Positions 1 to 64,000 of a DNA stretch of 64,000 bases are shown piece by piece; the first letter of the stretch is position 1; each line of letters begins with the position of its first letter. This DNA comes from Streptomyces sp. Je 1-332 (lineage in GTDB: Bacteria > Actinomycetota > Actinomycetes > Streptomycetales > Streptomycetaceae). The DNA is taken from NCBI RefSeq assembly GCF_040730185.1, contig NZ_CP160402.1:4216001-4280000 (forward strand). Direction: 5' to 3'. Below the pieces are notes generated by a model. That model did not search any database. It saw only the letters and a list, made by a program, of their open reading frames with translations, and was not told where the DNA came from. The translations under genes were made by a program, and so were the position numbers.

Positions 1-935
1 CAGACGGTGCCGGCGAAGGCGCGGGCCCTGTCCTCGTACGTGCCGCCGCGCGCGAAGACGGAGCGTTCGAGGACGCTGCCGAGGAGCGGGCCGTCCGCGC
101 CGGTGTCGGACTGGGAGCCGTTCTCCTCGTGGTCGAAGGCGGCGAGCACCGGGATGTACGGCAGGGCGTCGGCGTCGTCCCCGGTGGCGACGGCGGCGAG
201 CGCCGCCGTACAGGCGTGCACGGACAGGAGGTTGTCCATCCGCGGGCCCGCGATGAGGTCGCTGTCGCGGCCGAGGTAGGAGGGCGCCTCGATGGGGTGC
301 GTCATCAGGTCCCAGCCGGTGACGTCGCCGGCGGTGAGCCCCGCCTCCTCCTCCAGGAACTGGATGAGGTCGCCGTCGTGCACGTCGTCGCCGAGGCCCC
401 AGATGGGCTGCATGTGCTTCTGCTTGTCGAGCTTGAGGCCGTCGCTGACGACTCCGCGGTCCATGTGGATCGCCAGCTGCGGGACGCGCAGCAGGGCCCG
501 GTCGACGTTCACCAGGCGCGTGGTGCCGTCCCGCAGCGAGAGCCTGCCCGCGAGGCCGAGGTCGCGGTCGAGCCAGGAGTTGAGCAGCGGGCCGCCGTAG
601 ATCTCGACGGCGACCTGCCGCCAGCCGTGCGCGCCCGCGTCCGGCCGGGGCTTGACGCGGAGGTTCGGGGAGTCGGTGTGGGCGCCGACGATGCGGTACG
701 GGGTGTGCGCGGACGCCCCTTCGGGGACGAACCAGGCCACGATCGCGCCGCCGCGCTGCACGTACTTCCCGCCGGTCGATCCGTCCCAGGCGTCGGTCTC
801 GTCGACCTGCCGGAAACCGGCCTTCTCCAGCCGCTCCGCGGCGGACGCCACGGCGTGGTACGGCGAGGGGCTCGCCGCGAGGAAGGTCAGCAGATCGTCG
901 GAGTGGCCGCGGTCGAAGCGGGCAGGTGTGCTCAT
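1..935 (-). CDS. M18 family aminopeptidase (C-terminus cut by window edge)
   Basis: A cytosolic metallo-aminopeptidase of family M18 (aspartyl aminopeptidase type), which removes N-terminal, often acidic, residues from peptides. The reverse-strand frame starts MSTPARFDRGHSDDLLTFLA and stays open to the window edge. About 311 residues are visible; the family is usually 420-450, so the C-terminal quarter with the last metal-binding His is missing. Visible metal-site motifs are GAHTDSPNLRVKP near residue 84 and AAFDHEENGSQ near residue 275, both typical of M18. The ATG at 935 is the first plausible start, and the frame upstream of it runs into the repeat-rich gap. The gene reads away from that gap and appears to be a single transcription unit as far as can be seen. 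Confidence 0.9.
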   Translation of the reverse strand, partial: MSTPARFDRGHSDDLLTFLAASPSPYHAVASAAERLEKAGFRQVDETDAWDGSTGGKYVQRGGAIVAWFVPEGASAHTPYRIVGAHTDSPNLRVKPRPDAGAHGWRQVAVEIYGGPLLNSWLDRDLGLAGRLSLRDGTTRLVNVDRALLRVPQLAIHMDRGVVSDGLKLDKQKHMQPIWGLGDDVHDGDLIQFLEEEAGLTAGDVTGWDLMTHPIEAPSYLGRDSDLIAGPRMDNLLSVHACTAALAAVATGDDADALPYIPVLAAFDHEENGSQSDTGADGPLLGSVLERSVFARGGTYEDRARAFAGTV

Positions 936-1516
936 GGCTTCCAGCCTAGCTAGCGGTTACCCCCTGGCGAGGGGGGCCTTTTCCGGGAGTTTCCGTACCG
1001 GATCTGCCCGTATCCCGGGCCGGAGTACCGCGCTCCACCCGCCACGCCGCCCGGTCCGCCGCCGCGCGCCGGCCTCATCCCCCGGCCGTCGGCTGCCTGC
1101 GGCGCCGTCGCCACCTGGCCCGGCGCTGCGCGCCGGATCTTTCCCGCCCACCCGCCCGATCACCCGGCATCCTGCCCGTTGCCCGTTGGCGGCCGGTGAC
1201 CTGCGGCGCCGTCGTCACCAGGCCGGGCGCTGCGCGCCGGATCTTTCCCGCCCGCCCACCCGATCACCCGGCATCCTGTCCGTTGCCCGTTGGCGGGCGC
1301 TCCGCGCCGGATGTTTCCTGCCCAGCCGTCCGATTGCCCGCCATCCTGTCTTGGCCGCTGGTGAACGGGTGGGTGGGCGGGGGAGAACCGCCGAAGCGGT
1401 GGTGCAGGTGGGAGCGGTGCCGCTGGCGAAGGGCGGTCAGCCTAGGGCGCGGGGTGATCGGGTGGGCGGGTGGGAGGGAACGGACCCGCAGCGGCGCCTC
1501 AGCCGGGGAGAGAGCG
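936..1516. repeat. Repeat-rich intergenic region with ~104-bp tandem units
   Basis: No convincing gene lies in this stretch. It holds two nearly identical units beginning CTGCGGCGCCGTCG at 1097-1192 and 1201-1296 (period 104 bp). A third, shortened and diverged copy covers about 1298-1350. The segment at about 1370-1490 on the opposite strand resembles the core of the same unit, for example GGGGTGATCGGGTGGGCGGG against CCCGCCCACCCGATCACCC, so a degenerate inverted copy is also present. Open frames crossing this area are side effects of the very high GC content. It separates an aminopeptidase and an acyl-CoA dehydrogenase gene that both read leftward. Confidence 0.75.
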
Positions 1517-1518
1517 GA

Positions 1519-1549
1519 GTGGCCCGCCCCCGGAGCGGGAGCGGGCCAC
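1519..1549 (-). terminator. Hairpin terminator after the acyl-CoA dehydrogenase gene
   Basis: Inverted repeat GTGGCCCGC (1519-1527) / GCGGGCCAC (1541-1549) with a GC-rich inner loop. It lies about 20 bp beyond the stop codon of the minus-strand acyl-CoA dehydrogenase gene. No T-run follows, as is usual in Streptomyces. Confidence 0.65.
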
Positions 1550-1570
1550 CCTCACAGTGACGCTGAGGGA

Positions 1571-3403
1571 CTAGAACGCCGCCTCGTCCAGTTCCATCAG
1601 GCCCAGGTCGACGCCCTCGGCCAGCTTCCGCTCGGCCGAGACGCCCGGCAGGACGTTCGCGGCGAAGAACTTGGCCGCCGCGATCTTGCCCTCGTAGAAG
1701 GCCTTGTCCTTGGCCGAAGCCGTGCCCGACTCCAGCTTCTCCGCGGCCACCGCCGCGCCCCGCAGCAGCAGGTAGCCGACGACCACGTCGCCCGAGACCA
1801 TCAGGAGACGGGTCGTGTTGAGGCCCACCTTGTAGATGGACTTGACGTCCGACTCCGTCGCCGCGAGGTCCGTCAGCATGACGCCGACGATGGCCTCAAG
1901 ATCGACCGCGGCCTTGGCCAGCTCCTCGCGGGCCCCGGCCAGCGCGTCACCGCCCGTGCCGACCGCGAGGAACTTCTTGATCTCCTCGGCGAGGCCGTTC
2001 AGCGCGGCGCCCTGGTTGCGGACGATCTTCCGGAAGAAGTAGTCCTGGCCCTGGATCGCCGTCGTGCCCTCGTAGAGAGTGTCGATCTTGGCGTCACGGA
2101 TGTACTGCTCGACGGGGTACTCCTGGAGGTACCCCGAGCCGCCGAACGTCTGGAGCGACTGCGCCAGCTGCTCGTACGACTTCTCCGAGCCGTAGCCCTT
2201 GACGATGGGCAGCAGGAGGTCGTTCAGGGCGATCAGGGCCGACGCGTCCTCGCCCGCCGCCTCCTTGACCTGGATGTCGTCCTGGACGGCCGCGGTGTGC
2301 AGCACCAGGGCGCGCATGCCCTCCGCGTACGCCTTCTGCGTCATGAGGGAGCGGCGGACATCGGGGTGGTGGGTGATCGTCACCTTCGGCGCCGTCTTGT
2401 CCATGAACTGGGCCAGGTCGGGGCCCTGCACGCGCTCCTTGGCGTACTCCAGGGCGTTCAGGTAACCCGTCGAGAGCGTCGCGATGGCCTTCGTGCCGAC
2501 CATCATGCGGGCGAACTCGATGATCATGAACATCTGGCGGATGCCGTCGTGCTTGTCGCCGATCAGCCAGCCCTTGGCGGGGTGCTGGTCGCCGAACGTC
2601 ATCTCGCACGTGTTGGACGCCTTGAGGCCCATCTTGTGCTCGACGTTCGTCGCGTACACGCCGTTGCGCTCGCCTAGCTCGCCGGTCTCCCAGTCGAACT
2701 CGTACTTCGGGACGAGGAAGAGCGAGAGGCCCTTCGTGCCGGGGCCGTGGCCCTCGGGGCGGGCGAGGACGTAGTGGAGGATGTTCTCCGACATGTCGTG
2801 CTCACCGGACGTGATGAAGCGCTTCACGCCCTCGATGTGCCAGGAGCCGTCCTCCTGCTTGATGGCCTTGGTGCGGCCCGCGCCGACGTCCGAGCCGGCG
2901 TCCGGCTCGGTCAGGACCATCGTCGAGCCCCACTGCTTCTCGACGGCGATCGCGGCGATCTTCTTCTGCGCGTCGTTGCCCTCGTCGTGCAGGATGCCCG
3001 CGAACGCGGGGCCCGAGGAGTACATCCACACGGCCGGGTTGGCGCCGAGGAGCAGCTCCGCGTAACCCCAGATCAGGGAGCGGGGCGCGGTCGTGCCGCC
3101 GATGCCCTCGGGCAGGCCGAGGCGCCAGTACTCGGAGTCCATGAAGGCCTGGTAGCTCTTCTTGAAGGACGCGGGCACGGGAGCGGTGTTGGTGGCCGGG
3201 TCGAAGACCGGCGGGTTGCGGTCGGCGTCCTCGAAGGACTCGGCCAGCTCGTTCTCGGCGAGGCGGCGCAGCTCTTCGAGGATGCTCTTGGCGGTGTCGA
3301 CGTCCATCTCGGCGAACGGGCCGGTGCCGTACAGCTTGTCGCGGCCGAGCACCTCGAAGAGGTTGAACTCGATGTCGCGGAGATTCGACTTGTAGTGCCC
3401 CAT
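1571..3403 (-). CDS. Acyl-CoA dehydrogenase (long, ~610-aa FadE type)
   Basis: A flavoenzyme that introduces the alpha-beta double bond in acyl-CoA esters in fatty-acid beta-oxidation. The 610-aa protein has the N-terminal helical domain, a central beta domain with [15 protein letters not shown] near residue 165 (FAD/substrate loop), and the C-terminal helical domain with [17 protein letters not shown] near residue 430, which carries the Glu expected to be the catalytic base. It exceeds the classical ~390 residues because of an extra C-terminal helical extension of about 150 residues, as in the FadE5-like subgroup. The start [17 protein letters not shown] is a usual one for this subgroup. It is divergent from the SseB-domain gene across a 144-bp region with two matching 12-bp repeats that may be an operator. 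Exact chain-length specificity cannot be read from the sequence. Confidence 0.93.
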
Positions 3404-3443
3404 GGCGACGGCTCCGTAAGCAGAAAGGGATCAACAGGATCTG

Positions 3444-3480
3444 TACCAGCAAGTAGCTACGATGATGCTACCCGCCAGTA
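3444..3480. promoter_or_regulatory. Two TACCnGCnAGTA repeats in the divergent promoter region
   Basis: TACCAGCAAGTA (3444-3455) and TACCCGCCAGTA (3469-3480) share TACC-N-GC-N-AGTA in the same orientation, 25 bp apart. They lie between the divergent acyl-CoA dehydrogenase and SseB-domain genes. Each is a partial dyad (TAC...GTA), as expected for a TetR-type operator. The regulator is not identified in this window. Confidence 0.4.
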
Positions 3481-3547
3481 ATAAGAAGCAACCCCTAATA
3501 GGGCATCTGTGACTCAGTCCTCGTGCGGGCTCAGTAGTCTTGCGGGC

Positions 3548-4036
3548 ATGTACGGCTACGACCAGAGCCCAGGCGCCCAGCAGCAGTACGCCCCGCCCGG
3601 GGCCCAGCCGCCGCCGCAGCAGATGCCAGGCGGCGCGCAAGGGTACGCACAGCAGCCTCCGCTCTACCCCGAGCCGTCGCCCCCGTCCCTGGCGGACGCG
3701 GTGCGCGCCTTCACCACGGGCTCGATGTCCGCCGAGGACTTCCAGCAGGCCTTCGCCACCTCGAAGGTCTACTGCCCGCGTGGCGACAACCCCGGCTTCC
3801 TCGCCCTGCACAACACCCAGCAGCCGGTCATCCCGATGTTCACCTCCCTCAAGGAGCTGCGCCGGTACGCGGGCAAGGAGTCCAAGTACTTCGTGATCAC
3901 GGGCGCGGAAGTCATCGACCTGCTCCCCACCGGCTACGGCTTCGTCCTCGACATGGAGGGCGAGCACCGCATGGTCTTCGACGCGAAGGCGGTCGAACAG
4001 ATGGTCGACTTCGCGATGCGAAGGATGTACGGCTAG
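3548..4036 (+). CDS. SseB-domain protein with Pro/Gln-rich N-terminus
   Basis: A 162-aa protein of unknown role. Residues 1-45 are rich in Gln, Pro, Gly and Tyr (MYGYDQSPGAQQQYAPPG) and probably disordered. Residues 45-162 look like the SseB N-terminal domain, with the run TSLKELRRYAG and ITGAEVIDLLPTGYGFVLD. I chose the ATG at 3548 because the GTG at 3509 would add a stretch unlike such proteins and overlaps the promoter region. It reads alone between the divergent acyl-CoA dehydrogenase gene and a perfect hairpin that ends its transcript. Cytoplasmic: no signal peptide or membrane segment. SseB-like domains are common in actinobacteria, but a biochemical function is not established. Confidence 0.8.
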   Translation: MYGYDQSPGAQQQYAPPGAQPPPQQMPGGAQGYAQQPPLYPEPSPPSLADAVRAFTTGSMSAEDFQQAFATSKVYCPRGDNPGFLALHNTQQPVIPMFTSLKELRRYAGKESKYFVITGAEVIDLLPTGYGFVLDMEGEHRMVFDAKAVEQMVDFAMRRMYG

Positions 4037-4065
4037 CCGCCGTCCGCGACATCAGGCCACCCGGG

Positions 4066-4093
4066 ACGCCCGGAGGGAATTCCCTCCGGGCGT
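4066..4093 (+). terminator. Perfect 28-bp palindromic terminator
   Basis: ACGCCCGGAGGGAA followed directly by its reverse complement TTCCCTCCGGGCGT, 30 bp after the stop of the SseB-domain gene. It folds into a strong RNA hairpin. Confidence 0.75.
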
Positions 4094-4119
4094 TCCGCGT
4101 TCCCGGTGGCAAGAAGTTC

Positions 4120-4142
4120 TACGTTCAACTAAAGTGGACGTA
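4120..4142. promoter_or_regulatory. Imperfect palindrome just upstream of the pirin gene
   Basis: TACGTTCAACT and AAGTGGACGTA form an imperfect inverted repeat around position 4131, ending 17 bp before the pirin start codon and just before its ribosome binding site (AAGGAGG). The position fits an operator for a MarR/HxlR-type regulator, but no such regulator gene is adjacent. Confidence 0.3.
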
Positions 4143-4159
4143 CGAAGAAGGAGGCCGAC

Positions 4160-5116
4160 ATGCCCGCTGTGACCGTCGAGAACCCGCTGACCCTGCCCCG
4201 TGTGGCCGCGTCCGGCGACGCCGTGGCCCGCCCCGTGCTCGCCGTGACGACCGCGCCCAGCGGCTTCGAGGGCGAGGGCTTCCCGGTGCGCCGGGCCTTC
4301 GCGGGGATCAACTACAAGTACCTCGACCCGTTCATCATGATGGACCAGATGGGTGAGGTGGAGTACGGAGCCGGGGAGCCGAAGGGCACCCCCTGGCACC
4401 CGCACCGCGGCTTCGAGACGGTCACGTACCTGATCGACGGCACCTTCGTGCACCAGGACTCGAACGGCGGCGGCGGCACCATCCAGAACGGCGACACCCA
4501 GTGGATGACGGCCGGCAGCGGCCTCCTGCACATCGAGGCGCCGCCGGAGTCCCTCGTCCAGTCCGGCGGCCTCTTCCACGGCCTCCAGCTGTGGGTGAAC
4601 CTGCCCGCGCGGGACAAGATGATGGACCCCCGCTACCAGGACATCCGCGGCGGCCAGGTGCAGCTGCTCACCTCGCCCGACGGCGGCGCGCTCCTGCGCG
4701 TCATCGCCGGTGAGCTCGACGGGCACCAGGGCCCCGGCATCACGCACACGCCGATCACGATGATCCACGCGACGGTCCGCCCCGGCGCGGAGGTCACCCT
4801 GCCCTGGCGCGAGGACTTCAACGGCCTCGCGTACGTCCTGGCCGGGCGCGGCACGGCCGGTGCCGAGCGCCGCCCGGTGCACATGGGCCAGACGGCCGTC
4901 TTCGGCGCGGGCTCGTCGCTGACCGTCCGCGCGGACGAGAAGCAGGACGGGAACACCCCCGACCTGGAGGTCGTGCTGCTCGGCGGACAGCCGATCCGTG
5001 AGCCGATGGCGCACTACGGCCCGTTCGTGATGAACAGTCAGGCCGAGCTGCAGCAGGCCTTCGAGGACTTCCAGAAGGGGCTGCTCGGCAAGGTGCCAGC
5101 GGTGCACGGCATGTAG
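4160..5116 (+). CDS. Pirin family protein
   Basis: A 318-aa bicupin of the pirin family. Bacterial pirins are metal-binding proteins, some with quercetin dioxygenase activity or roles as redox-sensitive partners. The N-terminal cupin has the metal-site motif HPHRGFETVTYLIDG near residue 81 (two His), a further His in LLHIEAPP near residue 119 and the Glu of the same segment, as in characterised pirins. The C-terminal cupin lacks an obvious metal site. Length (~300) is normal for the family. A strong ribosome binding site AAGGAGG precedes the ATG. The gene is followed closely by the PerM-like permease gene on the same strand. The actual substrate is unknown. Confidence 0.92.
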   Translation: MPAVTVENPLTLPRVAASGDAVARPVLAVTTAPSGFEGEGFPVRRAFAGINYKYLDPFIMMDQMGEVEYGAGEPKGTPWHPHRGFETVTYLIDGTFVHQDSNGGGGTIQNGDTQWMTAGSGLLHIEAPPESLVQSGGLFHGLQLWVNLPARDKMMDPRYQDIRGGQVQLLTSPDGGALLRVIAGELDGHQGPGITHTPITMIHATVRPGAEVTLPWREDFNGLAYVLAGRGTAGAERRPVHMGQTAVFGAGSSLTVRADEKQDGNTPDLEVVLLGGQPIREPMAHYGPFVMNSQAELQQAFEDFQKGLLGKVPAVHGM

Positions 5117-5162
5117 CCGCGCACAAGGTGCGGCGCCGCCCGCGCCATGCTCGGGTAGGAGG

Positions 5163-6230
5163 GTGAGCACCCTTCTGCCCGAGCCCGTACGCCGCGCCGC
5201 CGCCTGGTGCGTCGTCCTCCTGCTCGTCGCCGGCGTGGCCGGCGTGGCGATCTGGCTCTTCGTCACCTTCAAGACGGCCGTCACCCCGGTGCTGCTCGCC
5301 CTCCTCGGCACGGCGCTCCTCGGGCCCGTCTACCGCTGGCTCCTGAAGATGAAGGTGCAGCGGTCGCTGGCCGCCGGGCTGACCTGCGCGGTCATCGTCG
5401 CGGTCGTCGGCGGCGCCATGTACATCGTGGTCAAGGCCCTGATCGACACCGGCGACCAGATCGTCGCCTCCCTGAAGCAGGCCGCGGCCGACCTCACCGA
5501 ACACTTCGGTGCGGCGGGTACCTCCCTGGACGACATGGCGTCCAACGCCAAGGAACTGCTCGGCAAGTTCGGCGGCTCGGCCGCGTCCGGGGTGATCAGC
5601 GGGCTCAGCGTCGTCGGCGAGATGATCGCGATGGCCGTCCTCGCGCTGCTGCTCGTCTTCTTCTTCCTGCGCGACTCCGAACGGGCCCTTGGCTCCATGC
5701 GCTCGCTCGCGCCGCGCGGCAGCGCCGACACCGTCGAGGCGATGGGGCGGCGCGCCTTCGAGGCCGTCGAGGGGTTCATGCGCGGCACCACGTTCATCGC
5801 GCTGATCGACGCCATCTGCATCACCGCAGGGCTGCTGATCCTGCGGGTGCCGGGGGCGTGGGGGCTCGGCGCGCTCGTGTTCATCGGCGCCTACATCCCC
5901 TACCTGGGGGCGTTCATCTCCGGCGCGGTCGCCGTCCTCGTGGCGCTCGCCGACCGGGGCTTCGTCATCGCCTTGTGGGCGCTCGGCGTCGTACTCGCCG
6001 TGCAGGTCCTGGAGGGGCACGTCCTCCAGCCGGTGATCCAGTCGCGGACCGTGCAGATGCATCCGGCGGTCGTCATGCTGGCGATCGCCGCGGGGGCGTC
6101 CGTGGCGGGGATCTTGGGGATGCTGCTCGCGGTGCCGGTGACGGCGGCGGTCTTCGGGGTGATCTCCGAGCTGCGGGAGCGGAACGCGGCGGGGGATGTC
6201 GCGGGGGGATCAAGCCCGTCCGGCGTCTGA
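5163..6230 (+). CDS. AI-2E transporter/PerM family membrane permease
   Basis: A 355-aa integral membrane protein of the AI-2E transporter (UPF0118, PerM/TqsA) family. These have about eight transmembrane helices; some export signals or ions, most are uncharacterised. Hydrophobic segments are visible near residues 12-35, 40-58, 68-90, 155-178, 210-240, 245-280 and 300-335. The family-typical segment IGAYIPYLGAFISGAVAVLVA lies near residue 242. The GTG start follows a TAGGAGG ribosome site at short spacing. The last residues (SSPSGV) and the stop codon come from a dispersed repeat that begins inside the gene at 6213. It converges on the SpoIIE-type phosphatase gene. Confidence 0.85.
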   Translation: MSTLLPEPVRRAAAWCVVLLLVAGVAGVAIWLFVTFKTAVTPVLLALLGTALLGPVYRWLLKMKVQRSLAAGLTCAVIVAVVGGAMYIVVKALIDTGDQIVASLKQAAADLTEHFGAAGTSLDDMASNAKELLGKFGGSAASGVISGLSVVGEMIAMAVLALLLVFFFLRDSERALGSMRSLAPRGSADTVEAMGRRAFEAVEGFMRGTTFIALIDAICITAGLLILRVPGAWGLGALVFIGAYIPYLGAFISGAVAVLVALADRGFVIALWALGVVLAVQVLEGHVLQPVIQSRTVQMHPAVVMLAIAAGASVAGILGMLLAVPVTAAVFGVISELRERNAAGDVAGGSSPSGV

Positions 6231-6254
6231 GGACGAACTCGGCGGAGCCGGTGA
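6213..6254 (+). repeat. Dispersed 42-bp intergenic repeat, copy 1
   Basis: Starts AGCCCGTCCGGCGTCTGAGG and ends GGCGGAGCCGGTGA. Near-identical copies occur at 25718-25759 (inverted) and 29136-29177. The TGA inside it is the stop codon of the PerM-like gene. Confidence 0.85.
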
Positions 6255-6286
6255 CCGACGGCTCGCGAAGCCTCGGGCGCCGTCGC

Positions 6287-8455
6287 TCACTCGCCCGCGG
6301 CACCCTCGTACAGCTCGAACCAGATGCTCTTGCCCTCGCCCCTGGGGTCCACCCCCCACTCGTCGGCGAGGAGCTCCATCAGGACCAACCCCCGCCCCGA
6401 CGAGGCCAGTTCACCGGGGTGGCGCTTGTGCGGCAGGTCGTCGCTGCTGTCGGAGACCTCGGCCCGCAGACGGCGCGAGCCCGGCTCCCCGATGACCTCG
6501 GCGACCAGCAGGGCGTCGCCGTCCGTGTGCACCAGTACGTTCGTGATCATCTCGGAGACCATCAGGACCGCCGAGTCGACCTGATCGGCCACGGCCCAGT
6601 CGTGCAGCAGCTCCCGCACATGGCGCCGCGCCCCCGCGATGCGCTCCGGCTCGGCCTGCGCGACGGTGAGGACGGTGCGGCGGGCGGGCGTGCGATGGGC
6701 GGGGTGGCCGGCCCTGCGCAGCAGCAGGACCGCTATGTCGTCCTCGCGGCGGTCCACGAGCGGCCCGGTGTTCTGGTGCGACGAGGGCCCGTGCACGGCC
6801 TGCACGAGGGTGTCGGCGAGCTCTTCGAGGCCGTCGTCGCCGTCGCCGCCGTCCTCCTCAAGGATCTTGCGGATCCGCTTCCAGCCGCTGTCCAGGTCGT
6901 GGCCGCCGGTCTCGATGAGGCCGTCGGTGCAGACCAGCATCGTCTCGTCCGGCTCCAGGACGAGGCGGGTCGTGGGGTAGTCGGCGTCCGGGTCGATGCC
7001 GAGCGGCAGGCCGCCCGCCGTGGGGCGCAGCAGGACCGTGCCGTCGCTCATCCGTATCGCGGGCTCCGGGTGGCCCGCGCGGGCGATCTCCAGGACGCCG
7101 GTGGCCGGGTCGGCCTCCACGTAGAGGCACGTCGCGAAGCGCGGGTCGGTGGGGTCGGTCGCGTCGTCATCGGAGGCGCCGTCCGAGCCCATCACGATGC
7201 CGTCCGTGATCCCCGACAGGAAACGGGTGGCCCGGGAGAGCACGGCGTCCGGCCGGTGGCCCTCGGACGCGTACGCGCGCAGGGCGATCCGCAGCTGCCC
7301 CATGAGCCCGGCCGCGCGCACGTCATGTCCTTGCACGTCACCGATGACGAACGCGATGCGGCCGTTGGGCAGCGGAATCATGTCGTACCAGTCGCCGCCC
7401 ACCTGGAGCCCGCCGCCGGTCGGCACATACCGCGCCGCCACGCTCATCCCCGGGATACGCGGCCCGAGCAGCGGCAGCATCGAGCGCTGCAGCCCCTCGG
7501 TCAGCTCCCGCTCCGACTCGGCGACCCCGGCCCGCGACAGGGCCTGGGCCAGCATCCGGGCCACCGTCGTCAGGACGGAGCGCTCGTCCGGCGTGAACGA
7601 CACGGGGTAGGCGAAGGCCGCCAGCCACGCGCCCATCGTGCGGCCCGCGACGGTCAGCGGCAGGAACGCCCACGACTGCCGGTCGAAGGGCTGGGCCAGC
7701 GGCCAGGTGGCGGGGTAGCGGCGGTGGTACTCCTCGGGCGAGGAGAGATAGACCGCGCGGCCCGTGCGGACCACCTCGGCGGCCGGATAGTCCGTGTCCA
7801 GGGTCATCGCCGAGAAGGGCAGGTCGTCCCCCGGCTGATGCCCGTAATGCCCGATGATCTTCAGCCGGTCGCCCTCGACCCCGAAGACACCGAGCCCGTC
7901 CGGCGAGAACCCCGGCATGGAGAGCCCGCTGGCGACCCGGAGCACCTCCTCCGTCGACCGCGCCTCGGCGAGCGCGCGCCCCGCGTCGAGCAGGAACGCC
8001 TCGCGGGAGCGCCGCCAGTCGCCGGTGACCGGGCTGCGGGCGGCGGCGCCCGGCGGCGGCTCGGTGACCTCTTGCAGGGTGCCGATGAGCTCGTACGTGT
8101 GCGCGGCCGCGTCCACGACGGGCTTGGAGCGGCTGCGCACGATGCGCACCACCCGGCCCTGGTCGTTCATGATCCGCAGCCGGGCCTCGGCGAGGGTGCC
8201 CTCGGCGACGGCGAGCTGGACGATGCCGTCGATCTCGTTCCAGTCGACGGGGTGGAAGCGGGAGCGCACGCCCGCCTCGGTGAGCGTCTGGGGGTGCGGG
8301 GGAAGCCCGAGGAGCCGGGCCGCCTCCGCGTCGAGGGTGACGGTGCCGGCCGCGTTGTCCCAGCGCCACAGGCCGGTGGCGATGGCCGCCAGGACGTCCC
8401 CTACGGGAGGCAGGGGTTCGTCCCCCGCCTGCTGCAAGGGATCATCGGTGCGCAT
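6287..8455 (-). CDS. PAS-GAF-SpoIIE phosphatase with C-terminal anti-sigma kinase domain
   Basis: A 722-aa cytosolic signalling protein. Residues ~20-130 form a PAS domain, ~150-310 a GAF domain, ~330-560 a SpoIIE-type PP2C Ser/Thr phosphatase (motifs VGGDWYDMIPL, IGDVQGHD, VCTDGLIETGG supply the metal-binding Asp residues) and ~590-715 a HATPase_c domain like the anti-sigma kinase RsbW (N-box VSEMITNVLVHTDG, G-box SSGRGLVLMELLADEWGV). In this family the phosphatase dephosphorylates an anti-sigma-factor antagonist while the kinase domain binds or phosphorylates one, so it probably tunes an alternative sigma factor in response to a small ligand or redox signal. No partner gene is adjacent. It is divergent from aspS and converges on the PerM-like gene. 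Confidence 0.92.
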   Translation of the reverse strand: MRTDDPLQQAGDEPLPPVGDVLAAIATGLWRWDNAAGTVTLDAEAARLLGLPPHPQTLTEAGVRSRFHPVDWNEIDGIVQLAVAEGTLAEARLRIMNDQGRVVRIVRSRSKPVVDAAAHTYELIGTLQEVTEPPPGAAARSPVTGDWRRSREAFLLDAGRALAEARSTEEVLRVASGLSMPGFSPDGLGVFGVEGDRLKIIGHYGHQPGDDLPFSAMTLDTDYPAAEVVRTGRAVYLSSPEEYHRRYPATWPLAQPFDRQSWAFLPLTVAGRTMGAWLAAFAYPVSFTPDERSVLTTVARMLAQALSRAGVAESERELTEGLQRSMLPLLGPRIPGMSVAARYVPTGGGLQVGGDWYDMIPLPNGRIAFVIGDVQGHDVRAAGLMGQLRIALRAYASEGHRPDAVLSRATRFLSGITDGIVMGSDGASDDDATDPTDPRFATCLYVEADPATGVLEIARAGHPEPAIRMSDGTVLLRPTAGGLPLGIDPDADYPTTRLVLEPDETMLVCTDGLIETGGHDLDSGWKRIRKILEEDGGDGDDGLEELADTLVQAVHGPSSHQNTGPLVDRREDDIAVLLLRRAGHPAHRTPARRTVLTVAQAEPERIAGARRHVRELLHDWAVADQVDSAVLMVSEMITNVLVHTDGDALLVAEVIGEPGSRRLRAEVSDSSDDLPHKRHPGELASSGRGLVLMELLADEWGVDPRGEGKSIWFELYEGAAGE

Positions 8456-8618
8456 TGACCCACTTTAGGAAGATCGACGGACAAGTCGCCACCGCCGGGG
8501 GTGGCGATGAGCGCTCCGGGGTGATCCGCGAAGTAATCCGGAAAGCGATCTCCGCCCGGACGGTAGCCTTAAGGCCTGTCTGCTCTCTCCCCTATTCGCG
8601 AAGACTGGATGAACGAAG

Positions 8619-10403
8619 ATGCATCGGTACAGGTCCCACACCTGCGGCGAGCTCCGCGCCTCTGACGTCGGCTCCGACGTCCGGCTGAGCGGCTGGCTGC
8701 ACAATCGCCGAGACCTGGGCGGCATCCTCTTCATCGATCTGCGCGACCACTACGGCATCACGCAGCTGGTGGCCCGCCCCGGCACGGCCGCCGCCGAGAC
8801 GCTCGACAAGCTCTCCAAGGAGACGGTCGTCCGTATCGACGGCAAGGTCGTCTCGCGCGGCGCGGAGAACGTGAACCCCGAGCTGCCCACCGGCGAGGTC
8901 GAGATCGAGGCCGCCGAGGTCGAGGTGCTCGGCGCGGCCCAGCAGATCCCCTTCACGATCAACGCGGACGACGGCGTGAACGAGGAGCGGCGCCTTGAGT
9001 ACCGCTTCCTGGACCTGCGCCGCGAGCGCATGCACCGCAACATCATGCTGCGCTCGTCCGTGATCGCCTCCATCCGCTCGAAGATGGTGGCCCTCGGCTT
9101 CAACGAGATGGCGACGCCGATCCTCGCCGCGACGTCCCCCGAGGGCGCCCGCGACTTCGTCGTGCCGTCCCGCCTGAACCCGGGCAAGTTCTACGCGCTG
9201 CCGCAGGCCCCGCAGCAGTTCAAGCAGCTCCTGATGATCTCGGGCTTCGACCGCTACTTCCAGATCGCGCCGTGCTTCCGCGACGAGGACGCGCGCGCGG
9301 ACCGCTCGCCGGGCGAGTTCTACCAGCTCGACGTGGAGATGTCCTTCGTCGAGCAGGAGGACGTCTTCCAGCCGATCGAGAAGCTGATGACGGAGCTCTT
9401 CACGGAGCACGGGGGCGGCCGCGAGGTCACGTCCCCGTTCCCCCGCATCCCGTTCCGCGAGTCGATGCTGAAGTACGGCAACGACAAGCCGGACCTGCGC
9501 GCGAAGCTCGAACTGACCGACATCACGGACATCTTCGCCGACTCGGAGTTCAAGGCGTTCGCGGGCAAGCACGTCCGCGCCCTCCCGGTCCCCGACACGG
9601 CGTCGCAGTCCCGCAAGTTCTTCGACGGCCTCGGTGACTACGCGGTCGAGCAGGGCGCGAAGGGCCTCGCCTGGGTGCGGGTGGCCGAGGACGGCTCGCT
9701 GACGGGCCCGATCGCGAAGTTCCTGACGGAGGCGAACGTCGAGGAGCTGACGAAGCGCCTCTCCCTCGCACCCGGCCACGCGGTGTTCTTCGGGGCGGGC
9801 GAGTTCGACGAGGTCTCCAAGATCATGTCCGCCGTCCGCGTCGAGGCCGCGAAGCGCGCGGGCCACTTCGAGGAGGGCGTCTTCCGCTTCTGCTGGATCG
9901 TCGACTTCCCGATGTACGAGAAGGACGAGGAGACGGGCCGCATCGACTTCTCCCACAACCCCTTCTCGATGCCGCAGGGCGGCATGAAGGACCTGGAGGA
10001 GAAGGACCCGCTCGACATCCTCGCCTGGCAGTACGACATCGTCTGCAACGGCATCGAGCTGTCCTCCGGCGCGATCCGTAACCACGAGCCCGAGGTCATG
10101 CTGAAGGCCTTCGCGATCGCGGGCTACGAAGCGGAGACCGTGGAGCGGGAGTTCGCGGGCATGCTCCGCGCCTTCCGCCTCGGCGCCCCGCCGCACGGCG
10201 GCATCGCCCCCGGCGTCGACCGCATCGTCATGCTCCTCGCGGACGAGCCGAACATCCGCGAGACGATCGCGTTCCCGCTGAACGGCAACGCCCAGGACCT
10301 GATGATGGGCGCCCCGTCGGAGCTGGAGGAGAGCCGCCTGCGCGAACTGAACATCCAGCTGCGCAAGCCGGTTGCTTCCGGCAAGGGTGAGACGGAGAAG
10401 TAG
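8619..10403 (+). CDS. aspS: Aspartyl-tRNA synthetase
   Basis: Class IIb aminoacyl-tRNA synthetase that charges tRNA-Asp (or tRNA-Asn as well, if non-discriminating). The 594-aa protein has the N-terminal OB-fold anticodon-binding domain (residues 1-105, [20 protein letters not shown]), catalytic motif 2 [19 protein letters not shown] near residue 222, the bacterial insertion (GAD) domain at ~290-420, and motif 3 [16 protein letters not shown] near residue 526. Length is that of the bacterial type. The ATG gives the standard start [13 protein letters not shown]. It is a single-gene unit closed by a strong hairpin at 10424-10454. Confidence 0.97.
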
Positions 10404-10423
10404 CGCTGCAAGCAGCAGAGTCG

Positions 10424-10454
10424 AGGGCCCGGAACCGCTCTGGTTCCGGGCCCT
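10424..10454 (+). terminator. Terminator after aspS
   Basis: Stem AGGGCCCGGAACC (10424-10436) / GGTTCCGGGCCCT (10442-10454) with a 5-nt loop, followed by TTCC. It lies 20 bp past the aspS stop. Confidence 0.8.
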
Positions 10455-10489
10455 TTCCGGTCTTGAGAGCCTCCACCGAGGCCGTGGTG

Positions 10490-11404
10490 CTACTCGCTCC
10501 GGTCCGACGTCTCGACGAACAGCTCGTCGGCATCGTCGACTGTGACGGCCCGGACGAGCCAGCGGTCGAGGGTGGCCAGGTCGGTACAAGCGTGGATCCG
10601 CTGGAGGGAACTGTCCGGGATCAGGATGCCGCGCACTTCCAGGAAGAGCAGGAGCGCCTCGACCTTGCCCTCGGCTTCGCCTTCTGCCTTGCCCTCCGCC
10701 TTACCTTCGAGGTACTTCTCCTCAGCGAGGGTCCCCTGACCCGGAAAGTAGATCGTCACGCCCATCACGTCCCTCCATGTCGCTCTGGCCGGGGTGTCTC
10801 CCAGACCGACGTCGAGCAGTTGCCAGTAGTAATCGATGGACCCGTCGTCGGCCGACCTCAACGCAACGGCCAGTGCGTCCAGTATGGCCAGGCAGTCGGG
10901 ACTGCGCCCATGCATCAACGCGGAGAAGGCGGCGAAGGCGAGGTTCTGTGCGACTTCGTCGGGGTCGGTGATCATCGGTACGTTGTCAGGGCCTACGACC
11001 ATCGGATGCACGCTGAGGGCTGTCCAGCCGTCGAGGCCGATCCTAAAAGGGCCCGCGGCCCATACGGACGTGGCCTTGTCCTGGCACACGACGAGTAGCA
11101 GTGCGGGGATGTTGTACTTCGAGTAGAGATACGAGAGGTAGTACCCCCAGCTCGCGGCCTTCTCCGGGTCCCGGCGCCCCTGAGCCTCGATGGCCAGCAG
11201 AAATGCGCTGCCGTTCGGTGCGCTGATGCGGAGCACGGTATCGATCCGGCGCTCTGGAGGCCGGATCTCGGTGACGTCCGGCGAGAGCACCTCGACGGAT
11301 GGTCTCTCAGGAAGCGGAACGCCCAGGATCCGGAAGACCGGTGCCAGCAACTCCGGCCGCTGCTGGAAGATCCGGTGCGAGGCCTCGTGTTGTGATGTGA
11401 CCAT
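10490..11404 (-). CDS. PD-(D/E)XK nuclease-like (Rpn/transposase-type) protein
   Basis: A 304-aa protein resembling the Rpn / PD-(D/E)XK nuclease 'transposase' families that are widespread in actinobacteria. A nuclease-like core is suggested by RRIDTVLRI (Asp) followed by FLLAIEAQGRRD (Glu-x-Gln) around residues 53-78. The C-terminal third holds a charged repeat with four AEGK-type units (GKAEGKAEGEAEGKVEAL, near residue 225), typical of these proteins, and probably helical. Base use is slightly less GC-rich than in the neighbours (many CAG/TCG and some AT-ending codons), so acquisition by transfer is possible. No DDE transposase or flanking inverted repeats are seen, so I do not call it an insertion sequence. 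Function in the cell is unknown. Confidence 0.7.
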   Translation of the reverse strand: MVTSQHEASHRIFQQRPELLAPVFRILGVPLPERPSVEVLSPDVTEIRPPERRIDTVLRISAPNGSAFLLAIEAQGRRDPEKAASWGYYLSYLYSKYNIPALLLVVCQDKATSVWAAGPFRIGLDGWTALSVHPMVVGPDNVPMITDPDEVAQNLAFAAFSALMHGRSPDCLAILDALAVALRSADDGSIDYYWQLLDVGLGDTPARATWRDVMGVTIYFPGQGTLAEEKYLEGKAEGKAEGEAEGKVEALLLFLEVRGILIPDSSLQRIHACTDLATLDRWLVRAVTVDDADELFVETSDRSE

Positions 11405-11464
11405 GTGGCGAAACTAAGCCGACCAAGGCCGGGGTTTCCGGTCAGCGGAAGGCGATCACTCCTT

Positions 11465-11518
11465 CGAGCGCGGACGAAACGTTCACGCCGCCGAGCGCGG
11501 ACGAAACGTTCACGCCGC
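11465..11518. repeat. 27-bp tandem duplication
   Basis: The unit beginning CGAGCGCGGACGAAACGTTC occurs twice, at 11465-11491 and 11492-11518, with no visible mismatch. It lies between the start of the Rpn-like gene and the end of the DinB gene. Confidence 0.85.
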
Positions 11519-11617
11519 CGCGGCGCCTGATCGTACCGAGCCGGAGGGCGGGCGGGGTCGGTCGGTTAGGGGGTACCTGTTTTCAAGTTGGAGAGGACTG
11601 CTGCCAGTGCCCACCGC

Positions 11618-12184
11618 CTACCTTCCCGTCGCTCCATCGATCCGCTCCCTCAGCAGGTCCGCGTGGCCGTTGTGGCGCGCGTACTCCTCGATCATGTGGA
11701 GCAGGATCCTGCGGAGAGAGACTGGCTCCCCCGTGGATCTGCGGATCCCCGTCACGTCCAGCGACTCCGCCGCTTCCACGATCCGCCGCGAGCGCCCGCA
11801 CTCCTCGTGCCACACCGCGAACGCCTCCCCGACGTCGCCGGCCAGGTCGTCGAAGTCCTGGTTCGGTTCGTCGTCGGAGTAGTACAGCAATGGGACGTTC
11901 TCACCGCTCAGTTGGGTGCGGAACCACCAGCGTTCCGCACCCGCCAGATGACGCACGAGGCCGTGCAGCGACATCCCGGAGGGCGGCACCGAGCGCTCGG
12001 ACAGCTGCTCCTGCGTCAGGCCCTCGCACTTGAGCTCGAAGGTCGACCGGAGCCAGTCCAGCGAGGTCACCAGCGCCTCGCGCTCGCCGCCCGTGTCCGG
12101 CGGCGCCTCGCGGGTGTCGCCGCTCCAACGGGGCGCGTAGTGGAGGGGAGTTGGTGTGGGCGCGTCGCTGCCGGGATCCGTCAT
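11618..12184 (-). CDS. DinB/DUF664 family protein (mycothiol-transferase-like)
   Basis: A 188-aa cytosolic protein of the DinB four-helix-bundle superfamily (DUF664 subgroup), several members of which are thiol-dependent S-transferases using mycothiol in actinobacteria. Three metal-ligand His candidates are visible at usual spacing: LHGLVRHLAGAERWWF (near residue 73) and HMIEEYARHNGHADLLRE near residue 165. I start at the ATG at 12184 (MTDPGSDAPTPTPLHY); the frame upstream is an open GC-rich extension without a good start signal. The specific substrate is unknown. Confidence 0.85.
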   Translation of the reverse strand: MTDPGSDAPTPTPLHYAPRWSGDTREAPPDTGGEREALVTSLDWLRSTFELKCEGLTQEQLSERSVPPSGMSLHGLVRHLAGAERWWFRTQLSGENVPLLYYSDDEPNQDFDDLAGDVGEAFAVWHEECGRSRRIVEAAESLDVTGIRRSTGEPVSLRRILLHMIEEYARHNGHADLLRERIDGATGR

Positions 12185-12306
12185 GCGCGGGAGTCTGGCA
12201 CCTCGCACTGACAGTGGCCGTTCAGCTCGCGGGTGCCGTTGTTGGATTGCGTCGCCGGTGGCTTGCGACGCGCGCTGATTTCGCGCGGCTGGATGGTGGC
12301 GGGGGC

Positions 12307-12492
12307 TTAGACCGCCGGCGAGTGCGAGGCTGCCGCGGCTGTGGCCTCGGCCCACTCCGCTACGAGCTTCTCGTACTCAAGGTGTTGTTCGGGACGAAGA
12401 TATCCGCCCGTCCGCAACCAGAGCGCGCGTATCTCCTCGTTCACCTCGGCCGCTGAGCGCGGCCTGTCGGGGGTGTCGGGAGTCGTGGTCAT
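12307..12492 (-). CDS. Small conserved hypothetical protein (61 aa)
   Basis: A 61-aa charged, probably helical cytosolic peptide: MTTTPDTPDRPRSAAEVNEE followed by IRALWLRTGGYLRPEQHLEY. No known domain is recognised. Composition and third-position GC fit a real gene, and it occupies a gap between the DinB gene and the metG terminator. I cannot assign a function. Confidence 0.5.
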   Translation of the reverse strand: MTTTPDTPDRPRSAAEVNEEIRALWLRTGGYLRPEQHLEYEKLVAEWAEATAAAASHSPAV

Positions 12493-12596
12493 ACAGTGAA
12501 GCGTACGTATGAAGATGTGAAGACGGCGTGAGTTCTGGTCGAATGTGATCGGTATCGCTATCGGACCCGCATGAATCAGCCAAGTTGGGCAAGAAG

Positions 12597-12628
12597 CAGG
12601 GGCCCGCGACGTGAATCGCGGGCCCCTG
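12597..12628 (-). terminator. Terminator after metG
   Basis: Stem CAGGGGCCCGCGA (12597-12609) / TCGCGGGCCCCTG (12616-12628) with a 6-nt loop, 75 bp beyond the metG stop codon on the minus strand. Confidence 0.75.
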
Positions 12629-12702
12629 TGGGTCAGTTCAGGTCCGGGGTCATAGCCGGACAGTTCAGCCGATTACGAATGGTTGCGGCTGATTGCGACT
12701 GC

Positions 12703-14337
12703 TTACGACTGCTTCGGCTCCTCCAGGCGCGGGAACAGCACCGCACCCTTCGTGACCGTCGCGCCCACCGGCAGCTGGCCCCACGTACCCGCGTCCTGGA
12801 CCTTCTGCTCGGCGAGCGCGCCCAGCGAGGCCTCCGCGCCGAGCGAGTCCCACAGCTTCTGCGAGGTCTCCGGCATGACGGAGTTGAGGAGGACGGCCAC
12901 CGCGCGCAGCGACTCCGCCGCCGTGTAGAGGATCGTCGCCAGGCGGGCCTGGCCCTCCGGCGATTCGTCCTTGGCCACCTTCCACGGCTCCTGCTCCGTG
13001 ATGTAGCCGTTGACCTGCTTGACGAAGGCGAAGACCGCCAGGATGCCGGCCTGGAAGTCCAGCTCCTCGCCGATCTTCGCGTCGGCCGTCGCGACGGCCT
13101 TGGCCAGACCTTCCTGGACGGCCTGCTCAGCCGCGCCGACCGCCGTCGCCTCGGGCAGCGCGCCGCCGAAGTACTTGCCGACCATGGCGGCCACGCGCGA
13201 GGCGAGGTTGCCGTAGTCGTTCGCGAGTTCGCTCGTGTAGCGGGCGGTGAAGTCCTCCCACGAGAACGAGCCGTCCTGGCCGAACGCGATGGCGCGCAGG
13301 AAGTACCAGCGGTACGCGTCGACACCGAAGTGCGAGGTGAGGTCCTGCGGCTTGATGCCCGTCAGGTTCGACTTCGACATCTTCTCGCCGCCGACCATCA
13401 GCCAGCCGTTCGCCGCGATACGGCCCGGCAGCGGCAGACCCTGCGCCATCAGCATCGCGGGCCAGATGACCGCGTGGAAGCGGAGGATGTCCTTGCCGAC
13501 GAGGTGGACGTCGGCGGGGAAGGTTGACTTGAACTTTTCCTCGTCCGCGCCGTAGCCGACGGCCGTGGCGTAGTTCAGGAGGGCGTCGACCCAGACGTAG
13601 ATGACGTGCTTGTCGTCCCACGGGACCTTGACGCCCCAGTCGAACGTCGAGCGCGAGATGGAGAGGTCCTGAAGGCCCTGCTTGACGAAGTTCACCACTT
13701 CGTTGCGGGCCGACTCGGGCTGGATGAAGTCCGGGTTCGCCTCGTAGTGGGCGAGGAGCTTCGGGCCGTACTCGCTCAGCTTGAAGAAGTAGTTCTCCTC
13801 CTTGAGGAGTTCCACCGGCTTCTTGTGGATCGGGCAGAGCTTCTGCCCCTCGAACTCGCCGCCGGCCTCGCCGTCGATGAGGTCGCCGGGGAGCTTGTAC
13901 TCCTCGCAGCCCACGCAGTACGGGCCCTCGTAGCCGCCCTTGTAGATCTCGCCCTTGTCGAAGAGATCCTGGACGAACTCCTGGACGCGGTCGGTGTGAC
14001 GCCTCTCCGTCGTGCGGATGAAGTCGTCGTTCGCGATGTTCAGGTGCTCCCAGAGAGGCCGCCAGGCCTCGTCCACGAGCTTGTCGCACCACGCCTGGGG
14101 CGTGACGTCGTTCGCCTCGGCAGTGCGCATGATCTTCTGACCGTGCTCGTCCGTGCCGGTGAGGTACCACACCTTCTCGCCGCGCTGACGGTGCCAGCGC
14201 GTGAGCACGTCCCCTGCAACGGTCGTGTAGGCGTGGCCCAGGTGAGGAGCGTCGTTTACGTAGTAGATGGGGGTCGAGACGTAGAACGCCTTCGCGTTCT
14301 CGCCCGCTCCCTGCTTCTCGGATCCAGTGGCCGCCAT
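12703..14337 (-). CDS. metG: Methionyl-tRNA synthetase
   Basis: Class I synthetase that charges initiator and elongator tRNA-Met. The 544-aa protein has the HIGH-type signature NDAPHLGHAYTTVAGDVLTR near residue 28, the KMSKS loop GGEKMSKSNLTG near residue 316, and a zinc-knuckle region YCVGCEEYKLPG / LCPIHKKP in the connective peptide (residues ~140-170) with one Cys pair and a C-x2-H. A helical anticodon-binding domain follows (~390-510). It lacks the C-terminal EMAP-like tRNA-binding domain, as do many shorter bacterial MetRS. The upstream VWA gene on the same strand is separated by a hairpin, so metG probably has its own promoter. Confidence 0.97.
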   Translation of the reverse strand: MAATGSEKQGAGENAKAFYVSTPIYYVNDAPHLGHAYTTVAGDVLTRWHRQRGEKVWYLTGTDEHGQKIMRTAEANDVTPQAWCDKLVDEAWRPLWEHLNIANDDFIRTTERRHTDRVQEFVQDLFDKGEIYKGGYEGPYCVGCEEYKLPGDLIDGEAGGEFEGQKLCPIHKKPVELLKEENYFFKLSEYGPKLLAHYEANPDFIQPESARNEVVNFVKQGLQDLSISRSTFDWGVKVPWDDKHVIYVWVDALLNYATAVGYGADEEKFKSTFPADVHLVGKDILRFHAVIWPAMLMAQGLPLPGRIAANGWLMVGGEKMSKSNLTGIKPQDLTSHFGVDAYRWYFLRAIAFGQDGSFSWEDFTARYTSELANDYGNLASRVAAMVGKYFGGALPEATAVGAAEQAVQEGLAKAVATADAKIGEELDFQAGILAVFAFVKQVNGYITEQEPWKVAKDESPEGQARLATILYTAAESLRAVAVLLNSVMPETSQKLWDSLGAEASLGALAEQKVQDAGTWGQLPVGATVTKGAVLFPRLEEPKQS

Positions 14338-14385
14338 GGTCGAAATCCTAACGGCCCCGGAGCGGGCGATTCACCTCGATTCCAG

Positions 14386-14411
14386 GGGGTGGACCCCAGA
14401 GGGTCCACCCC
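14386..14411 (-). terminator. Hairpin between the VWA gene and metG
   Basis: Stem GGGGTGGACCC (14386-14396) / GGGTCCACCCC (14401-14411), 4-nt loop, right after the VWA stop codon on the minus strand. Confidence 0.7.
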
Positions 14412-14417
14412 TCGGGG

Positions 14418-16037
14418 TTACGGGCGCCAGGCCGCCAGCAGGCCCTCGTACAGCTCCGCGTCCGTGAGCTCGCGGGGGGTGGGGCCCGCGTGGAAGAAGG
14501 CGGCGTTCTCCGCCTTCAGCTTGCGGAGGTAGTCGAAGCCCTTCGCCTCGTGCTCGCCGAACGCGACGAACTGGAAGAAGAGGGGGTGCTTGGCCGCGTC
14601 CGCGAGGGCCTGGTTGGCGGGGCCCTTCGCGTCCGGGGGGCCGTCCGTCTGGAACACGACCAGGGCGGGGCTGCCCTTGTGGACCGACTTCTCGTAGTGG
14701 GACACGACCTCTTCGATCGCGGCGTGGTAGCTGGTGCGGCCCATGCGGCCCGCTGCCGCGTGCAGCTCGTCGATACGGCCCTCGTGCTGGGGGAGGGTGA
14801 GGGTGCCGGTGCCGTCGATCTCGGTCGAGAAGAGGACGACGTGGACGGTGGCTTCCGGGTCGGTGTGGGCCGCCAGGGCCAGGACCTGTTCGCCCAGGCT
14901 CTGGGCTGAGCCGTCCTTGTAGTACGAGCGCATGGAGCCGGAGCGGTCCAGTACGAGGTAGACGGGGGCGCGGACCCCCGTGAGCTCCCTCTTCTGGAGG
15001 GCTTCGGCTGCCGCCTTGTACGCGGCAGCGAGGGCTGGCTGCGCCAGGGCTTCGGCGGTCTCTTCCTCTCCCGCAGCTTCGGGCTCCGCCGGGGTGACGG
15101 GGGCTTCGGGTGCCGCCGCTTCCTCGGCCACCGGAGCTTCGGGCTCCGCCGGGGCTTCGGGTGCCGCCGGCTCCTCGGCGAGGGCGGCTTCCGGCTCCGC
15201 CTCGGCCACGTGTACTTCCGCCGCTTCATCGGCACCCGGCGTCAAGGGCTGTGCCCACCCGTCCCGCCCAGCGGGACGATTGCCCACAGCGGCGGCGTCG
15301 ACATCCTCGGCCCCGGCTTCGGGCGTGGGCACAGCGGCGGCGTCGACATCCTCCGCCTCGGCTTCGGGCGTGGGCACAGCAGCGGCGGCCTTGTCGTCTT
15401 CCGCCTCGGCCTCGGGGCTCGTGGGGGTCGCCTGTTGTGGGCATTCGTCCCGCTGGGCGGGACGGGTGGGCACAACTGACGGTTCCGGTTCAGCGGCGTC
15501 GGCGACAACCGCGTCGGGGGCGACAACCTCGGGGGTCACGACCTCGGCTTCCGGGGCTTCAGCCTCGGGCGACGGAGCTTCAGCCTCGGGGGTCACGACC
15601 TCGGCCTCGGGGGCTTCAGCCTCGGCCTCGGGGGCTTCAGCCTCGGGCGACGGGGCTTCAGCCTCGGGCACAGAGGCTTCAGCCTCGGAGGCCGTGGGCT
15701 CGGGCTCCGGAGTGGAAGGGGCCGGGACCGAGACCCGGTCCCGGTCGAACGCCGCTGCGACGAGATCGTCCACCGCCGAAGGCGAAGGCTCGGACGACGG
15801 AGCCGGAACCGTCGCCTTCGGCTCGACCGCCGGAGGCACCCGCTCGGACGAGGGCGCCGGCACGGTCGCGGACGCGGACGCCGACGCGGCAGCCTCAGGA
15901 GCCCCCGAGGCATCGGAGGCATCGGAGGCGTCGGAGGCGTCGGAGGCCTCCGGGGGCGCCGCCTGAGGCTCCGGAGCCTGATCCCCCTTGCGTGACGACC
16001 GTCCGAACGCATTCCGCAGGACACTCAGAATGCCCAT
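14418..16037 (-). CDS. VWA (TerF-like) protein with long Pro/Glu/Ala repeat region
   Basis: A 539-aa protein. Residues ~1-345 are low complexity: a SDA repeat (near residue 32) and many AEAPEAE / [14 protein letters not shown] repeats, highly acidic and probably disordered. Residues ~350-539 form a von Willebrand A domain like that of tellurium-resistance proteins of the Ter family, with MIDAS motif [26 protein letters not shown] and [11 protein letters not shown] supplying the metal-binding residues. Two stretches in the repeat region, [15 protein letters not shown] and [15 protein letters not shown], are the translations of two inverted copies of a palindromic DNA repeat inserted in frame (15248-15290, 15434-15476). 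No signal peptide. The VWA domain probably binds a partner in a Mg-dependent way; the pathway is not known. Confidence 0.85.
15248..15290 (+). repeat. 43-bp palindromic repeat inside the VWA gene, copy A
   Basis: Core GTCCCGCCCAGCGGGAC with flanks CTGTGCCCACC and TGCCCACAG. It matches the reverse complement of copy B at 15434-15476 at about 40 of 43 positions. The core is itself a hairpin. It is read in frame as part of the coding sequence. Confidence 0.85.
15434..15476 (-). repeat. 43-bp palindromic repeat inside the VWA gene, copy B
   Basis: Inverted copy of the element at 15248-15290; on the minus strand it reads GTTGTGCCCACCCG, then the hairpin core, then TGCCCACAAC. It encodes [15 protein letters not shown] in frame. 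Confidence 0.85.
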
Positions 16038-16189
16038 GGGTGCACCCCTTCGCGTGAGTTGATTCCCGATAACCCCTGGCCAGGGCGGACACGTAAGGTT
16101 AGCCGCCGCGACAGGCGATCTTGGTGAGGGTCACCCAAGCGTCACCCTCGCCACGCCCACGCAGCTCAACTGCCCTCTGTGCGCTCCCG

Positions 16190-16211
16190 GTTCACCTTCC
16201 GTTCACTCTCA
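16190..16211 (+). promoter_or_regulatory. PHO box upstream of phoX
   Basis: Two adjacent 11-bp direct repeats, GTTCACCTTCC (16190-16200) and GTTCACTCTCA (16201-16211), match the known Streptomyces PhoP-binding consensus built on GTTCACC. A plausible -10 element TAGCGT lies about 28 bp downstream (16239-16244). The site is 113 bp before the phoX start codon. Confidence 0.85.
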
Positions 16212-16323
16212 CGCCGTTGCCCTGCCGACCACCGCGCCTAGCGTCTCGGCGGAATCAAGCCACGCCAGGCACCCAGGCACACGCCAGACACCGCCCGGCA
16301 CACGCCACACAACGGAGGAACCC

Positions 16324-18414
16324 GTGCGCAAGCTGCTGCCGATCATCACCTCGCACCAGGGGAGCGGCAACCGTTCCGCCCTGACCTGCCGGTTCCGTTG
16401 TGGTGACGCCTGCTTCCACGAGGTGCCCAACACCAGCGACAACGAGTACGTCGGCGACGTCATAGCGGGAGCCCTCAGCCGCCGCTCCATGATGCGGGCC
16501 GCCGCGGTCGTCACCGTGGCGACCGCCGCGGGCAGTGCCGTCGTCGCGGGCCCCGCCGCCCCGCAGGCGGCGGCCGCGCCCCAGAAACCGGAGTCGCACA
16601 CAAGCAAAAAGGGGGCGCGCGGTCTCCGCTTCACGCCCGTCGCGCCCAACACCACCGACTCCGTGACGATCCCGGACGGTTACGCCCAGAACGTCGTCAT
16701 CCGCTGGGGAGAGCCCATCCTCCGCGGCGCCCCCGCCTTCGACGCCGACCAGCAGACCGCGAAGGCGCAGGCCGGGCAGTTCGGCTACAACAACGACTTC
16801 CTCAGCCTCCTGCCGCTGCACCGCGAGCGCGGGCGTCAGGTCCTCGTGGCCAACCACGAGTACACCGACGAGGTCCTGATGTTCAAGGGATACGACGCCG
16901 CGAACCCCACCCGCGAGCAGGTCGAGATCGCCTGGGCCGCGCACGGCCTCTCCGTGGTGGTCGTCGAGGAGGAGCGCAGGAGCGGCAAGCTGTCCGCCGT
17001 AAGCCGCCACCAGCTCAACCGCCGCCTCACCGCCACCAGCGAGTTCCGGCTCACCGGGCCCGCCGCGGGCAGCAAGTACGTCCGTACGAAGGCCGACCCG
17101 CGCGGCACCAAGGTCCTCGGCACGCTCAACAACTGCGCGGGTGGCACCACCCCGTGGGGCACGACCCTGCACGGCGAGGAGAACTTCAACCAGTACTTCG
17201 CCAACGCCGAGAAGGTGACGGACCCGGCCGCCGCCGCGCGCCTCAAGCGCTACGGCGTCGTCGGCGCCGCGTCCGAGCGCAAGTGGGAGCGGTTCGACGA
17301 CCGCTTCGACCTGGTCAAGGAGCCCAACGAGGCCAACCGCTTCGGCTGGGTCGTCGAACTCGACCCGTACGACCCCGAATCGACCCCGCGCAAGCGCACC
17401 GCGCTCGGCCGTTTCAAGCACGAGGCCGCGCAGCCGCGCCTCACGCACGACGGGCGCCCGGTGGTCTACATGGGCGACGACGAGAAGTTCGACTACTTCT
17501 ACAAGTTCGTCAGCAGCAAGCGCGTCGACAAGGGGAAGTCGCGTGCCGCGCACGCGCACAACCTCACGCTCCTCGACGAGGGCACCCTGTACGTCGCCAA
17601 GCTCACGGGCGACTCCCCCGCCGGTGACATCGACGGCACCGGCAAGCTGCCCGCCGACGGCGAGTTCGACGGCAGCGGCGTCTGGATCCCGCTCGCCACC
17701 GCGGGCCCCAAGGGTCACGCCGTCTCGCACGTCGACGGCATGACCGCCGAAGAGGTGTACGTCTTCACGCGCCAGGCCGGTGACAAGGTCGGCGCCACGA
17801 AGATGGACCGCCCCGAGGACGTCGAGCCGTCGCCCCACACCGGCAAGGTGTACGTGGCGCTCACGAACAACTCCGACCGCGGCAAGGAGGGCAAGGCCGG
17901 TGCCGACGAGGCCAACCCGCGCAACCTCAACAAGCACGGGCAGGTCCTTGAGCTGACCGAGCGCCGCAACCGGGCCGAGTCGACGTCCTTCGCCTGGTCG
18001 CTCTTCCTGGTCGCGGGCGACCCCGAGGACCCGGCCACGTACTTCGCGGGCTTCCCGAAGGACAAGGTCAGCCCGATCTCCTGCCCGGACAACGTCGCCT
18101 TCGACCCGCACGGCAACCTGTGGCTCTCGACGGACGGCAACCAACTCGGCTCGCACGACGGCCTGTTCGGCGCCGCGGTCAAGGGCGAACGGCGCGGTGA
18201 GCTCAAGCAGTTCCTGACCATGCCGAAGGGCGCGGAGACCTGCGGACCGCTGATCCAGGACAACCGCGTGCTCGTCTCGGTGCAGCACCCGGGCGAGATC
18301 GACGGCGCGTCCGTCGAGAAGCCCGCGAGCGCGTGGCCCGACGGCCCCGGCAAGATCGTCCGTCCTTCGGTCGTGTCCGTGTGGCGCAAGGACGGCTGCG
18401 GCATCGGCGTCTGA
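16324..18414 (+). CDS. phoX: PhoX family alkaline phosphatase, Tat-exported (DUF839)
   Basis: A 696-aa secreted metallophosphatase that releases phosphate from organic phosphoesters outside the cell. The N-terminus has a Tat-type signal: SRRSMMRAAAVVTVATAAGS near residue 52 with a twin Arg, followed by a hydrophobic stretch and an Ala-rich cleavage area near residue 88. As in other actinobacterial PhoX proteins, the twin Arg is preceded by a ~50-residue leader with cysteines (CRFRCGDAC). The DUF839 beta-propeller follows (~100-690) with NNCAGGTTPWGTTLHGEEN, VVELDPYDPES and PEDVEPSPHTGKVYVALTNN. The GTG start is preceded by GGAGGA. A PHO box just upstream makes phosphate-starvation control very likely. 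Alone in its unit, ended by a long hairpin. Confidence 0.9.
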   Translation: MRKLLPIITSHQGSGNRSALTCRFRCGDACFHEVPNTSDNEYVGDVIAGALSRRSMMRAAAVVTVATAAGSAVVAGPAAPQAAAAPQKPESHTSKKGARGLRFTPVAPNTTDSVTIPDGYAQNVVIRWGEPILRGAPAFDADQQTAKAQAGQFGYNNDFLSLLPLHRERGRQVLVANHEYTDEVLMFKGYDAANPTREQVEIAWAAHGLSVVVVEEERRSGKLSAVSRHQLNRRLTATSEFRLTGPAAGSKYVRTKADPRGTKVLGTLNNCAGGTTPWGTTLHGEENFNQYFANAEKVTDPAAAARLKRYGVVGAASERKWERFDDRFDLVKEPNEANRFGWVVELDPYDPESTPRKRTALGRFKHEAAQPRLTHDGRPVVYMGDDEKFDYFYKFVSSKRVDKGKSRAAHAHNLTLLDEGTLYVAKLTGDSPAGDIDGTGKLPADGEFDGSGVWIPLATAGPKGHAVSHVDGMTAEEVYVFTRQAGDKVGATKMDRPEDVEPSPHTGKVYVALTNNSDRGKEGKAGADEANPRNLNKHGQVLELTERRNRAESTSFAWSLFLVAGDPEDPATYFAGFPKDKVSPISCPDNVAFDPHGNLWLSTDGNQLGSHDGLFGAAVKGERRGELKQFLTMPKGAETCGPLIQDNRVLVSVQHPGEIDGASVEKPASAWPDGPGKIVRPSVVSVWRKDGCGIGV

Positions 18415-18442
18415 GGTTCGTACGGTACGTACGTACGTACGC

Positions 18443-18476
18443 GATGGGGCACCCCGCGCCCGCGGGGTGCCCCATC
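18443..18476. terminator. Bidirectional hairpin between phoX and the convergent gene
   Basis: Perfect 16-bp stem GATGGGGCACCCCGCG (18443-18458) / CGCGGGGTGCCCCATC (18461-18476). It lies between two convergent genes and can serve both. Confidence 0.8.
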
Positions 18477-18499
18477 GTCGTACCGCCGCTCGTGCGACG

Positions 18500-19660
18500 T
18501 CAGTTGTTCTGCTTGCGGCGGTACAGCGCGAAGCCGAGGCCTGCCGCGCCGAGCGCCGCCATGCCGCCGCCCGCCGCCATCAGCGGGGCGCTCTCACCGG
18601 CGGGGGTCATCCCCTCGGAGCCGGCCTTGACGCCGCCCTTCGGGACGACCTGGGAGGTGCCGTTCTTCTGCTGGGTGTGCGACTGGGTGTGCGGCTGGGG
18701 CTTCGGCTGCGGCTTCGGCGTCGCCTTGCCCTCGGTCCAGCCCTTCATGGTGCCGTCCGGGTTGAGCACGAAGTGCGCGCCGTTGTGCTGGCCGTACGCG
18801 GGCTTGTCGCCCGACTGCTTGAGGGTGTCCCAGACGGTCTTCTTGCCGGTGTCGGGGGCCTTGGCGATCATGTCGGCCTCGTAGCCGCTCTTGACCTTGT
18901 AGACCTTCGCGTCGAAGCCGGAGCCGCCGAGGTTCGTGTACTGGCGGACCAGGACGCGCTGGTGGTCGGGCTTGGGCTGCGGCTTCGGCGGGGTCGGCTT
19001 GCCGCCCGTCTTGGTGATGGTGCCGTCCGCGGTGAGCTTGAAGGTGCAGCCGTCGATCTTGGCGGTCGCGGGGTTGATGTAGGACTTCAGGGAGCCCTTG
19101 ACGGCCTTGTGGAGGTAGATCTCCGCCTTGGCGCTGCGGGCGGACGCGTTCACGTCGACCTTCGCCGACCAGCCGTTCCCGAGGTCGGTGGTGCCCTTGG
19201 AGACCCAGCCCCCGGGGACGGGCTTGTCCTTGTCCTTGTTCACGAGCTTGGCGGTGACCTGGCCGTCGGGCGTCAGGGTGAAGGTGTTGCCGTCGATGGT
19301 GGTGCTCGCGGACTTCTCGTACGCGGTCAGGGAGCCCTTGGCGGCGCCGTCGAGGGAGATCGCCGCCTTGGCGGTGCGTGCGGACGCGTTGACCTCGACC
19401 TTCGCGGACCAGCCCTTGCCGAGGTCGACCGTGCCCTTGGACTCCCAGCTGCCCGGCTTCGGCGTCTCGTCGTCCTTCTTCTCGTCCTGGTCCTTCTTCT
19501 GATCCTGGTCCGTGGCGCCGTTCTCGTCACCCGGGGCGACCTGGCCCTGCGGGTTCGACGGGGCGTCGGCTGCGAAGGACGCTGTCGTCGGGACGGCGAG
19601 AGCGGCGATCGCTCCGGTGGCGACGGCGGCGGTGCGGAAGGTACGGCGGGTGGCGCGCAT
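18500..19660 (-). CDS. Secreted protein with two internal repeats and C-terminal membrane anchor
   Basis: A 386-aa exported protein of unknown function. Residues 1-31 are a signal peptide ending AVPTTASFAADA. After an acidic, Lys/Asp-rich linker come two homologous ~80-residue modules (about 70-148 and 149-222), each with GW.SKGT.DLG.GWSAKV.VNASAR.AKA and a T.DG.FTLT.DG.. strand. A third, different segment (~235-310) ends in DGTMKGWTEGKATPKPQPKP, followed by a His/Gln/Pro-rich linker. The C-terminus has a hydrophobic helix (MAAGGGMAALGAAGLGFALY) with a positive tail RRKQNN, so the protein probably stays anchored facing outward; no LPXTG or LAXTG sortase motif is visible. Convergent with phoX; no evidence of shared control. 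Confidence 0.8.
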   Translation of the reverse strand: MRATRRTFRTAAVATGAIAALAVPTTASFAADAPSNPQGQVAPGDENGATDQDQKKDQDEKKDDETPKPGSWESKGTVDLGKGWSAKVEVNASARTAKAAISLDGAAKGSLTAYEKSASTTIDGNTFTLTPDGQVTAKLVNKDKDKPVPGGWVSKGTTDLGNGWSAKVDVNASARSAKAEIYLHKAVKGSLKSYINPATAKIDGCTFKLTADGTITKTGGKPTPPKPQPKPDHQRVLVRQYTNLGGSGFDAKVYKVKSGYEADMIAKAPDTGKKTVWDTLKQSGDKPAYGQHNGAHFVLNPDGTMKGWTEGKATPKPQPKPQPHTQSHTQQKNGTSQVVPKGGVKAGSEGMTPAGESAPLMAAGGGMAALGAAGLGFALYRRKQNN

Positions 19661-19851
19661 AGCGGATCCCTTGTGACTGGTCGGTCGAACTGTCCGTCTT
19701 TGTGCCTGTTTGCGGCGGCGACAGACATGAAGCTACGGGCGCCGTGTGTGCGTCATCCGTAGAGAACGTAACAATCAGCCGCATACGGTGATGCATTGCC
19801 GTGAAACAGGCAAAAGTGCAGGTCAGGCGGGGTGAGGCCGAAGGTCACCGG

Positions 19852-19903
19852 TTCTCCGGGACCTAGGTCACGCCGTCTTCTCCGGGGCCTGGCTCACGCC
19901 GCC
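19852..19903. repeat. 26-bp imperfect tandem duplication across a stop codon
   Basis: TTCTCCGGGACCTAGGTCAC(GCCGTC) at 19852-19877 is repeated with few changes at 19878-19903. The second unit contains the stop codon of the LysR gene (19894-19896); the first holds an out-of-frame copy of it. Confidence 0.75.
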
Positions 19904-20832
19904 TTCGCGCGCCCCGCGAGCCACTCCCCGTAAGCGGGCGACTGGCGCGCCGCCTCCCAGTACGAGGCCTCCAGGTCTCCGTACACCGCGTCGAGCTCCC
20001 CCTCCGTACGGGCCGCCACGAGCAGCCGCACGCCGAGCGGGTCGCCGTGCAGCGGCCTGACCGCCATGTCGGGTCTCGCGTGCGAGGTCGGCTGGCAGAC
20101 CGTGACGACCTCGCCGGTGGCGACGAGGGAGGACGCGGTGAGGTAGTCGCCGTGCAGGACACGGGGGTTGAGCCCGGCCGCCCGCAGGACCCTGAGCAGT
20201 CCATCCCACTCGCCGTCCACCGTCGGGTCCACCATCCACCGGTCGGCGGCCAGATCGGTGAGGCGTACGACGGGCTGCGCCGCCGCCGGGTGGTCGGCGG
20301 CGAGGAAGACGAACTGCGGCTCACGGTCCACCAGTACGCGCCGCCGCAGCCCCTCCGGCATCCGCAGCGGGCTGCCCTCCACCTCGTGCACGAAGGCCAC
20401 GTCGAGCTGCCCGCCCGCGACCATCCGCAGCAGCGCGTTAGCGGAGACGTCCATCTGGAGCGAGGTCTCGGTGCCGGGCAGCCGCAGTCGCAGCCTGCGC
20501 AGCCAGCCCGGTATGGCACGGCTCGCCGTGGAGCCGATGCGCAGCTGCGGGCCCTCGGACGCGCGGGCGGCGGCCGCCTTGGTCTCGTTGACCAGCGCGC
20601 GCATCTCACTGACGAGGGGGCGGGCGCGGCTGAGGGCGACGCGGCCGAGCGGGGTCAGCCGGCAGCCGGTGCGTTCGCGGGCGAAGAGCTGGCCGCCGAT
20701 CTCCTGCTCGATGCGGCGCAGTTGTGTCGTCAACGACGGCTGGCTCATGCCGAGTTGGCGCGCCGCCTTGTGCAGGCTGCCGGTGTCGGCGATGGCGCAC
20801 AGCGCGCGGAGGTGTCTCACCTCGAGCTCCAT
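19894..20832 (-). CDS. snpR: LysR-family regulator of snapalysin
   Basis: A 312-aa LysR transcriptional activator. The N-terminal winged HTH is clear (residues 1-60, LEVRHLRALCAIADTGSLHK, AARQLGMSQPSLTTQLRRIE) and the rest is the substrate-binding domain (residues ~95-300). It is divergent from the snapalysin gene, the arrangement known for the protease regulators SnpR of S. lividans and MprR of S. coelicolor, so by family and context it should activate snpA and repress itself. The intergenic region holds a 23-bp inverted repeat with the T-N11-A spacing of LysR sites. The gene end is tandemly duplicated (see repeat). Confidence 0.88.
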   Translation of the reverse strand: MELEVRHLRALCAIADTGSLHKAARQLGMSQPSLTTQLRRIEQEIGGQLFARERTGCRLTPLGRVALSRARPLVSEMRALVNETKAAAARASEGPQLRIGSTASRAIPGWLRRLRLRLPGTETSLQMDVSANALLRMVAGGQLDVAFVHEVEGSPLRMPEGLRRRVLVDREPQFVFLAADHPAAAQPVVRLTDLAADRWMVDPTVDGEWDGLLRVLRAAGLNPRVLHGDYLTASSLVATGEVVTVCQPTSHARPDMAVRPLHGDPLGVRLLVAARTEGELDAVYGDLEASYWEAARQSPAYGEWLAGRAKAA

Positions 20833-20939
20833 GGCTGTGAGCGTAGAGCGGCGGCGGGCGCCGCACCAGACTCACAAATCCCACGGGAACCACCTGAGTT
20901 GGGCGCCGTCGGGACTCGCCGTGAAGTTGGCGAAGGGCG

Positions 20940-20962
20940 GGCGATAGTCCGGCGCTATCGCC
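20940..20962. promoter_or_regulatory. LysR-type operator between snpR and snpA
   Basis: GGCGATAG (20940-20947) and CTATCGCC (20955-20962) form a perfect inverted repeat. The central ATAG-N7-CTAT has exact T-N11-A spacing (T at 20945, A at 20957), the canonical LysR signature. It lies 108 bp from the LysR start and 91 bp before snpA. Confidence 0.75.
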
Positions 20963-21052
20963 ACTTGCCATCATCCCCAGACGCCCCTGGCTCCCCGACA
21001 CTCCCGGTACCGAACCGTTCACCTTTCACAGAACGAGTAGGGAGCCCCCCAC

Positions 21053-21718
21053 ATGAACAAGCGTTACCTGTCCGCCGCAGCCGTCCTCGGCCTCACCGCC
21101 GCCGGCCTCGGCACGACATCGGCGACGGCCGCGACCCCCACCGCGCCGTCCACCACTGCCGCGTACGCCAACTACGCGGGCTCCGGTGAGGAAGCCGCCG
21201 CCAACAAGGCGTTCTTCGAGGCCGTCCTGAAGTCGGTCGCCGAGAAGCGCGCGGCCAACCCGGGCGCGAAGCAGGTCACGGTGGTGTACGACGCCTCCGG
21301 CGCACCGACCTTCGCGCAGCAGATAGCCAGCAGCACCTCCATCTGGAACAGCGCGGTGTCCAATGTGAAGCTCCAGGAGGGGAGTGGCGGTGCGAACTTC
21401 GAGTACCGCGAGGGGAACGACCCGCGTGGCTCGTACGCGAGCACGGACGGCCACGGCAGCGGGTACATCTTCCTGGACTACGCGCAGAACCAGCAGTACG
21501 ACTCGACGCGTGTGACGACGCACGAGACGGGTCACGTCCTCGGCCTTCCCGACCACTACGAGGGCCCGTGCAGTGAGTTGATGTCCGGAGGCGGACCGGG
21601 CCCGTCGTGCACCAACTCGCAGCCCGACGCCAACGAGCGTTCCAGGGTCGACCAGTTGTGGGCCAACGGTCTCGCGAAGGCGCTGGACAAGCTGGACAGA
21701 ATGGAGAAGGTCGGCTGA
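21053..21718 (+). CDS. snpA: Snapalysin (small neutral metalloprotease, family M7)
   Basis: A secreted zinc endopeptidase of 221 aa. Residues 1-27 are a Sec signal peptide ([20 protein letters not shown]) and the mature enzyme follows a short pro-region. The zinc site [17 protein letters not shown] near residue 162 is the HExxHxxGxxD motif of snapalysins, with two His as ligands, an Asp as third ligand and Glu as catalytic base; the Met-turn ELMSGGGPG follows. Length and motif match M7 exactly. The neighbour is the divergent LysR activator. A 19-bp hairpin ends the transcript. Confidence 0.95.
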
Positions 21719-21732
21719 CCTTCCGCTCCACG

Positions 21733-21774
21733 CACTGTGCCCCTCGGCGTCGCTCGACGCCGAGGGGCACAGTG
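21733..21774. terminator. Terminator after snpA
   Basis: Perfect 19-bp stem CACTGTGCCCCTCGGCGTC (21733-21751) / GACGCCGAGGGGCACAGTG (21756-21774), 4-nt loop GCTC. It also faces the convergent membrane-protein gene. Confidence 0.85.
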
Positions 21775-21826
21775 TCGTGAAGGGGGCAGCCGCGTACGGA
21801 GGGTCAGTGGCGCCCGGGGCGGGAAT

Positions 21827-22219
21827 CTACTCGTGCGTGTAGTACCGGTAGAACATCATCGCGAGGACGCCGCCCGCCACGCCGAGCGACATGAACACGG
21901 ACCGCAGGATCGTCGCGTCGGTCAGGCTGTAGAGATAGCCGAACGCGATACCGGCGAAGGCCGCCCAGGCCGCCGCCCGCAGCTCGCGCGGCAGCCGCGG
22001 TGCGATGGTGCGCAGCCCCATGAACACCGCGCCGGCGACGATTCCCGCCACGATGCCGAGCAGTACGTTCCCGGTGGTGATGGGGCCCGCGTCCCGCGCG
22101 ATGCCCGCCGCCCAGATGCCGTAGACGACGGTGAGGAGCGCGGCGGCCGTCGCGGCTCTGGAGGTCGCGGAGCCGCCGAGTACGCGCGGTCCTGCCGAAG
22201 TGGATGCCACGTGAGCCAT
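21827..22219 (-). CDS. Small four-helix membrane protein, unknown function
   Basis: A 130-aa protein with four hydrophobic stretches (about residues 22-42, 48-70, 82-98 and 105-123) and a short charged tail YRYYTHE. No recognised family motif. The start MAHVASTSAGPRVLGG has no signal peptide. Same strand as the SH3-domain protein 120 bp upstream, so cotranscription is possible. I cannot name a function. Confidence 0.65.
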   Translation of the reverse strand: MAHVASTSAGPRVLGGSATSRAATAAALLTVVYGIWAAGIARDAGPITTGNVLLGIVAGIVAGAVFMGLRTIAPRLPRELRAAAWAAFAGIAFGYLYSLTDATILRSVFMSLGVAGGVLAMMFYRYYTHE

Positions 22220-22340
22220 GACGGGTTCCTCCAGACAGTCCGGAATCAGCCGGAATCAGCCGCCCCCGGGGGGACGGTGCAGCACACCCGCCCCACCATC
22301 CAGGGCACACCCACCGGCGCCGCCCGGCAACTCGGCGGCC

Positions 22341-22784
22341 TCAGCGGTAGCGGTTGTAGCCGCCCTGGCACGTGTCCCAGCACGGCTTGTACTCCTGGCA
22401 CGGGTCCGACTTGGCGCAGCTCGGCACGTGCTGTCCGCCGGTGTCCACGTAGGCGGCGCTGGCCCAGCCCTGCACCCCGCCCAGCCAGTACCACGTCGTG
22501 TCGCCCCAGACGCTGGAGCCGCGTGTCTGGCACTCGACGCGGTCCTGGCTCTCCGCGGGCAGCTTCGCGACGATCGAGGCGCTGGTGGAGGGCGCGTCCC
22601 GGATCTTCAGGTCGACGGGGGCGGTGATCGTCCCCCAGACCACATCGTGGGTGTTGTGCGTGGGTGGCGCGGTGGCGGATGCTGGTGATGCACCTCCGAG
22701 GGACAGCGCGCCCGCGGTCAGGAGCGCGGTGACGAGAGTTCCCAGGGCGGCCGGAGTGGCCCTCAGGGCCGGAGTGGTCCGCAT
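22341..22784 (-). CDS. Secreted SH3-domain (SH3b-like) protein
   Basis: A 147-aa exported protein. Residues 1-38 form a signal peptide ([20 protein letters not shown], cleavage near PASATA). The mature part is one bacterial SH3 domain, with [20 protein letters not shown] and [20 protein letters not shown], then a Cys-rich tail ([20 protein letters not shown]) whose six cysteines probably form disulfides. SH3b domains usually bind cell-wall peptides. I start at the ATG at 22784, which has AGGAGG 7 bp upstream; a longer frame begins at 22841 but would spoil the signal peptide. Confidence 0.8.
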
Positions 22785-22939
22785 GTTCGACCTCCTCTTT
22801 CCCCCCGTCCCCCCACCCCTCTTCCCTCCTCCAGCAAACACCCGTTCGGTCTAAGGCTCCACCGGACGATGAGTTTGCGCCGCGGCGAGGGTCTGCCCTC
22901 GTGACGGACGACGACCGATCGGGAGAGGGCGTACACGAC

Positions 22940-23944
22940 ATGAACAGCGTGGCCATCGAGACCGCGGGGCTGGTGAAGACCTTCGGTGACAACCGCGCCG
23001 TCGACGGCGTGGACCTCACCATCCCGGCCGGCACGGTCTACGGCCTGCTCGGGCCGAACGGCGCGGGCAAGACCACCACCGTGAAGATGCTCGCCACCCT
23101 GCTGCGCCCGGACGGCGGCGACGCCCACGTCTTCGGTCACGACGTCGTGCGCGAGGCCGACGCCGTACGCAGCAGGGTCAGCCTCACCGGGCAGTACGCG
23201 TCGGTGGACGAGGACCTGACGGGCACCGAGAACCTCGTGCTCCTCGCCCGCCTCACCGGACACGGCAAGAAGGCGGCGTACGACAGGGCGGCGCAGCTCC
23301 TGGACGCCTTCGGCCTGAGCGACGCGGCCACCCGCCAGGTGAAGCAGTACTCCGGCGGCATGCGCCGCCGCATCGACATCGCGGCGTCCATCCTCAACAC
23401 CCCCGACCTGCTCTTCCTCGACGAGCCGACGACGGGCCTCGACCCCCGCAGCCGCAACCAGGTCTGGGACATCGTCAGGGCGGTCGTCGCGCACGGCACG
23501 ACGGTCCTGCTGACCACGCAGTATCTGGACGAGGCCGACCACCTCGCCTCCCGCATCGCCGTCATCGACGACGGCAGGGTCATCGCCGAGGGCACCAAGG
23601 GCGACCTGAAGGCGTCGGTCGGCGCCGGCTCGGTGCACGTCAGGCTCCGGGACCCGGAGCAGCGCGACGACGCCGCGCGGGCGCTGCGCACCGCGCTCGA
23701 CGCGGAGGTCCAGCTGGAACCGGACCCGGTCGCCCTCACCGCCCGCGTCGGCAACGGCGGGGCGAACGGCTCGGGCGCCGCGGAGAAGGCGTCCCGCGCC
23801 CTGGCCGAACTGGCCCGCGCGGGGATCATCGTGGACAACTTCTCCCTCGGCCAGCCCAGCCTGGACGAGGTGTTCCTCGCCCTCACCGGCACCCCCCATC
23901 ACGCGACGGACATGGCGGAGAAAGAGAAAGAGGCACAGGCATGA
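22940..23944 (+). CDS. DrrA-type ABC transporter ATP-binding protein
   Basis: ATPase subunit of a drug-resistance-type ABC exporter (daunorubicin resistance family). Walker [15 protein letters not shown] near residue 38, signature [15 protein letters not shown] near residue 137, Walker [17 protein letters not shown] near residue 157 and H-loop [15 protein letters not shown] are all intact. The C-terminal extension ([20 protein letters not shown]) is typical of DrrA. I chose the ATG at 22940 because the homologous part begins about there; a GTG at 22901 would add 13 residues. Its stop overlaps the ATG of the permease gene by 4 bp, so the two are translationally coupled. Substrate unknown. Confidence 0.92.
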
Positions 23945-24792
23945 GCACCGCGACCACCACATCCGAGGCCCAGGACCTGGCGCCCGTCAGCACCGAGTCC
24001 CTCGCCGAACTGCTCATCGCCGGCGAGCGGCCGGCGCGCCCCAGCGCGTTCTCCGCGTCCCTGACGTTCGGCTGGCGCGCCATGCTCAAGATCAAGCATG
24101 TGCCGGAGCAGCTCTTCGACGTGACGGCGTTCCCGATCATGATGGTGCTGATGTACACGTACCTCTTCGGCGGCGCGCTCGCCGGATCGCCGGGCGAGTA
24201 CATCCAGTACCTGCTGCCGGGCATCCTCGTGATGTCCGTCGTCATGATCACGATGTACACGGGCGTCTCGGTGAACATCGACATCGAGAAGGGCGTCTTC
24301 GACCGCTTCCGTACGCTGCCGATCTGGCGCCCGTCGGTGATGGTCGGCTACCTCCTGGGCGACGCCCTGCGCTACGCGATCGCCTCCCTGGTCATGCTGG
24401 CCGTCGGCATGATCATCGGCTTCCGCCCGGACGGCGGCGTCCTCGGCGTAGTGGCCGGGGTGCTCCTGCTCCTGGTCTTCTCCTTCGCCTTCTCGTGGGT
24501 GTGGACGATGTTCGGCCTGCTGCTGCGCACGGAGAAGTCGGTGATGGGCGTCAGCATGATGGTGCTCTTCCCGCTGACGTTCCTCAGTGACATCTTCGTG
24601 AAGCCCGAGACGATGCCGGGCTGGCTGCAGGCCTTCGTGAACAACAACCCGATCACCCATGTCGCGTCCGCCGTCCGCGATCTGATGGCGGGTACGTCAC
24701 CGGGCTCGTCGCTCATGTGGGCGCTCGGCTGGGCGGTGCTGCTCGTCGCGGTCTTCGGCCCGGTGACGATGCGGCTCTACAACCGCAAGTAG
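23941..24792 (+). CDS. DrrB-type ABC-2 permease
   Basis: Membrane subunit of the exporter whose ATPase is encoded just upstream (ATGA overlap). The 283-aa protein has about six transmembrane helices and the ABC-2 signature [20 protein letters not shown] near residue 119, typical of DrrB. Together they should pump a hydrophobic compound or a lipid outward. The last seven codons and the stop are repeated right after the gene (24771-24792 and 24797-24818). Confidence 0.92.
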
Positions 24793-24818
24793 CGAGGCGG
24801 CTCTACAACCGCAAGTAG
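24771..24818 (+). repeat. 22-bp duplication of the DrrB gene end
   Basis: The sequence starting GCGGCTCTACAACCGCAAGT (with stop TAG) occurs at 24771-24792 and again, identical, at 24797-24818, separated by CGAG (period 26 bp). The first copy is the true 3' end of the permease gene. Confidence 0.9.
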
Positions 24819-24895
24819 GAGTTTCTTGCCCCGTATGCACTCGTCCCGGTCGCGCCAGGCGTGACCGGGACGTCGAACGGCGTCTCCTGGGAGAC

Positions 24896-25786
24896 GTGTT
24901 CAGACGCCCGCTGTCCGCCGTCCTCCTCGTCGTCGCCGTACTCCTGGTGCCGCTCGGCGCGCTCTCCACCTGGGCGAAGTACGAGATCGAGGACGCCGAC
25001 GCGTACGTCGCCACGATGGCGCCGCTCGCCTCCGACCCCGACGTACGGGACGCGGTGGCCGGGGCGGTCACCGACTCGGTGATGAAGGAGATCGACGTCG
25101 GCCCGTTACAGGGCACCGTCGAGTCGTTCGTACGGGACGCGGTGGGTTCCTTCACCGAGACGAAGGCGTTCAAGACGGCCTGGAACGCGGCGAACCGCGC
25201 CGCGCACGACGCGGTGCAGGACGCGCTCCGCGACCGGTCCGACGGTGGCGCGGTCACCATCGACCTGGCGCCGATCACCGAACAGGTCAAGCGTCAACTG
25301 GGCGCGGACGGCGTGCCGTTCGCGGACCGCATCCCCGTCACGCACACCGAGGTGACCCTCATGGAGTCCTCGGACCTCGGTCCCTTCGGGAAGGGTTTCC
25401 ACATGCTCCAGGTGGCGGGCCTCTGGCTCCCGGTCGCGGCGGTACTCCTCGCGGTGGCGGGCATCTCCCTGGCGGTGCACCGCCGCCGCGCGGTCATCCG
25501 CACGGCGCTGGGCGCGGCCCTCGGCGGGGCGGTCCTCGGCGTCGCGGTCATGGTGGGCCGAGGGCTGACCCTGGACGACCTGCCGAAGGACGTCTCCCGC
25601 CCTGCCGCGGAGGCGGTGTACGACGCGTTGACGCTCACGCTGAGTGTGGCGGGGTGGGTGATTCTGGGGGTGGGGCTGTGCGTTGCGCTTGCCGCGGCGT
25701 TGCTTCGGCGCCGTCCATCACCGGCTCCGCCGAGTTCGTCCTCAATCGCCGGACGGGCTGGAAATTCCAGCCCGTCCGGCGATTGA
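24896..25786 (+). CDS. Integral membrane protein with TTA codon, unknown function
   Basis: A 296-aa membrane protein. There is a hydrophobic segment at residues 8-26, a large outside domain (~30-165) of mixed charge and 2-3 further helices (about 167-190, 200-222 and 245-265). No family motif is recognised; organisation resembles other actinobacterial hypothetical membrane proteins with one large extracellular loop. The GTG at 24896 follows GGGAGA. Codon 71 is TTA (25106-25108), the rare leucine codon that depends on the bldA tRNA in Streptomyces, so expression may be limited to late growth. The last ~21 residues (after RRRPS) are the translation of a dispersed repeat, whose hairpin also contains the stop. 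Confidence 0.75.
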   Translation: MFRRPLSAVLLVVAVLLVPLGALSTWAKYEIEDADAYVATMAPLASDPDVRDAVAGAVTDSVMKEIDVGPLQGTVESFVRDAVGSFTETKAFKTAWNAANRAAHDAVQDALRDRSDGGAVTIDLAPITEQVKRQLGADGVPFADRIPVTHTEVTLMESSDLGPFGKGFHMLQVAGLWLPVAAVLLAVAGISLAVHRRRAVIRTALGAALGGAVLGVAVMVGRGLTLDDLPKDVSRPAAEAVYDALTLTLSVAGWVILGVGLCVALAAALLRRRPSPAPPSSSSIAGRAGNSSPSGD

Positions 25787-25790
25787 GGAC
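25718..25790 (-). repeat. Dispersed intergenic repeat, copy 2, with a 22-bp hairpin
   Basis: 25718-25759 is a full inverted copy of the 42-bp element seen at 6213-6254 and 29136-29177. It is followed by a second half-copy in direct orientation, so the stem 25740-25761 / 25767-25788 is a perfect 22-bp hairpin. It lies inside the end of the membrane-protein gene and probably acts as its terminator. Confidence 0.85.
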
Positions 25791-25925
25791 ATCTTGTACG
25801 GGGGGCCAGGGGGCGGAGCCCTCTGGTCTCGGGAAGGGGCGGGATGGGGGAAACGCAACCCTCTCCCCACCTCCAGCCGTCTCTCAGGGAGGATTCGAGA
25901 TCCCATCAGACGGAGAGGCCGGTCC

Positions 25926-26960
25926 TTGGACAGCGCAACGGCAGCTGAGACAGTCCCGCAAGGGGACTGGCCAGAGCCGCAGGCATGGCAACGGCGCCCC
26001 CGGCACCGCCCCTCCGCCTGGCTTGCGGCCCTCCTCCTGGCCGGCGTCAGCACCATCCTCGGCTTCCGGATCGCCGACTCCGACGGCCCCACCCCCGTAC
26101 CGCAGATCCTCGCCTTCCTGCCCTGGCTCCTCGCCCCCACCGTCGCCGGACTGCTGCTCGCGGCGCTCGCACGCTGGCGCGTCGGTCTCGTCTGGGGCGT
26201 CGTCGCGCTCGGCGGCGTCGCCTGGTTCATGGAGCCGTACGGCAAGACGGACGACCCGGAAGGGCCCGCCGTCGCCGAGCTCCGCGTCATGGCGTCGAAC
26301 GTCGAGTTCGGCCAGGGCACCCCCGGCCTGCTCAAGGCCGTCCGCGAGGAGAAACCCGACCTCCTCTTCGTCCCCGAGTGCGACTACACCTGCTCGGACA
26401 CCCTGCGCGACGAACTGCCCCGCTCCGACTACCCCTACCGCACCGCGAGCGAGGCGAGCGGCGCCGAAGGCTCGGTGATCGTCAGCAAGCTGCCCCTGAA
26501 GAAGGCGAGCGGCCTCGCGGGCACCCTCGGCATGCCCGGCGCGGTGGCCGAGCTGAAGAGCGGCCACCAGGTCCGCGTCCAGCTCGCCCACCCCATGCCG
26601 CCGCTGCCCAAGCAGCTCGGCACCTGGCGCACCGAACTCGCCGAACTGCGCGACTACGCCGCCGAGGGCAGGCGCGCGAACCGGTCCACCATCATCGCGG
26701 GCGACTTCAACGCCACCCAGGACCACGCGGCCTTCCGCGACATCCTGGACACCGGCGGTGTACGCGACGCCGCCCACCTCGCCGGATCCGCCCGCGCGCC
26801 GAGCTGGCCCGCCGACCTGATGTCACCGCTCGGCACCCAGATCGACCACGTCCTCGTCACCCCGGACTTCGCGGCCCACGATGCCCGCTTCCTGGACATC
26901 GGCGGCACGGACCACCGGACCCTGGTGGTGGACCTGACGCTGCACGGCCAGCAGCGGTAG
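25926..26960 (+). CDS. Endonuclease/exonuclease/phosphatase (EEP) family membrane-linked hydrolase
   Basis: A 344-aa protein. Two or three N-terminal hydrophobic segments (residues ~28-46, 55-80 and 84-102) precede a periplasm-facing EEP domain. Catalytic motifs: ELRVMASNVEFG (Asn), LLFVPECDYTC (Glu), IIAGDFNATQDH (Asp and Asn), GTQIDHVLVTP (Asp and His), GGTDHRTLVVDL (Asp and His). EEP proteins hydrolyse phosphodiester or phosphomonoester bonds in nucleic acids, lipids or other molecules. Upstream frame is open into the repeat, so I chose the TTG at 25926, which has GGAGAGG 8 bp before it. Start not certain. Confidence 0.88.
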   Translation: MDSATAAETVPQGDWPEPQAWQRRPRHRPSAWLAALLLAGVSTILGFRIADSDGPTPVPQILAFLPWLLAPTVAGLLLAALARWRVGLVWGVVALGGVAWFMEPYGKTDDPEGPAVAELRVMASNVEFGQGTPGLLKAVREEKPDLLFVPECDYTCSDTLRDELPRSDYPYRTASEASGAEGSVIVSKLPLKKASGLAGTLGMPGAVAELKSGHQVRVQLAHPMPPLPKQLGTWRTELAELRDYAAEGRRANRSTIIAGDFNATQDHAAFRDILDTGGVRDAAHLAGSARAPSWPADLMSPLGTQIDHVLVTPDFAAHDARFLDIGGTDHRTLVVDLTLHGQQR

Positions 26961-27014
26961 AACGCAGGTCAGGCAGCCGGGCGCAGCGGCAACGGGCGTA
27001 GTGATAATGGCCGC

Positions 27015-28982
27015 ATGCGCCCCCGCGAGTCACCCGCACCACCGGGCCCTCTGAGCGCCCTCGCCCCACCTCCCTGGCTGGTCAGGACCCTCAAGCCGCA
27101 GGCGGCGCCGATCCCGTGGGCCGCGGTGGCGCGCGCGTCCGTCGCCATGGCGCTGCCCCTCCTCATCGGCCTCGCGGCGGGACAGCCCGCGTACGGGGCG
27201 CTGGCGTCCATGGGCGCGCTGTCCGGCGTCATCGGCGACACCGCCGACGCGTACCGCATGCGGATCTTCAACATCGCCGTGCCGCAGCTGTTCGGCGCGC
27301 TCGGCGTGACCATCGGCTCGCTCGTCTTCGGCCACGGCTGGGTCGCGGTCGGCGTGGTCACCTTCGTGGCGCTGGTCTCCGGGATGATGTCCACGATCGG
27401 CGCCGTGGCGTCCGTGTCAGGGCTGCTCCTGCTGCTCAACTCCGTGGTGGGGGCCGGGCTTCCGATGCCGGGGCAATGGTGGCTGGCCCCCGCCCTCATG
27501 ACGGGCGGCGGCCTCCTGGTCCTCACCCTCGCGCTGCTCGCCTGGCCGCTGAGATCCGGCATCCCGGAGCGGGCGGCCGTCGCGGCGACCTACCGCAGCG
27601 TGGCGGCGCTGCTCGAAGCGGCGGGCACCGAGCGGTACGACGAGGCGCGCGCCGCGGTGACGACCTCGCTCAACCAGTCGTACGACCTGGTCCTCGCCCG
27701 GCGCACCCGCGCGCACGGCCGCAACCCGGACCTCGTCCGCCTGGTGGCCCAGCTGAACGCGATCACGCCGGTCGTCGAGGCCGCGCCCGCCGCGCACCAG
27801 TGCGGGGTCCCGATGCCGCCGCAGTACCCCGCGGAGGTGCGGCGGCTCGCGGAAGCGGTGGCGGCGCCGGGGGAGACTCCGGTCCCCGAACCCGACCTCC
27901 CCGCCCCACCGGACCCGTCGGCCGACGCGGTCGACCATGCCCTGCGGCACGTGGCGGAACTCCTCAACGACTCCGACCCGCACGGCGCCGTCAACGTCGA
28001 CGACCGCCTCGGCCGCCCCGCGGCCCTGCGCGTGCGGGCCCGCAGGGCGACCCGCAACGTCCTGCTGTCCAGCACGTCCTGGCGCTACGGCCTGCGCCTC
28101 GCGCTCTGCATCGGCATCGCGCAATCCCTGGTGTCCCTGATCGACGTGCCCCGCTCGTACTGGGTGGCGCTCACCGTCACGTTCGTCCTCAAGCCCGACT
28201 TCGGCTCGGTGTTCTCACGGGCGGTGCTGCGGGCGCTGGGTACGGCGGCGGGCCTGGTCGTGGCGGCGGCGGTCCTGTCGGAGGTGCCGCGCGGCTGGTG
28301 GGACGTGCCGGTGATGTTCGTCCTCGCGGCCCTGATCCCGGCGCTCACGACGCGGGGCTACGGCTTCCAGACGGCCGCGATCACCCCGGTGATCCTGCTC
28401 CTGTCGGACGTCCTGAACCACCAGGGCTTCGGGCTCGTCGTGCCGCGCCTCGTGGACAGCCTGATCGGCTGCGCAATCTCGCTGGTCGCGGGGTACTTGC
28501 TGTGGCCGGAGAGCTGGCACACGCGGATCGGCGACCGACTCGCGGACACGGTGGCCGACACGGCGTCGTACGTCGAGAGCGCGTTCGGCACGGCGGTGGA
28601 CGTGGCCGAGCGGGCCCGCATGCGGCGCGGCCTGTACCGCGACCTCTCCGTCATCCGCACGGAGTTCCAGCGCGCCCTGACGGAACCGCCCCCGATGGGG
28701 GCGCGGGCCGCGGCGTGGTGGCCGCTGGTGATCGCCGTCGAACGCATCGTGGACGCGACGACCGCTGCGCGGGTGCGGATCCGCCATGGGGCGGGGGAGC
28801 CGAGCCTGACGGAGGTGGGGGAGGTGGCTCGCCAACTTCGGGAGTTGGCGGAGGGTTTGCGGGGGTCGGAGACGCTGGAGGAGGTCCCTGCGGAGTTCTC
28901 CGGGCCCCAGGACAGCGTCCTGGAGCCACTCCGCCAGGAGGTGGTCGCTGCGAGGGCGATCGCGTCGCCGGGGAGGGGGTGA
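27015..28982 (+). CDS. FUSC family transporter-like membrane protein
   Basis: A 655-aa inner membrane protein of the FUSC/YccS superfamily, related to aromatic-acid and arylamine exporters. Two sets of about five to six hydrophobic helices (residues ~36-175 and ~355-500) flank a soluble, mostly helical middle part (~180-345), and a soluble tail follows (~500-655). The second set includes SYWVALTVTFVLKPDFGSVF, a signature segment of FUSC domains. The ATG start MRPRESPAPPGPLSALAPPP is 55 bp after the EEP gene and could be in one transcript with it. Substrate unknown. Confidence 0.85.
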   Translation: MRPRESPAPPGPLSALAPPPWLVRTLKPQAAPIPWAAVARASVAMALPLLIGLAAGQPAYGALASMGALSGVIGDTADAYRMRIFNIAVPQLFGALGVTIGSLVFGHGWVAVGVVTFVALVSGMMSTIGAVASVSGLLLLLNSVVGAGLPMPGQWWLAPALMTGGGLLVLTLALLAWPLRSGIPERAAVAATYRSVAALLEAAGTERYDEARAAVTTSLNQSYDLVLARRTRAHGRNPDLVRLVAQLNAITPVVEAAPAAHQCGVPMPPQYPAEVRRLAEAVAAPGETPVPEPDLPAPPDPSADAVDHALRHVAELLNDSDPHGAVNVDDRLGRPAALRVRARRATRNVLLSSTSWRYGLRLALCIGIAQSLVSLIDVPRSYWVALTVTFVLKPDFGSVFSRAVLRALGTAAGLVVAAAVLSEVPRGWWDVPVMFVLAALIPALTTRGYGFQTAAITPVILLLSDVLNHQGFGLVVPRLVDSLIGCAISLVAGYLLWPESWHTRIGDRLADTVADTASYVESAFGTAVDVAERARMRRGLYRDLSVIRTEFQRALTEPPPMGARAAAWWPLVIAVERIVDATTAARVRIRHGAGEPSLTEVGEVARQLRELAEGLRGSETLEEVPAEFSGPQDSVLEPLRQEVVAARAIASPGRG

Positions 28983-29083
28983 GGGTTCAGGCGTTCCCTG
29001 CGGGGCTCTCCCCAATCCCGCCCCTTCCCGGCTGTATCTATTGGCGGCTCCGCCGCGCAGGGGGCTCCGCCCCAGACCCCGCT

Positions 29084-29177
29084 CCTCAAACGCCGGAGGG
29101 GCTGGAAGATTTCCCCGGGCCGGGGGTGAATCTTCAGCCCGTCCGGCGTTTGAGGACGAACTCGGCGGAGCCGGTGA
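29084..29177 (+). repeat. Dispersed intergenic repeat, copy 3
   Basis: Left arm CCTCAAACGCCGGAGGGGCT.. (29084-29111) and right arm 29128-29155 form a long hairpin. The right arm belongs to the full 42-bp element at 29136-29177 (ends GGCGGAGCCGGTGA). Fragments of related repeats (GGGGCTCCGCCCC, GGGAAGGGGCGGG) lie around it, as they do around copy 2. It fills most of the gap between the convergent FUSC and SGNH genes and probably acts as a terminator. Confidence 0.85.
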
Positions 29178-29236
29178 TGACGGCCACCAAGGCTCTCGCG
29201 CCGGAGCGAGTTTTCGGGAAGGGGCGGGGTTGGGGA

Positions 29237-30583
29237 CTAAAGCTGTTCGAGGTCCACCGCGCGGGCCATCGCCCGATACCCCGCATCGTTCGGATGCAGA
29301 TGGTCGCCACTGTCGTACTCAGGGGCCATCCGCTCCCCGTCGGCGGAATCCGCCAGAGCCCGGTCGAAGTCCACGTACGCGTCGTACTCCCCAGACGTCC
29401 GCACCCACTCGTTGAACTCATCGCTCACCTTCGCCGCCCGCTCCCCGTAGTGATCAGAACCCCCCAGCGGCAGCAACGTCGCGCCCACCACCCGCACGCC
29501 CTTCTCTTTCGCGGCCCGGATCAACTCGCGGTGGCCCGCGATGAGTTCAGCCGCGCTCACCTCCGGCGCGGGCTTGTAGGTGGGCGTATCGCTCTCGCTG
29601 AAGCCGATGTCGTTCAGGCCCTCCAGGACGACGACCGTCCCCACCCCCGGCAGATCCAACGCGTCCCGCCCGAAGCGGGCCGTCCCCCGCTCCCCGTACC
29701 AGGCGGAGTCGTTGAGGACGAGGTTGCCGCCGATACCGGCGTTCAGGACCGGCCGGGGCGTCCCCGCCTCGGCGAGCCGCTCGGCGAGGGCGTCGGACCA
29801 GCGGCGGTCGAGGTCGGTGGAGGAGGCGAAGCCGTCGGTGGTGGAGTCTCCGAAGAGCACGACGCCTCCGCTCCGGCGCGGCTTCTCACCAGTACCGCCC
29901 CCCGCGACATCCACCCCCGACAGGAAGTACCAGGACTCCGTCGACTCGTCGAACGCCCCGGCTCCGGCGTCCGCCACATGATTCCCGTCCGCCCGGTAAC
30001 TCGTCGCGAACGACTGCGCGTGGAACGTGGCGGGCCCCGTCGTGCGGGCCAGATGCAGGGTGACCGTCACCGACTCGAAGGGCTTGAGGTCCAAGCCCGC
30101 CTGGTCGCTGGAGAGTTGGCCGTGCGCCGGGATCGCCACCGACCTCCTCCCCTCGAAGGTGAGGCGCCGCACCGAGCCGCTCTCGACCGCTGCCCCGCCC
30201 CCCTTCTTCGTCCGCGCGATGGTCGCCCCCGCTATGTGCAGCGGCGACGTGCCGTACGCGTTGGAGAGCCGGATGCGGGCTCTGTCGCCGCCCTCGGTGA
30301 CGCGGACGACCTGGCGCAGGGTCTGGCCGGAGAAGCCGTCCTCCGACCAGTTGGGCTTGAAGCCGGTGCTGGCACGCTGCGGCGACGCGGCCCAGGCGGC
30401 GGTCCAGGCGGAGCCTTGCGAGGACTCCGACGAATCCGACGGCCCCGTCGACCCCGACGGCCCCGACGATCCCGACGGCTTCGAGCCCGAGGCGTGGGCC
30501 CCCGTGACGGTGAGACCGAGACCGGCCGTCAGGGCGAGCGCGGCGGTGGCGGCGAGAACGGAGGTGCGAGTACGCGAGAACAC
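29237..30583 (-). CDS. Secreted SGNH/GDSL-family hydrolase
   Basis: A 448-aa exported hydrolase. The N-terminus VFSRTRTSVLAATAALALTA is a signal peptide cleaved near GAHASG, followed by a Ser/Gly/Pro-rich linker. An N-terminal beta domain (~90-225) comes before the SGNH catalytic domain (~235-448): block I VVLFGDSTTDGFAS (catalytic Ser), block II NAGIGGNLV (Gly), block III VVLEGLNDIG (Asn), block V DHLHPNDAGYRAMA (Asp, His). Members cut ester bonds in lipids or polysaccharides. The GTG at 30583 follows GGGAGA; the longer frame upstream lacks a signal. Divergent from a LysR gene, which could be its regulator. Confidence 0.88.
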   Translation of the reverse strand: MFSRTRTSVLAATAALALTAGLGLTVTGAHASGSKPSGSSGPSGSTGPSDSSESSQGSAWTAAWAASPQRASTGFKPNWSEDGFSGQTLRQVVRVTEGGDRARIRLSNAYGTSPLHIAGATIARTKKGGGAAVESGSVRRLTFEGRRSVAIPAHGQLSSDQAGLDLKPFESVTVTLHLARTTGPATFHAQSFATSYRADGNHVADAGAGAFDESTESWYFLSGVDVAGGGTGEKPRRSGGVVLFGDSTTDGFASSTDLDRRWSDALAERLAEAGTPRPVLNAGIGGNLVLNDSAWYGERGTARFGRDALDLPGVGTVVVLEGLNDIGFSESDTPTYKPAPEVSAAELIAGHRELIRAAKEKGVRVVGATLLPLGGSDHYGERAAKVSDEFNEWVRTSGEYDAYVDFDRALADSADGERMAPEYDSGDHLHPNDAGYRAMARAVDLEQL

Positions 30584-30736
30584 AGGGGTCTCCCGGGAGT
30601 TGGAGGAAGCGGTGCATGCCCCGGAGGGGGACTCCTCCAAGATCCGCCCCCACCGCCCCCCGATCAACGGCGATCCGTGAAACGATCGGTGCGTTCAGCT
30701 TATCGATGCAGGTCAGACGGACGGGGCGGCGGAGGA

Positions 30737-31648
30737 ATGGAACGGCAGGAGCTCGAGACCTTCCTGACTCTCGCCGAAGAGCTCCACTTCGGCCGCACCG
30801 CGGACCGCCTCCTCCTCTCCCAGGCCCGCGTCAGCCAGACCGTGAAGAGACTGGAGCGCAAGATCGGCGCCCCGCTCTTCGAGCGCACGAGCCGCAGGGT
30901 GGAGCTGTCCCCGCTGGGACGGCAGTTGTACGACGACCTGGCGCCCCTGCACCTGCGGATGGAGGCCGCCGTCGCCCGCGCCAAGGACGTGGCGCGCGGC
31001 GTCGACGGCGAGTTGACCGTGGCCTTCCTCGGGGCGGGTGCGGGCACGCTGACCTCCGCGATCCTGACGACGTTCCGCGAGCGCTGCCCGCGCTGCGACG
31101 TCCGGATGCGGGAGACCCAGGTCGGTGACCCGCTCGGCGCGCTCCGGAGCGGTGAGGCCGACGTCCTGTTCACCTGCCTCCCCGTCGAGGAGCCGGACCT
31201 TACGGTTGGGCCCGTGGTCATCAACGAAACCCGCATGCTCGCCGTCCCGCTCGGCCACCGCTTCGCCGGGCGCGACAGCGTGTCCCTCGAAGAGTGCGCG
31301 GGCGAGACCTTCTTCGGTCTCGTGAACGGCGCGCCCGCCTACTGGTGGGACTTCCACATCCCGCCCCGCACCCCGAGCGGCCTCGCGATCCGCCGCGGCC
31401 AGGCCGTCGCCGGGTTCCAGGAGCTGATGACGCTGGTCGGCGCCGGGCAGGGGGTCTCGCCGGTGGTCGCGTCGGTGGAGAAGTACTACGCGCGGCCCGG
31501 CATCACCTTCGTACCCCTGACCGACGTACCGTCGGCCGACGTCGCGCTGATCTGGCGCACGGCCGCCGCCGGGACCCCCCGCGTCGAGGCCTTCGTCCGC
31601 GCGGTGCGCGACACGGTCGCGGCGAACGGCGGGCCCGCCGCGTTCTAG
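30737..31648 (+). CDS. LysR-family transcriptional regulator
   Basis: A 303-aa regulator. HTH at residues 1-62 (LETFLTLAEELHFGRTADRL and LSQARVSQTVKRLERKIGAP, both typical), ligand-binding domain at ~88-290. The ATG follows GGAGGA closely. It is divergent from the SGNH hydrolase gene (153-bp gap with three CGATC elements 10-12 bp apart, 30661-30687). Target most likely itself or that hydrolase; the effector is unknown. Confidence 0.88.
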   Translation: MERQELETFLTLAEELHFGRTADRLLLSQARVSQTVKRLERKIGAPLFERTSRRVELSPLGRQLYDDLAPLHLRMEAAVARAKDVARGVDGELTVAFLGAGAGTLTSAILTTFRERCPRCDVRMRETQVGDPLGALRSGEADVLFTCLPVEEPDLTVGPVVINETRMLAVPLGHRFAGRDSVSLEECAGETFFGLVNGAPAYWWDFHIPPRTPSGLAIRRGQAVAGFQELMTLVGAGQGVSPVVASVEKYYARPGITFVPLTDVPSADVALIWRTAAAGTPRVEAFVRAVRDTVAANGGPAAF

Positions 31649-31666
31649 GGCGCGGCGCGGTACAGG

Positions 31667-32305
31667 ATGCCGTGCGTGACCGCTGCTCTGACCTATTCCG
31701 CCGCTTTCATCACCTTCTTCTCCGTCGTCGGGCCGCCCAAGGTGCTGCTCGCCTTCGGCGGCCTCGCGCAGAACCATCCGGTCCGCGAGCTGCGGTTGAT
31801 CGCGCTCGTCTCGTCCGGTGCCGCCATCGTGGTGGGGCTGGTCGCGGGCTTCACCGCGCCGTGGCTCCTGGAGCTCTTCCACATCTCGACGCCCGCGCTC
31901 CAGCTCGCGGGCGGCGTCATCTTCTTCATCTACGCCGTGGGGCTCGTCCTCGGCGTCCACCTCGGCTCGGACCGCGCGGACCTGGACGCGCCCGATCTCG
32001 TCAGCGGCGTACGCGAGTTGCTCATGCCGTACATCGTGAGCCCGCTCGCCATGACCGCCGTACTGATCGAGGCGGCTGCCCGCGACACCTGGACCTGGCG
32101 CTCCACGGTCGTCGGCGCGTACGTCACCGTCATCGCCCTGGATCTGCTCTGCGTGGCCCTGCTCGCGCGCATCCTGCGCGGTACGCACCACGCGACGATC
32201 GAACTCCTCGGCAGACTGCTCGGCCTGCTGCTCGCCGCGGTCGGCGTGGACCTGGTCCTCGACGGGCTCGCGTCACTGGGCGTGCCCGGCCTCGACCGCA
32301 CCTGA
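31667..32305 (+). CDS. MarC family integral membrane protein
   Basis: A 212-aa protein with six predicted transmembrane helices, matching the MarC family (PFAM UPF0056). FFSVVGPPKVLLAFGGLAQN near residue 16 and PLAMTAVLIEAAARD near residue 125 fit family patterns. MarC proteins were once thought to be multidrug pumps; their role is unclear. It lies 18 bp after the LysR gene and may be cotranscribed. Its 3' end overlaps the convergent ClC gene by 33 bp. Confidence 0.85.
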   Translation: MPCVTAALTYSAAFITFFSVVGPPKVLLAFGGLAQNHPVRELRLIALVSSGAAIVVGLVAGFTAPWLLELFHISTPALQLAGGVIFFIYAVGLVLGVHLGSDRADLDAPDLVSGVRELLMPYIVSPLAMTAVLIEAAARDTWTWRSTVVGAYVTVIALDLLCVALLARILRGTHHATIELLGRLLGLLLAAVGVDLVLDGLASLGVPGLDRT

Positions 32306-33535
32306 GTCGTCCTTCTCGATCAGCATCTCCGGGCGCCCCGTCACCAGCAGCCAGGCGGGCAGGGCCGCGACGCACAGGAGCGGCAGCACGGCGAGGTCCA
32401 TCACCACGACCGCCGCCGTGAACAGGCTCAGCCAGCCCTGCCGTGTCGTGGCGAGCAGCACGCCGAGGATGGCGCAGGCGATCCCCAGGGCGGGCGGCAC
32501 CGAGTCGACGAGGGCGTGCGCGAGCATGCCGAGCGCCACGCCCACGAAGACCGCGGGGAAGATCCGCCCGCCCCGGAAGCCGCAGGTGGCGGCCACGCAG
32601 AGCGCGAGCAGCTTGACCACGGCGAGCAGCAGCAGATCGCCCGCGTCGTGGTCGGCGGCGTGCGCGGTCAGCTCCTTCATCTCCTCCAGGCCCTTGAAGA
32701 GGGTGAGATGGCCGCCGAGCGCGCCGAGAACGCCCAGCACGAGGCCGCCCACCGTGAGCATCAGTACGGGGTTGCCCAGCTGCCGGAAAGCGCGGTGGAG
32801 GTGGGGGAAGGCGTACACGGCGCACAGTGCGACGGCCGCCGCCGCCGTACTGATGACCATCGCGGAGAGTACGTCGCCCCAGTGCGGCCCCGTGTACGCG
32901 GGGACGTCGATCTGGAACGTCGGGTGCGCGATGAGCACCGTGGTCAGCGCGCCCGCGCCCGCCGCGACCAGCGGCGCGAACAGCCGGTCCCACAGCGGTC
33001 GCGGGTCGGGGGCGACCATCGTCTCGGAGAGGATGAGCGCCGCCGCGACCGGCGTCCCGAACAGGGCGCCGATCGTGCCGGCGGCGGCGAGGGCGACCCA
33101 CTCGGCGGCCGGCGTCCGCGGCATGGCCTGCATGCCGAGCGTGTACGCGAGGGCGATGTTGATGGCCGTGATCGGGTTCTCCGGGCCGAGGCTGACGCCG
33201 CCCGCGAGCCCCACGACGACGGCGAGCGCGAGACCGGGCAGTACCCGGACGGGCAGGGGCGGATCGACCAGGCCGAGCGTCGCGGGGTCGGGCCCGGCGT
33301 GCCCCGGGATCTTCCACACGATGAGGCCGACGACGAACCCGGCCGCGGTCAGTACGCCGACGATCCACCCCGCCGACGTACCGGACACACCGACCGCGTC
33401 CGGCAGCGTGTCCCACAGCAGATCCTGCAACCGCTCGGCCACGAGGCTGAGCAGCAGCAGGATCAGGCTGGACCCGACACCCACGAGCAGGGCGGGCAGG
33501 ACGAACGGAAGCAGGGCGCGGGCCTGCGGTGTCAT
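32273..33535 (-). CDS. ClC-type voltage-gated chloride channel family protein
   Basis: A 420-aa polytopic membrane protein related to ClC channels/antiporters, with about ten hydrophobic helices. The conserved anion-path segments are partly recognisable: GGVSLGPENPITAINIALAY near residue 100 (corresponding to the GREGP loop) and CGFRGGRIFPAVFVGVALG near residue 318 (GxFxP-like). The first selectivity motif GSGIP is not obvious, so ion choice is uncertain. I start at MTPQARALLPFVLPALLVGV (ATG 33535); the open frame continues upstream but there overlaps the neighbouring gene. 33-bp overlap with marC at the 3' end. Confidence 0.85.
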   Translation of the reverse strand: MTPQARALLPFVLPALLVGVGSSLILLLLSLVAERLQDLLWDTLPDAVGVSGTSAGWIVGVLTAAGFVVGLIVWKIPGHAGPDPATLGLVDPPLPVRVLPGLALAVVVGLAGGVSLGPENPITAINIALAYTLGMQAMPRTPAAEWVALAAAGTIGALFGTPVAAALILSETMVAPDPRPLWDRLFAPLVAAGAGALTTVLIAHPTFQIDVPAYTGPHWGDVLSAMVISTAAAAVALCAVYAFPHLHRAFRQLGNPVLMLTVGGLVLGVLGALGGHLTLFKGLEEMKELTAHAADHDAGDLLLLAVVKLLALCVAATCGFRGGRIFPAVFVGVALGMLAHALVDSVPPALGIACAILGVLLATTRQGWLSLFTAAVVVMDLAVLPLLCVAALPAWLLVTGRPEMLIEKDDSGAVEAGHAQ

Positions 33536-33570
33536 GGGCCCTCCGGGGGCGGCCGCTGCCTCGCGTCCGG

Positions 33571-34140
33571 TCAGGTCGTGGGCGGCGGAGTGCGGTCGGA
33601 GCCGCGGGGCGGGCCGGGGTCGGCGCCACGTGCGCCCTCGGCGAACGGGCCGGGCCCGCTGGAGGTGGCCCGGGGGCCCCAGCCGCCCGCTGCCGCCTCG
33701 CCGCCCGGCGGTACGCCATGGCCGTCGCCGCGTCCGGCACGGCCCGAGTGGTCCGTGCACAGCGCCCAGATGACGAAGATGCCGATCGCGATCGCGATCA
33801 GCGCCCAGATCGGCTGGTACGGCAGCCACATGAAGTGCAGGACGACGGAGATCGAGGCGAGCGCGACACCGCACGCCTTGCCCCAGGTCGCGCCCTTGAG
33901 GATGCCGTAACCGGTGACCGCGACGAGGATGCCGAGGACCAGGTGGATCCAGCCCCACGTGGTGAGGTTGAACTTGTAGACGTAGTCCCCGATGCGTGCG
34001 TAGACGTCGTCCTTGGCGATGCCCGCGATGCCTTCGAGAATGCCGAGGATGCCGCTGACCAGCATCAGGACACCCGCGAACATCGTGCCGCCCGACGCCC
34101 AGGGGCTGGTGCCCCGCGGGTTGTTCGCTCCGCTGCTCAT
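33571..34140 (-). CDS. DUF7144-type four-helix membrane protein
   Basis: A 189-aa protein with four hydrophobic helices (residues ~18-40, 62-80, 85-103 and 108-128) in the pattern of the DUF7144 family, for example TWGWIHLVLGILVAVTGYGI near residue 61. The C-terminal ~60 residues are Gly/Pro-rich and disordered. Function unknown. The ClC gene starts 35 bp downstream on the same strand, so an operon is likely. Confidence 0.82.
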   Translation of the reverse strand: MSSGANNPRGTSPWASGGTMFAGVLMLVSGILGILEGIAGIAKDDVYARIGDYVYKFNLTTWGWIHLVLGILVAVTGYGILKGATWGKACGVALASISVVLHFMWLPYQPIWALIAIAIGIFVIWALCTDHSGRAGRGDGHGVPPGGEAAAGGWGPRATSSGPGPFAEGARGADPGPPRGSDRTPPPTT

Positions 34141-34246
34141 GGGCTCCCTTTCTTCGTCGGTCAGGAGTTCACAGCGTGTGACAGCCCTGAGGGACGCGCG
34201 AGCGGGATTAGCCCGAATGATGTCGCCGCCGGCGATGGGCGCGACG

Positions 34247-35212
34247 TCAGCCCGCCTCGCCCACCGCCCGGGTGATCTCCGCGGTCATCCGGCGGATGCT
34301 GGGGGAACGGGCCGGGCAGGGGCGGGACTTGGCCGTGGTCGGCGCCAGGCAGAAGTGCAGGTAGTCGTCACCGCGGTGCAGGGCGGTGCGACCGCTGCCC
34401 GGCTCCGTGCAGTACGCCGGGTTCTTCTTCTCGTACGCCGTGCACGGCAGCTGCTCCACCCACGTGTAACGGCCATCGGCCGGAGCGACCGCGCCGCCCG
34501 CGTCGGCGACGATTCCGCCCGAGGCCCGCGCCTGCGCCGCGTAGATGCCGTTGACGCGCCGCACGCGGTCGGGCGTGATCGGGTCGGGGCCCTGGAGGAC
34601 CCACACGATCCGCGGCCGGTCCGCACCGCCGGCCTCACCGATCTGCGCGGCCAGCGCCTTCGCGTCGGCGGCGTACCGGTCGAAGTACTTCTGCCGCTCC
34701 TTGTCGTACGTGATGCCGTCCATGCACGGCGTGTAGCCCCAGGCATTGCCCCAGAACTGCAACACCACGAAGTCCGGACGCTCCTCGCGGACCAGCGCGG
34801 CGGCCTTGTCCTTGGCGGGCACGAGGGAGTCATCGCCGGTGCCGTCGAGGTAGTCGCAGAGGGTGGTGCCGGAGTAGGGCGCGCTGCGGTAGCGGGCGCC
34901 GAGGTCGGTGCGCAGGAGGTCGCCGAGGACGGTCTGGTTCTCCATCGCGAGGGAGTCCCCGAGGTAGAGGACCTTCGGGGCCTTCGCGTGGGCTTTGTCG
35001 GCGACGCGCTGGCGGGTCGTGGGGGAAGCGGAGGGGGAGGAGGGAGACGCAGGCGCGGACCGCGACTCGGAGGACTCGGGGGACTTGGAGGGGCCCGCGG
35101 CCGGCGGAGGCTTCGGAGCGGCCTCGTTCGACGTGCCCCCGGAGCCCGGGTCGCCGCATGCCCCGAGGAGCAGCACAGCGGCCAGCACCCCACCGATCCA
35201 CGGCTTGCGCAT
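34247..35212 (-). CDS. SGNH/GDSL-hydrolase lipoprotein
   Basis: A 321-aa surface lipoprotein. Signal MRKPWIGGVLAAVLLLGACG with lipobox LLGAC (Cys 19). A Ser/Pro-rich linker follows (residues ~22-70), then an SGNH domain: VLYLGDSLAMENQT (nucleophile Ser), VVLQFWGNAWG (oxyanion Asn), and a final RGDDYLHFCLAPT segment with Asp and His. The domain resembles the stand-alone SGNH units related to acyltransferase-linked hydrolases. Two Cys pairs may form disulfides. An ATTAC-N7-GTAAT palindrome lies 73 bp upstream. Substrate unknown. Confidence 0.85.
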   Translation of the reverse strand: MRKPWIGGVLAAVLLLGACGDPGSGGTSNEAAPKPPPAAGPSKSPESSESRSAPASPSSPSASPTTRQRVADKAHAKAPKVLYLGDSLAMENQTVLGDLLRTDLGARYRSAPYSGTTLCDYLDGTGDDSLVPAKDKAAALVREERPDFVVLQFWGNAWGYTPCMDGITYDKERQKYFDRYAADAKALAAQIGEAGGADRPRIVWVLQGPDPITPDRVRRVNGIYAAQARASGGIVADAGGAVAPADGRYTWVEQLPCTAYEKKNPAYCTEPGSGRTALHRGDDYLHFCLAPTTAKSRPCPARSPSIRRMTAEITRAVGEAG

Positions 35213-35284
35213 ACGCCAACTCCCGTCCAGGCAACCGAAAGAGCCCCTTAGGCAAGCACAGACACCCGCCCGTGAGAAGACCGC

Positions 35285-35301
35285 ATTACCTCGGACGTAA
35301 T
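35285..35301. promoter_or_regulatory. ATTAC-N7-GTAAT palindrome upstream of SGNH lipoprotein gene
   Basis: ATTAC (35285-35289) and GTAAT (35297-35301), 7 bp apart, 73 bp before the start codon of the minus-strand lipoprotein gene. It has an AT-richness unusual for this area. A dimeric regulator site is possible; the regulator is not known. Confidence 0.35.
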
Positions 35302-35346
35302 CGACCCCCGGCGGCCCGCACGGCAAGCTCAAGTCATCGAAGGAAC

Positions 35347-35400
35347 AACCCCGTTGGGTGAAGCAGTCCCGTTGGCCGAAGCAACCCCGTCGGCCGAACA
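35347..35400 (+). repeat. Three 18-bp tandem units
   Basis: AACCCCGTTGGGTGAAGC (35347-35364), AGTCCCGTTGGCCGAAGC (35365-35382) and AACCCCGTCGGCCGAACA (35383-35400). They lie just before the NTF2-like remnant. Confidence 0.8.
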
Positions 35401-35411
35401 TCCGAGCCCCA

Positions 35412-35556
35412 GGAGGCACCCGCCCGCTTCGGCTGGGAGCTGGTGTCGCTCGCGGACGGCTCCGCTCCCGTCGCCGGCTTCGACGTCATCACACTCGCCG
35501 CCGACGGCCGCATCCGTGCGGTGCACGGCTTCCTGGACCGCGTGCCCACGGCCTGA
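35412..35556 (+). pseudogene. C-terminal remnant of an NTF2/SnoaL-like protein
   Basis: The frame ending at TGA 35554-35556 reads GWELVSLADGSAPVAGFDVI then TLAADGRIRAVHGFLDRVPTA. This is the pattern of the last two or three beta strands of nuclear-transport-factor-2/SnoaL-like proteins (..AGTD...L..DGRI..V.GFLD..P). No start codon with a ribosome site and no N-terminal part of the fold lie upstream; instead the 18-bp tandem repeats occur. I read it as the leftover of a deleted gene. The match is from memory of the family pattern, so moderate confidence. Confidence 0.55.
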
Positions 35557-35586
35557 CCGCGGGCACGCGCCCCGAAGGGCCGCCCC

Positions 35587-35952
35587 TCAGCGCGCCACGT
35601 ACTGCGTGAGGATCGCCTGCACCTCGTAGATGTCGACGCCCTTGGTGAAGGTCTTCTGGATCGGCTCGGGGGTCCCGGAGATCCAGATCTTCAGCTCGGC
35701 GTCGAGATCGAAGTGCCCGGCGGTCTCCACGGCGAAGTGCGTGATGCTGCGGTACGGGACCGAGTGGTACTCGACCTTCTTGCCGGTTATCCCCTGCTTG
35801 TCGACGAGGACGAGGCGGCGATCGGTGAAGAGCATGGTGTCGCGGATCAGCAGGAACGCGGCCTGCACCTGCTCCCCGTGGCCCAGCAGACGCGCGTAGT
35901 CCTGCTGCGCGGTCATTGGATCGATGGTGTGCGCGTTTCCGAACAGCGCCAT
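35587..35952 (-). CDS. Bacterial PH-domain protein
   Basis: A 121-aa cytosolic protein consisting of a single bacterial pleckstrin-homology-like domain (bPH_1, PF08000 type): FLLIRDTMLFTDRRLVLVDK near residue 33, KKVEYHSVPYRSITHFAVET near residue 58 and AELKIWISGTPEPIQKTF near residue 84. The full length matches such single-domain proteins. Function in bacteria is not established. It stands alone with its own promoter region, divergent from the AhpD-like gene. Confidence 0.88.
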   Translation of the reverse strand: MALFGNAHTIDPMTAQQDYARLLGHGEQVQAAFLLIRDTMLFTDRRLVLVDKQGITGKKVEYHSVPYRSITHFAVETAGHFDLDAELKIWISGTPEPIQKTFTKGVDIYEVQAILTQYVAR

Positions 35953-36110
35953 GAGAAACCCCCCATTTTGTTGAATTCGCAGGAACGTCCGACTGTAACG
36001 CGCGCCCTGTGGGGGCGGGCCGCCGAACGTGGTCCTGCTCCTCCTGTCACGTCTTGGCGCGCGCCTCCGTCACAGGAGTGCAAGCATCGGCAATGGCAAG
36101 GGAGATCACC

Positions 36111-36584
36111 ATGGACGCTCGGCTGAACCTCTTCGGCAGCCCGCTGGCGGGCAAGGTCCTGAAGCACATCAACGCGGCGAGCAAGGTCGTGTCGGACTCG
36201 ACCCTGCCCCCCGCGACGCAGGAACTGGTGAAGATCCGCGCGAGCCAGATCAACGGCTGCGGGTTCTGCACCGACATGCACACCAAGGACGCCACGCACG
36301 CGGGGGAGACCGCGACGCGCCTCAACCTCGTCGCCGCCTGGCGCGAGGCCCAGGTGTTCACCGACGCCGAGCGCGCCGCCCTCGAACTCACGGAACAGGG
36401 GACGCGCGTCGCCGACGCGGCGGGCGGGGTCACGGACGAGGCATGGGCGGACGCCGCCAAGCACTACGACGCGGACCAGCTGGCCGCACTCGTCTCGCTC
36501 ATCGCCCTCATCAACACCTACAACCGCGTGAACGTCATCGTCCAACAGCCGGCGGGCGACTACCAGCCGGGCCAGTTCGGCTAA
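36111..36584 (+). CDS. Carboxymuconolactone decarboxylase/AhpD-like protein
   Basis: A 157-aa protein of the carboxymuconolactone decarboxylase family, alkylhydroperoxidase subgroup. The active-site motif is INGCGFCTDMHTKDATHAG near residue 43, with the CxxC pair plus His needed for peroxide reduction in AhpD. The ATG at 36111 follows GGGAGA; an earlier ATG at 36093 lacks a ribosome site. It probably reduces organic peroxides using an unknown thiol partner. Neighbour genes do not suggest a pathway. Confidence 0.88.
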   Translation: MDARLNLFGSPLAGKVLKHINAASKVVSDSTLPPATQELVKIRASQINGCGFCTDMHTKDATHAGETATRLNLVAAWREAQVFTDAERAALELTEQGTRVADAAGGVTDEAWADAAKHYDADQLAALVSLIALINTYNRVNVIVQQPAGDYQPGQFG

Positions 36585-36620
36585 CACCCCTCGTCACCCT
36601 CGTCACCCTCATCAGCCTCG

Positions 36621-37451
36621 TCACAGGGGCTTGAGCGCGGGCGCGAGCGTGGTGGCCTGGCGGTGGCCGGCGCGGGCCGCGGCGGGGCGGCGGGTGTCGG
36701 CGGTCATGTCGCGGCCCATGGCGCGGCGGGCGGCGGGATCCGGGGTCAGGAGGGTGATGTCGGTGCCCTCCGCGGCGAGTTCGGCCGCCTCCCGCCGCGC
36801 ACTGGGGTGCGGACCCACGGCAGAGGGGATCGGGGAGAGCGCCAGGACGCGCCGGTAGCCGCGGGCCAGGTGGATGTTGGTGGTGGAGCGGCTGCCCCCG
36901 TCGATCCAGCGGCGGCCCGCGACCGTGACCGGCGGCCAGACCAGGGGCACCGCACAGCTGGCGGCGACCGCCTCGACGAGCGTGGGCCCCGAGCCCTCGT
37001 CGAACGTCTCCACGGCTCCGGTCACGGCGTCGACCGAGGCGATCCGCAGCGCCTGCTCGGGCCAGGTCCGCGCCCCGCGGAGCAGGCCCCCCACGGTGTC
37101 GAACACCTCGGCCTCGGGCCTGGTGCGTGCCGCGAGGGCAGCGCGGCCCAGGCGTCGCACGGAGCGCTCGGGGTCACGGGAGCCGAGCGCCGCCCACAGG
37201 AAGCGGAGCGTCTGGGGCACGGAGACCCCCAGGTCCACCTGGTCGGCCCCGGCGAGCTGGCGTTCGTACAGCTCGCGCGCCGGTTCGCCGCTCGCGAGCC
37301 GGGAGCCGAATATCGCGCCCGCCGAGGTGCCGATGACGACGTCCGCCCGGCCGGGATCGATCCCGGCGTCCGCGAGGCCGGCCAGCACGCCGACCATCCA
37401 CGCGCCGCCGACCGGCCCGCCGCCGCCGAGCACCAGTGCTGTCCCGCCCAT
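36621..37451 (-). CDS. Patatin-like phospholipase
   Basis: A 276-aa patatin-type acyl hydrolase. Oxyanion-hole motif VLGGGGPVGGAW near residue 7, nucleophile elbow VIGTSAGAIFGS near residue 40 (Gly-Thr-Ser-Ala-Gly) and the Asp of RWIDGGSRSTTN near residue 184 form the usual Ser-Asp dyad. It should split acyl chains from phospholipids or related esters. It is divergent from a TetR gene; two copies of one palindrome in the shared promoter region imply that the TetR protein controls it. Confidence 0.9.
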   Translation of the reverse strand: MGGTALVLGGGGPVGGAWMVGVLAGLADAGIDPGRADVVIGTSAGAIFGSRLASGEPARELYERQLAGADQVDLGVSVPQTLRFLWAALGSRDPERSVRRLGRAALAARTRPEAEVFDTVGGLLRGARTWPEQALRIASVDAVTGAVETFDEGSGPTLVEAVAASCAVPLVWPPVTVAGRRWIDGGSRSTTNIHLARGYRRVLALSPIPSAVGPHPSARREAAELAAEGTDITLLTPDPAARRAMGRDMTADTRRPAAARAGHRQATTLAPALKPL

Positions 37452-37475
37452 GCCGCGCCCTCCCAGATAATCAAA

Positions 37476-37491
37476 TGGGGAGTGCTCCCCA
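37476..37491. promoter_or_regulatory. TetR operator, copy 1 (patatin side)
   Basis: Perfect palindrome TGGGGAG-TG-CTCCCCA, 25 bp before the patatin start. A matching copy lies at 37520-37535, 44 bp away centre to centre (about four helix turns). Confidence 0.75.
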
Positions 37492-37519
37492 CTTCTTGTC
37501 GCGACGATAGCATCACTAC

Positions 37520-37535
37520 CGGGGATGACTCCCCA
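37520..37535. promoter_or_regulatory. TetR operator, copy 2 (tetR side)
   Basis: CGGGGAT-GA-CTCCCCA, same core GGGGA..CTCCCC as copy 1, 21 bp before the tetR start. Candidate promoter elements for both genes lie between the two copies. Confidence 0.75.
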
Positions 37536-37556
37536 TATGGCGCAGGGAGAGTGACG

Positions 37557-38222
37557 ATGACCGGCGGCTCACACCGCGTGACGCCCCCGCGGCGACGCGA
37601 CGCGCGGCGCAACTGGGACCTCCTGGTGGGGGCCGCCCGCGAGGTGTTCGCGGAGCAGGGCCTTGAGGCGCCGCTGGACGTGATCGCCCGCCGGGCGGGC
37701 GTGGGGAACGCGACGCTCTACCGCAACTTCCCCACCCGCGCCGCCCTCGTCGACGCCGCCTTCCACGACCTTCTGACCGGCACGATGGCCGCGGGCGAGC
37801 AGGCCAGGACCGCCCCGGACGCCTGGGCGGCGCTGAACGAGTACCTCCGGGCCGTCTTCGTCACGCTGGCCGCCGACCGCGGCACCAACGACCTCATGAC
37901 CACCCGCCTGGAGGGTGTCGAAGCGCTGCGGGCCGTGCACGCCCACAACCGCGAGACGATGGACGTCCTGCTCGGCCGCGGCCGCGACCAGGGCACGGTC
38001 CGCGCAGACGTGACCACCGAGGACGTTCTGTTCGCACTGGCCGCCCTGGGCCGCGCCATCCCGGCGCTGAGCACCGCGACCACCCCCGACGCCTGGCGCC
38101 GCCCCCTGGCCCTGTTCCTGGACGGCCTGCGCGCCGCACCGGCCGCGCCACCGCTCCCGGGCGCCGCCTTGACCGCCGACCAACTCGACCGGTCACTCCA
38201 TGAGTTGGGCCGAAAACCCTAG
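37557..38222 (+). CDS. TetR-family repressor
   Basis: A 221-aa regulator. HTH in residues ~20-65: LLVGAAREVFAEQGLEAPLD, then VIARRAGVGNATLYRNFPTR with the typical recognition helix. The C-terminal effector domain (~75-200) is of the SBP-like type (often TetR_C_33-like). The ATG at 37557 follows GGGAGA at a good distance; a GTG at 37551 is too near. It likely represses itself and the divergent patatin gene. Its stop overlaps that of the convergent membrane-protein gene by 4 bp. Confidence 0.9.
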   Translation: MTGGSHRVTPPRRRDARRNWDLLVGAAREVFAEQGLEAPLDVIARRAGVGNATLYRNFPTRAALVDAAFHDLLTGTMAAGEQARTAPDAWAALNEYLRAVFVTLAADRGTNDLMTTRLEGVEALRAVHAHNRETMDVLLGRGRDQGTVRADVTTEDVLFALAALGRAIPALSTATTPDAWRRPLALFLDGLRAAPAAPPLPGAALTADQLDRSLHELGRKP

Positions 38223-38518
38223 GTTCGGGTGCGCCGTGGAGGCCTGCGGGTGAGGTGGTACATGGCGTATGTCACAGCGATGATGAAGTCGGTCGCCAGC
38301 CAGACCGCGACGATCAGGCCGACCCCGATCGTGGTGCCTGCGGCGTCGGAGTCCTCGCACAGCTTCAGGGCGTCGCCCCTCAGACCCGAGCAGGAATCCG
38401 GCGTTCCACTGCCGGTGGCGGCGCCTGCCACGACCCAGGCGAGAAAGACGACCTGGATCGCCAGAAAAACCCAGAAGACGGCGCGATGACCCTTCCTCGG
38501 AGAGTGGATCTCGCTCAT
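38219..38518 (-). CDS. Small two-helix membrane protein, unknown function
   Basis: A 99-aa protein with two hydrophobic helices (residues ~13-33 and ~62-85) around a short loop with two Cys (DSCSGLRGDALKLCED), perhaps a disulfide outside. Positive tail RRPPRRTRT. I chose the ATG at 38518, which follows GGAAGGACGAGG; an ATG at 38551 would add 11 residues. No family recognised with certainty, though similar small proteins are common in Streptomyces. Confidence 0.65.
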   Translation of the reverse strand: MSEIHSPRKGHRAVFWVFLAIQVVFLAWVVAGAATGSGTPDSCSGLRGDALKLCEDSDAAGTTIGVGLIVAVWLATDFIIAVTYAMYHLTRRPPRRTRT

Positions 38519-38613
38519 GGCCTCGTCCTTCCAAGAGGCACTACTCCCCATTGTGCTCTTGTGGCCCAGGTGGGATCGAGGAGGGATCGAGGCGGGACCG
38601 GCCCCCCCGGGAC

Positions 38614-38644
38614 AGTAAAAAGGCCCAGGTCACCGACCTGGGCC
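38614..38644 (-). terminator. Rho-independent terminator of tRNA-Gly
   Basis: Stem GACCTGGGCCT / AGGCCCAGGTC (38620-38644) with a 3-nt loop, followed on the minus strand by TTTTTA (38615-38620). It is one of the few terminators here with a real T-run. Confidence 0.85.
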
Positions 38645-38659
38645 TCTGGGCCTCAACTG

Positions 38660-38733
38660 TGGAGCGGGTGACGAGAATCGAACTCGCACTCTCAGCTTGG
38701 GAAGCTGATGTTCTACCACTAAACTACACCCGC
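38660..38733 (-). tRNA. tRNA-Gly (anticodon CCC)
   Basis: On the minus strand GCGGGTG pairs with CACCCGC at the acceptor stem. The anticodon arm TCAGC-TTCCCAA-GCTGA gives anticodon CCC in a 7-nt loop, the T arm GCGAGTTCGATTCTCGT is normal, and CCA is encoded (38660-38662). Length 74 nt with CCA. It stands alone, with a T-run terminator 16 bp downstream. No repeat of its 3' end was noticed nearby, so no sign of an attachment site. Confidence 0.97.
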
Positions 38734-39004
38734 GAAAGACACCGTCTGTGGCGGTGTCGTAACGTCGCACACTCTACCTCATCCCAGGCCCCGGGCGCTT
38801 TTGCCGCGGGGCCCGCGTGCTGTCCGGGGCATGGATGGCGCTTCGGGACGCGGGAGTTGGGGCGTACGGTGAGAGACCGGAGTGCCGCCTGGAGGGGCGC
38901 CCCTTTCGTCCCGTAATGTGGCCTTTCGTCGTCAGCTCGCGTACGAGCAGGTGCGGGACGCTGCGAGCTCAACTACGGCTTTGGGGAAGGGACTCGAGGA
39001 CTTG

Positions 39005-39163
39005 ATGGAGCGCACCGTCGTCCGATGTGCCGAAGGGCACGTGTTCAGCACTGCTTCGTTCCCGATGCAGAAGGCCGACCGGCTCGGACCCGGCCGTCTC
39101 ATCCGCTGTCCACGATGCGCCCGATTGCGGCATGCCGTGCCGGTCGCGTCGCAGAAGCGGTAG
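39005..39163 (+). CDS. Small zinc-ribbon-like protein (52 aa)
   Basis: A 52-aa protein, [20 protein letters not shown] ... [17 protein letters not shown]. Cys 8, His 12 and the CPRC pair give a plausible four-ligand zinc ribbon. Such short proteins occur next to dcd in other Streptomyces as far as I recall. The ATG follows GAGGA. A hairpin lies between it and dcd (39190-39230). Function unknown; nucleic-acid binding would fit. Confidence 0.75.
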
Positions 39164-39189
39164 CGCGGGCACGGGAGAGCAGCGAACAG

Positions 39190-39230
39190 GAGCGCGCGGG
39201 ACCGTCCGATTGGGGCGGGCCCGCGCGCTC
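39190..39230 (+). terminator. Hairpin between the zinc-ribbon gene and dcd
   Basis: Stem GAGCGCGCGGG (39190-39200) / CCCGCGCGCTC (39220-39230) with a 19-nt loop. It ends 16 bp before the dcd start codon, so it could also attenuate dcd. Confidence 0.6.
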
Positions 39231-39246
39231 TGCGTATCCTCGGTGC

Positions 39247-39822
39247 GTGCTTCTCTCAGACAAGGACATCCGGGCCGAGATCGACACCGGACGAGTGCGG
39301 ATCGATCCGTACGACGAATCCATGGTGCAGCCCTCGAGCATCGACGTGCGGCTCGACCGTTACTTCCGGGTGTTCGAGAACCACCGCTACCCCCACATCG
39401 ACCCCTCCGTGGAGCAGGCCGACCTGACGCGGCTCGTGGAGCCCGAGGGCGACGAGCCGTTCATCCTGCACCCTGGCGAGTTCGTGCTGGCCTCGACGTA
39501 CGAGGTCATCAGCCTGCCCGACGACCTCGCGAGCAGGCTGGAGGGGAAGTCCAGCCTGGGGCGGCTCGGCCTCGTGACACATTCCACGGCCGGTTTCATC
39601 GACCCCGGCTTCTCCGGGCACGTGACGCTCGAGCTCTCCAACCTCGCGACGCTGCCCATCAAGCTCTGGCCGGGCATGAAGATCGGGCAGCTCTGCCTGT
39701 TCCGCATGACCTCGCCCTCCGAGGCGCCCTACGGCTCGGAGCGTTACGGGTCGCGTTACCAGGGGCAGCGAGGCCCCACCGCCTCCCGCTCCTTCCTCAA
39801 TTTCCATCGGACACAGGTGTGA
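39247..39822 (+). CDS. dcd: dCTP deaminase
   Basis: Trimeric enzyme that deaminates dCTP to dUTP for thymidylate synthesis. The 191-aa protein starts with GTG ([20 protein letters not shown]) and has the conserved motifs [11 protein letters not shown] near residue 27, [20 protein letters not shown] near residue 99, [15 protein letters not shown] near residue 118 and [13 protein letters not shown] near residue 161. The [11 protein letters not shown] segment includes the substrate-binding His and catalytic neighbours. Length is standard. The phosphoribosyltransferase gene follows after 8 bp, so both are probably one transcript for nucleotide metabolism. Confidence 0.97.
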
Positions 39823-39830
39823 CATCCAGC

Positions 39831-40328
39831 ATGAGTGACGTGCGCGAGAACCTTACGTACGAGAATTTCGGCGGCGCGGTGCGTGAGCTCGCGCAGATGA
39901 TCGCCGACGACGGGTACCAGCCCGACGTCATCATCTCCATCGCCCGCGGTGGCGTCTTCGTCGCGGGCGGTCTCGCGTACGCGCTCGACTGCAAGAACAT
40001 CCACCTGGTCAACGTGGAGTTCTACACGGGCGTCGGGACGACCCTGGAAATGCCGGTCATGCTGGCGCCGGTGCCGAACGCGATCGACTTCACCGACAAG
40101 AAGGTGCTCATCGCGGACGACGTCGCGGACACCGGCAAGACGCTGAAGCTCGTGCACGACTTCTGCCTCGACCACGTGGCGGAGGTGCGGTCCGCCGTCG
40201 TCTACGAGAAGTCGCAGTCGCTCGTGAAGTGCGAGTACGTCTGGAAGCGCACCGACGAGTGGATCAACTTCCCCTGGAGCGTCGAAGCTCCCGTCGTGAA
40301 GCGTGCCGGGCAGGTTCTCGACGCCTGA
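39831..40328 (+). CDS. Phosphoribosyltransferase (xanthine/hypoxanthine type)
   Basis: A 165-aa type I phosphoribosyltransferase. The PRPP-binding loop VLIADDVADTGKTLKLV near residue 92 is intact and the dimerisation/hood segment ISIARGGVFVAGGLAYAL near residue 35 is typical. It most likely salvages a purine base (hypoxanthine, guanine or xanthine) to the nucleotide, but base choice cannot be told from sequence alone. It lies 8 bp after dcd on the same strand, so cotranscription in nucleotide metabolism is likely. A 19-bp hairpin ends the unit. Confidence 0.88.
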   Translation: MSDVRENLTYENFGGAVRELAQMIADDGYQPDVIISIARGGVFVAGGLAYALDCKNIHLVNVEFYTGVGTTLEMPVMLAPVPNAIDFTDKKVLIADDVADTGKTLKLVHDFCLDHVAEVRSAVVYEKSQSLVKCEYVWKRTDEWINFPWSVEAPVVKRAGQVLDA

Positions 40329-40349
40329 GCGGCGGGAGACGAACGTAGA

Positions 40350-40391
40350 GGAGAAGGGCCCCGGTGGAGTGATCCGCCGGGGCCCTTCTCC
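40350..40391 (+). terminator. Terminator after the dcd/phosphoribosyltransferase unit
   Basis: 19-bp stem GGAGAAGGGCCCCGGTGGA (40350-40368) / TCCGCCGGGGCCCTTCTCC (40373-40391) with one G-T pair and loop GTGA. Confidence 0.85.
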
Positions 40392-40392
40392 G

Positions 40393-40427
40393 TCTCAAGT
40401 ACTAGAAAGCTCTCTCAAGTACTAGAA
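40393..40427. repeat. 15-bp tandem duplication at the end of the Yip1 gene
   Basis: TCTCAAGTACTAGAA occurs at 40393-40407 and 40413-40427 (period 20 bp). The second copy contains the stop codon of the Yip1-type gene (40422-40424, minus strand). Confidence 0.85.
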
Positions 40428-41390
40428 CGTGCCGAGCTTGATGATCGCGAGCAGCGCGAGCAGCTGGATCGATGCCGCGCCCAGCGCCTTCGGCCACGGC
40501 AGGTCATGCGACTTGCTCACCATCACCGTGAGCAGCGCGCCCGCGGCGACCCAGGTCAGCCAGCCGAGGAGCTGGACGAAGGGCTGGCCGCCGCCGAGGA
40601 ACATCGCGACGACCACGCGGGGCGCGTCCGTGAGGGACATGATCAGCATGGAGAGGCCGACCGTCGGCTGCCAGGCGCCGTCGCCGCCGAGCTGGCGGGC
40701 GAGGGTGTGCGTGACCACGCCCAGGACGAAGGCACTGATCGTGATCGCGACGGCCGTCGTCAGGACGTACGGGACGGCCGTGGAGAGCGTGGCGCTGATG
40801 GCGTCCTCGCGGGCGCCGTCGAAGCCGAAGATCGCGAGCAGGCCGTAGAGGAACGTCACGATGACGGCCGGGGCCCACATCGCGTAGTCCCGCATCTGGA
40901 GGAAGGTCGGACCCGGGCGCAGCACGATGCCGCGCAGGAGGTCCTTCCAGTGCAGGCGCGGGCCCACCGGTGCGGGGGCCTGGCCCGCGCGGTAGGTGTC
41001 GCCCTGGGTGTACGGGTCCTCGCCCACGGAGAAGGCCTGGGTGTGACCGGGGTTGTTGGCGGCGTACGGATCGAAGCCGCCCTGACCGCCTCTCTGGCCA
41101 CCATGACCGGGATCACCCGGCCCGCCGAAGTACTCCGGCTCCCCGTGGTTGCCGCCCGCCTGCGGCCATTGCTGCCCGCCGTATCCGCCCTGGCGGCCTT
41201 GGCCGCCCTGGCCCTGGCCGTACGGGGGCTGCTGCCCGCCGTACTGCTGGGAGGGCGGCTGAGGGTAGCCGTACGGAGGCTGCTGGCCCTGGGGGGCCTG
41301 CTGTCCGTACGGCTCCTGCCGCGGTCGTTGTTGGGGTCGCGCTTGCGGGGTGCGGTTGTCCCGGCCGCGTCCGATCCTGAATCCAGCCAC
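40422..41390 (-). CDS. Yip1-family membrane protein with Gln/Pro/Gly-rich N-terminus
   Basis: A 322-aa membrane protein. Residues 1-140 are dominated by Gln, Gly, Pro and Tyr (GQQAPQGQQPPYGYPQPPSQ) and probably disordered. Residues ~145-322 contain five hydrophobic helices typical of the Yip1 domain, for example MWAPAVIVTFLYGLLAIFGF near residue 174 and LLGWLTWVAAGALLTVMVSK near residue 277. The GTG at 41390 (VAGFRIGRGRDNRT) is the start I recall for this family in Streptomyces; no strong ribosome site is visible. Function unknown. Confidence 0.8.
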   Translation of the reverse strand: MAGFRIGRGRDNRTPQARPQQRPRQEPYGQQAPQGQQPPYGYPQPPSQQYGGQQPPYGQGQGGQGRQGGYGGQQWPQAGGNHGEPEYFGGPGDPGHGGQRGGQGGFDPYAANNPGHTQAFSVGEDPYTQGDTYRAGQAPAPVGPRLHWKDLLRGIVLRPGPTFLQMRDYAMWAPAVIVTFLYGLLAIFGFDGAREDAISATLSTAVPYVLTTAVAITISAFVLGVVTHTLARQLGGDGAWQPTVGLSMLIMSLTDAPRVVVAMFLGGGQPFVQLLGWLTWVAAGALLTVMVSKSHDLPWPKALGAASIQLLALLAIIKLGTF

Positions 41391-41476
41391 GAATCGAACG
41401 TACCTGGTCTGAAGGGCCCGGGTCGTCCCTCCCCGGGAGGAGAGCGGCTTTGCCGCTGACCTGTGACAACCCCTAG

Positions 41477-41508
41477 GGGGACCCTGAGGGGTTTTCCGCA
41501 GGGTCCCC
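41477..41508 (-). terminator. Terminator after the FG-GAP gene at 41527
   Basis: Stem GGGGACCCTG (41477-41486) / CAGGGTCCCC (41499-41508), directly after the FG-GAP gene stop on the minus strand and before the Yip1 gene. Confidence 0.7.
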
Positions 41509-41526
41509 GGTGCCGCGCGGGAGCGG

Positions 41527-43020
41527 CTACTCGCCGAGCACCGCTCCGTACGCCAGCGGGTCGGAAGAGGCGGGCAGACCAAGGGAGTTGGGGGTGACGA
41601 CCGAGCCGCCGGCCTTGGCTCCCGGCAGATCCCAGACACCGCCCGCGGCGGAGTTCTCGCCGGGCGCGGCGACGGACAGGTCCGGGGCGCCGTCGCCGTT
41701 GTGGTCACCGAAGGCGAGCGCCCCGCCGAAGAGGTCGCCCGCCTGGGCGACGCCCAGGATGCCGGGTGAGTTCTGCTGGTAGGCGACCGTGCCCGGGTTC
41801 GCGGCGCCCGCCGGGTCGAGCAGGCCCATCTCGCCGCCCTTCAGGACGGTGACGCTGCCCGCCTTCGCCGCGCTGCTGATGGCTTCGCCCCGGGCGCCCG
41901 CGATCAGGTCGTCGTGGCCGTCGGCGTCGATGTCCGCCGCGGCGAGCGCGTCGCCGAAGCCGTCTCCGGTCTCGGCGACTCCGGGCATGCCCGCGGTGTC
42001 CTGGTTGAACGTCTGCTGTTCCCAGCCGAAGCTGCCGTTCGGGCCGCCGAAGCGGATGTGGATGGCGCCGCCCTTGGTGAGCTCCTCCGGGCCGCACGGG
42101 TCGTCGATGTTCTCGTCGGCGATCTCGCGGCAGTTGCCGACGGCGAGGTCGTCGTAGTTGTCGCCGTCGAAGTCGCCAACCGCGAGGGCGTTCGCGGCGC
42201 CGTTGGAGTTGTTCCAGAAGTTGCCCATGGAGCCCTCGTCCTTGTTCCAGCCGTAGAGGCGGAGGTGGGACTGGGTGTAGGGCTGGTTCTGCGTGTAGTA
42301 GGCGAGGGCCAGGTCGGGGAGGCCGTCGGTGTCGAAGTCCCCGGTGGCGAGGATGGGGGCGCGGCCTCCCATCCGGTCGCCCATGAGCGGCTCGGTCCGG
42401 GCGGCGAGCGGGTTGAAGTTGGCGACGACCTGGTCCTTGCCGCCGATGGCGAGGTCGACGTCCGTGTCGCCGGTGAAGTCGGCGGCGGCGAGGGCGTTCC
42501 CGTACACGTCACCGGACTTCGCGCCGCGGGCGGCGGTGTTGGCCTGGGCGAAGCCGTCGCCGGTGCCGTAGAGGACGGTGACGGAGCCCGCGTCGGTCTT
42601 GGCGTCGATGTCCTCGCCGGGGGCGCCGATGACGAGGTCGGCGTACGGGTCGTCGTCCACATGAGCGGCCACGACGGACCCCCCGAACCGGTCACCGCCC
42701 TCCGGGGTGCCGGGCACCTCGACGGTGGCCTGGGTAATCCGCCGCACACCGTGCGGCCCGGGCCCGTACTCCCCACCGAACACGACGCTCACGTACCCGG
42801 CCTTGCCCTTGCCGCTGACACTGCCGGTGGGCACCCCGACGAAGAGGTCGTCGTAGCCGTCGCCGTTGAAGTCGGCGGTGAGGGGAGCGGGTTCGGGCAC
42901 GGGGGCGGCGGTGGCGGTGGCCGCGAGGGGGAGAGTGAGGCCGGTGGCGGCGAGGGGGAGAGTGAGGCCGGTGGCGGCGAGGGCGGTGGCGGCGGCGAGG
43001 GTGAGGGCACGTGTGCGCAA
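41527..43020 (-). CDS. Secreted FG-GAP repeat (integrin-type beta-propeller) protein
   Basis: A 497-aa exported protein. Signal peptide with a 9-residue tandem duplication (TGLTLPLAATGLTLPLAAT) cleaved near ATATAAPVP. About six to seven FG-GAP repeats follow, each with an Asp-rich calcium loop such as DFNGDGYDDLFVG, HVDDDPYADLVIGAPGED, DFTGDTDVDLAIGG, DFDGDNYDDLAVG, DIDADGHDDLIAGARGE and DHNGDGAPDLSVAAPGE. This should form a seven-bladed propeller outside the cell. TTG at 43020 is the likely start, with GGAG 5 bp before it. Role unknown: adhesion, or carbohydrate/lipid binding. It is the last of four related genes on this strand. Confidence 0.85.
   Translation of the reverse strand: MRTRALTLAAATALAATGLTLPLAATGLTLPLAATATAAPVPEPAPLTADFNGDGYDDLFVGVPTGSVSGKGKAGYVSVVFGGEYGPGPHGVRRITQATVEVPGTPEGGDRFGGSVVAAHVDDDPYADLVIGAPGEDIDAKTDAGSVTVLYGTGDGFAQANTAARGAKSGDVYGNALAAADFTGDTDVDLAIGGKDQVVANFNPLAARTEPLMGDRMGGRAPILATGDFDTDGLPDLALAYYTQNQPYTQSHLRLYGWNKDEGSMGNFWNNSNGAANALAVGDFDGDNYDDLAVGNCREIADENIDDPCGPEELTKGGAIHIRFGGPNGSFGWEQQTFNQDTAGMPGVAETGDGFGDALAAADIDADGHDDLIAGARGEAISSAAKAGSVTVLKGGEMGLLDPAGAANPGTVAYQQNSPGILGVAQAGDLFGGALAFGDHNGDGAPDLSVAAPGENSAAGGVWDLPGAKAGGSVVTPNSLGLPASSDPLAYGAVLGE
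42925..42978 (-). repeat. 27-bp tandem duplication in a signal-peptide coding region
   Basis: The 27-bp unit GAGGGGGAGAGTGAGGCCGG... occurs at 42925-42951 and 42952-42978. In the protein it doubles 9 residues of the signal-peptide core. Confidence 0.85.
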
Positions 43021-43082
43021 CGGAGCTCCAACTTGTCTGGGAACGCCGGGTGTTGGCTGGGTGCCGGCTCGGCGTCGGCTGA

Positions 43083-43120
43083 TGTGGGTGCCACCGTCCA
43101 CGGGGACGGCGGCACCCACA
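43083..43120 (-). terminator. Hairpin after the broken FG-GAP gene
   Basis: Stem TGTGGGTGCCACCGTCC (43083-43099) / GGACGGCGGCACCCACA (43104-43120) with one mismatch. It ends 62 bp before the next gene starts on the minus strand. Confidence 0.7.
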
Positions 43121-43227
43121 CATGTGACACACGGTGCGAACAGAAGGTTGCGGACGGCTTACGTCAGGGGACGAGGACGTCCTGCTTGTTCCGTGCACGT
43201 CCTCGCCAGGCGCCCCGACGACCAGGT

Positions 43228-43554
43228 TCAGCGGTCGAGGTCACTGGTCGCGAGCGTCTCGCCGAATCTGTCGCCGGTCTCGGCCGCGTCCGGAATCCCG
43301 GCACTCGACTGCGAGACCGTCTGGCGGCGACCGGCGCTGATGCCGTGCGCGGAGCCGTAGAACACGACGACCGCGCCGGCGGATTCCTTGCCGGAGACAG
43401 AGGCATCGAGGACGGTGACGGCCAAGTCGCGGTAGCCGTCGCCGTTGAAGTCGTCGGTGTGTTCGGCGGGGGCCGCGGTGGCCGTTGTCGCGGGGAGGGC
43501 GAGCAGGCCGGTCGTCGCCAGGGACGCGGCCAGGACGAAGGTGCGGATGCGCAC
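43228..43554 (-). pseudogene. Truncated FG-GAP repeat gene (frameshifted remnant)
   Basis: A 108-aa open frame: signal peptide VRIRTFVLAASLATTGLLAL, then one complete FG-GAP blade (DFNGDGYRDLAVTVLDASVS, GIPDAAETGDRFGETLATSD) that stops at ...SDLDR. Directly after, in another frame, the DNA reads NLVVGAPGEDV, the expected continuation of an FG-GAP blade (as in the two flanking paralogues). So a frameshift or small deletion near 43229 broke a longer gene, and most of the remaining blades have been lost. The short frame may still be expressed as a secreted one-blade fragment, but I read it as decaying. Confidence 0.75.
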
Positions 43555-43590
43555 GAAAATCTCCGGGGGAAGGGCCGCCCTCGAACGCAC

Positions 43591-43622
43591 GGAAGGGACC
43601 GGAGATGTCTCCGGTCCCTTCC
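43591..43622 (-). terminator. Terminator after the FG-GAP gene at 43705
   Basis: Perfect 15-bp stem GGAAGGGACCGGAGA (43591-43605) / TCTCCGGTCCCTTCC (43608-43622), 2-nt centre. Confidence 0.8.
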
Positions 43623-43704
43623 ATGCGTGCGTGCAGTGCTCCGGCCTGAGGCCGGTCGGCGGCCAGCAGTTGGCGGTCAGCGGCCAGCAGTCAGCGGCCA
43701 GCGG

Positions 43705-45078
43705 TCAGCGCAGCGTCTCGCCGAAGCTGCCGCCGCCGAGGCCGAAGTCCGTGCCGTTGAAGGACGCCGCGTACGACGACGTCAGGCCCGTCGTCGTGCC
43801 GCGCAGGACCCACACCGCGCCGGCGTCCACCGTCGTGCCGATGTCCTCGCCGATCGCGCCGGCGGCCAGATCCGCCTTGCCGTTCCTGTTGATGTCCTTG
43901 AGGCGTACGGACGCGCCGAAGCTGTCGCCCGCCTCGGCGACGCCGGGTACGCCCGCGGTCTCCTGGTGCCAGGCCTTGCCCGAGGTGAACGTGCCCGCGG
44001 TGGACTTCATGAGCGTCACGCTGCCGGTGCCGCCCACCGTGCCGACCTCCTCGCCGGGCGCGCCCACCGCGAGGTCCGCGAGACCGTCGCCCGTGACGTC
44101 GCCCGCGGCCACGGACCAGCCGAAGCCGTCGTCGGCTTCGTCGGCGCCGGGGATGCCGGTGGAGGACTGGTCGTACGTCACGGGAGCGCCGAACTTGCCG
44201 TTGCCGCCGAACCGCACGGTGACCGAACCGCCCTTGGCGGCACGGGGGTTGCCGGTGACCAGGTCGGCGTAGCCGTCGCCGTTGACATCACCGGTGGCGG
44301 CGGCGTCGCGCGTGGCCGTCGGGTCGGCGCCCTCGCCGAGGACCTCGGCCCCGTAGCCGTAGTCACCGGCGCCGCCGTTCATGTGCGCGGTCCAGGCGCC
44401 GCCGTCCGCACGCTCGCCGTACAGGACGAGGCCGATGCCGTCCTTGCGCTTGAAGTTGCCCGAGACCATTCCGTCGAGGTGGGCGCCCTCGGGGATGAAG
44501 TCGACCTCCAGGCCGAAGGCCTGGCCCTGCGCCTCGGAGTAGTACCACCAGTTGTCACCGCTGATCACGGCCAGCTGGGGCGCGCCGTCGTCGTCGAGGT
44601 CGCTCCAGGTGGTGGCCTCGCCGAAGCGGCCCGTGGTGTCGGCGGGGGCGTTGAGGACGTGGCCGCCGGAGGTGAAGGCGCTCCTGCCGCCCTTGATGAC
44701 CGTGACCGAGCCGGACGGCTTGCCGTCGACCTGCTCGCCGGGGGCGCCCACGATCAGGTCGGCGTAGCCGTCGCCGTTCGTGTCACCGCTGGTGACGTTC
44801 TCGCCGAACTCGTCCTCGTCCTCCAGGACTCCGGGCACTCCGGCCGTGTCCTGGGTGACGGTGACGGAGCGGCCCTCGGAGAGGCCGGAGGCCGAACCGA
44901 ACGTCACGGTAACGGAGTTGGAGCGGGGCGTCCCGACGGCCAGGTCGCGGTAGCCGTCCCCGTTGTAGTCGTCCTGGAGCGTCGACGCGGCGCTCGCGGT
45001 GCCCGCGAGGGGCAGCGTCAGACCCGTGGCGGCGAGGGCCGCGACGCTCGCGGCGATGGCCAGATTACGTACGCGCAC
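43705..45078 (-). CDS. Secreted FG-GAP repeat (integrin-type) protein
   Basis: A 457-aa exported protein. Signal MRVRNLAIAASVAALAATGL cleaved near TASAAS. At least six FG-GAP blades are visible, with calcium loops DYNGDGYRDLAVG, DTNGDGYADLIVGAPGE, DLDDDGAPQLAVI, DVNGDGYADLVTGN, DVTGDGLADLAVGAPGE and DINRNGKADLAAGAIGE. GTG start. The same general design as its neighbours at 41527 and 43228, so the group arose by duplication. Function not known. Confidence 0.87.
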   Translation of the reverse strand: MRVRNLAIAASVAALAATGLTLPLAGTASAASTLQDDYNGDGYRDLAVGTPRSNSVTVTFGSASGLSEGRSVTVTQDTAGVPGVLEDEDEFGENVTSGDTNGDGYADLIVGAPGEQVDGKPSGSVTVIKGGRSAFTSGGHVLNAPADTTGRFGEATTWSDLDDDGAPQLAVISGDNWWYYSEAQGQAFGLEVDFIPEGAHLDGMVSGNFKRKDGIGLVLYGERADGGAWTAHMNGGAGDYGYGAEVLGEGADPTATRDAAATGDVNGDGYADLVTGNPRAAKGGSVTVRFGGNGKFGAPVTYDQSSTGIPGADEADDGFGWSVAAGDVTGDGLADLAVGAPGEEVGTVGGTGSVTLMKSTAGTFTSGKAWHQETAGVPGVAEAGDSFGASVRLKDINRNGKADLAAGAIGEDIGTTVDAGAVWVLRGTTTGLTSSYAASFNGTDFGLGGGSFGETLR

Positions 45079-45206
45079 GTGGGGCTCCCGGGAGTGGGGG
45101 AATTCTTCCGGGGGTGTGACTTGTGGAGCGTACGAATGGTTGTGCGACGGAGGAGTCGGGGTGACGTTCAGGTGAACCAGAGGCCCCGCCCCCTACGGCC
45201 CGCCCG

Positions 45207-46628
45207 CTACGCCCCGCCCTCCAGGGCCAGGAACTCCTGAGTCGAGAACGTGAGCCGAGGCTTGCGCGCGACCAGATCGCCCTTCACCCCGGGGTACACC
45301 CCCACCGTGTCCTCGCCCTCTCCCCGGTAGGTCCGCAGGACAAGATCGGCGAGCTTGTCACCGTCGAAGTCCGCGATGCTCAGCACCTGCGTGGTCCCTT
45401 CCGCGGACGCGGAGGGCGCCACCGTCGCCGTCGCGTTGGCCGAAAGACCGCCCGCGCGCCCCCGGAAGACCCGCACCTCACCGACGCCGCCACCACTCCC
45501 GCTGCCGCCCCCGCTCAGGACGAGCTCACTCAGGCCGTCGCCGTCGAAGTCGCCCGCGTCCACGGCCACGTCCTTCGCCTCCAGCGTGGAGCGCAGGGTG
45601 CCGGGCACGTCGTACCGGAGCGCGACCCCCGCCGGGCCCGCGACGGCCGCGTCCATGCCCTTGCCCTTGCCGAAGCGGCCGAACGCGGTGTCCGTGCCCG
45701 CGGGGAAGAGCACCCCGGTCTCGACGGGACCCCTCGGGCCGCCCAGGACGAGGGCCCCGGCGGCGGCGCCGGACGCGTTCGCCGGCTTGCGGACGAGGAC
45801 GTCGTCGTAGCCGTCGCGGTCGACGTCCGTGGCTCTGCCGGTCACGAGGTCGTTGCCGGGCGCGGCCAGCGGCTTGCCCGCGGCGCGCGGGGCGCCGGTG
45901 CGCTTGAAGGGGCCGCGCAGGAAGGTGAGCCGGGCGCCGCTCGCGTGCAGGACGAGGTCGCTCGCGCCGTCACCGTCGAAGTCGCCGCACACCGGCTGGT
46001 CGGACCAGTCGTTGCCGATGCGGGACTGCTTGGGCACCTGCACCTTCACGGCCTTGCCCGTCAGGCCCTGGGGCGAGCCGAAGAGGATCTGCAGGGGCAC
46101 GGGCGGCTGGCCCTGTCCGTCGTAGGGCGGGTCGGTGGAGACCAGCAGATCGGTGAACCCGTCCTTGTCGAGGTCGCAGGCGGCCTCCGACTCGAAGGCG
46201 GCGGGCAACTCGCCCTTCGTACGTGCTCCGTTGGTCTGCGCGCTCAGCAACTGCCGTGCTCCGGGGCGTAGCCCGCTCTTCGACCCGTAGACGACACCGA
46301 TGCCCGCGTCGTCGCCATGGCCGCTGTGCACCAGGTCGTCGAGTACGAGATCGGGGGCGCCGTCACCGTTGAAGTCGTCGTCGGCCTTGCTGCCCTTGCC
46401 CTGGGGGACGGGCTGCTGGGGAGCGCCCTTGCCGGCCATGCTGACGGGCTTGTGCCGGGCGTCGGGCTTGCCCGCCTCGTCACCGCCGCCCCCGCCACAC
46501 CCGGCGAGCAGCAGCGCACAGCTGACGACGGCTGCCGTGCCCATGACACCCCCGCGGGTCGCGACACCCCCGCGCCGCGTCCGTCTGCCCTCGCGCACGC
46601 CACGTATCCCGGCACTCCGCATGCCCAT
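45207..46628 (-). CDS. FG-GAP/VCBS repeat lipoprotein
   Basis: A 473-aa surface lipoprotein. After a long positively charged N-region (RRTRRGGVATRGG) comes a hydrophobic core and lipobox LLLAGC, then GGGGGDEAG. Five or more FG-GAP-like loops follow: DFNGDGAPDLVLD, DLDKDGFTDLLVS, DFDGDGASDLVLH, DVDRDGYDDVLVR, DFDGDGLSELVLS and DFDGDKLADLVLR. It is more distant from the other three FG-GAP genes. The start is uncertain: ATG at 46628 is preferred; an ATG at 46544 just before the core would lack the charged region. Confidence 0.8.
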   Translation of the reverse strand: MGMRSAGIRGVREGRRTRRGGVATRGGVMGTAAVVSCALLLAGCGGGGGDEAGKPDARHKPVSMAGKGAPQQPVPQGKGSKADDDFNGDGAPDLVLDDLVHSGHGDDAGIGVVYGSKSGLRPGARQLLSAQTNGARTKGELPAAFESEAACDLDKDGFTDLLVSTDPPYDGQGQPPVPLQILFGSPQGLTGKAVKVQVPKQSRIGNDWSDQPVCGDFDGDGASDLVLHASGARLTFLRGPFKRTGAPRAAGKPLAAPGNDLVTGRATDVDRDGYDDVLVRKPANASGAAAGALVLGGPRGPVETGVLFPAGTDTAFGRFGKGKGMDAAVAGPAGVALRYDVPGTLRSTLEAKDVAVDAGDFDGDGLSELVLSGGGSGSGGGVGEVRVFRGRAGGLSANATATVAPSASAEGTTQVLSIADFDGDKLADLVLRTYRGEGEDTVGVYPGVKGDLVARKPRLTFSTQEFLALEGGA

Positions 46629-46695
46629 CACCCACCCCGACCGCCCCAACCGACAACAACCAGCACATGATGCTCCCCCATGCGTCACAAACGAA

Positions 46696-46728
46696 AGGCC
46701 GGTCCCGCCCAAGGGGCGGAACCGGCCT
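46696..46728 (-). terminator. Terminator after the Fe-S reductase gene
   Basis: Stem AGGCCGGTCCCGCCC (46696-46710) / GGGCGGAACCGGCCT (46714-46728), one mismatch, 19 bp beyond the stop codon. Confidence 0.75.
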
Positions 46729-46746
46729 GAAGCCGAACAGTTTTCG

Positions 46747-49029
46747 CTACTTCACCGGCTCGGGCTCCGGCTCGTCCGCGGTCTCGGACTCACCGGCGGG
46801 GTCCACCGGGGTCTTCACGGAGTCGAGCAGCAACTGCGCGACGTCCACGACCTGGAGGGACTCCTTCGCGGCTCCGTCGTTCTTCTTGCCGTTGACGGAG
46901 TCGGTGAGCATCACCAGGCAGAACGGGCAGGCGGTCGACACGATGTCGGGGTTGAGGCTGAGCGCCTCGTCGACCCGCTCGGTGTTGACGCGCTTGCCGA
47001 TCCGCTCCTCCATCCACATCCGCGCACCACCGGCACCGCAGCAGAAGCCGCGCTCCTTGTGGCGGTGCATCTCCTGCTGACGCAGGCCGGGGACGGCGGA
47101 CATGATCTCGCGCGGGGGCGTGTAGATCTTGTTGTGCCGGCCGAGGTAGCACGGGTCGTGGTAGGTGATGAGGCCTTCGACGGGCGTCACCGGGATCAGC
47201 TTGCCCTCGTCGATGAGGTGCTGGAGCAGCTGCGTGTGGTGGATGACCTCGTAGTCGCCGCCGAGCTGCGGGTACTCGTTGCCGAGCGTGTTGAGGCAGT
47301 GCGGGCAGGTCGCGACGATCTTCTTCGCGGTCTTCGGCTTGGCCGAATCGGGCGTGACCTTGCCGTCGTCGTCCAGCTCCTCGCCGAACGCCATGTTCAG
47401 CGCCATCACGTTCTCCTGGCCGAGCTGCTGGAACAGCGGCTCGTTGCCCAGACGGCGTGCGGAGTCACCGGTGCACTTCTCGTCGCCGCCCATGATCGCG
47501 AACTTGACGCCCGCCATGTTGAGCAGCTCGGCGAAGGCCTTGGTGGTCTTCTTCGCGCGGTCCTCGAGGGAGCCGGCGCAGCCGACCCAGTACAGGTACT
47601 CGACCTCGGTGAGGTCCTCGATGTCCTTGCCGACGACCGGCACCTCGAAGTCGAGCTCCTTGAGCCACTCCAGGCGCTGCTTCTTGGCCAGGCCCCAGGG
47701 GTTGCCCTTCTTCTCCAGGTTCTTGAGCATCGTCCCCGCCTCGGACGGGAACGCGCTCTCGATCATCACCTGGTAGCGGCGCATGTCGACGATGTGGTCG
47801 ATGTGCTCGATGTCCACCGGGCACTGCTCGACGCAGGCGCCGCAGCTGGTGCAGGACCACAGGACGTCGGGGTCGATGACGCCGTTCTCCTCGGCGGTGC
47901 CGATGAGGGGGCGCTCGGCCTCGGCGAGAGCGGCGGCGGGAACGTCCTTGAGCTGCTCCTCCGTCGCCTTCTCGTTGCCCTCCATGTCCTTGCCGCCACC
48001 GGCGAGCAGGTACGGGGCCTTGGCGTGCGCGTGGTCGCGCAGCGACATGATCAGGAGCTTCGGGGAGAGCGGCTTGCCGGTGTTCCAGGCGGGGCACTGC
48101 GACTGGCAGCGGCCGCACTCCGTACACGTACTGAAGTCGAGGAGGCCCTTCCAGGAGAACTGCTCGACCTGGCTGACGCCGAAGACGGCGTCCTCGGCCG
48201 GGTCCTCCCAGTCGATCGGCTTGCCGCCGGACGTCATGGGCTGCAGCTCGCCGAGGGTCGTGGAGCCGTCCGCGTCGCGCTTGAACCAGATGTTCGGGAA
48301 GGCGAGGAAGCGGTGCCAGGCGACGCCCATGTCCGTGTTGAGCGCGACGGTGATCATCCAGATGAAGGACGTCGCGATCTTCACCATGGCGAAGAAGTAC
48401 GTGAGGTTCTGCAGCGTGGAGAGATCCATGCCGCCGAACCACGAGACGAACGGGTACGAGATGAAGAACGACGCCTCGTAGCTGTCCACGTGGTGCTGGG
48501 CACCCTCAAGGGCGTGCAGCGTGAAGATGCAGACGCCGACGATGAGGATGACGGCCTCGACGAAGTACGCCTGGCCCTTCTTGGAGCCCGCGAACCGGGA
48601 CTTGCGGCCCGGCTTGTCGGGGTTGCTCAGCTGCCGGATGACGATCAGCGTCAGGATGCCGACCACCGTCATGGTGCCGATGAACTCGACGAACATGTTG
48701 TACGGGGCCCACTCGCCGATGATCGGCAGCATCCAGTCGGCCTTGAAGAGCTGGCCGATGGCGTTGACGATGGTCAGGAGCAGCGAGAAGAAGCCCACCG
48801 CCACGAACCAGTGCGCGACGCCGACGACGCCCCAGCGGTTCATGCGGGTGTGGCCGAGGAACTCCCTGGCCACGGTGACGGTGCGCTGCACGGGCTGATC
48901 GGTGCGGGTACCGGCGGGAACGGGCTGGCCGAGCCGCATGTACTGGTAGATCTGCACGATGGCACGGCCGAACAGCGCGACGCCGACCGCGATTAGGACC
49001 AGCGACACGATGATCGCGGCGAGTTGCAT
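46747..49029 (-). CDS. Membrane-bound Fe-S oxidoreductase, heterodisulfide-reductase-like
   Basis: A 760-aa protein of the (Fe-S)-binding, CCG-domain superfamily. It has five or so N-terminal membrane helices (residues ~5-22, 68-90, 105-130, 155-175 and 205-235), two [4Fe-4S] motifs (CTECGRCQSQCPAWNTGKP near residue 305 and CTSCGACVEQCPVDIEH near residue 397), and two Cys-rich CCG-type domains (VGCAGSLEDRAKK; CPHCLNTLGNEYPQL; YHDPCYLGRHNKIY; GFCCGAGGARMWMEE; CPFCLVMLTD). It should carry electrons from a quinone or heme side to a disulfide or other acceptor. It is the counterpart of the mycobacterial Rv0338c type. It precedes, and reads away from, the dnaK operon. Confidence 0.88.
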   Translation of the reverse strand: MQLAAIIVSLVLIAVGVALFGRAIVQIYQYMRLGQPVPAGTRTDQPVQRTVTVAREFLGHTRMNRWGVVGVAHWFVAVGFFSLLLTIVNAIGQLFKADWMLPIIGEWAPYNMFVEFIGTMTVVGILTLIVIRQLSNPDKPGRKSRFAGSKKGQAYFVEAVILIVGVCIFTLHALEGAQHHVDSYEASFFISYPFVSWFGGMDLSTLQNLTYFFAMVKIATSFIWMITVALNTDMGVAWHRFLAFPNIWFKRDADGSTTLGELQPMTSGGKPIDWEDPAEDAVFGVSQVEQFSWKGLLDFSTCTECGRCQSQCPAWNTGKPLSPKLLIMSLRDHAHAKAPYLLAGGGKDMEGNEKATEEQLKDVPAAALAEAERPLIGTAEENGVIDPDVLWSCTSCGACVEQCPVDIEHIDHIVDMRRYQVMIESAFPSEAGTMLKNLEKKGNPWGLAKKQRLEWLKELDFEVPVVGKDIEDLTEVEYLYWVGCAGSLEDRAKKTTKAFAELLNMAGVKFAIMGGDEKCTGDSARRLGNEPLFQQLGQENVMALNMAFGEELDDDGKVTPDSAKPKTAKKIVATCPHCLNTLGNEYPQLGGDYEVIHHTQLLQHLIDEGKLIPVTPVEGLITYHDPCYLGRHNKIYTPPREIMSAVPGLRQQEMHRHKERGFCCGAGGARMWMEERIGKRVNTERVDEALSLNPDIVSTACPFCLVMLTDSVNGKKNDGAAKESLQVVDVAQLLLDSVKTPVDPAGESETADEPEPEPVK

Positions 49030-49181
49030 TTGGGGGCTCCTCGGGCCTGCGAGGCGAACTATTACTAAGCGGTAACTTATGCAGTCCGTCTGAGACTACC
49101 CACTTACTCAGCCGCACTGTAGCCAGCAGGGCGGTGATCTGCGTCGCTCAGGCAACCCTTCCCGAGTCGTGGCCGCCGAGG

Positions 49182-49219
49182 TGCCCCAAAGGGGCGCGGG
49201 GAACTGCGCGCCCAGCCGC
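49182..49219 (+). repeat. Dispersed Streptomyces intergenic repeat (GGGGCGCGGGGAACTGCGCG type)
   Basis: GCCCCAAAGGGGCGCGGGGA followed by ACTGCGCGCCCAGCCGC. From general knowledge this sequence occurs many times between genes in Streptomyces chromosomes; only one copy is seen here. It starts with a short hairpin (GCCCC AAA GGGGC). Confidence 0.6.
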
Positions 49220-49281
49220 AGCGGACCCGCAGGCGGCGAACCGGCGGGGGACCCGGGTTGCGCGTAAGCCCGAGATAAGAG

Positions 49282-49300
49282 TTGAGCCCCCCACGCTCAG
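49282..49300. promoter_or_regulatory. Degenerate HAIR-like repeat before dnaK
   Basis: TTGAGC-N7-GCTCAG has the spacing of the HspR site but deviates at the inner bases. It lies 51 bp upstream of the strong HAIR. The dnaK promoter of S. coelicolor is known to have several HspR inverted repeats. Confidence 0.5.
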
Positions 49301-49332
49301 CTCTGTTGACGCCAGCGCAGCGCTCATGCATT

Positions 49333-49353
49333 GTTGAGTCAGATCCACTCAAG
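49333..49353. promoter_or_regulatory. HAIR operator for HspR before dnaK
   Basis: GTTGAGT-N7-ACTCAAG, close to the HAIR consensus CTTGAGT-N7-ACTCAAG. It ends 22 bp before the dnaK ATG. Confidence 0.9.
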
Positions 49354-49375
49354 AGTTACATCTGGAGGAACCGAA

Positions 49376-51250
49376 ATGGCACGTGCGGTCGGCATCGACC
49401 TGGGCACGACTAACTCTGTCGTCAGCGTTCTTGAAGGCGGCGAGCCCACCGTCATCACCAACGCCGAGGGCGCCAGGACCACGCCGTCCGTCGTCGCCTT
49501 CGCGAAGAACGGCGAGGTGCTTGTCGGCGAGGTCGCCAAGCGCCAGGCGGTCACGAACGTCGACAGGACCATCCGCTCGGTCAAGCGCCACATGGGCACT
49601 GACTGGAAGGTGGACATCGACGACAAGGGGTTCAACCCCCAGCAGATCTCGGCGTTCATCCTGCAGAAGCTGAAGCGCGACGCCGAGTCGTACCTGGGCG
49701 AGAAGGTGGCCGACGCGGTCATCACCGTCCCGGCGTACTTCAACGACTCGGAGCGCCAGGCGACGAAGGAGGCCGGCGAGATCGCGGGCCTGAACGTCCT
49801 GCGCATCGTGAACGAGCCGACGGCCGCCGCTCTCGCGTACGGCCTCGACAAGGACGACCAGACGATCCTCGTCTTCGACCTCGGTGGCGGCACCTTCGAC
49901 GTGTCCCTCCTGGAGATCGGCGATGGCGTCGTCGAGGTGAAGGCCACGAACGGCGACAACCACCTCGGTGGTGACGACTGGGACCAGCGCGTCGTCGACT
50001 ACCTGGTCAAGCAGTTCAACAACGGCCACGGCGTGGACCTCGCCAAGGACAAGATGGCGCTCCAGCGTCTGCGCGAGGCGGCCGAGAAGGCCAAGATCGA
50101 GCTGTCCTCCTCCACGGAGACCACGATCAACCTGCCGTACATCACGGCGTCCGCCGAGGGCCCGCTGCACCTGGACGAGAAGCTCACGCGCGCCCAGTTT
50201 CAGCAGCTCACGTCCGACCTTCTGGAGCGCTGCAAGACGCCGTTCCACAACGTCATCAAGGACGCGGGCATCCAGCTCTCCGAGATCGACCACGTCGTTC
50301 TCGTCGGTGGCTCGACCCGTATGCCCGCCGTCGCGGAGCTCGTCAAGGAGCTGACCGGCGGCCAGGACGCCAACAAGGGCGTGAACCCGGACGAGGTCGT
50401 CGCCATCGGCGCCGCGCTCCAGGCCGGTGTCCTCAAGGGCGAGGTCAAGGACGTCCTGCTCCTCGACGTCACCCCGCTGTCCCTCGGCATCGAGACCAAG
50501 GGAGGGATCATGACCAAGCTCATCGAGCGCAACACCACGATCCCGACCAAGCGCTCCGAGATCTTCACGACGGCCGAGGACAACCAGCCGTCCGTCCAGA
50601 TCCAGGTCTACCAGGGCGAGCGCGAGATCGCGGCGTACAACAAGAAGCTCGGGATGTTCGAGCTCACGGGCCTGCCGCCGGCCCCGCGCGGTGTCCCGCA
50701 GATCGAGGTCGCCTTCGACATCGACGCCAACGGCATCATGCACGTGACCGCGAAGGACCTCGGCACGGGCAAGGAGCAGAAGATGACCGTCACCGGCGGC
50801 TCCTCGCTGCCGAAGGACGAGGTCGACCGCATGCGCCAGGAGGCCGAGCAGTACGCGGACGAGGACCACAAGCGCCGCGAGGCCGCCGAGTCCCGCAACC
50901 AGGGCGAGCAGCTCGTCTACCAGACGGAGAAGTTCCTTAACGACAACGCGGACAAGGTCCCCGGTGACGTGAAGACCGAGGTCGAGTCCGCCGTCGAAGA
51001 GCTGAAGGAAAAGCTCAAGGGCGAGGACACCGCGGAGATCCGCACGGCCACCGAGAAGGTCGCGGCCGTCTCGCAGAAGCTCGGCCAGGCCATGTACGCG
51101 GACGCGCAGGCCGCCGGCGGCGAGGGCGCTGCCCCCGGTGCCGAGGGCGACGAGGCCCCGAACATGTCCAAGGACAAGGACGACGACGTGGTCGACGCCG
51201 AGATCGTCGACGACGAGAAGCCCGGTGACTCGAAGGGCGGCGCCGCATGA
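49376..51250 (+). CDS. dnaK: Chaperone DnaK (Hsp70)
   Basis: ATP-driven chaperone that binds exposed hydrophobic peptides with DnaJ and GrpE. The 624-aa protein has the nucleotide-binding domain (1-~365: [54 protein letters not shown]), the linker [11 protein letters not shown] and the substrate-binding domain plus an acidic C-terminus ([20 protein letters not shown], ...GDSKGGAA). Preceded by GGAGG. It is the first gene of the dnaK-grpE-dnaJ-hspR operon, autoregulated by HspR (HAIR before it) with DnaK as corepressor as known in Streptomyces. Confidence 0.99.
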
Positions 51251-51963
51251 CCGAGGAGACTCCGGGCTTCGGCGACAACGCCGAGAAGCCTGACGTCCCC
51301 TCCGGCGCCACCCCTGATGACGCGGCGCCGCAGGCCGCCGAGCCCTCCACCGAGGAGGGCCCGGCGGCCCCGGCCGGGGACGCAGCAAGCAGCACGACGG
51401 ACCAGTCCGCCCAGGACGTGGGTCTGATCGCCCAGCTGGACCAGGTGCGTACGGCGCTCGGCGAGCGCACGGCGGACCTCCAGCGGCTCCAGGCGGAGTA
51501 CCAGAACTACCGCCGCCGTGTGGAGCGGGACAAGGTCACGGTCAAGGAGATCGCCGCGGCGAACCTCCTGTCCGAGCTCCTCCCGACCCTCGACGACGTC
51601 GGCCGCGCCCGTGAACACGGCGAGCTGGTCGGCGGCTTCAAGTCGGTCGCGGAAGCGCTGGAGACGGTCGTCGCCAAGATGGGCCTTCAGCAGTTCGGCA
51701 AGGAGGGCGAGCCCTTCGACCCGACGATCCACGAGGCCCTGATGCACTCGTACGCGCCCGACGTCACCGAGACGACGTGCGTCGCGATCCTGCAGCCGGG
51801 GTATCGCATCGGCGAGCGCACCATCCGCCCCGCGCGGGTGGCCGTGGCCGAGCCGCAGCCGGGCGCGCAGACGGTCAAGGGTGAGTCCGAGACCGCTGCT
51901 CCCAAGGACTCCGCCGACGCGGCGGAGGACAAGGAGACCGGTGGCGGCCCGGACGAGGGCTGA
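51247..51963 (+). CDS. grpE: Nucleotide exchange factor GrpE
   Basis: Releases ADP from DnaK. The 238-aa protein has an acidic disordered N-terminus (1-58), a long coiled-coil ([40 protein letters not shown]) and the C-terminal beta domain ([34 protein letters not shown]). ATGA overlap with dnaK: translational coupling. A normal length for actinobacteria. Confidence 0.97.
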
Positions 51964-52004
51964 CACATCGGAGTTGTTGTGAAGCGAGAGGAGGGACGTC
52001 GGGG

Positions 52005-53210
52005 ATGAGCACCAAGGACTTCATCGAGAAGGACTACTACAAGGTCCTCGGCGTCCCCAAGGACGCCACGGAAGCCGAGATCAAGAAGGCGTACCGGAAA
52101 CTCGCACGCGAGAACCACCCGGACGCCAACAAGGGCAATCCCAAGGCCGAAGAGCGCTTCAAGGAGGTCTCCGAGGCGAACGACGTCCTCGGCGACCCCA
52201 AGAAGCGCAAGGAGTACGACGAAGCGCGTGCCCTCTTCGGCAACGGCGGCTTCAGGGCCGGCCCCCCGGGCGCGGGCGGCGGCGGTTCGTTCAACTTCGA
52301 CCTGGGCGACCTCTTCGGAGGCGGCGCCCCGGGCGGTGGAGCGGGCGGCGCCGGCGGCGGCTTCGGGGGCGGTCTGGGTGACGTCTTCGGGGGCCTGTTC
52401 AACCGAGGCGGCACGGGCGCGGGCGGCGCGGGCACGCGTACGCAGCCCCGGCGCGGCCAGGACATCGAGTCCGAGGTCACGCTGAGCTTCACGGAGGCGG
52501 TGGACGGGGCCACGGTCCCGCTCCGGATGTCATCGCAGGCTCCCTGCAAGGCCTGTTCCGGCACCGGCGACAAGAACGGCACACCGCGCGTGTGCCCGAC
52601 CTGCGTCGGCACGGGCCAGGTCACGCGGGGAGGCGGCGGCGGTTTCTCCCTCACGGACCCCTGCGTGGACTGCAAGGGGCGTGGGCTCATCGCCCAGGAC
52701 GCCTGCGAGGTCTGCAAGGGCTCGGGCCGCGCGAAGTCGTCACGCACGATGCAGGTGCGGATCCCGGCGGGCGTCTCGGACGGCCAGCGGATCCGGCTGC
52801 GCGGCAAGGGCGGTCCCGGTGAACGGGGCGGTCCGGCGGGCGACTTGTACGTGGTCGTGCACGTCGACACCCATCCGGTCTTCGGCCGCAAGGGCGACAA
52901 CCTCACGGTCACGGTGCCGGTGACGTTCGCCGAGGCTGCCCTGGGCGGCGAGGTGAAGGTTCCCACCCTGGGCGGGCCGCCGGTCACCCTGAAGCTGCCG
53001 CCGGGCACCCCCAACGGTCGTACGATGCGGGCGCGGGGCAAGGGCGCGGTCCGCAAGGACGGTTCGCGGGGCGACCTGCTGGTGACGGTGGAGGTGTCGG
53101 TCCCGACATCCCTGTCGGACACGGCGAAGGAAGCCCTGGAGTCCTACCGCGAGGCGACTGCGGACGACGATCCGCGGGCAGAACTGTTCCAGGCCGCGAA
53201 GGGAGCATGA
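52005..53210 (+). CDS. dnaJ: Chaperone DnaJ (Hsp40, type I)
   Basis: Stimulates DnaK ATPase and hands it substrates. The 401-aa protein has a J domain (residues 8-73, with HPD in RENHPDANKGNP), a Gly/Phe-rich region (~80-145), a zinc-finger domain with four Cys pairs (CKACSGTGDK, CPTCVGTGQ, CVDCKGRG, CEVCKGSGR near residues 185-245), and the C-terminal substrate domains. It is the third gene of the dnaK operon, 42 bp after grpE with a ribosome site GGAGGGACG. Confidence 0.97.
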   Translation: MSTKDFIEKDYYKVLGVPKDATEAEIKKAYRKLARENHPDANKGNPKAEERFKEVSEANDVLGDPKKRKEYDEARALFGNGGFRAGPPGAGGGGSFNFDLGDLFGGGAPGGGAGGAGGGFGGGLGDVFGGLFNRGGTGAGGAGTRTQPRRGQDIESEVTLSFTEAVDGATVPLRMSSQAPCKACSGTGDKNGTPRVCPTCVGTGQVTRGGGGGFSLTDPCVDCKGRGLIAQDACEVCKGSGRAKSSRTMQVRIPAGVSDGQRIRLRGKGGPGERGGPAGDLYVVVHVDTHPVFGRKGDNLTVTVPVTFAEAALGGEVKVPTLGGPPVTLKLPPGTPNGRTMRARGKGAVRKDGSRGDLLVTVEVSVPTSLSDTAKEALESYREATADDDPRAELFQAAKGA

Positions 53211-53211
53211 G

Positions 53212-53676
53212 ATGGACGGCCGTCGTCGACAGTCCAATTTCGGGCGGGCGTACCAACTGACCGATGAGACGCCGGTCTACGTCATCTCGGTGGCCGCCCA
53301 GCTTTCCGGCCTGCATCCGCAGACCCTGCGCCAGTACGACCGCCTCGGTCTGGTCTCCCCGGACCGCACGGCGGGTCGTGGCCGGCGCTACTCGGCCCGC
53401 GACATCGAACTGCTGCGCACGGTGCAGCAGTTGTCGCAGGAAGAGGGCATCAACCTCGCCGGCATCAAGCGCATCATCGAGCTGGAGAACCAGGTCGCGG
53501 CGCTGCAGGCGAGGGTGGTCGAACTGTCCAGCGCCGTGGAGGGCGCCGCCGCGGCGATGCAGCAGCGCGAGGCGGCGGTGCACGCTTCGTACCGCCGCGA
53601 CCTGGTCCCGTACCAGGACGTGCAGCAGGCGAGCGCGCTGGTGGTGTGGCGGCCCAAGAGGTCGTCGGAGCAGTAG
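53212..53676 (+). CDS. hspR: Heat-shock repressor HspR (MerR family)
   Basis: A 154-aa MerR-type repressor that binds HAIR sites before dnaK and clpB, with DnaK as corepressor. N-terminal HTH (VYVISVAAQLSGLHPQTLRQ, YDRLGLVSPDRTAGRGRRYS) typical of HspR, then a coiled coil (~75-120) and an Ala/Gln-rich tail. The dnaJ stop is next to the ATG (1 bp gap). Last gene of the operon, ended by a 14-bp hairpin. It closes the negative feedback loop of the heat-shock regulon in this window. Confidence 0.96.
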   Translation: MDGRRRQSNFGRAYQLTDETPVYVISVAAQLSGLHPQTLRQYDRLGLVSPDRTAGRGRRYSARDIELLRTVQQLSQEEGINLAGIKRIIELENQVAALQARVVELSSAVEGAAAAMQQREAAVHASYRRDLVPYQDVQQASALVVWRPKRSSEQ

Positions 53677-53696
53677 ATTTCTCGTGTTGTGAGTGT

Positions 53697-53728
53697 CGGG
53701 GCCGGGAGGTGAGAACCTCCCGGCCCCG
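53697..53728 (+). terminator. Terminator of the dnaK operon
   Basis: Stem CGGGGCCGGGAGGT (53697-53710) / ACCTCCCGGCCCCG (53715-53728), loop GAGA, 20 bp after hspR. Confidence 0.85.
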
Positions 53729-53776
53729 CCGTCTTGATGTCTTGCTGTTTCTTCAGGGGGAAGTGGAGGACTCACC

Positions 53777-54280
53777 ATGGCCATGGTGGGACTGTTCTGG
53801 ATCGCCGAGGGCGATGTGTACGTGGGCGCGAAGCCGTCGGGGCTCGCGGCGGGGGTGCGGCTGACACCGGAGGGCGTGGTGGCCCTGGGGGACAAGCAGG
53901 GCGGCCTGTGGCCCTGGGAGGACGTCCACGCGCTGGTGGCGCGGGACGTCCCCGTGAAGTCCCTCAAGCGCAACGTGGGTGTGCTGGTGGACCTGGCGCT
54001 GACGGTGGGCCTCGGCGGGGGCGACGAGGCACCGACGATGACGCTGCGCGTCTCGGACGCCGGTGGCGACACGGACCTTACGGTGTACACGGCGGCGGCG
54101 ACGGGTTACTCCCAGGCGGAGTACGAACTCTCCCGCGAGCTCCTGTCGCGCCTGACGCAGGGCGCGGGCACGCTGCTGACGACGCTGGCGGCGATGGCGG
54201 AGTGGGGCAGGCGCCACGAGGGCGGGACGCCGAGGGCGGCGGAACGCGAGAACCTACTGCGAACGTGGACGGAATCCTGA
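53777..54280 (+). CDS. Conserved hypothetical protein (167 aa)
   Basis: No known domain is recognised. The 167-aa protein starts MAMVGLFWIAEGDVYVGAKP and has a beta-rich N-terminal part (KPSGLAAGVRLTPEGVVALG, KQGGLWPWEDVHALVARD) and a helical C-terminal part (YELSRELLSRLTQGAGTLL). Cytosolic. The stop overlaps the start of the deaminase gene (TGATG), so they are translated together; a shared pathway is possible but unproven. It follows the dnaK operon terminator and probably has its own promoter. Confidence 0.7.
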   Translation: MAMVGLFWIAEGDVYVGAKPSGLAAGVRLTPEGVVALGDKQGGLWPWEDVHALVARDVPVKSLKRNVGVLVDLALTVGLGGGDEAPTMTLRVSDAGGDTDLTVYTAAATGYSQAEYELSRELLSRLTQGAGTLLTTLAAMAEWGRRHEGGTPRAAERENLLRTWTES

Positions 54281-54756
54281 TGGACGAGCGGGACCTGAAG
54301 CATCTGCGCCGCTGCGTGGAACTGGCGCGGGAGGCCCTGAAGGTGGGCGACGAACCCTTCGGCTCACTCCTGGTGTCGGCGGACGGCGAGGTCCTGAAGG
54401 AGGACCGCAACCGCGTGGCGGGCGGCGACCACACCCGCCACCCGGAGTTCGAACTGGCCCGCTGGTCGGCGGACCACCTGACGCCTCAGGAGCGGTCGAG
54501 GGCAACGGTCTACACCTCGGGCGAACACTGCCCCATGTGCGCGGCGGCACACGGCTGGGTAGGCCTGGGCCGCATCGTGTACGCGGCATCGTCGGAGCAA
54601 CTCGGCTCATGGCTGAGGGACTTGGGCGCCCCGCCGCCCCCGGTCAACCCCCTCCCGATCGGGGCGATCGCCCCGGGAGTACGGGTGGAGGGCCCGGCCC
54701 CGGAACTGGCCTCGGAGATCAGGGAGTTGCATCGGCGGTTGCACGCGGGCGGCTGA
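54280..54756 (+). CDS. Nucleoside deaminase-like protein with HPE motif
   Basis: A 158-aa protein of the cytidine/guanine-deaminase-like superfamily. Zinc-binding motifs: HTRHPEFELARW near residue 47 and SGEHCPMCAAAHG near residue 79. The usual H-A-E is H-P-E here, keeping His (zinc) and Glu (proton shuttle); the PCxxC pair is HCPMC. It therefore should be an active zinc deaminase of a base or nucleoside, but which one cannot be told. Translationally coupled to the upstream gene (TGATG). Confidence 0.85.
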   Translation: MDERDLKHLRRCVELAREALKVGDEPFGSLLVSADGEVLKEDRNRVAGGDHTRHPEFELARWSADHLTPQERSRATVYTSGEHCPMCAAAHGWVGLGRIVYAASSEQLGSWLRDLGAPPPPVNPLPIGAIAPGVRVEGPAPELASEIRELHRRLHAGG

Positions 54757-54775
54757 GGCGTGACGTCCTGCCACC

Positions 54776-55435
54776 TCAGTTGTCGGTGTCCAGTATTCCT
54801 GACTGCCCGATGAGATAACCGAGTTGCCCGCGGCTGTGGCTGCCGAGGGTGGAGGCGAGCTTGGCGATGTGGACGCGGGCGGTGCGGATGTTCATGCCCA
54901 GACGGGCGGCTATCTCGGAGTCGGTGTGGCCTTCGATCAGCAGGCCGGCCACGGCCCGCTGGCGGGTGGTGATGCCGTTGTCCGAGGGCTGTGGTGCGGC
55001 TCGGGGAAACATGGGTGTGGCCATGTGCCATTGGCGCTCGAAGGCTGTCACGAGGTAGCCGACCAGGGCGGGGTGGCGGACTTCGAGGGCCCGGGTGTTG
55101 CCTTGGTGTCCGGGGATGAACGCCACCGCGCGGTCCAGGATGACCAGGCGGTCGGTGATCTCGTCGAGGGTACGGACCTCGACGTCCCCGTCCAGTTGCT
55201 CGTAGTGCGCGAGGACGGGCAGCGAGTGCCGTGAGGTGTGCTGGTAGAGCGTACGCATCCGGCAGCCTCGCGAGAGCATGGCCTGCTCGCGAGGCAGGGC
55301 GGCGGCGAGGACCTCGGGCGGTCGGCTCCCGCCCGGTTGTACGGTCAGCAGTTCCTCCGTGGCCTCGGCCGCTGCGCGTGCGATGGCGTCGTTGATGCGG
55401 GGGAGGCCGTCGAGCGCGGTGATCGCAGGCGGCAT
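54776..55435 (-). CDS. LuxR-type HTH regulator, shortened paralogue
   Basis: A 219-aa regulator whose whole length aligns with residues ~115-327 of the next gene upstream (e.g. PRINDAIARAAAEATEELLT against KRINEAIGVATAECQTEILT). The C-terminal LuxR-type HTH lies at ~155-210 (GLLIEGHTDSEIAARLGMNI, RTARVHIAKLASTLGSHSRG). The first ~115 residues of the paralogue are missing. ATG at 55435 with AGGGAG 8 bp before it; 22 bp downstream of the paralogue's stop, so an operon. It has the central TrmB-like part and the HTH but not the paralogue's N-terminal part. Target unknown. Confidence 0.8.
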   Translation of the reverse strand: MPPAITALDGLPRINDAIARAAAEATEELLTVQPGGSRPPEVLAAALPREQAMLSRGCRMRTLYQHTSRHSLPVLAHYEQLDGDVEVRTLDEITDRLVILDRAVAFIPGHQGNTRALEVRHPALVGYLVTAFERQWHMATPMFPRAAPQPSDNGITTRQRAVAGLLIEGHTDSEIAARLGMNIRTARVHIAKLASTLGSHSRGQLGYLIGQSGILDTDN

Positions 55436-55457
55436 TCCGCTCACTCCCTGACCGATT

Positions 55458-56441
55458 TCAGTGATCTCTCTCGAGGATCCCGGACTGTGCGATCAGATAA
55501 CCGAGTTGCGCTCGGCTTCCACTGCCCAGGGCCGCGGCGATCTTTGCGATGTGGGAGCGGCAGGTGCGGACGTTCATGCCGAGGCGGCGGGCGATGGCCT
55601 CGTCCACGTGTCCCTCGATGAGGAGCCTGGCTATGGTGCGCTGGACGCCGGTGATGCCGTCGGTGGCGGGGGCGTAGGGGGTCTCTTCGAGGAGGGGAGC
55701 CGCGCGTTGCCAGAGTTGCTCGAAGACGTTCGCCAGGTACTCGACGAGCCCCGGGTGCCTGAGTTCCAGGGCTACTTGGCGATCGTCCCGCGCGGGTATG
55801 AAGGCAACGGTGCGGTCGAAGATCATCAGGCGTTCGATGAGTTCCTCCAGGGTCCGCACCTCCACCTTGCCTTGTTTCATGTACTCGGCATAGGCGATCG
55901 TGCCTTGGCTGTGCCGAGCGGTGTGCTGGTAGAGGGTCCGCATGGTGATGCCGCGCTCGATGATGCCCTGGCTTCGCTCCACGGCCTCGGTGAGGATGGC
56001 CTCGCTCCGCCCGCCGCCGGGTTGCACCGTGAGGATCTCGGTCTGGCACTCGGCGGTGGCGACTCCTATGGCCTCGTTGATCCGCTTGACGCCCTCCAGA
56101 ACCGTTATCGCATGGACCGGCGTCCTGTCCTGAGCGGTGATGGCCATGAATGGCTCGAAGGTTTCGGTCAGTTCGACTGCGCGGGACCTGCGTTCCTGGA
56201 TCTCACGCTCAAGAGGCCGCAGGCGCTGAGCGAGTACGGCCGTCGGCGGAAGAGGGCGGAGCCAGCCGGCGTCATCGGGATCAGGGTGCAGGAGGGCGAA
56301 TTCCACCAGGCAAGGAGCCAGTGCGACTTCAGTGCGCGCTATGCGCCCCGAGCGCAGAGCGCTGGCGTAGAGCCTCTTTCCCTCGTCGCACAGGTCAGCC
56401 ATGGAATGAGGATGTGCCCGAATTGGGCTGCTTGTTGTCAT
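55458..56441 (-). CDS. TrmB-like/LuxR-type HTH transcriptional regulator
   Basis: A 327-aa regulator. N-terminal part (~15-115) is helical (LCDEGKRLYASALRSGRIAR, PLEREIQERRSRAVELTETF), the middle (~115-250) resembles the phospholipase-D-like or TrmB C-terminal sensor domains, and the LuxR-type HTH is at ~265-320 (IARLLIEGHVDEAIARRLGM, RTCRSHIAKIAAALG). It is divergent from the small membrane peptide gene at 56549 (107-bp gap), so it probably controls that unit. Confidence 0.85.
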   Translation of the reverse strand: MTTSSPIRAHPHSMADLCDEGKRLYASALRSGRIARTEVALAPCLVEFALLHPDPDDAGWLRPLPPTAVLAQRLRPLEREIQERRSRAVELTETFEPFMAITAQDRTPVHAITVLEGVKRINEAIGVATAECQTEILTVQPGGGRSEAILTEAVERSQGIIERGITMRTLYQHTARHSQGTIAYAEYMKQGKVEVRTLEELIERLMIFDRTVAFIPARDDRQVALELRHPGLVEYLANVFEQLWQRAAPLLEETPYAPATDGITGVQRTIARLLIEGHVDEAIARRLGMNVRTCRSHIAKIAAALGSGSRAQLGYLIAQSGILERDH

Positions 56442-56548
56442 ATCTCCATCCCCCAGGGTCCTGAACGTGCAGGAACATGATGCATCGCTCCTGTGGTGTT
56501 CGCATGGCTGAATGAGCCATCGTCTTGGAAGGCCGGGGGAGAGTCGCT

Positions 56549-56755
56549 ATGGAAGTGAGGACGAAGCGCGCTATGTGCAAGGGAATGCTTCGCTCGGTAC
56601 TTGTCGGTGCCTTCTCCATTGGGTTGGCCATCAGTGCGTGGAGTGCTCTCGACACGCTGGGGAGTTCCGAGCCCGCGGCCACTCATATCTCGGTGCCCAA
56701 TGCGGCGCCCCCGGACATCATTTGGAACACCGCCCCGGCGGGAGCAAGAGCATGA
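56549..56755 (+). CDS. Small membrane or secreted peptide (68 aa)
   Basis: A 68-aa peptide: positive N-region MEVRTKRAMCKGMLRS, hydrophobic helix VLVGAFSIGLAISAWSAL (residues ~17-34), then a short Pro/Ala-rich outside tail (SSEPAATHISVPNAAPPDII). The ATG follows GGGGGAGAG. TGA overlaps the ATG of the Rieske-like gene (ATGA), so the two are coupled. It may be a signal peptide plus ~30-residue exported peptide, or a single-span membrane peptide. I recognise no family. It lies opposite the LuxR gene. Confidence 0.65.
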   Translation: MEVRTKRAMCKGMLRSVLVGAFSIGLAISAWSALDTLGSSEPAATHISVPNAAPPDIIWNTAPAGARA

Positions 56756-57123
56756 GTACTCCCCCCGACGACCGCACCTTCCGCCGGGAAATGGCCACCG
56801 CCTACCGCTCCGGTTGGCACTTCATCGATCTCGCCACCGCGATACCCCACGCCGGCGACTCGTTGATGGTCACGCTCCTCGGTGAGCCAGTAGTCGTCAC
56901 CCGTGACGACGAGGAGGAGATCCGGGCCTACCGGTGCCTCCGCAAGCCGCGCGGCGCCCCCCAGCCCGTGCGGTGTGCCATTCGGTACGGGATGGTCTTC
57001 GTCAATCTCGACCGGCGTGATCACCAGCTGGTCGGTGAGCCGGGGCAGCCGGGCGGCCGGCAGCAGGACCAGCAGAGTTCCACCACTACAAGAGCCATCA
57101 CAGCCACCCCCCGCAGCGCCTGA
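56752..57123 (+). CDS. Rieske-like protein lacking cluster-binding histidines
   Basis: A 123-aa protein whose residues ~20-90 look like the N-terminal Rieske part of ring-hydroxylating oxygenases: GWHFIDLATAIPHAGDSLMV, TLLGEPVVVTRDDEEEIRAY, then RCLRKPRGAPQPVRCAIRYG and MVFVNLD. In an active Rieske centre the ligands are C-x-H and C-x2-H; here both Cys are kept (C62, C75) but the His positions are Arg (R64, R78). The catalytic iron domain is absent. It is therefore probably a protein-binding or regulatory relative, not an oxygenase. The C-terminal 30 residues are low complexity. Translationally coupled to the peptide gene. Confidence 0.6.
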   Translation: MSTPPDDRTFRREMATAYRSGWHFIDLATAIPHAGDSLMVTLLGEPVVVTRDDEEEIRAYRCLRKPRGAPQPVRCAIRYGMVFVNLDRRDHQLVGEPGQPGGRQQDQQSSTTTRAITATPRSA

Positions 57124-57166
57124 CGCGATCCCCCGTCGTTGTACATCGCGCAGGTGCTTCCCCCAG

Positions 57167-57206
57167 CAGCGGCGCCACCGTGGACCTGAACACGGTGGCG
57201 CCGCTG
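57167..57206. terminator. Hairpin between Rieske-like and PPOX genes
   Basis: Perfect 16-bp stem CAGCGGCGCCACCGTG (57167-57182) / CACGGTGGCGCCGCTG (57191-57206), 8-nt loop. It serves the two convergent genes. Confidence 0.8.
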
Positions 57207-57243
57207 TGGTGTGTGCGGCAGGGACGCCGCCGTGGGCACGTGG

Positions 57244-57678
57244 TCAGCGGGCGGTCAGGGCCTTCTGCCCCATCGCCCGCGTCAGCGTGATCTCGATCAG
57301 CGCCCGGTGCGGATTCGGCCTCGGCGGCCGCCCGTACCGCTCCTCGAAGCGACGCTCGCCCTCCGCGATCTCCGCCGGCTCGGTGCGCACGCGCGCGTGC
57401 CCTTCCAGCGTCGCCCAGCGCCGCCCGTCGACCTGGCAGACCGCCACCCGCGCCCCCGCGCCCGTGCCGTCCGGCCCCTCCGCCGCCAGGACGTGGCGGA
57501 CCTTCGCGCTCGACCTGCTCGCCAGTACGCGGGCCACACCCGCCTCCGGGTCGTACGTCACGCAGACCGGGACGACGTGCGGGGTGCCGTCGGGGCGTGG
57601 TGTCGTCAGCGTGCACAGGTGCCGTTCACGCCAGAAGCTGAGGTAGGCGGGGGTGGGGTGGTGTGGGTCCATGGCCAT
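57244..57678 (-). CDS. Pyridoxamine-5'-phosphate-oxidase-fold (F420/FMN) protein
   Basis: A 144-aa split-barrel flavin- or F420-binding protein of the PPOX class. LCTLTTPRPDGTPHVVPVCV near residue 20, ARVLASRSSAKVRHVLA near residue 49 and GRRWATLEGHARVRTEPAEI near residue 82 are typical of this group. Such proteins reduce or oxidise diverse substrates or degrade heme; the substrate here is unknown. Start MAMDPHHPTPAYL at 57678. Divergent from clpB; the HAIR operator of clpB lies between. Confidence 0.85.
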   Translation of the reverse strand: MAMDPHHPTPAYLSFWRERHLCTLTTPRPDGTPHVVPVCVTYDPEAGVARVLASRSSAKVRHVLAAEGPDGTGAGARVAVCQVDGRRWATLEGHARVRTEPAEIAEGERRFEERYGRPPRPNPHRALIEITLTRAMGQKALTAR

Positions 57679-57715
57679 GGAGTGGAACCTAGCCGCTCGA
57701 ACGTCCCCCGCTTCC

Positions 57716-57736
57716 CTTGAGTGGAATAGACTCAAC
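57716..57736. promoter_or_regulatory. HAIR operator for HspR before clpB
   Basis: CTTGAGT-N7-ACTCAAC, one base off the HAIR consensus. It overlaps a possible -35 (TTGAGT 57717-57722), 16 bp before -10 TATGTA (57739-57744). Confidence 0.92.
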
Positions 57737-57800
57737 TTTATGTACGCTGTTTAGGTCAGGTGGGTTCGCGGAACCCGCCGACCGTAGGCAATGCGGATCG

Positions 57801-57848
57801 CAAGGACGCAAGGTCTCAAGGACGCAAGGTCTCAAGGACGCAAGGAGG
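57801..57848 (+). repeat. Three 16-bp tandem units in the clpB leader
   Basis: CAAGGACGCAAGGTCT (57801-57816), the same (57817-57832), and CAAGGACGCAAGGAGG (57833-57848). The third unit ends in the clpB ribosome binding site AAGGAGG. Confidence 0.9.
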
Positions 57849-57859
57849 AGACGACACCC

Positions 57860-60457
<2,598 letters not shown>

Positions 60458-60540
60458 CCCGGTCACATCGGGGGCGGGGGTTGCGGGCCCCCGCCCGACA
60501 TGGGGCAGGATGGCGGAATCCGTACGAAGGGACTAAGCAC

Positions 60541-61083
60541 GTGAGCATCGACCCGTCCTCGATTCCGAATTTCGGGGGACAGCCCGAACCGCAGCAGGGC
60601 GATGGACCGGCGGGCCCCGTTGTCCCCGACCAGGACCTGGTCAAGCAGCTCCTGGACCAGATGGAGCTCAAGCACGTCGTCGACGAAGAGGGTGACCTCG
60701 CGGCGCCGTGGGAGGAGTTCCGCACGTACTTCATGTTCCGTGGCGAGGGAGACCAGCAGGTCTTCTCGGTGCGGACGTTCTACGACCGCGCGCACGGCAT
60801 CGAGGAGAAGCCCCAGATCCTCGAGGCGATCGACGACTGGAACCGCCGCACCCTGTGGCCGAAGGTCTACACGCACACCCACGACGACGGCACCGTCCGC
60901 CTCATCGGCGAGGCGCAGATGCTGATCGGCACGGGCGTCGCACTCGAGCACTTCGTGTCGTCCACGGTCAGCTGGGTGCGCGCCGCGATCGAGTTCGACC
61001 GCTGGCTCGTCGAGCAGCTCGGCCTGGAGGCCGAGGTCGACGGCACCGAGGGCGAGGAGAAGCCCGGCGACGACCAGGCCTAG
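60541..61083 (+). CDS. YbjN domain-containing protein
   Basis: A 180-aa cytosolic protein with a YbjN/type-III-chaperone-like domain at residues ~35-165 (PWEEFRTYFMFRGEGDQQVF near residue 60, ILEAIDDWNRRTLWPKVYTH near residue 95). YbjN proteins are of unknown biochemical role; E. coli YbjN affects motility and stress responses. GTG start. It reads in the direction of clpB, 83 bp after it, and the next hairpin ends the transcript, so cotranscription with clpB is possible. Confidence 0.82.
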   Translation: MSIDPSSIPNFGGQPEPQQGDGPAGPVVPDQDLVKQLLDQMELKHVVDEEGDLAAPWEEFRTYFMFRGEGDQQVFSVRTFYDRAHGIEEKPQILEAIDDWNRRTLWPKVYTHTHDDGTVRLIGEAQMLIGTGVALEHFVSSTVSWVRAAIEFDRWLVEQLGLEAEVDGTEGEEKPGDDQA

Positions 61084-61101
61084 GCCTGGACCACGCGAGA
61101 C

Positions 61102-61137
61102 CGAGAGCCCGGCCGGATCACCCCGGCCGGGCTCTCG
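61102..61137. terminator. Hairpin between YbjN and aminotransferase genes
   Basis: Perfect 15-bp stem CGAGAGCCCGGCCGG (61102-61116) / CCGGCCGGGCTCTCG (61123-61137), 6-nt loop, between convergent genes. Confidence 0.85.
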
Positions 61138-61167
61138 TCGTGACGGTCGCGACGGTCGTGACGGGGA

Positions 61168-62367
61168 CTACAGCGACTTGAGCCGGGAGACCGCCTCGGC
61201 GAGCACCTCGTCCTTCTTGCAGAACGCGAAGCGCACGAACGGCGCCCCCGCCTCCCTGTGGTCGTAGAAGACCGCGTTCGGGATGGCGACCACGCCGACG
61301 CGCTCGGGCAGGGCCCGGCAGAAGGCGAAGCCGTCCGACTCGCCCAGGCGGCGGATGTCGGTCGTGACGAAGTACGTGCCCGCCGGGCGGTAGACGTCGA
61401 AGCCCGCGGCCGTCAGGCCCTCGCTCAGGAGGTCCCGCTTGGCGCGCATGCCCTCGGCGAAGGACGTGAAGTACGCGTCGGGCAGGGCCAGGGCCTCCGC
61501 GATGGCGTACTGGAACGGGCCCGCCGACACGTAGGTGAGGAACTGCTTCGCCGAGCGGACCGCCGTCACCAGCTCCGGCGAGGAGGTGATCCAGCCGACC
61601 TTCCAGCCGGTGTACGAGAACGTCTTGCCGGCCGAGCCGATCGTGACCGTGCGCTCGCGCATACCGGGGAAGGAGGCGAGGGGGATGTGCTCCGTGCCCT
61701 CGCCGTCGTCGAAGACCAGGTGCTCGTACACCTCGTCCGTGATCACCAGAAGGTCCCGCTCGACCGCGAGCTTCGCGATCTCGGTCAGCTCGGCGCGGGT
61801 CAGGACGGTGCCGGTCGGGTTGTGCGGGGTGTTCAGGAGCAGCAGCCGGGTGTGGGGCGTGATCGCGTCGCGCAGCTCGTCCAGGTCGAGGCGGAAGCGG
61901 CCCGCTGCTGCGTCCGGGCGCAGCGTCACGGGGACCCGCTTGCCGCCGGCCAGGGCGATCGACGCCGCGTACGAGTCGTAGTACGGCTCCAGGGCGATCA
62001 CCTCGTCGCCGGGCTCGACCAGGGCGAGCAGGGACGCGGCGATCGCCTCGGTGGCGCCCGCCGTGACCAGGACCTCGCGGTCGGGGTCGTACGCGAGGCC
62101 GTACCTGCGCTGCTGGTGCGCGACGATCGCCGCGCGGAGCTCGGGGACGCCGGGGCCCGGCGGGTACTGGTTGCCGCGGCCGTCACGCAGGGCGCGGACC
62201 GCGGCCTCGCGGATCTCCTCGGGGCCGTCCGTGTCGGGGAAGCCCTGGCCGAGGTTGATGGCCCCCGTTTTCACCGCCAGTGCGGACATCTCGGCGAAGA
62301 TCGTCGTACCGAACTCGGTGAGGCGGCGGTTGAGCAGCGGGCGCCCGCTCCCGGATGTGGAGGTCAT
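61168..62367 (-). CDS. Class I/II pyridoxal-phosphate aminotransferase
   Basis: A 399-aa fold type I aminotransferase of the kynurenine/methionine/DapC-like branch. PLP Lys in IGSAGKTFSYTGWKVGW near residue 235, LLNTPHNPTGTVL near residue 176 (Asn), ITDEVYEHLVFDDG near residue 204 (Asp, Tyr), and the substrate Arg in FVRFAFCKKDEVL near residue 380. In actinobacteria such enzymes have been annotated as aspartate aminotransferase or as the succinyl-DAP aminotransferase DapC; the substrate cannot be decided here. I start at the ATG at 62367; another ATG at 62376 is possible. Confidence 0.92.
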   Translation of the reverse strand: MTSTSGSGRPLLNRRLTEFGTTIFAEMSALAVKTGAINLGQGFPDTDGPEEIREAAVRALRDGRGNQYPPGPGVPELRAAIVAHQQRRYGLAYDPDREVLVTAGATEAIAASLLALVEPGDEVIALEPYYDSYAASIALAGGKRVPVTLRPDAAAGRFRLDLDELRDAITPHTRLLLLNTPHNPTGTVLTRAELTEIAKLAVERDLLVITDEVYEHLVFDDGEGTEHIPLASFPGMRERTVTIGSAGKTFSYTGWKVGWITSSPELVTAVRSAKQFLTYVSAGPFQYAIAEALALPDAYFTSFAEGMRAKRDLLSEGLTAAGFDVYRPAGTYFVTTDIRRLGESDGFAFCRALPERVGVVAIPNAVFYDHREAGAPFVRFAFCKKDEVLAEAVSRLKSL

Positions 62368-62531
62368 GGCCGCCATCCTGCGCCGAACCTCTGGACTTCC
62401 TCAACTCTGCTTTGGGCCGACGCCCACGGGGGCATTTCCCTTCCACGCAAGAACAGCGCACGAGAACAACACATGCGAACGCGGACCCACGGGGGGCCTG
62501 CTTCGGGGGAATGGAAAGGGGCGTGGACGTC

Positions 62532-62792
62532 ATGACTGGGGTCTTCGTGGTGGTCGGTCTGGCCGTAGTCGTCATGGCACTCGTGGCCATGGGCAGCTCC
62601 CGTGGACGCGGCGGTCGCTCGCGCGGGGCCGGTGGAGCCGGTGCGGCGAGTTCCGGCGGCGGCTGGTGGGCCGGCGGAGGGCACGGCGGTGGTCACGGAG
62701 GTGGCTCCTGCGGTGGTGGTTCGTCCTGCGGCGGCAGCTCTTCGTGCGGCGGCGGTGGCGGTGGCGGTTGTGGCGGTGGCGGAGGCAGCTGA
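62532..62792 (+). CDS. Gly/Ser/Cys-rich single-span membrane protein (86 aa)
   Basis: An 86-aa protein: one N-terminal helix (TGVFVVVGLAVVVMALVAMG) followed by a tail of almost only Gly, Ser, Cys and His (GGGHGGGHGGGSCGGGSSCG). The Cys/His content suggests metal binding; similar Gly-Cys tails occur at the ends of some actinobacterial membrane proteins (TIGR04222 type). Alternative starts: GTG at 62523, ATG at 62511. No neighbour suggests a role. A 17-bp hairpin ends it. Confidence 0.65.
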   Translation: MTGVFVVVGLAVVVMALVAMGSSRGRGGRSRGAGGAGAASSGGGWWAGGGHGGGHGGGSCGGGSSCGGSSSCGGGGGGGCGGGGGS

Positions 62793-62820
62793 CACGGGGC
62801 AGCTGGTCCGTCCATCTGTT

Positions 62821-62858
62821 GAAGTGCCCGGCAGGAGGCAACTCCTGCCGGGCACTTC
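62821..62858 (+). terminator. Terminator after the Gly/Cys-rich gene
   Basis: Perfect 17-bp stem GAAGTGCCCGGCAGGAG (62821-62837) / CTCCTGCCGGGCACTTC (62842-62858), loop GCAA. Confidence 0.85.
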
Positions 62859-63101
62859 GTCGTTGAGTCATTGAACAGTTGAACTGTGCAGCCCCCGCAG
62901 GGGTGGAAACCCTCCGAAGTTGGGTAAAAGCGCAGTGGCAGTGCAGCAGTCCATGATTCCCTCTTAACCGTCAGCACCGCCCTCGGACGGACGACTTGGA
63001 CATCAAGGACGTTCGCGTGGGCACGAGCCGGCATTCCGACCGCCCGGTCTCCGACCGGGTGCGCCGGCACCACCTCCATTGCGTGTTAGCGGAGCCGACC
63101 C
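62859..63101. other. Gene-free leader before the DUF2617 gene
   Basis: No gene in this 243-bp stretch. It holds the promoter for the DUF2617 gene and a short hairpin (GCCCGGT / ACCGGGT, near 63040-63061) that could sit in its leader. Otherwise nothing notable. Confidence 0.5.
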
Positions 63102-63620
63102 ATGCTCACGACCCTGAAGACTGTCTATACCGACACGTGCGCCGCGGACCTCGCCTGGACCCTGGGGCGCGAGCCGCTGCCCGCGCTCGCCACACTCGAA
63201 CTGGACCTTGTCGACGCGAAGATGGAGCTGCGGCTCCTCGGGGCATCGCACCAGGTGCTCCTCGAAGAGGAGCAGGGCACCTGTTCCGAGACCGTCGCCT
63301 GTATCCCCGGCAGCAGTACGCCACTTCCGCTCGGCGTCTCCAAGCGCCTCGGCGAGTGGGAGTACGAGTTCGCGGCGCGCGTCGAGACCCTCTCGCGGGG
63401 TCAGTTCGCGGGCCGCGCACAGGAACTGCTCGCCCTGGTGGCCGAGCATCCGCACGGTCTGGCCGGGGTCTTCCCGGGCAGTCCGCACGCGTTCACGGCC
63501 ATGTTGGCGCAGCGGCACGAAGGGGCGGTGCAATGGCGCACCTGGCACGCCTACCCGCAGGACGGGCAACTCGTGGCGACCCGCACCCGGGTGGGTGTGC
63601 GCATGCCGGCAGTGCTCTGA
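63102..63620 (+). CDS. DUF2617 family protein
   Basis: A 172-aa cytosolic protein of the DUF2617 family. KTVYTDTCAADLAWTLGREP near residue 6, ASHQVLLEEEQGTCSETVAC near residue 48 and QWRTWHAYPQDGQLVATRTR near residue 143 are typical. No biochemical function is known. In Streptomyces this gene is often found directly upstream of a membrane-anchored spermidine-synthase-like gene, as here. Confidence 0.85.
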   Translation: MLTTLKTVYTDTCAADLAWTLGREPLPALATLELDLVDAKMELRLLGASHQVLLEEEQGTCSETVACIPGSSTPLPLGVSKRLGEWEYEFAARVETLSRGQFAGRAQELLALVAEHPHGLAGVFPGSPHAFTAMLAQRHEGAVQWRTWHAYPQDGQLVATRTRVGVRMPAVL

Positions 63621-63730
63621 CGGTTGCCGGCCGCTCCTGACCGTCGCGCCCCATCTACACCTCTAACGCTCAGTTGCACCCTTGTGGGTGACCTGATGTG
63701 TGTGTTCGGTGACGTAGCGTTCCCAAGGTG

Positions 63731-64000
63731 ATGGAGCCGTCAACGCACTTACCGGTGACGCCCCGGACAGGACGGTTCTTCGTCCTGGCGGGCGTCTTCG
63801 TCTGCGCGGCCTGCGGTCTGGTGTATGAACTCGAACTCGTCGCCCTCGCCACGTACTTGATCGGGGACTCGGTCACCCAGGCCTCGGTGGTCCTCTCGGT
63901 GATGGTCTTCGCCATGGGTCTCGGCTCCCTGCTCGCCAAGCGGCTGCGGCGCCGGGCCGCGGCCGGTTTCGGCCTGGTCGAGGCGGCACTCGCGCTGGTC
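63731..64000 (+). CDS. Membrane-anchored spermidine synthase-like protein (cut by window edge)
   Basis: The frame reads [20 protein letters not shown], then [20 protein letters not shown] and [20 protein letters not shown]. This is the N-terminal membrane part (first three helices) of the actinobacterial polyamine aminopropyltransferase family with a transmembrane N-domain. Only 90 residues are in the window; the catalytic Rossmann domain lies beyond. Codon 7 is TTA (63749-63751), the bldA-dependent codon, unless the true start is the GTG at 63755. Either start leaves the helices intact. Confidence 0.85.

What the first reader, a model, noticed from the sequence alone, without database searches (positions are those of the whole stretch)
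54776..57123. LuxR-LuxR / membrane peptide / Rieske-like island between the heat-shock loci
Two tandem LuxR-type regulator paralogues (minus strand) are divergent from a 68-aa membrane or secreted peptide gene whose stop overlaps the start of a 123-aa Rieske-like gene (plus strand). The four genes fill the space between the deaminase and PPOX genes and are bounded by a strong hairpin at 57167-57206. They share no function with the conserved stress genes around them. A regulator pair, an exported peptide and a cluster-less Rieske protein translated with it look like a self-contained signalling or peptide system that I do not recognise as described.
Basis: partly seen in the sequence, partly recalled or inferred. 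Interest (0 to 1): 0.8.

Follow-up and report, generated by a model that had tools for sequence, protein, structure and literature searches.

The report
Streptomyces peptide pheromone and its receptor
Next to the heat-shock genes of most Streptomyces genomes examined lies a gene for a small, apparently exported peptide that carries one to many copies of a short D-x-x-W word, and beside it a regulator whose binding domain changes in step with that word, which looks like an undescribed bacterial chemical language of signal and matching receptor.

Summary
The four genes are real. The 68-aa peptide looks like a propeptide: signal-like N-terminus, then (in relatives) one to 18 copies of D-x-x-W. 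All 131 distinct Streptomyces precursors of the first set carry the motif; copies agree within a genome (90 of 103 multi-copy precursors), yet 29 versions of "xx" exist between genomes, and codons of the copies differ synonymously (486 v 17). The divergent LuxR gene (luxA, 327 aa) is the likely receptor: a TrmB/phospholipase-D-like sensor plus LuxR HTH. Two sensor residues follow peptide position 2: M136 if and only if x2 = S, D157 if and only if x2 = S or T; both rules were written down first and then held in 121 of 121 held-out pairs. On luxA trees the S/M switch occurs about 26-30 times. Neighbouring LuxR paralogues ignore the code. Similar pairs, with no Rieske gene in the loci read, occur in another actinomycete family, where the code held with exceptions. 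The "Rieske" protein is a cluster-less oxygenase fragment of unknown role. Export, maturation, re-uptake and binding are inferred. Ten literature searches showed no description.

The parts
55458..56441 (-). luxA: 327-aa regulator, TrmB/PLD-like sensor (about 106-255) plus C-terminal LuxR HTH (about 263-320); proposed receptor of the peptide
   Evidence: Pfam GerE below cut-off (18.5 bits); profile hit to TrmBL2; AF2 model plus Foldseek: TrmBL2 3e-14, TrmB, PLD nuclease Nuc; co-variation with the peptide
56034..56036 (-). luxA codon 136 (Ile here): M if and only if peptide x2 = S in Streptomyces luxA
   Evidence: training 56/56 v 0/71; held-out 59/59 v 0/62; codon checked
55971..55973 (-). luxA codon 157 (Ser here): D if and only if peptide x2 = S or T in Streptomyces luxA
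   Evidence: training 86/86 v 0/41; held-out 95/95 v 0/26; codon checked
56549..56755 (+). propeptide gene, 68 aa: basic N-terminus, hydrophobic stretch, tail with one D-x-x-W word
56714..56725 (+). signal word D-I-I-W (followed by N)
   Evidence: 370 of 375 W beyond residue 28 in 131 precursors are [DN]xxW; place checked
56752..57123 (+). Rieske-like partner, 123 aa: N-terminal fragment of ring-hydroxylating oxygenase alpha subunit without cluster ligands; C-terminus ATPRSA
56459..56474 (.). candidate operator: inverted repeat TCCTG-6nt-CAGGA in the luxA/peptide intergenic region
   Evidence: conserved intergenic region in 279 sequences, duplicates included; place checked
56470..56484 (+). 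CAGGAACATGATGCA; core AACATGATGC in 276 of 279 intergenic regions
   Evidence: one exact copy in the own genome
54776..55444 (-). luxB: shortened paralogue of luxA (sensor plus HTH only), not part of the peptide code
   Evidence: Pfam GerE 27.6 bits; same-strand paralogues in relatives do not follow the code
57167..57206 (.). 16-bp perfect hairpin after the Rieske gene, possible terminator without T-run
   Evidence: read, checked

Best explanation
A peptide pheromone and its receptor. The small gene makes an exported propeptide that yields a short D-x-x-W(x) peptide. LuxA is a cytoplasmic regulator whose TrmB/PLD-like sensor binds that peptide: D157 would bond the Ser/Thr hydroxyl at x2, and residue 136 (Met for Ser, nearly always Val for Thr) would fill the space beside it, while other positions (153, 143, 145, 129) read x3. 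Binding would change how the LuxR HTH acts at the shared intergenic operator, giving autoregulation, and at further targets that may include antibiotic genes. Many copies per precursor raise the yield of one identical signal, as in yeast alpha-factor. Shown by sequence: precursor anatomy, selection for one identical word per genome, the receptor-peptide code and its prediction on unseen genomes. Inferred: export, cleavage, re-uptake, physical binding, DNA target. The Rieske-like gene overlaps or closely follows the peptide gene; I propose an accessory role that does not set specificity, such as modulating LuxA, with no direct evidence.
For: Within-precursor identity of xx in 90 of 103 multi-copy precursors (shuffles: mean 6.6, maximum 15 of 2000) with 194 synonymous v 1 non-synonymous codon difference at x2 and 292 v 16 at x3; 29 versions between genomes. 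In four diverged loci the N-terminus is unrelated but the tail still ends DPAWD or DPTWG. 77 of 248 distinct precursors end exactly one residue after the last W. Co-change scan: 13 of 96 sensor columns z>2.5 v 1 of 67 N-terminal, 0 of 21 HTH, 0 of 35 Rieske, 0 of 57 ClpB, 0 of 79 PPOX columns. Code written down, then held in 121 of 121 held-out pairs. About 26 parsimony switches of S/M on the luxA tree with columns 136 and 157 removed, 30 with the whole sensor removed. 49 of 49 close pairs that differ S/T at x2 switch M/V; 0 of 77 same-x2 pairs differ at 136. Paralogues beside luxA ignore the code: opposite-strand copy V136/A157 in 62 of 62. In another family 29 of 31 distinct loci have a Sec-type prepeptide with D-x-x-W, mostly just after an AxA site; a strict detector finds 27 of the 31 and none in 106 kb of control DNA.
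Against: No experiment. No peptide has been seen by mass spectrometry, and no importer is linked. On the control-gene tree the N-terminal and HTH parts of luxA co-vary with the word too, which I read as exchange of luxA and peptide as a cassette but which weakens any argument from that tree alone; on the luxA-only tree the sensor as a whole has little excess (2 of 96 columns at z>2.5 for x2x3) and single control columns reach z 2.5-2.8, one ClpB column 3.7 on the control tree. The 157 rule rests on only 3 to 5 tree switches. One held-out T pair has L136 instead of V. In the other family the strict rules had exceptions: 2 of 9 with x2 = S lack M136, and 6 of 19 with x2 = T have E instead of D157. 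The operator shows no visible regulon in the own genome. The role of the Rieske protein is not explained. AF2 pTM for luxA is only 0.48, and I had no coordinates to see whether 136 and 157 line a pocket.
Confidence: 0.78

Rival explanations
1. Intracellular or secretion-monitoring circuit: LuxA binds the D-x-x-W tail of the unexported precursor, so it reports export capacity of the cell rather than other cells.
For: The code shows recognition but not where it happens; no importer was recognised beside the locus, though recognise only genes like the window's.
Against: Multi-copy signals that differ between genomes fit between-cell specificity better; in the other family the word mostly follows directly after AxA sites, as if released outside.
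Confidence: 0.12
2. RiPP or bacteriocin precursor: the D-x-x-W copies are cores of a modified peptide and LuxA is only its pathway regulator or immunity sensor.
For: Multi-core precursors exist among RiPPs (recalled); a small partner gene beside the precursor could encode a modifying or carrier protein.
Against: The partner lacks cluster ligands and was not found in the loci of the other family; the core varies in lock-step with the sensor domain. Enzymes not resembling window proteins were not searched for in the relatives.
Confidence: 0.06
3. Linkage artefact: luxA and peptide are neighbours that recombine together, so they look co-adapted without interacting.
For: luxA and peptide are exchanged as a unit: the window's nearest luxA shares its word, its nearest Rieske, ClpB and PPOX do not; N-terminal, sensor and HTH columns of luxA all co-vary on the control-gene tree.
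Against: The N-terminal part of luxA lies nearer the peptide yet shows less signal than the sensor; one column is concordant in 248 of 248 pairs over about 26 switches; 49 of 49 v 0 of 77 close pairs; adjacent paralogues ignore the code.
Confidence: 0.03

Closest known systems
RRNPPA peptide quorum sensing of Bacillota (Rap-Phr, PlcR-PapR, NprR-NprX, Rgg-SHP, AimR-AimP), including propeptides with duplicated pheromones (PMC11343458, abstract and outline read; member names recalled)
   Same: Adjacent genes for a small exported propeptide and a cytoplasmic receptor; short mature peptide; duplicated copies in some propeptides; receptor-ligand specificity pairs.
   Different: Receptor is a TrmB/PLD-like sensor with a LuxR HTH, not a TPR protein; D-x-x-W word; actinomycetes; many copies kept identical; Rieske-like partner in Streptomyces.
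Yeast alpha-factor type multi-copy pheromone precursors (recalled)
   Same: Several near-identical pheromone copies in one secreted precursor, variable between species.
   Different: Bacterial, a word of about four to five residues, soluble regulator instead of a GPCR.
TrmB/TrmBL regulators of archaea (5bpd, 3qph, 2f5t)
   Same: PLD-like effector domain; best structural matches of LuxA.
   Different: Bind sugar or act as a chromatin protein (entry titles); LuxA adds a C-terminal LuxR HTH and its sensor tracks a peptide.
LuxI/LuxR acyl-homoserine lactone systems
   Same: GerE/LuxR-type HTH.
   Different: No autoinducer-binding domain among the Pfam matches; the signal tracked is a peptide.
Ring-hydroxylating oxygenase alpha subunits (Rieske domain)
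   Same: Sequence and fold of residues about 5-90 of the partner.
   Different: Cluster ligands not kept, second ligand region missing, no catalytic domain.
Streptomyces extracellular peptide signal imported by BldK (Willey 1993, Nodwell 1996-1999; papers not held, recalled; named in PMC11303876, passages read)
   Same: An exported peptide acting on Streptomyces differentiation would fit a D-x-x-W peptide.
   Different: No evidence links this locus to BldK; the S. coelicolor word could not be read here.

Membership tests
RRNPPA quorum sensing | receptor with TPR repeats | tested here: not met
   no TPR family among Pfam matches up to E 1; fold is TrmB/PLD
RRNPPA quorum sensing | propeptide gene adjacent to the receptor gene | tested here: met
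   131 of 131 distinct precursors have luxA upstream on the opposite strand
RRNPPA quorum sensing | secretion, proteolytic maturation, re-import by an oligopeptide permease | not testable with these tools
   signal-like N-termini only
LuxI/LuxR AHL signalling | autoinducer-binding domain in the receptor | tested here: not met
   no such Pfam match up to E 1 for luxA or luxB
LuxI/LuxR AHL signalling | LuxI-type synthase | not tested
   no search for LuxI was made; recognise only genes like the window's
LuxR HTH proteins (GerE, PF00196) | GerE domain above the curated cut-off | tested here: inconclusive
   luxB 27.6 bits, above 23.5; luxA 18.5 bits, below; LuxR-type HTH structures match the luxA profile at E 0.002 and weaker
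TrmB-like regulators | PLD-like effector domain | tested here: met
   Foldseek TrmBL2 3e-14, TrmB sugar-binding domain 2f5t rmsd 3.2; profile hit to TrmBL2 E 0.006
TrmB-like regulators | Pfam match above cut-off / sugar binding | tested here: not met
   no TrmB Pfam family listed; TbsP_N and DUF7436 below cut-off; sugar binding not testable
Rieske proteins | CxH and CxxH ligands of the [2Fe-2S] cluster | tested here: not met
   one alignment puts Cys62 on the ligand Cys with Arg for His, another replaces both; the second ligand region has no counterpart; Cys62 is nearly but not fully invariant
Multi-copy pheromone precursors | tandem copies of one short sequence, identical within and variable between genomes | tested here: met
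   (90 of 103); 95 of 97 multi-copy held-out precursors; the window's own precursor has one copy
RiPP clusters | modifying enzyme gene beside the precursor | tested here: inconclusive
   no enzyme search was made in the relatives; recognise only genes like the window's

The most novel reading that the evidence does not exclude
An undescribed chemical language shared by several groups of actinomycetes: propeptides carrying D-x-x-W words and TrmB/PLD-fold LuxR receptors that read the two middle letters by a decipherable residue code. In Streptomyces the genes sit at a fixed chromosomal place, words diversify by co-switching and by exchange of luxA-peptide cassettes into many pherotypes, and the pathway controls antibiotic production. 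It could include an extracellular peptide signal of Streptomyces differentiation whose gene is still unknown.
Probability: 0.5. Interest if true: 0.95.

Novelty: new variant of a known kind. Interest (0 to 1): 0.9.

Why it matters
Streptomyces are the main antibiotic producers (general knowledge). In passages of two quorum-sensing reviews I saw gamma-butyrolactones named as their signals and no receptor-paired linear peptide pheromone (passages only). A conserved signal-receptor pair in about 83% of the same-genus genomes sampled would offer a direct handle on silent antibiotic pathways: insertion in S. coelicolor SCO3664, which by gene order is probably luxA, is among those that raised actinorhodin more than 50-fold (PMC6585502). 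The code (S with M136, T with V136, acid at 157 for S/T) makes receptor specificity predictable and immediately testable with synthetic peptides, and suggests a PLD/TrmB fold turned to reading peptides.

Tried and rejected
Chance or non-coding peptide: rejected. Island foreign to its place: rejected; it sits beside clpB in most relatives and, where the locus reaches far enough, beside hspR. Both LuxR genes as receptors: rejected for the paralogues. Rieske protein as specificity factor: no column co-varies on the combined tree; on the luxA-only tree two Rieske columns reached z>2.5 for x2, maximum 2.78. Working Rieske protein: rejected. Regulon by operator search: 22 matches with up to two mismatches against 24 for the reversed control. 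D-x-x-W genes beside the two weak luxA paralogues of the own genome (L177, L178): none convincing. Relatives in family f19 (L420-L436): strict detector found none. Plasmids: no Rieske match. Literature: 10 searches listed no paper that by title and abstract describes this; one search had no hit; only open-licence papers are covered and most listed papers were not opened. BldK link: Nodwell and Losick 1998 not held.

Selection effects to know: the ORF picked as precursor was scored by an RTKP pattern, an LRSVL-like pattern and, with lower weight, the number of D-x-x-W. In one search nine of 174 loci were outside the set for lack of a Rieske match of 60 bits (L165 among them); 7 of the 165 gave no precursor (L034, L135, L164, L166-L169: L034 shows one, L135 was not followed up, L164-L167 were read by hand, L168 and L169 are full-size oxygenases); L081 and L162 were dropped as misframed. 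Of 140 held-out regions 131 were extracted, 123 were distinct from the training set and 121 carry [DN]xxW; the two others have EISW. Of the 9 failures, 4 have DxxW, 3 have EPTW and 2 were misframed. For one search only W beyond residue 28 and motifs from residue 25 were counted. 127 of 131 luxA were used (length filter). In one search the same-strand group was cut by position and score and holds at least one high-scoring luxA-like row (up to 611 bits). Peptides of L346, L348, L354 and L368 were picked by eye from six-frame lists.
Full report
WHAT IS THERE. The window lies in an 8.27-Mb single-contig genome. The 80 relatives fetched with names are Streptomyces, apart from one titled "Actinobacteria bacterium". 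Between the hspR/dnaJ side and clpB lie luxB (-), luxA (-), a 68-aa peptide gene (+) and a 123-aa Rieske-like gene (+), then a PPOX gene (-). Peptide stop and Rieske start overlap as ATGA; the same 4-base overlap occurs in 88 of the 156 loci counted (duplicates included).

HOW COMMON. Rieske-like matches occur in 330 of 392 same-genus genomes; one search shows that 5 of the weak ones are full-size oxygenases, leaving about 325. In a class-wide sample of 394 genomes the short form was seen only in this genus; the listed hits elsewhere are frames of 365 residues or more. LuxA (profile score above 500 bits) and short Rieske co-occur: of 28 same-genus genomes with a luxA-profile match, all also searched, 23 have both and 5 have neither. 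Of 21 genomes chosen because they lack the short Rieske, none has a luxA match above 267 bits.

THE PEPTIDE. Precursors were read from the loci. In 131 distinct precursors each has at least one [DN]xxW; 370 of 375 tryptophans beyond residue 28 stand in that frame (365 D, 5 N). There are 1 to 18 copies, 103 precursors having two or more. Within a precursor all copies share the two middle residues in 90 of 103 cases (shuffled mean 6.6, maximum 15 of 2000); pairs agree in 641 of 657, while precursors agree with each other in 5%. There are 29 different middles. Codons of the copies differ synonymously 194 times v 1 non-synonymous at x2, and 292 v 16 at x3, so identity is kept by selection and not only by recent duplication. 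The residue after W agrees in only 397 of 657 pairs. In four strongly diverged loci the N-terminus is unrelated, yet the gene order is kept and the tails end DPAWD or DPTWG. 77 of 248 distinct precursors end one residue after the last W. Codons 2-24 show a ratio of non-synonymous to synonymous single-base differences of 1.35 against 2.79 expected from mutation alone (188 distinct sequences), a modest constraint.

THE RECEPTOR. LuxA is matched by profile to TrmBL2 and to LuxR-type HTHs. The AF2 model (mean pLDDT 78, pTM 0.48) matches TrmBL2 (3e-14), TrmB and PLD-family nuclease Nuc. On a tree of luxA, Rieske, ClpB and PPOX (127 taxa) changes of xx coincide with changes in 13 of 96 sensor columns at z>2.5, against 1 of 67 N-terminal, 0 of 21 HTH, 0 of 35 Rieske, 0 of 57 ClpB and 0 of 79 PPOX columns. 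Residue 136 is M in 56 of 56 pairs with x2 = S and in 0 of 71 others; residue 157 is D in 86 of 86 with x2 = S or T and in 0 of 41 others.

A TEST MADE IN ADVANCE. These two rules were written in the notebook before 140 further regions were fetched. In 121 distinct held-out pairs, M136 went with S in 59 of 59 and with others in 0 of 62; D157 went with S or T in 95 of 95 and with others in 0 of 26; T went with V136 in 35 of 36. Pooling 248 pairs, the S/M state changes 26 times on a luxA tree without columns 136 and 157, and 30 times on a tree without the sensor; because the two characters agree at every tip, reconstruction puts their changes on the same branches by construction, so the informative number is the count of switches, which tree error can inflate. 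The 157 state changes only 3 or 5 times. For x3 the best columns are 153 (z 6.5), 145, 129 and 143. Among 49 disjoint close luxA pairs that differ S/T at x2, residue 136 switches M/V in 49; in 77 same-x2 pairs it differs in none. The pairs are disjoint but not fully independent.

CONTROLS AND CONTRARY RESULTS. Paralogues beside luxA do not follow the code: the opposite-strand copy has V136 and A157 in 62 of 62 whatever the word, and 85 same-strand ORFs show no rule (2 of 39 with x2 = S have M), while luxA of the same named loci follows it in 75 of 75 (most of these luxA are also training data). On a tree of control genes only, N-terminal, sensor and HTH columns of luxA all co-vary with the word (11 of 67, 19 of 98 and 3 of 22 at z>2.5), and one ClpB column reaches 3.7 for x2; I read this as exchange of luxA and peptide together. 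The window shows it: its nearest luxA (88%) carries the same II word, while its nearest Rieske, ClpB and PPOX belong to strains with other words. On the luxA-only tree the general sensor excess is small (2 of 96 for x2x3; 6 of 96 for x2) and single control columns reach 2.5-2.8, but 136 stays at z 8.5 for x2.

BEYOND THE CASSETTE. LuxA-like regulators elsewhere also have D-x-x-W propeptides nearby. Among 31 loci of luxA paralogues in same-genus genomes (L341, L348-L377), six show a candidate (L341, L348, L350, L354, L356, L368); both rules hold in those six, though three of the peptides were picked by eye. In another actinomycete family (f26 in the tool, unnamed) 74 of 149 genomes have a homologue. 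Of 31 distinct loci read, 29 have a Sec-type prepeptide with D-x-x-W, mostly right after an AxA site, and in 2 none was found. A strict AxA plus DxxW detector finds 27 of the 31 and none in the 64-kb window plus 42 kb of other loci. The rules were again written first (six of these loci had been seen before). Of all 29: the 7 M136 all go with S, but 2 of 9 S lack M; none of 19 T has M. Residue 157 is D in 9 of 9 S and in 13 of 19 T; the other six T have E, and all six are DTTW; the one F has A. So the strict rules hold in 27 of 29 and 23 of 29 (of the 23 loci new: 21 and 17), and "acid at 157 for S/T" in 29 of 29. No Rieske match lies in the 36 f26 loci (duplicates included) or the 31 paralogue loci read.

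THE RIESKE-LIKE PARTNER. It aligns with oxygenase alpha subunits before the second ligand motif and, in one alignment, with the GMIFIN strand after it; CxH is not kept in the alignments printed and the second ligand region has no counterpart. The AF2 model (mean pLDDT 68.5, disordered tail) matches such oxygenases weakly (best 7.6e-4). Of 119 distinct sequences 115 end in ATPRSA after a variable linker. Its role is unknown.

REGULATION. The luxA-peptide gap is 110-116 nt in 265 of 279 sequences; AACATGATGC occurs in 276 of 279, within a conserved stretch holding TCCTG-6-CAGGA in many. In the own genome the 15-base element is exact once; with up to two mismatches it has 22 matches against 24 for the reversed control, so no regulon is visible. 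In S. coelicolor clpB is SCO3661 (PMC2687793, passages), SCO3665 and SCO3666 are listed as LuxR-type (PMC3282765, one table passage), and SCO3664 is called a regulator and named among the insertions that raised actinorhodin more than 50-fold (PMC6585502, section 7 and passages; a complementation plasmid is listed, but whether it worked is in a figure I did not see). That SCO3664 is luxA is inferred from gene order.

VERDICT. Most likely a peptide pheromone and its receptor, of a family that none of 10 literature searches showed. It works like RRNPPA systems but is not a member: the receptor fold differs.

Noticed in passing
54776-55444: luxB lacks the first ~105 residues of its relatives and begins 13 bases after the luxA stop; G638 has a similarly short match beside its luxA.
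   Followed up: partly
57100-57123 and relatives: The Rieske-like protein has a variable linker followed by ATPRSA at the C-terminus in 115 of 119 distinct sequences, as if the tail were a binding or degradation signal.
   Followed up: partly
L246, L315, L252, L275, L276: Some precursors have E instead of D (EISW, EPTW), again alike within the precursor.
   Followed up: no
L137, L293: Extreme precursors with 18 copies each (DSTW in L137, DTGW in L293).
   Followed up: partly
L397, L408, L411-L414: In the second family all six DTTW words go with E157, while DTSW and DTGW go with D157.
   Followed up: partly
L083-L162 upstream of luxA: A luxA paralogue on the opposite strand accompanies many cassettes and has V136/A157 in 62 of 62; its ligand, if any, is unknown.
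   Followed up: partly
window 55458-57123: luxA has a different nearest relative than Rieske, ClpB and PPOX, and that relative shares the peptide word, so the signal-receptor cassette seems to have been exchanged.
   Followed up: yes
L020, L031, L033, L099: The PPOX gene between Rieske and clpB was not found in some loci, so it is probably not part of the system.
   Followed up: partly
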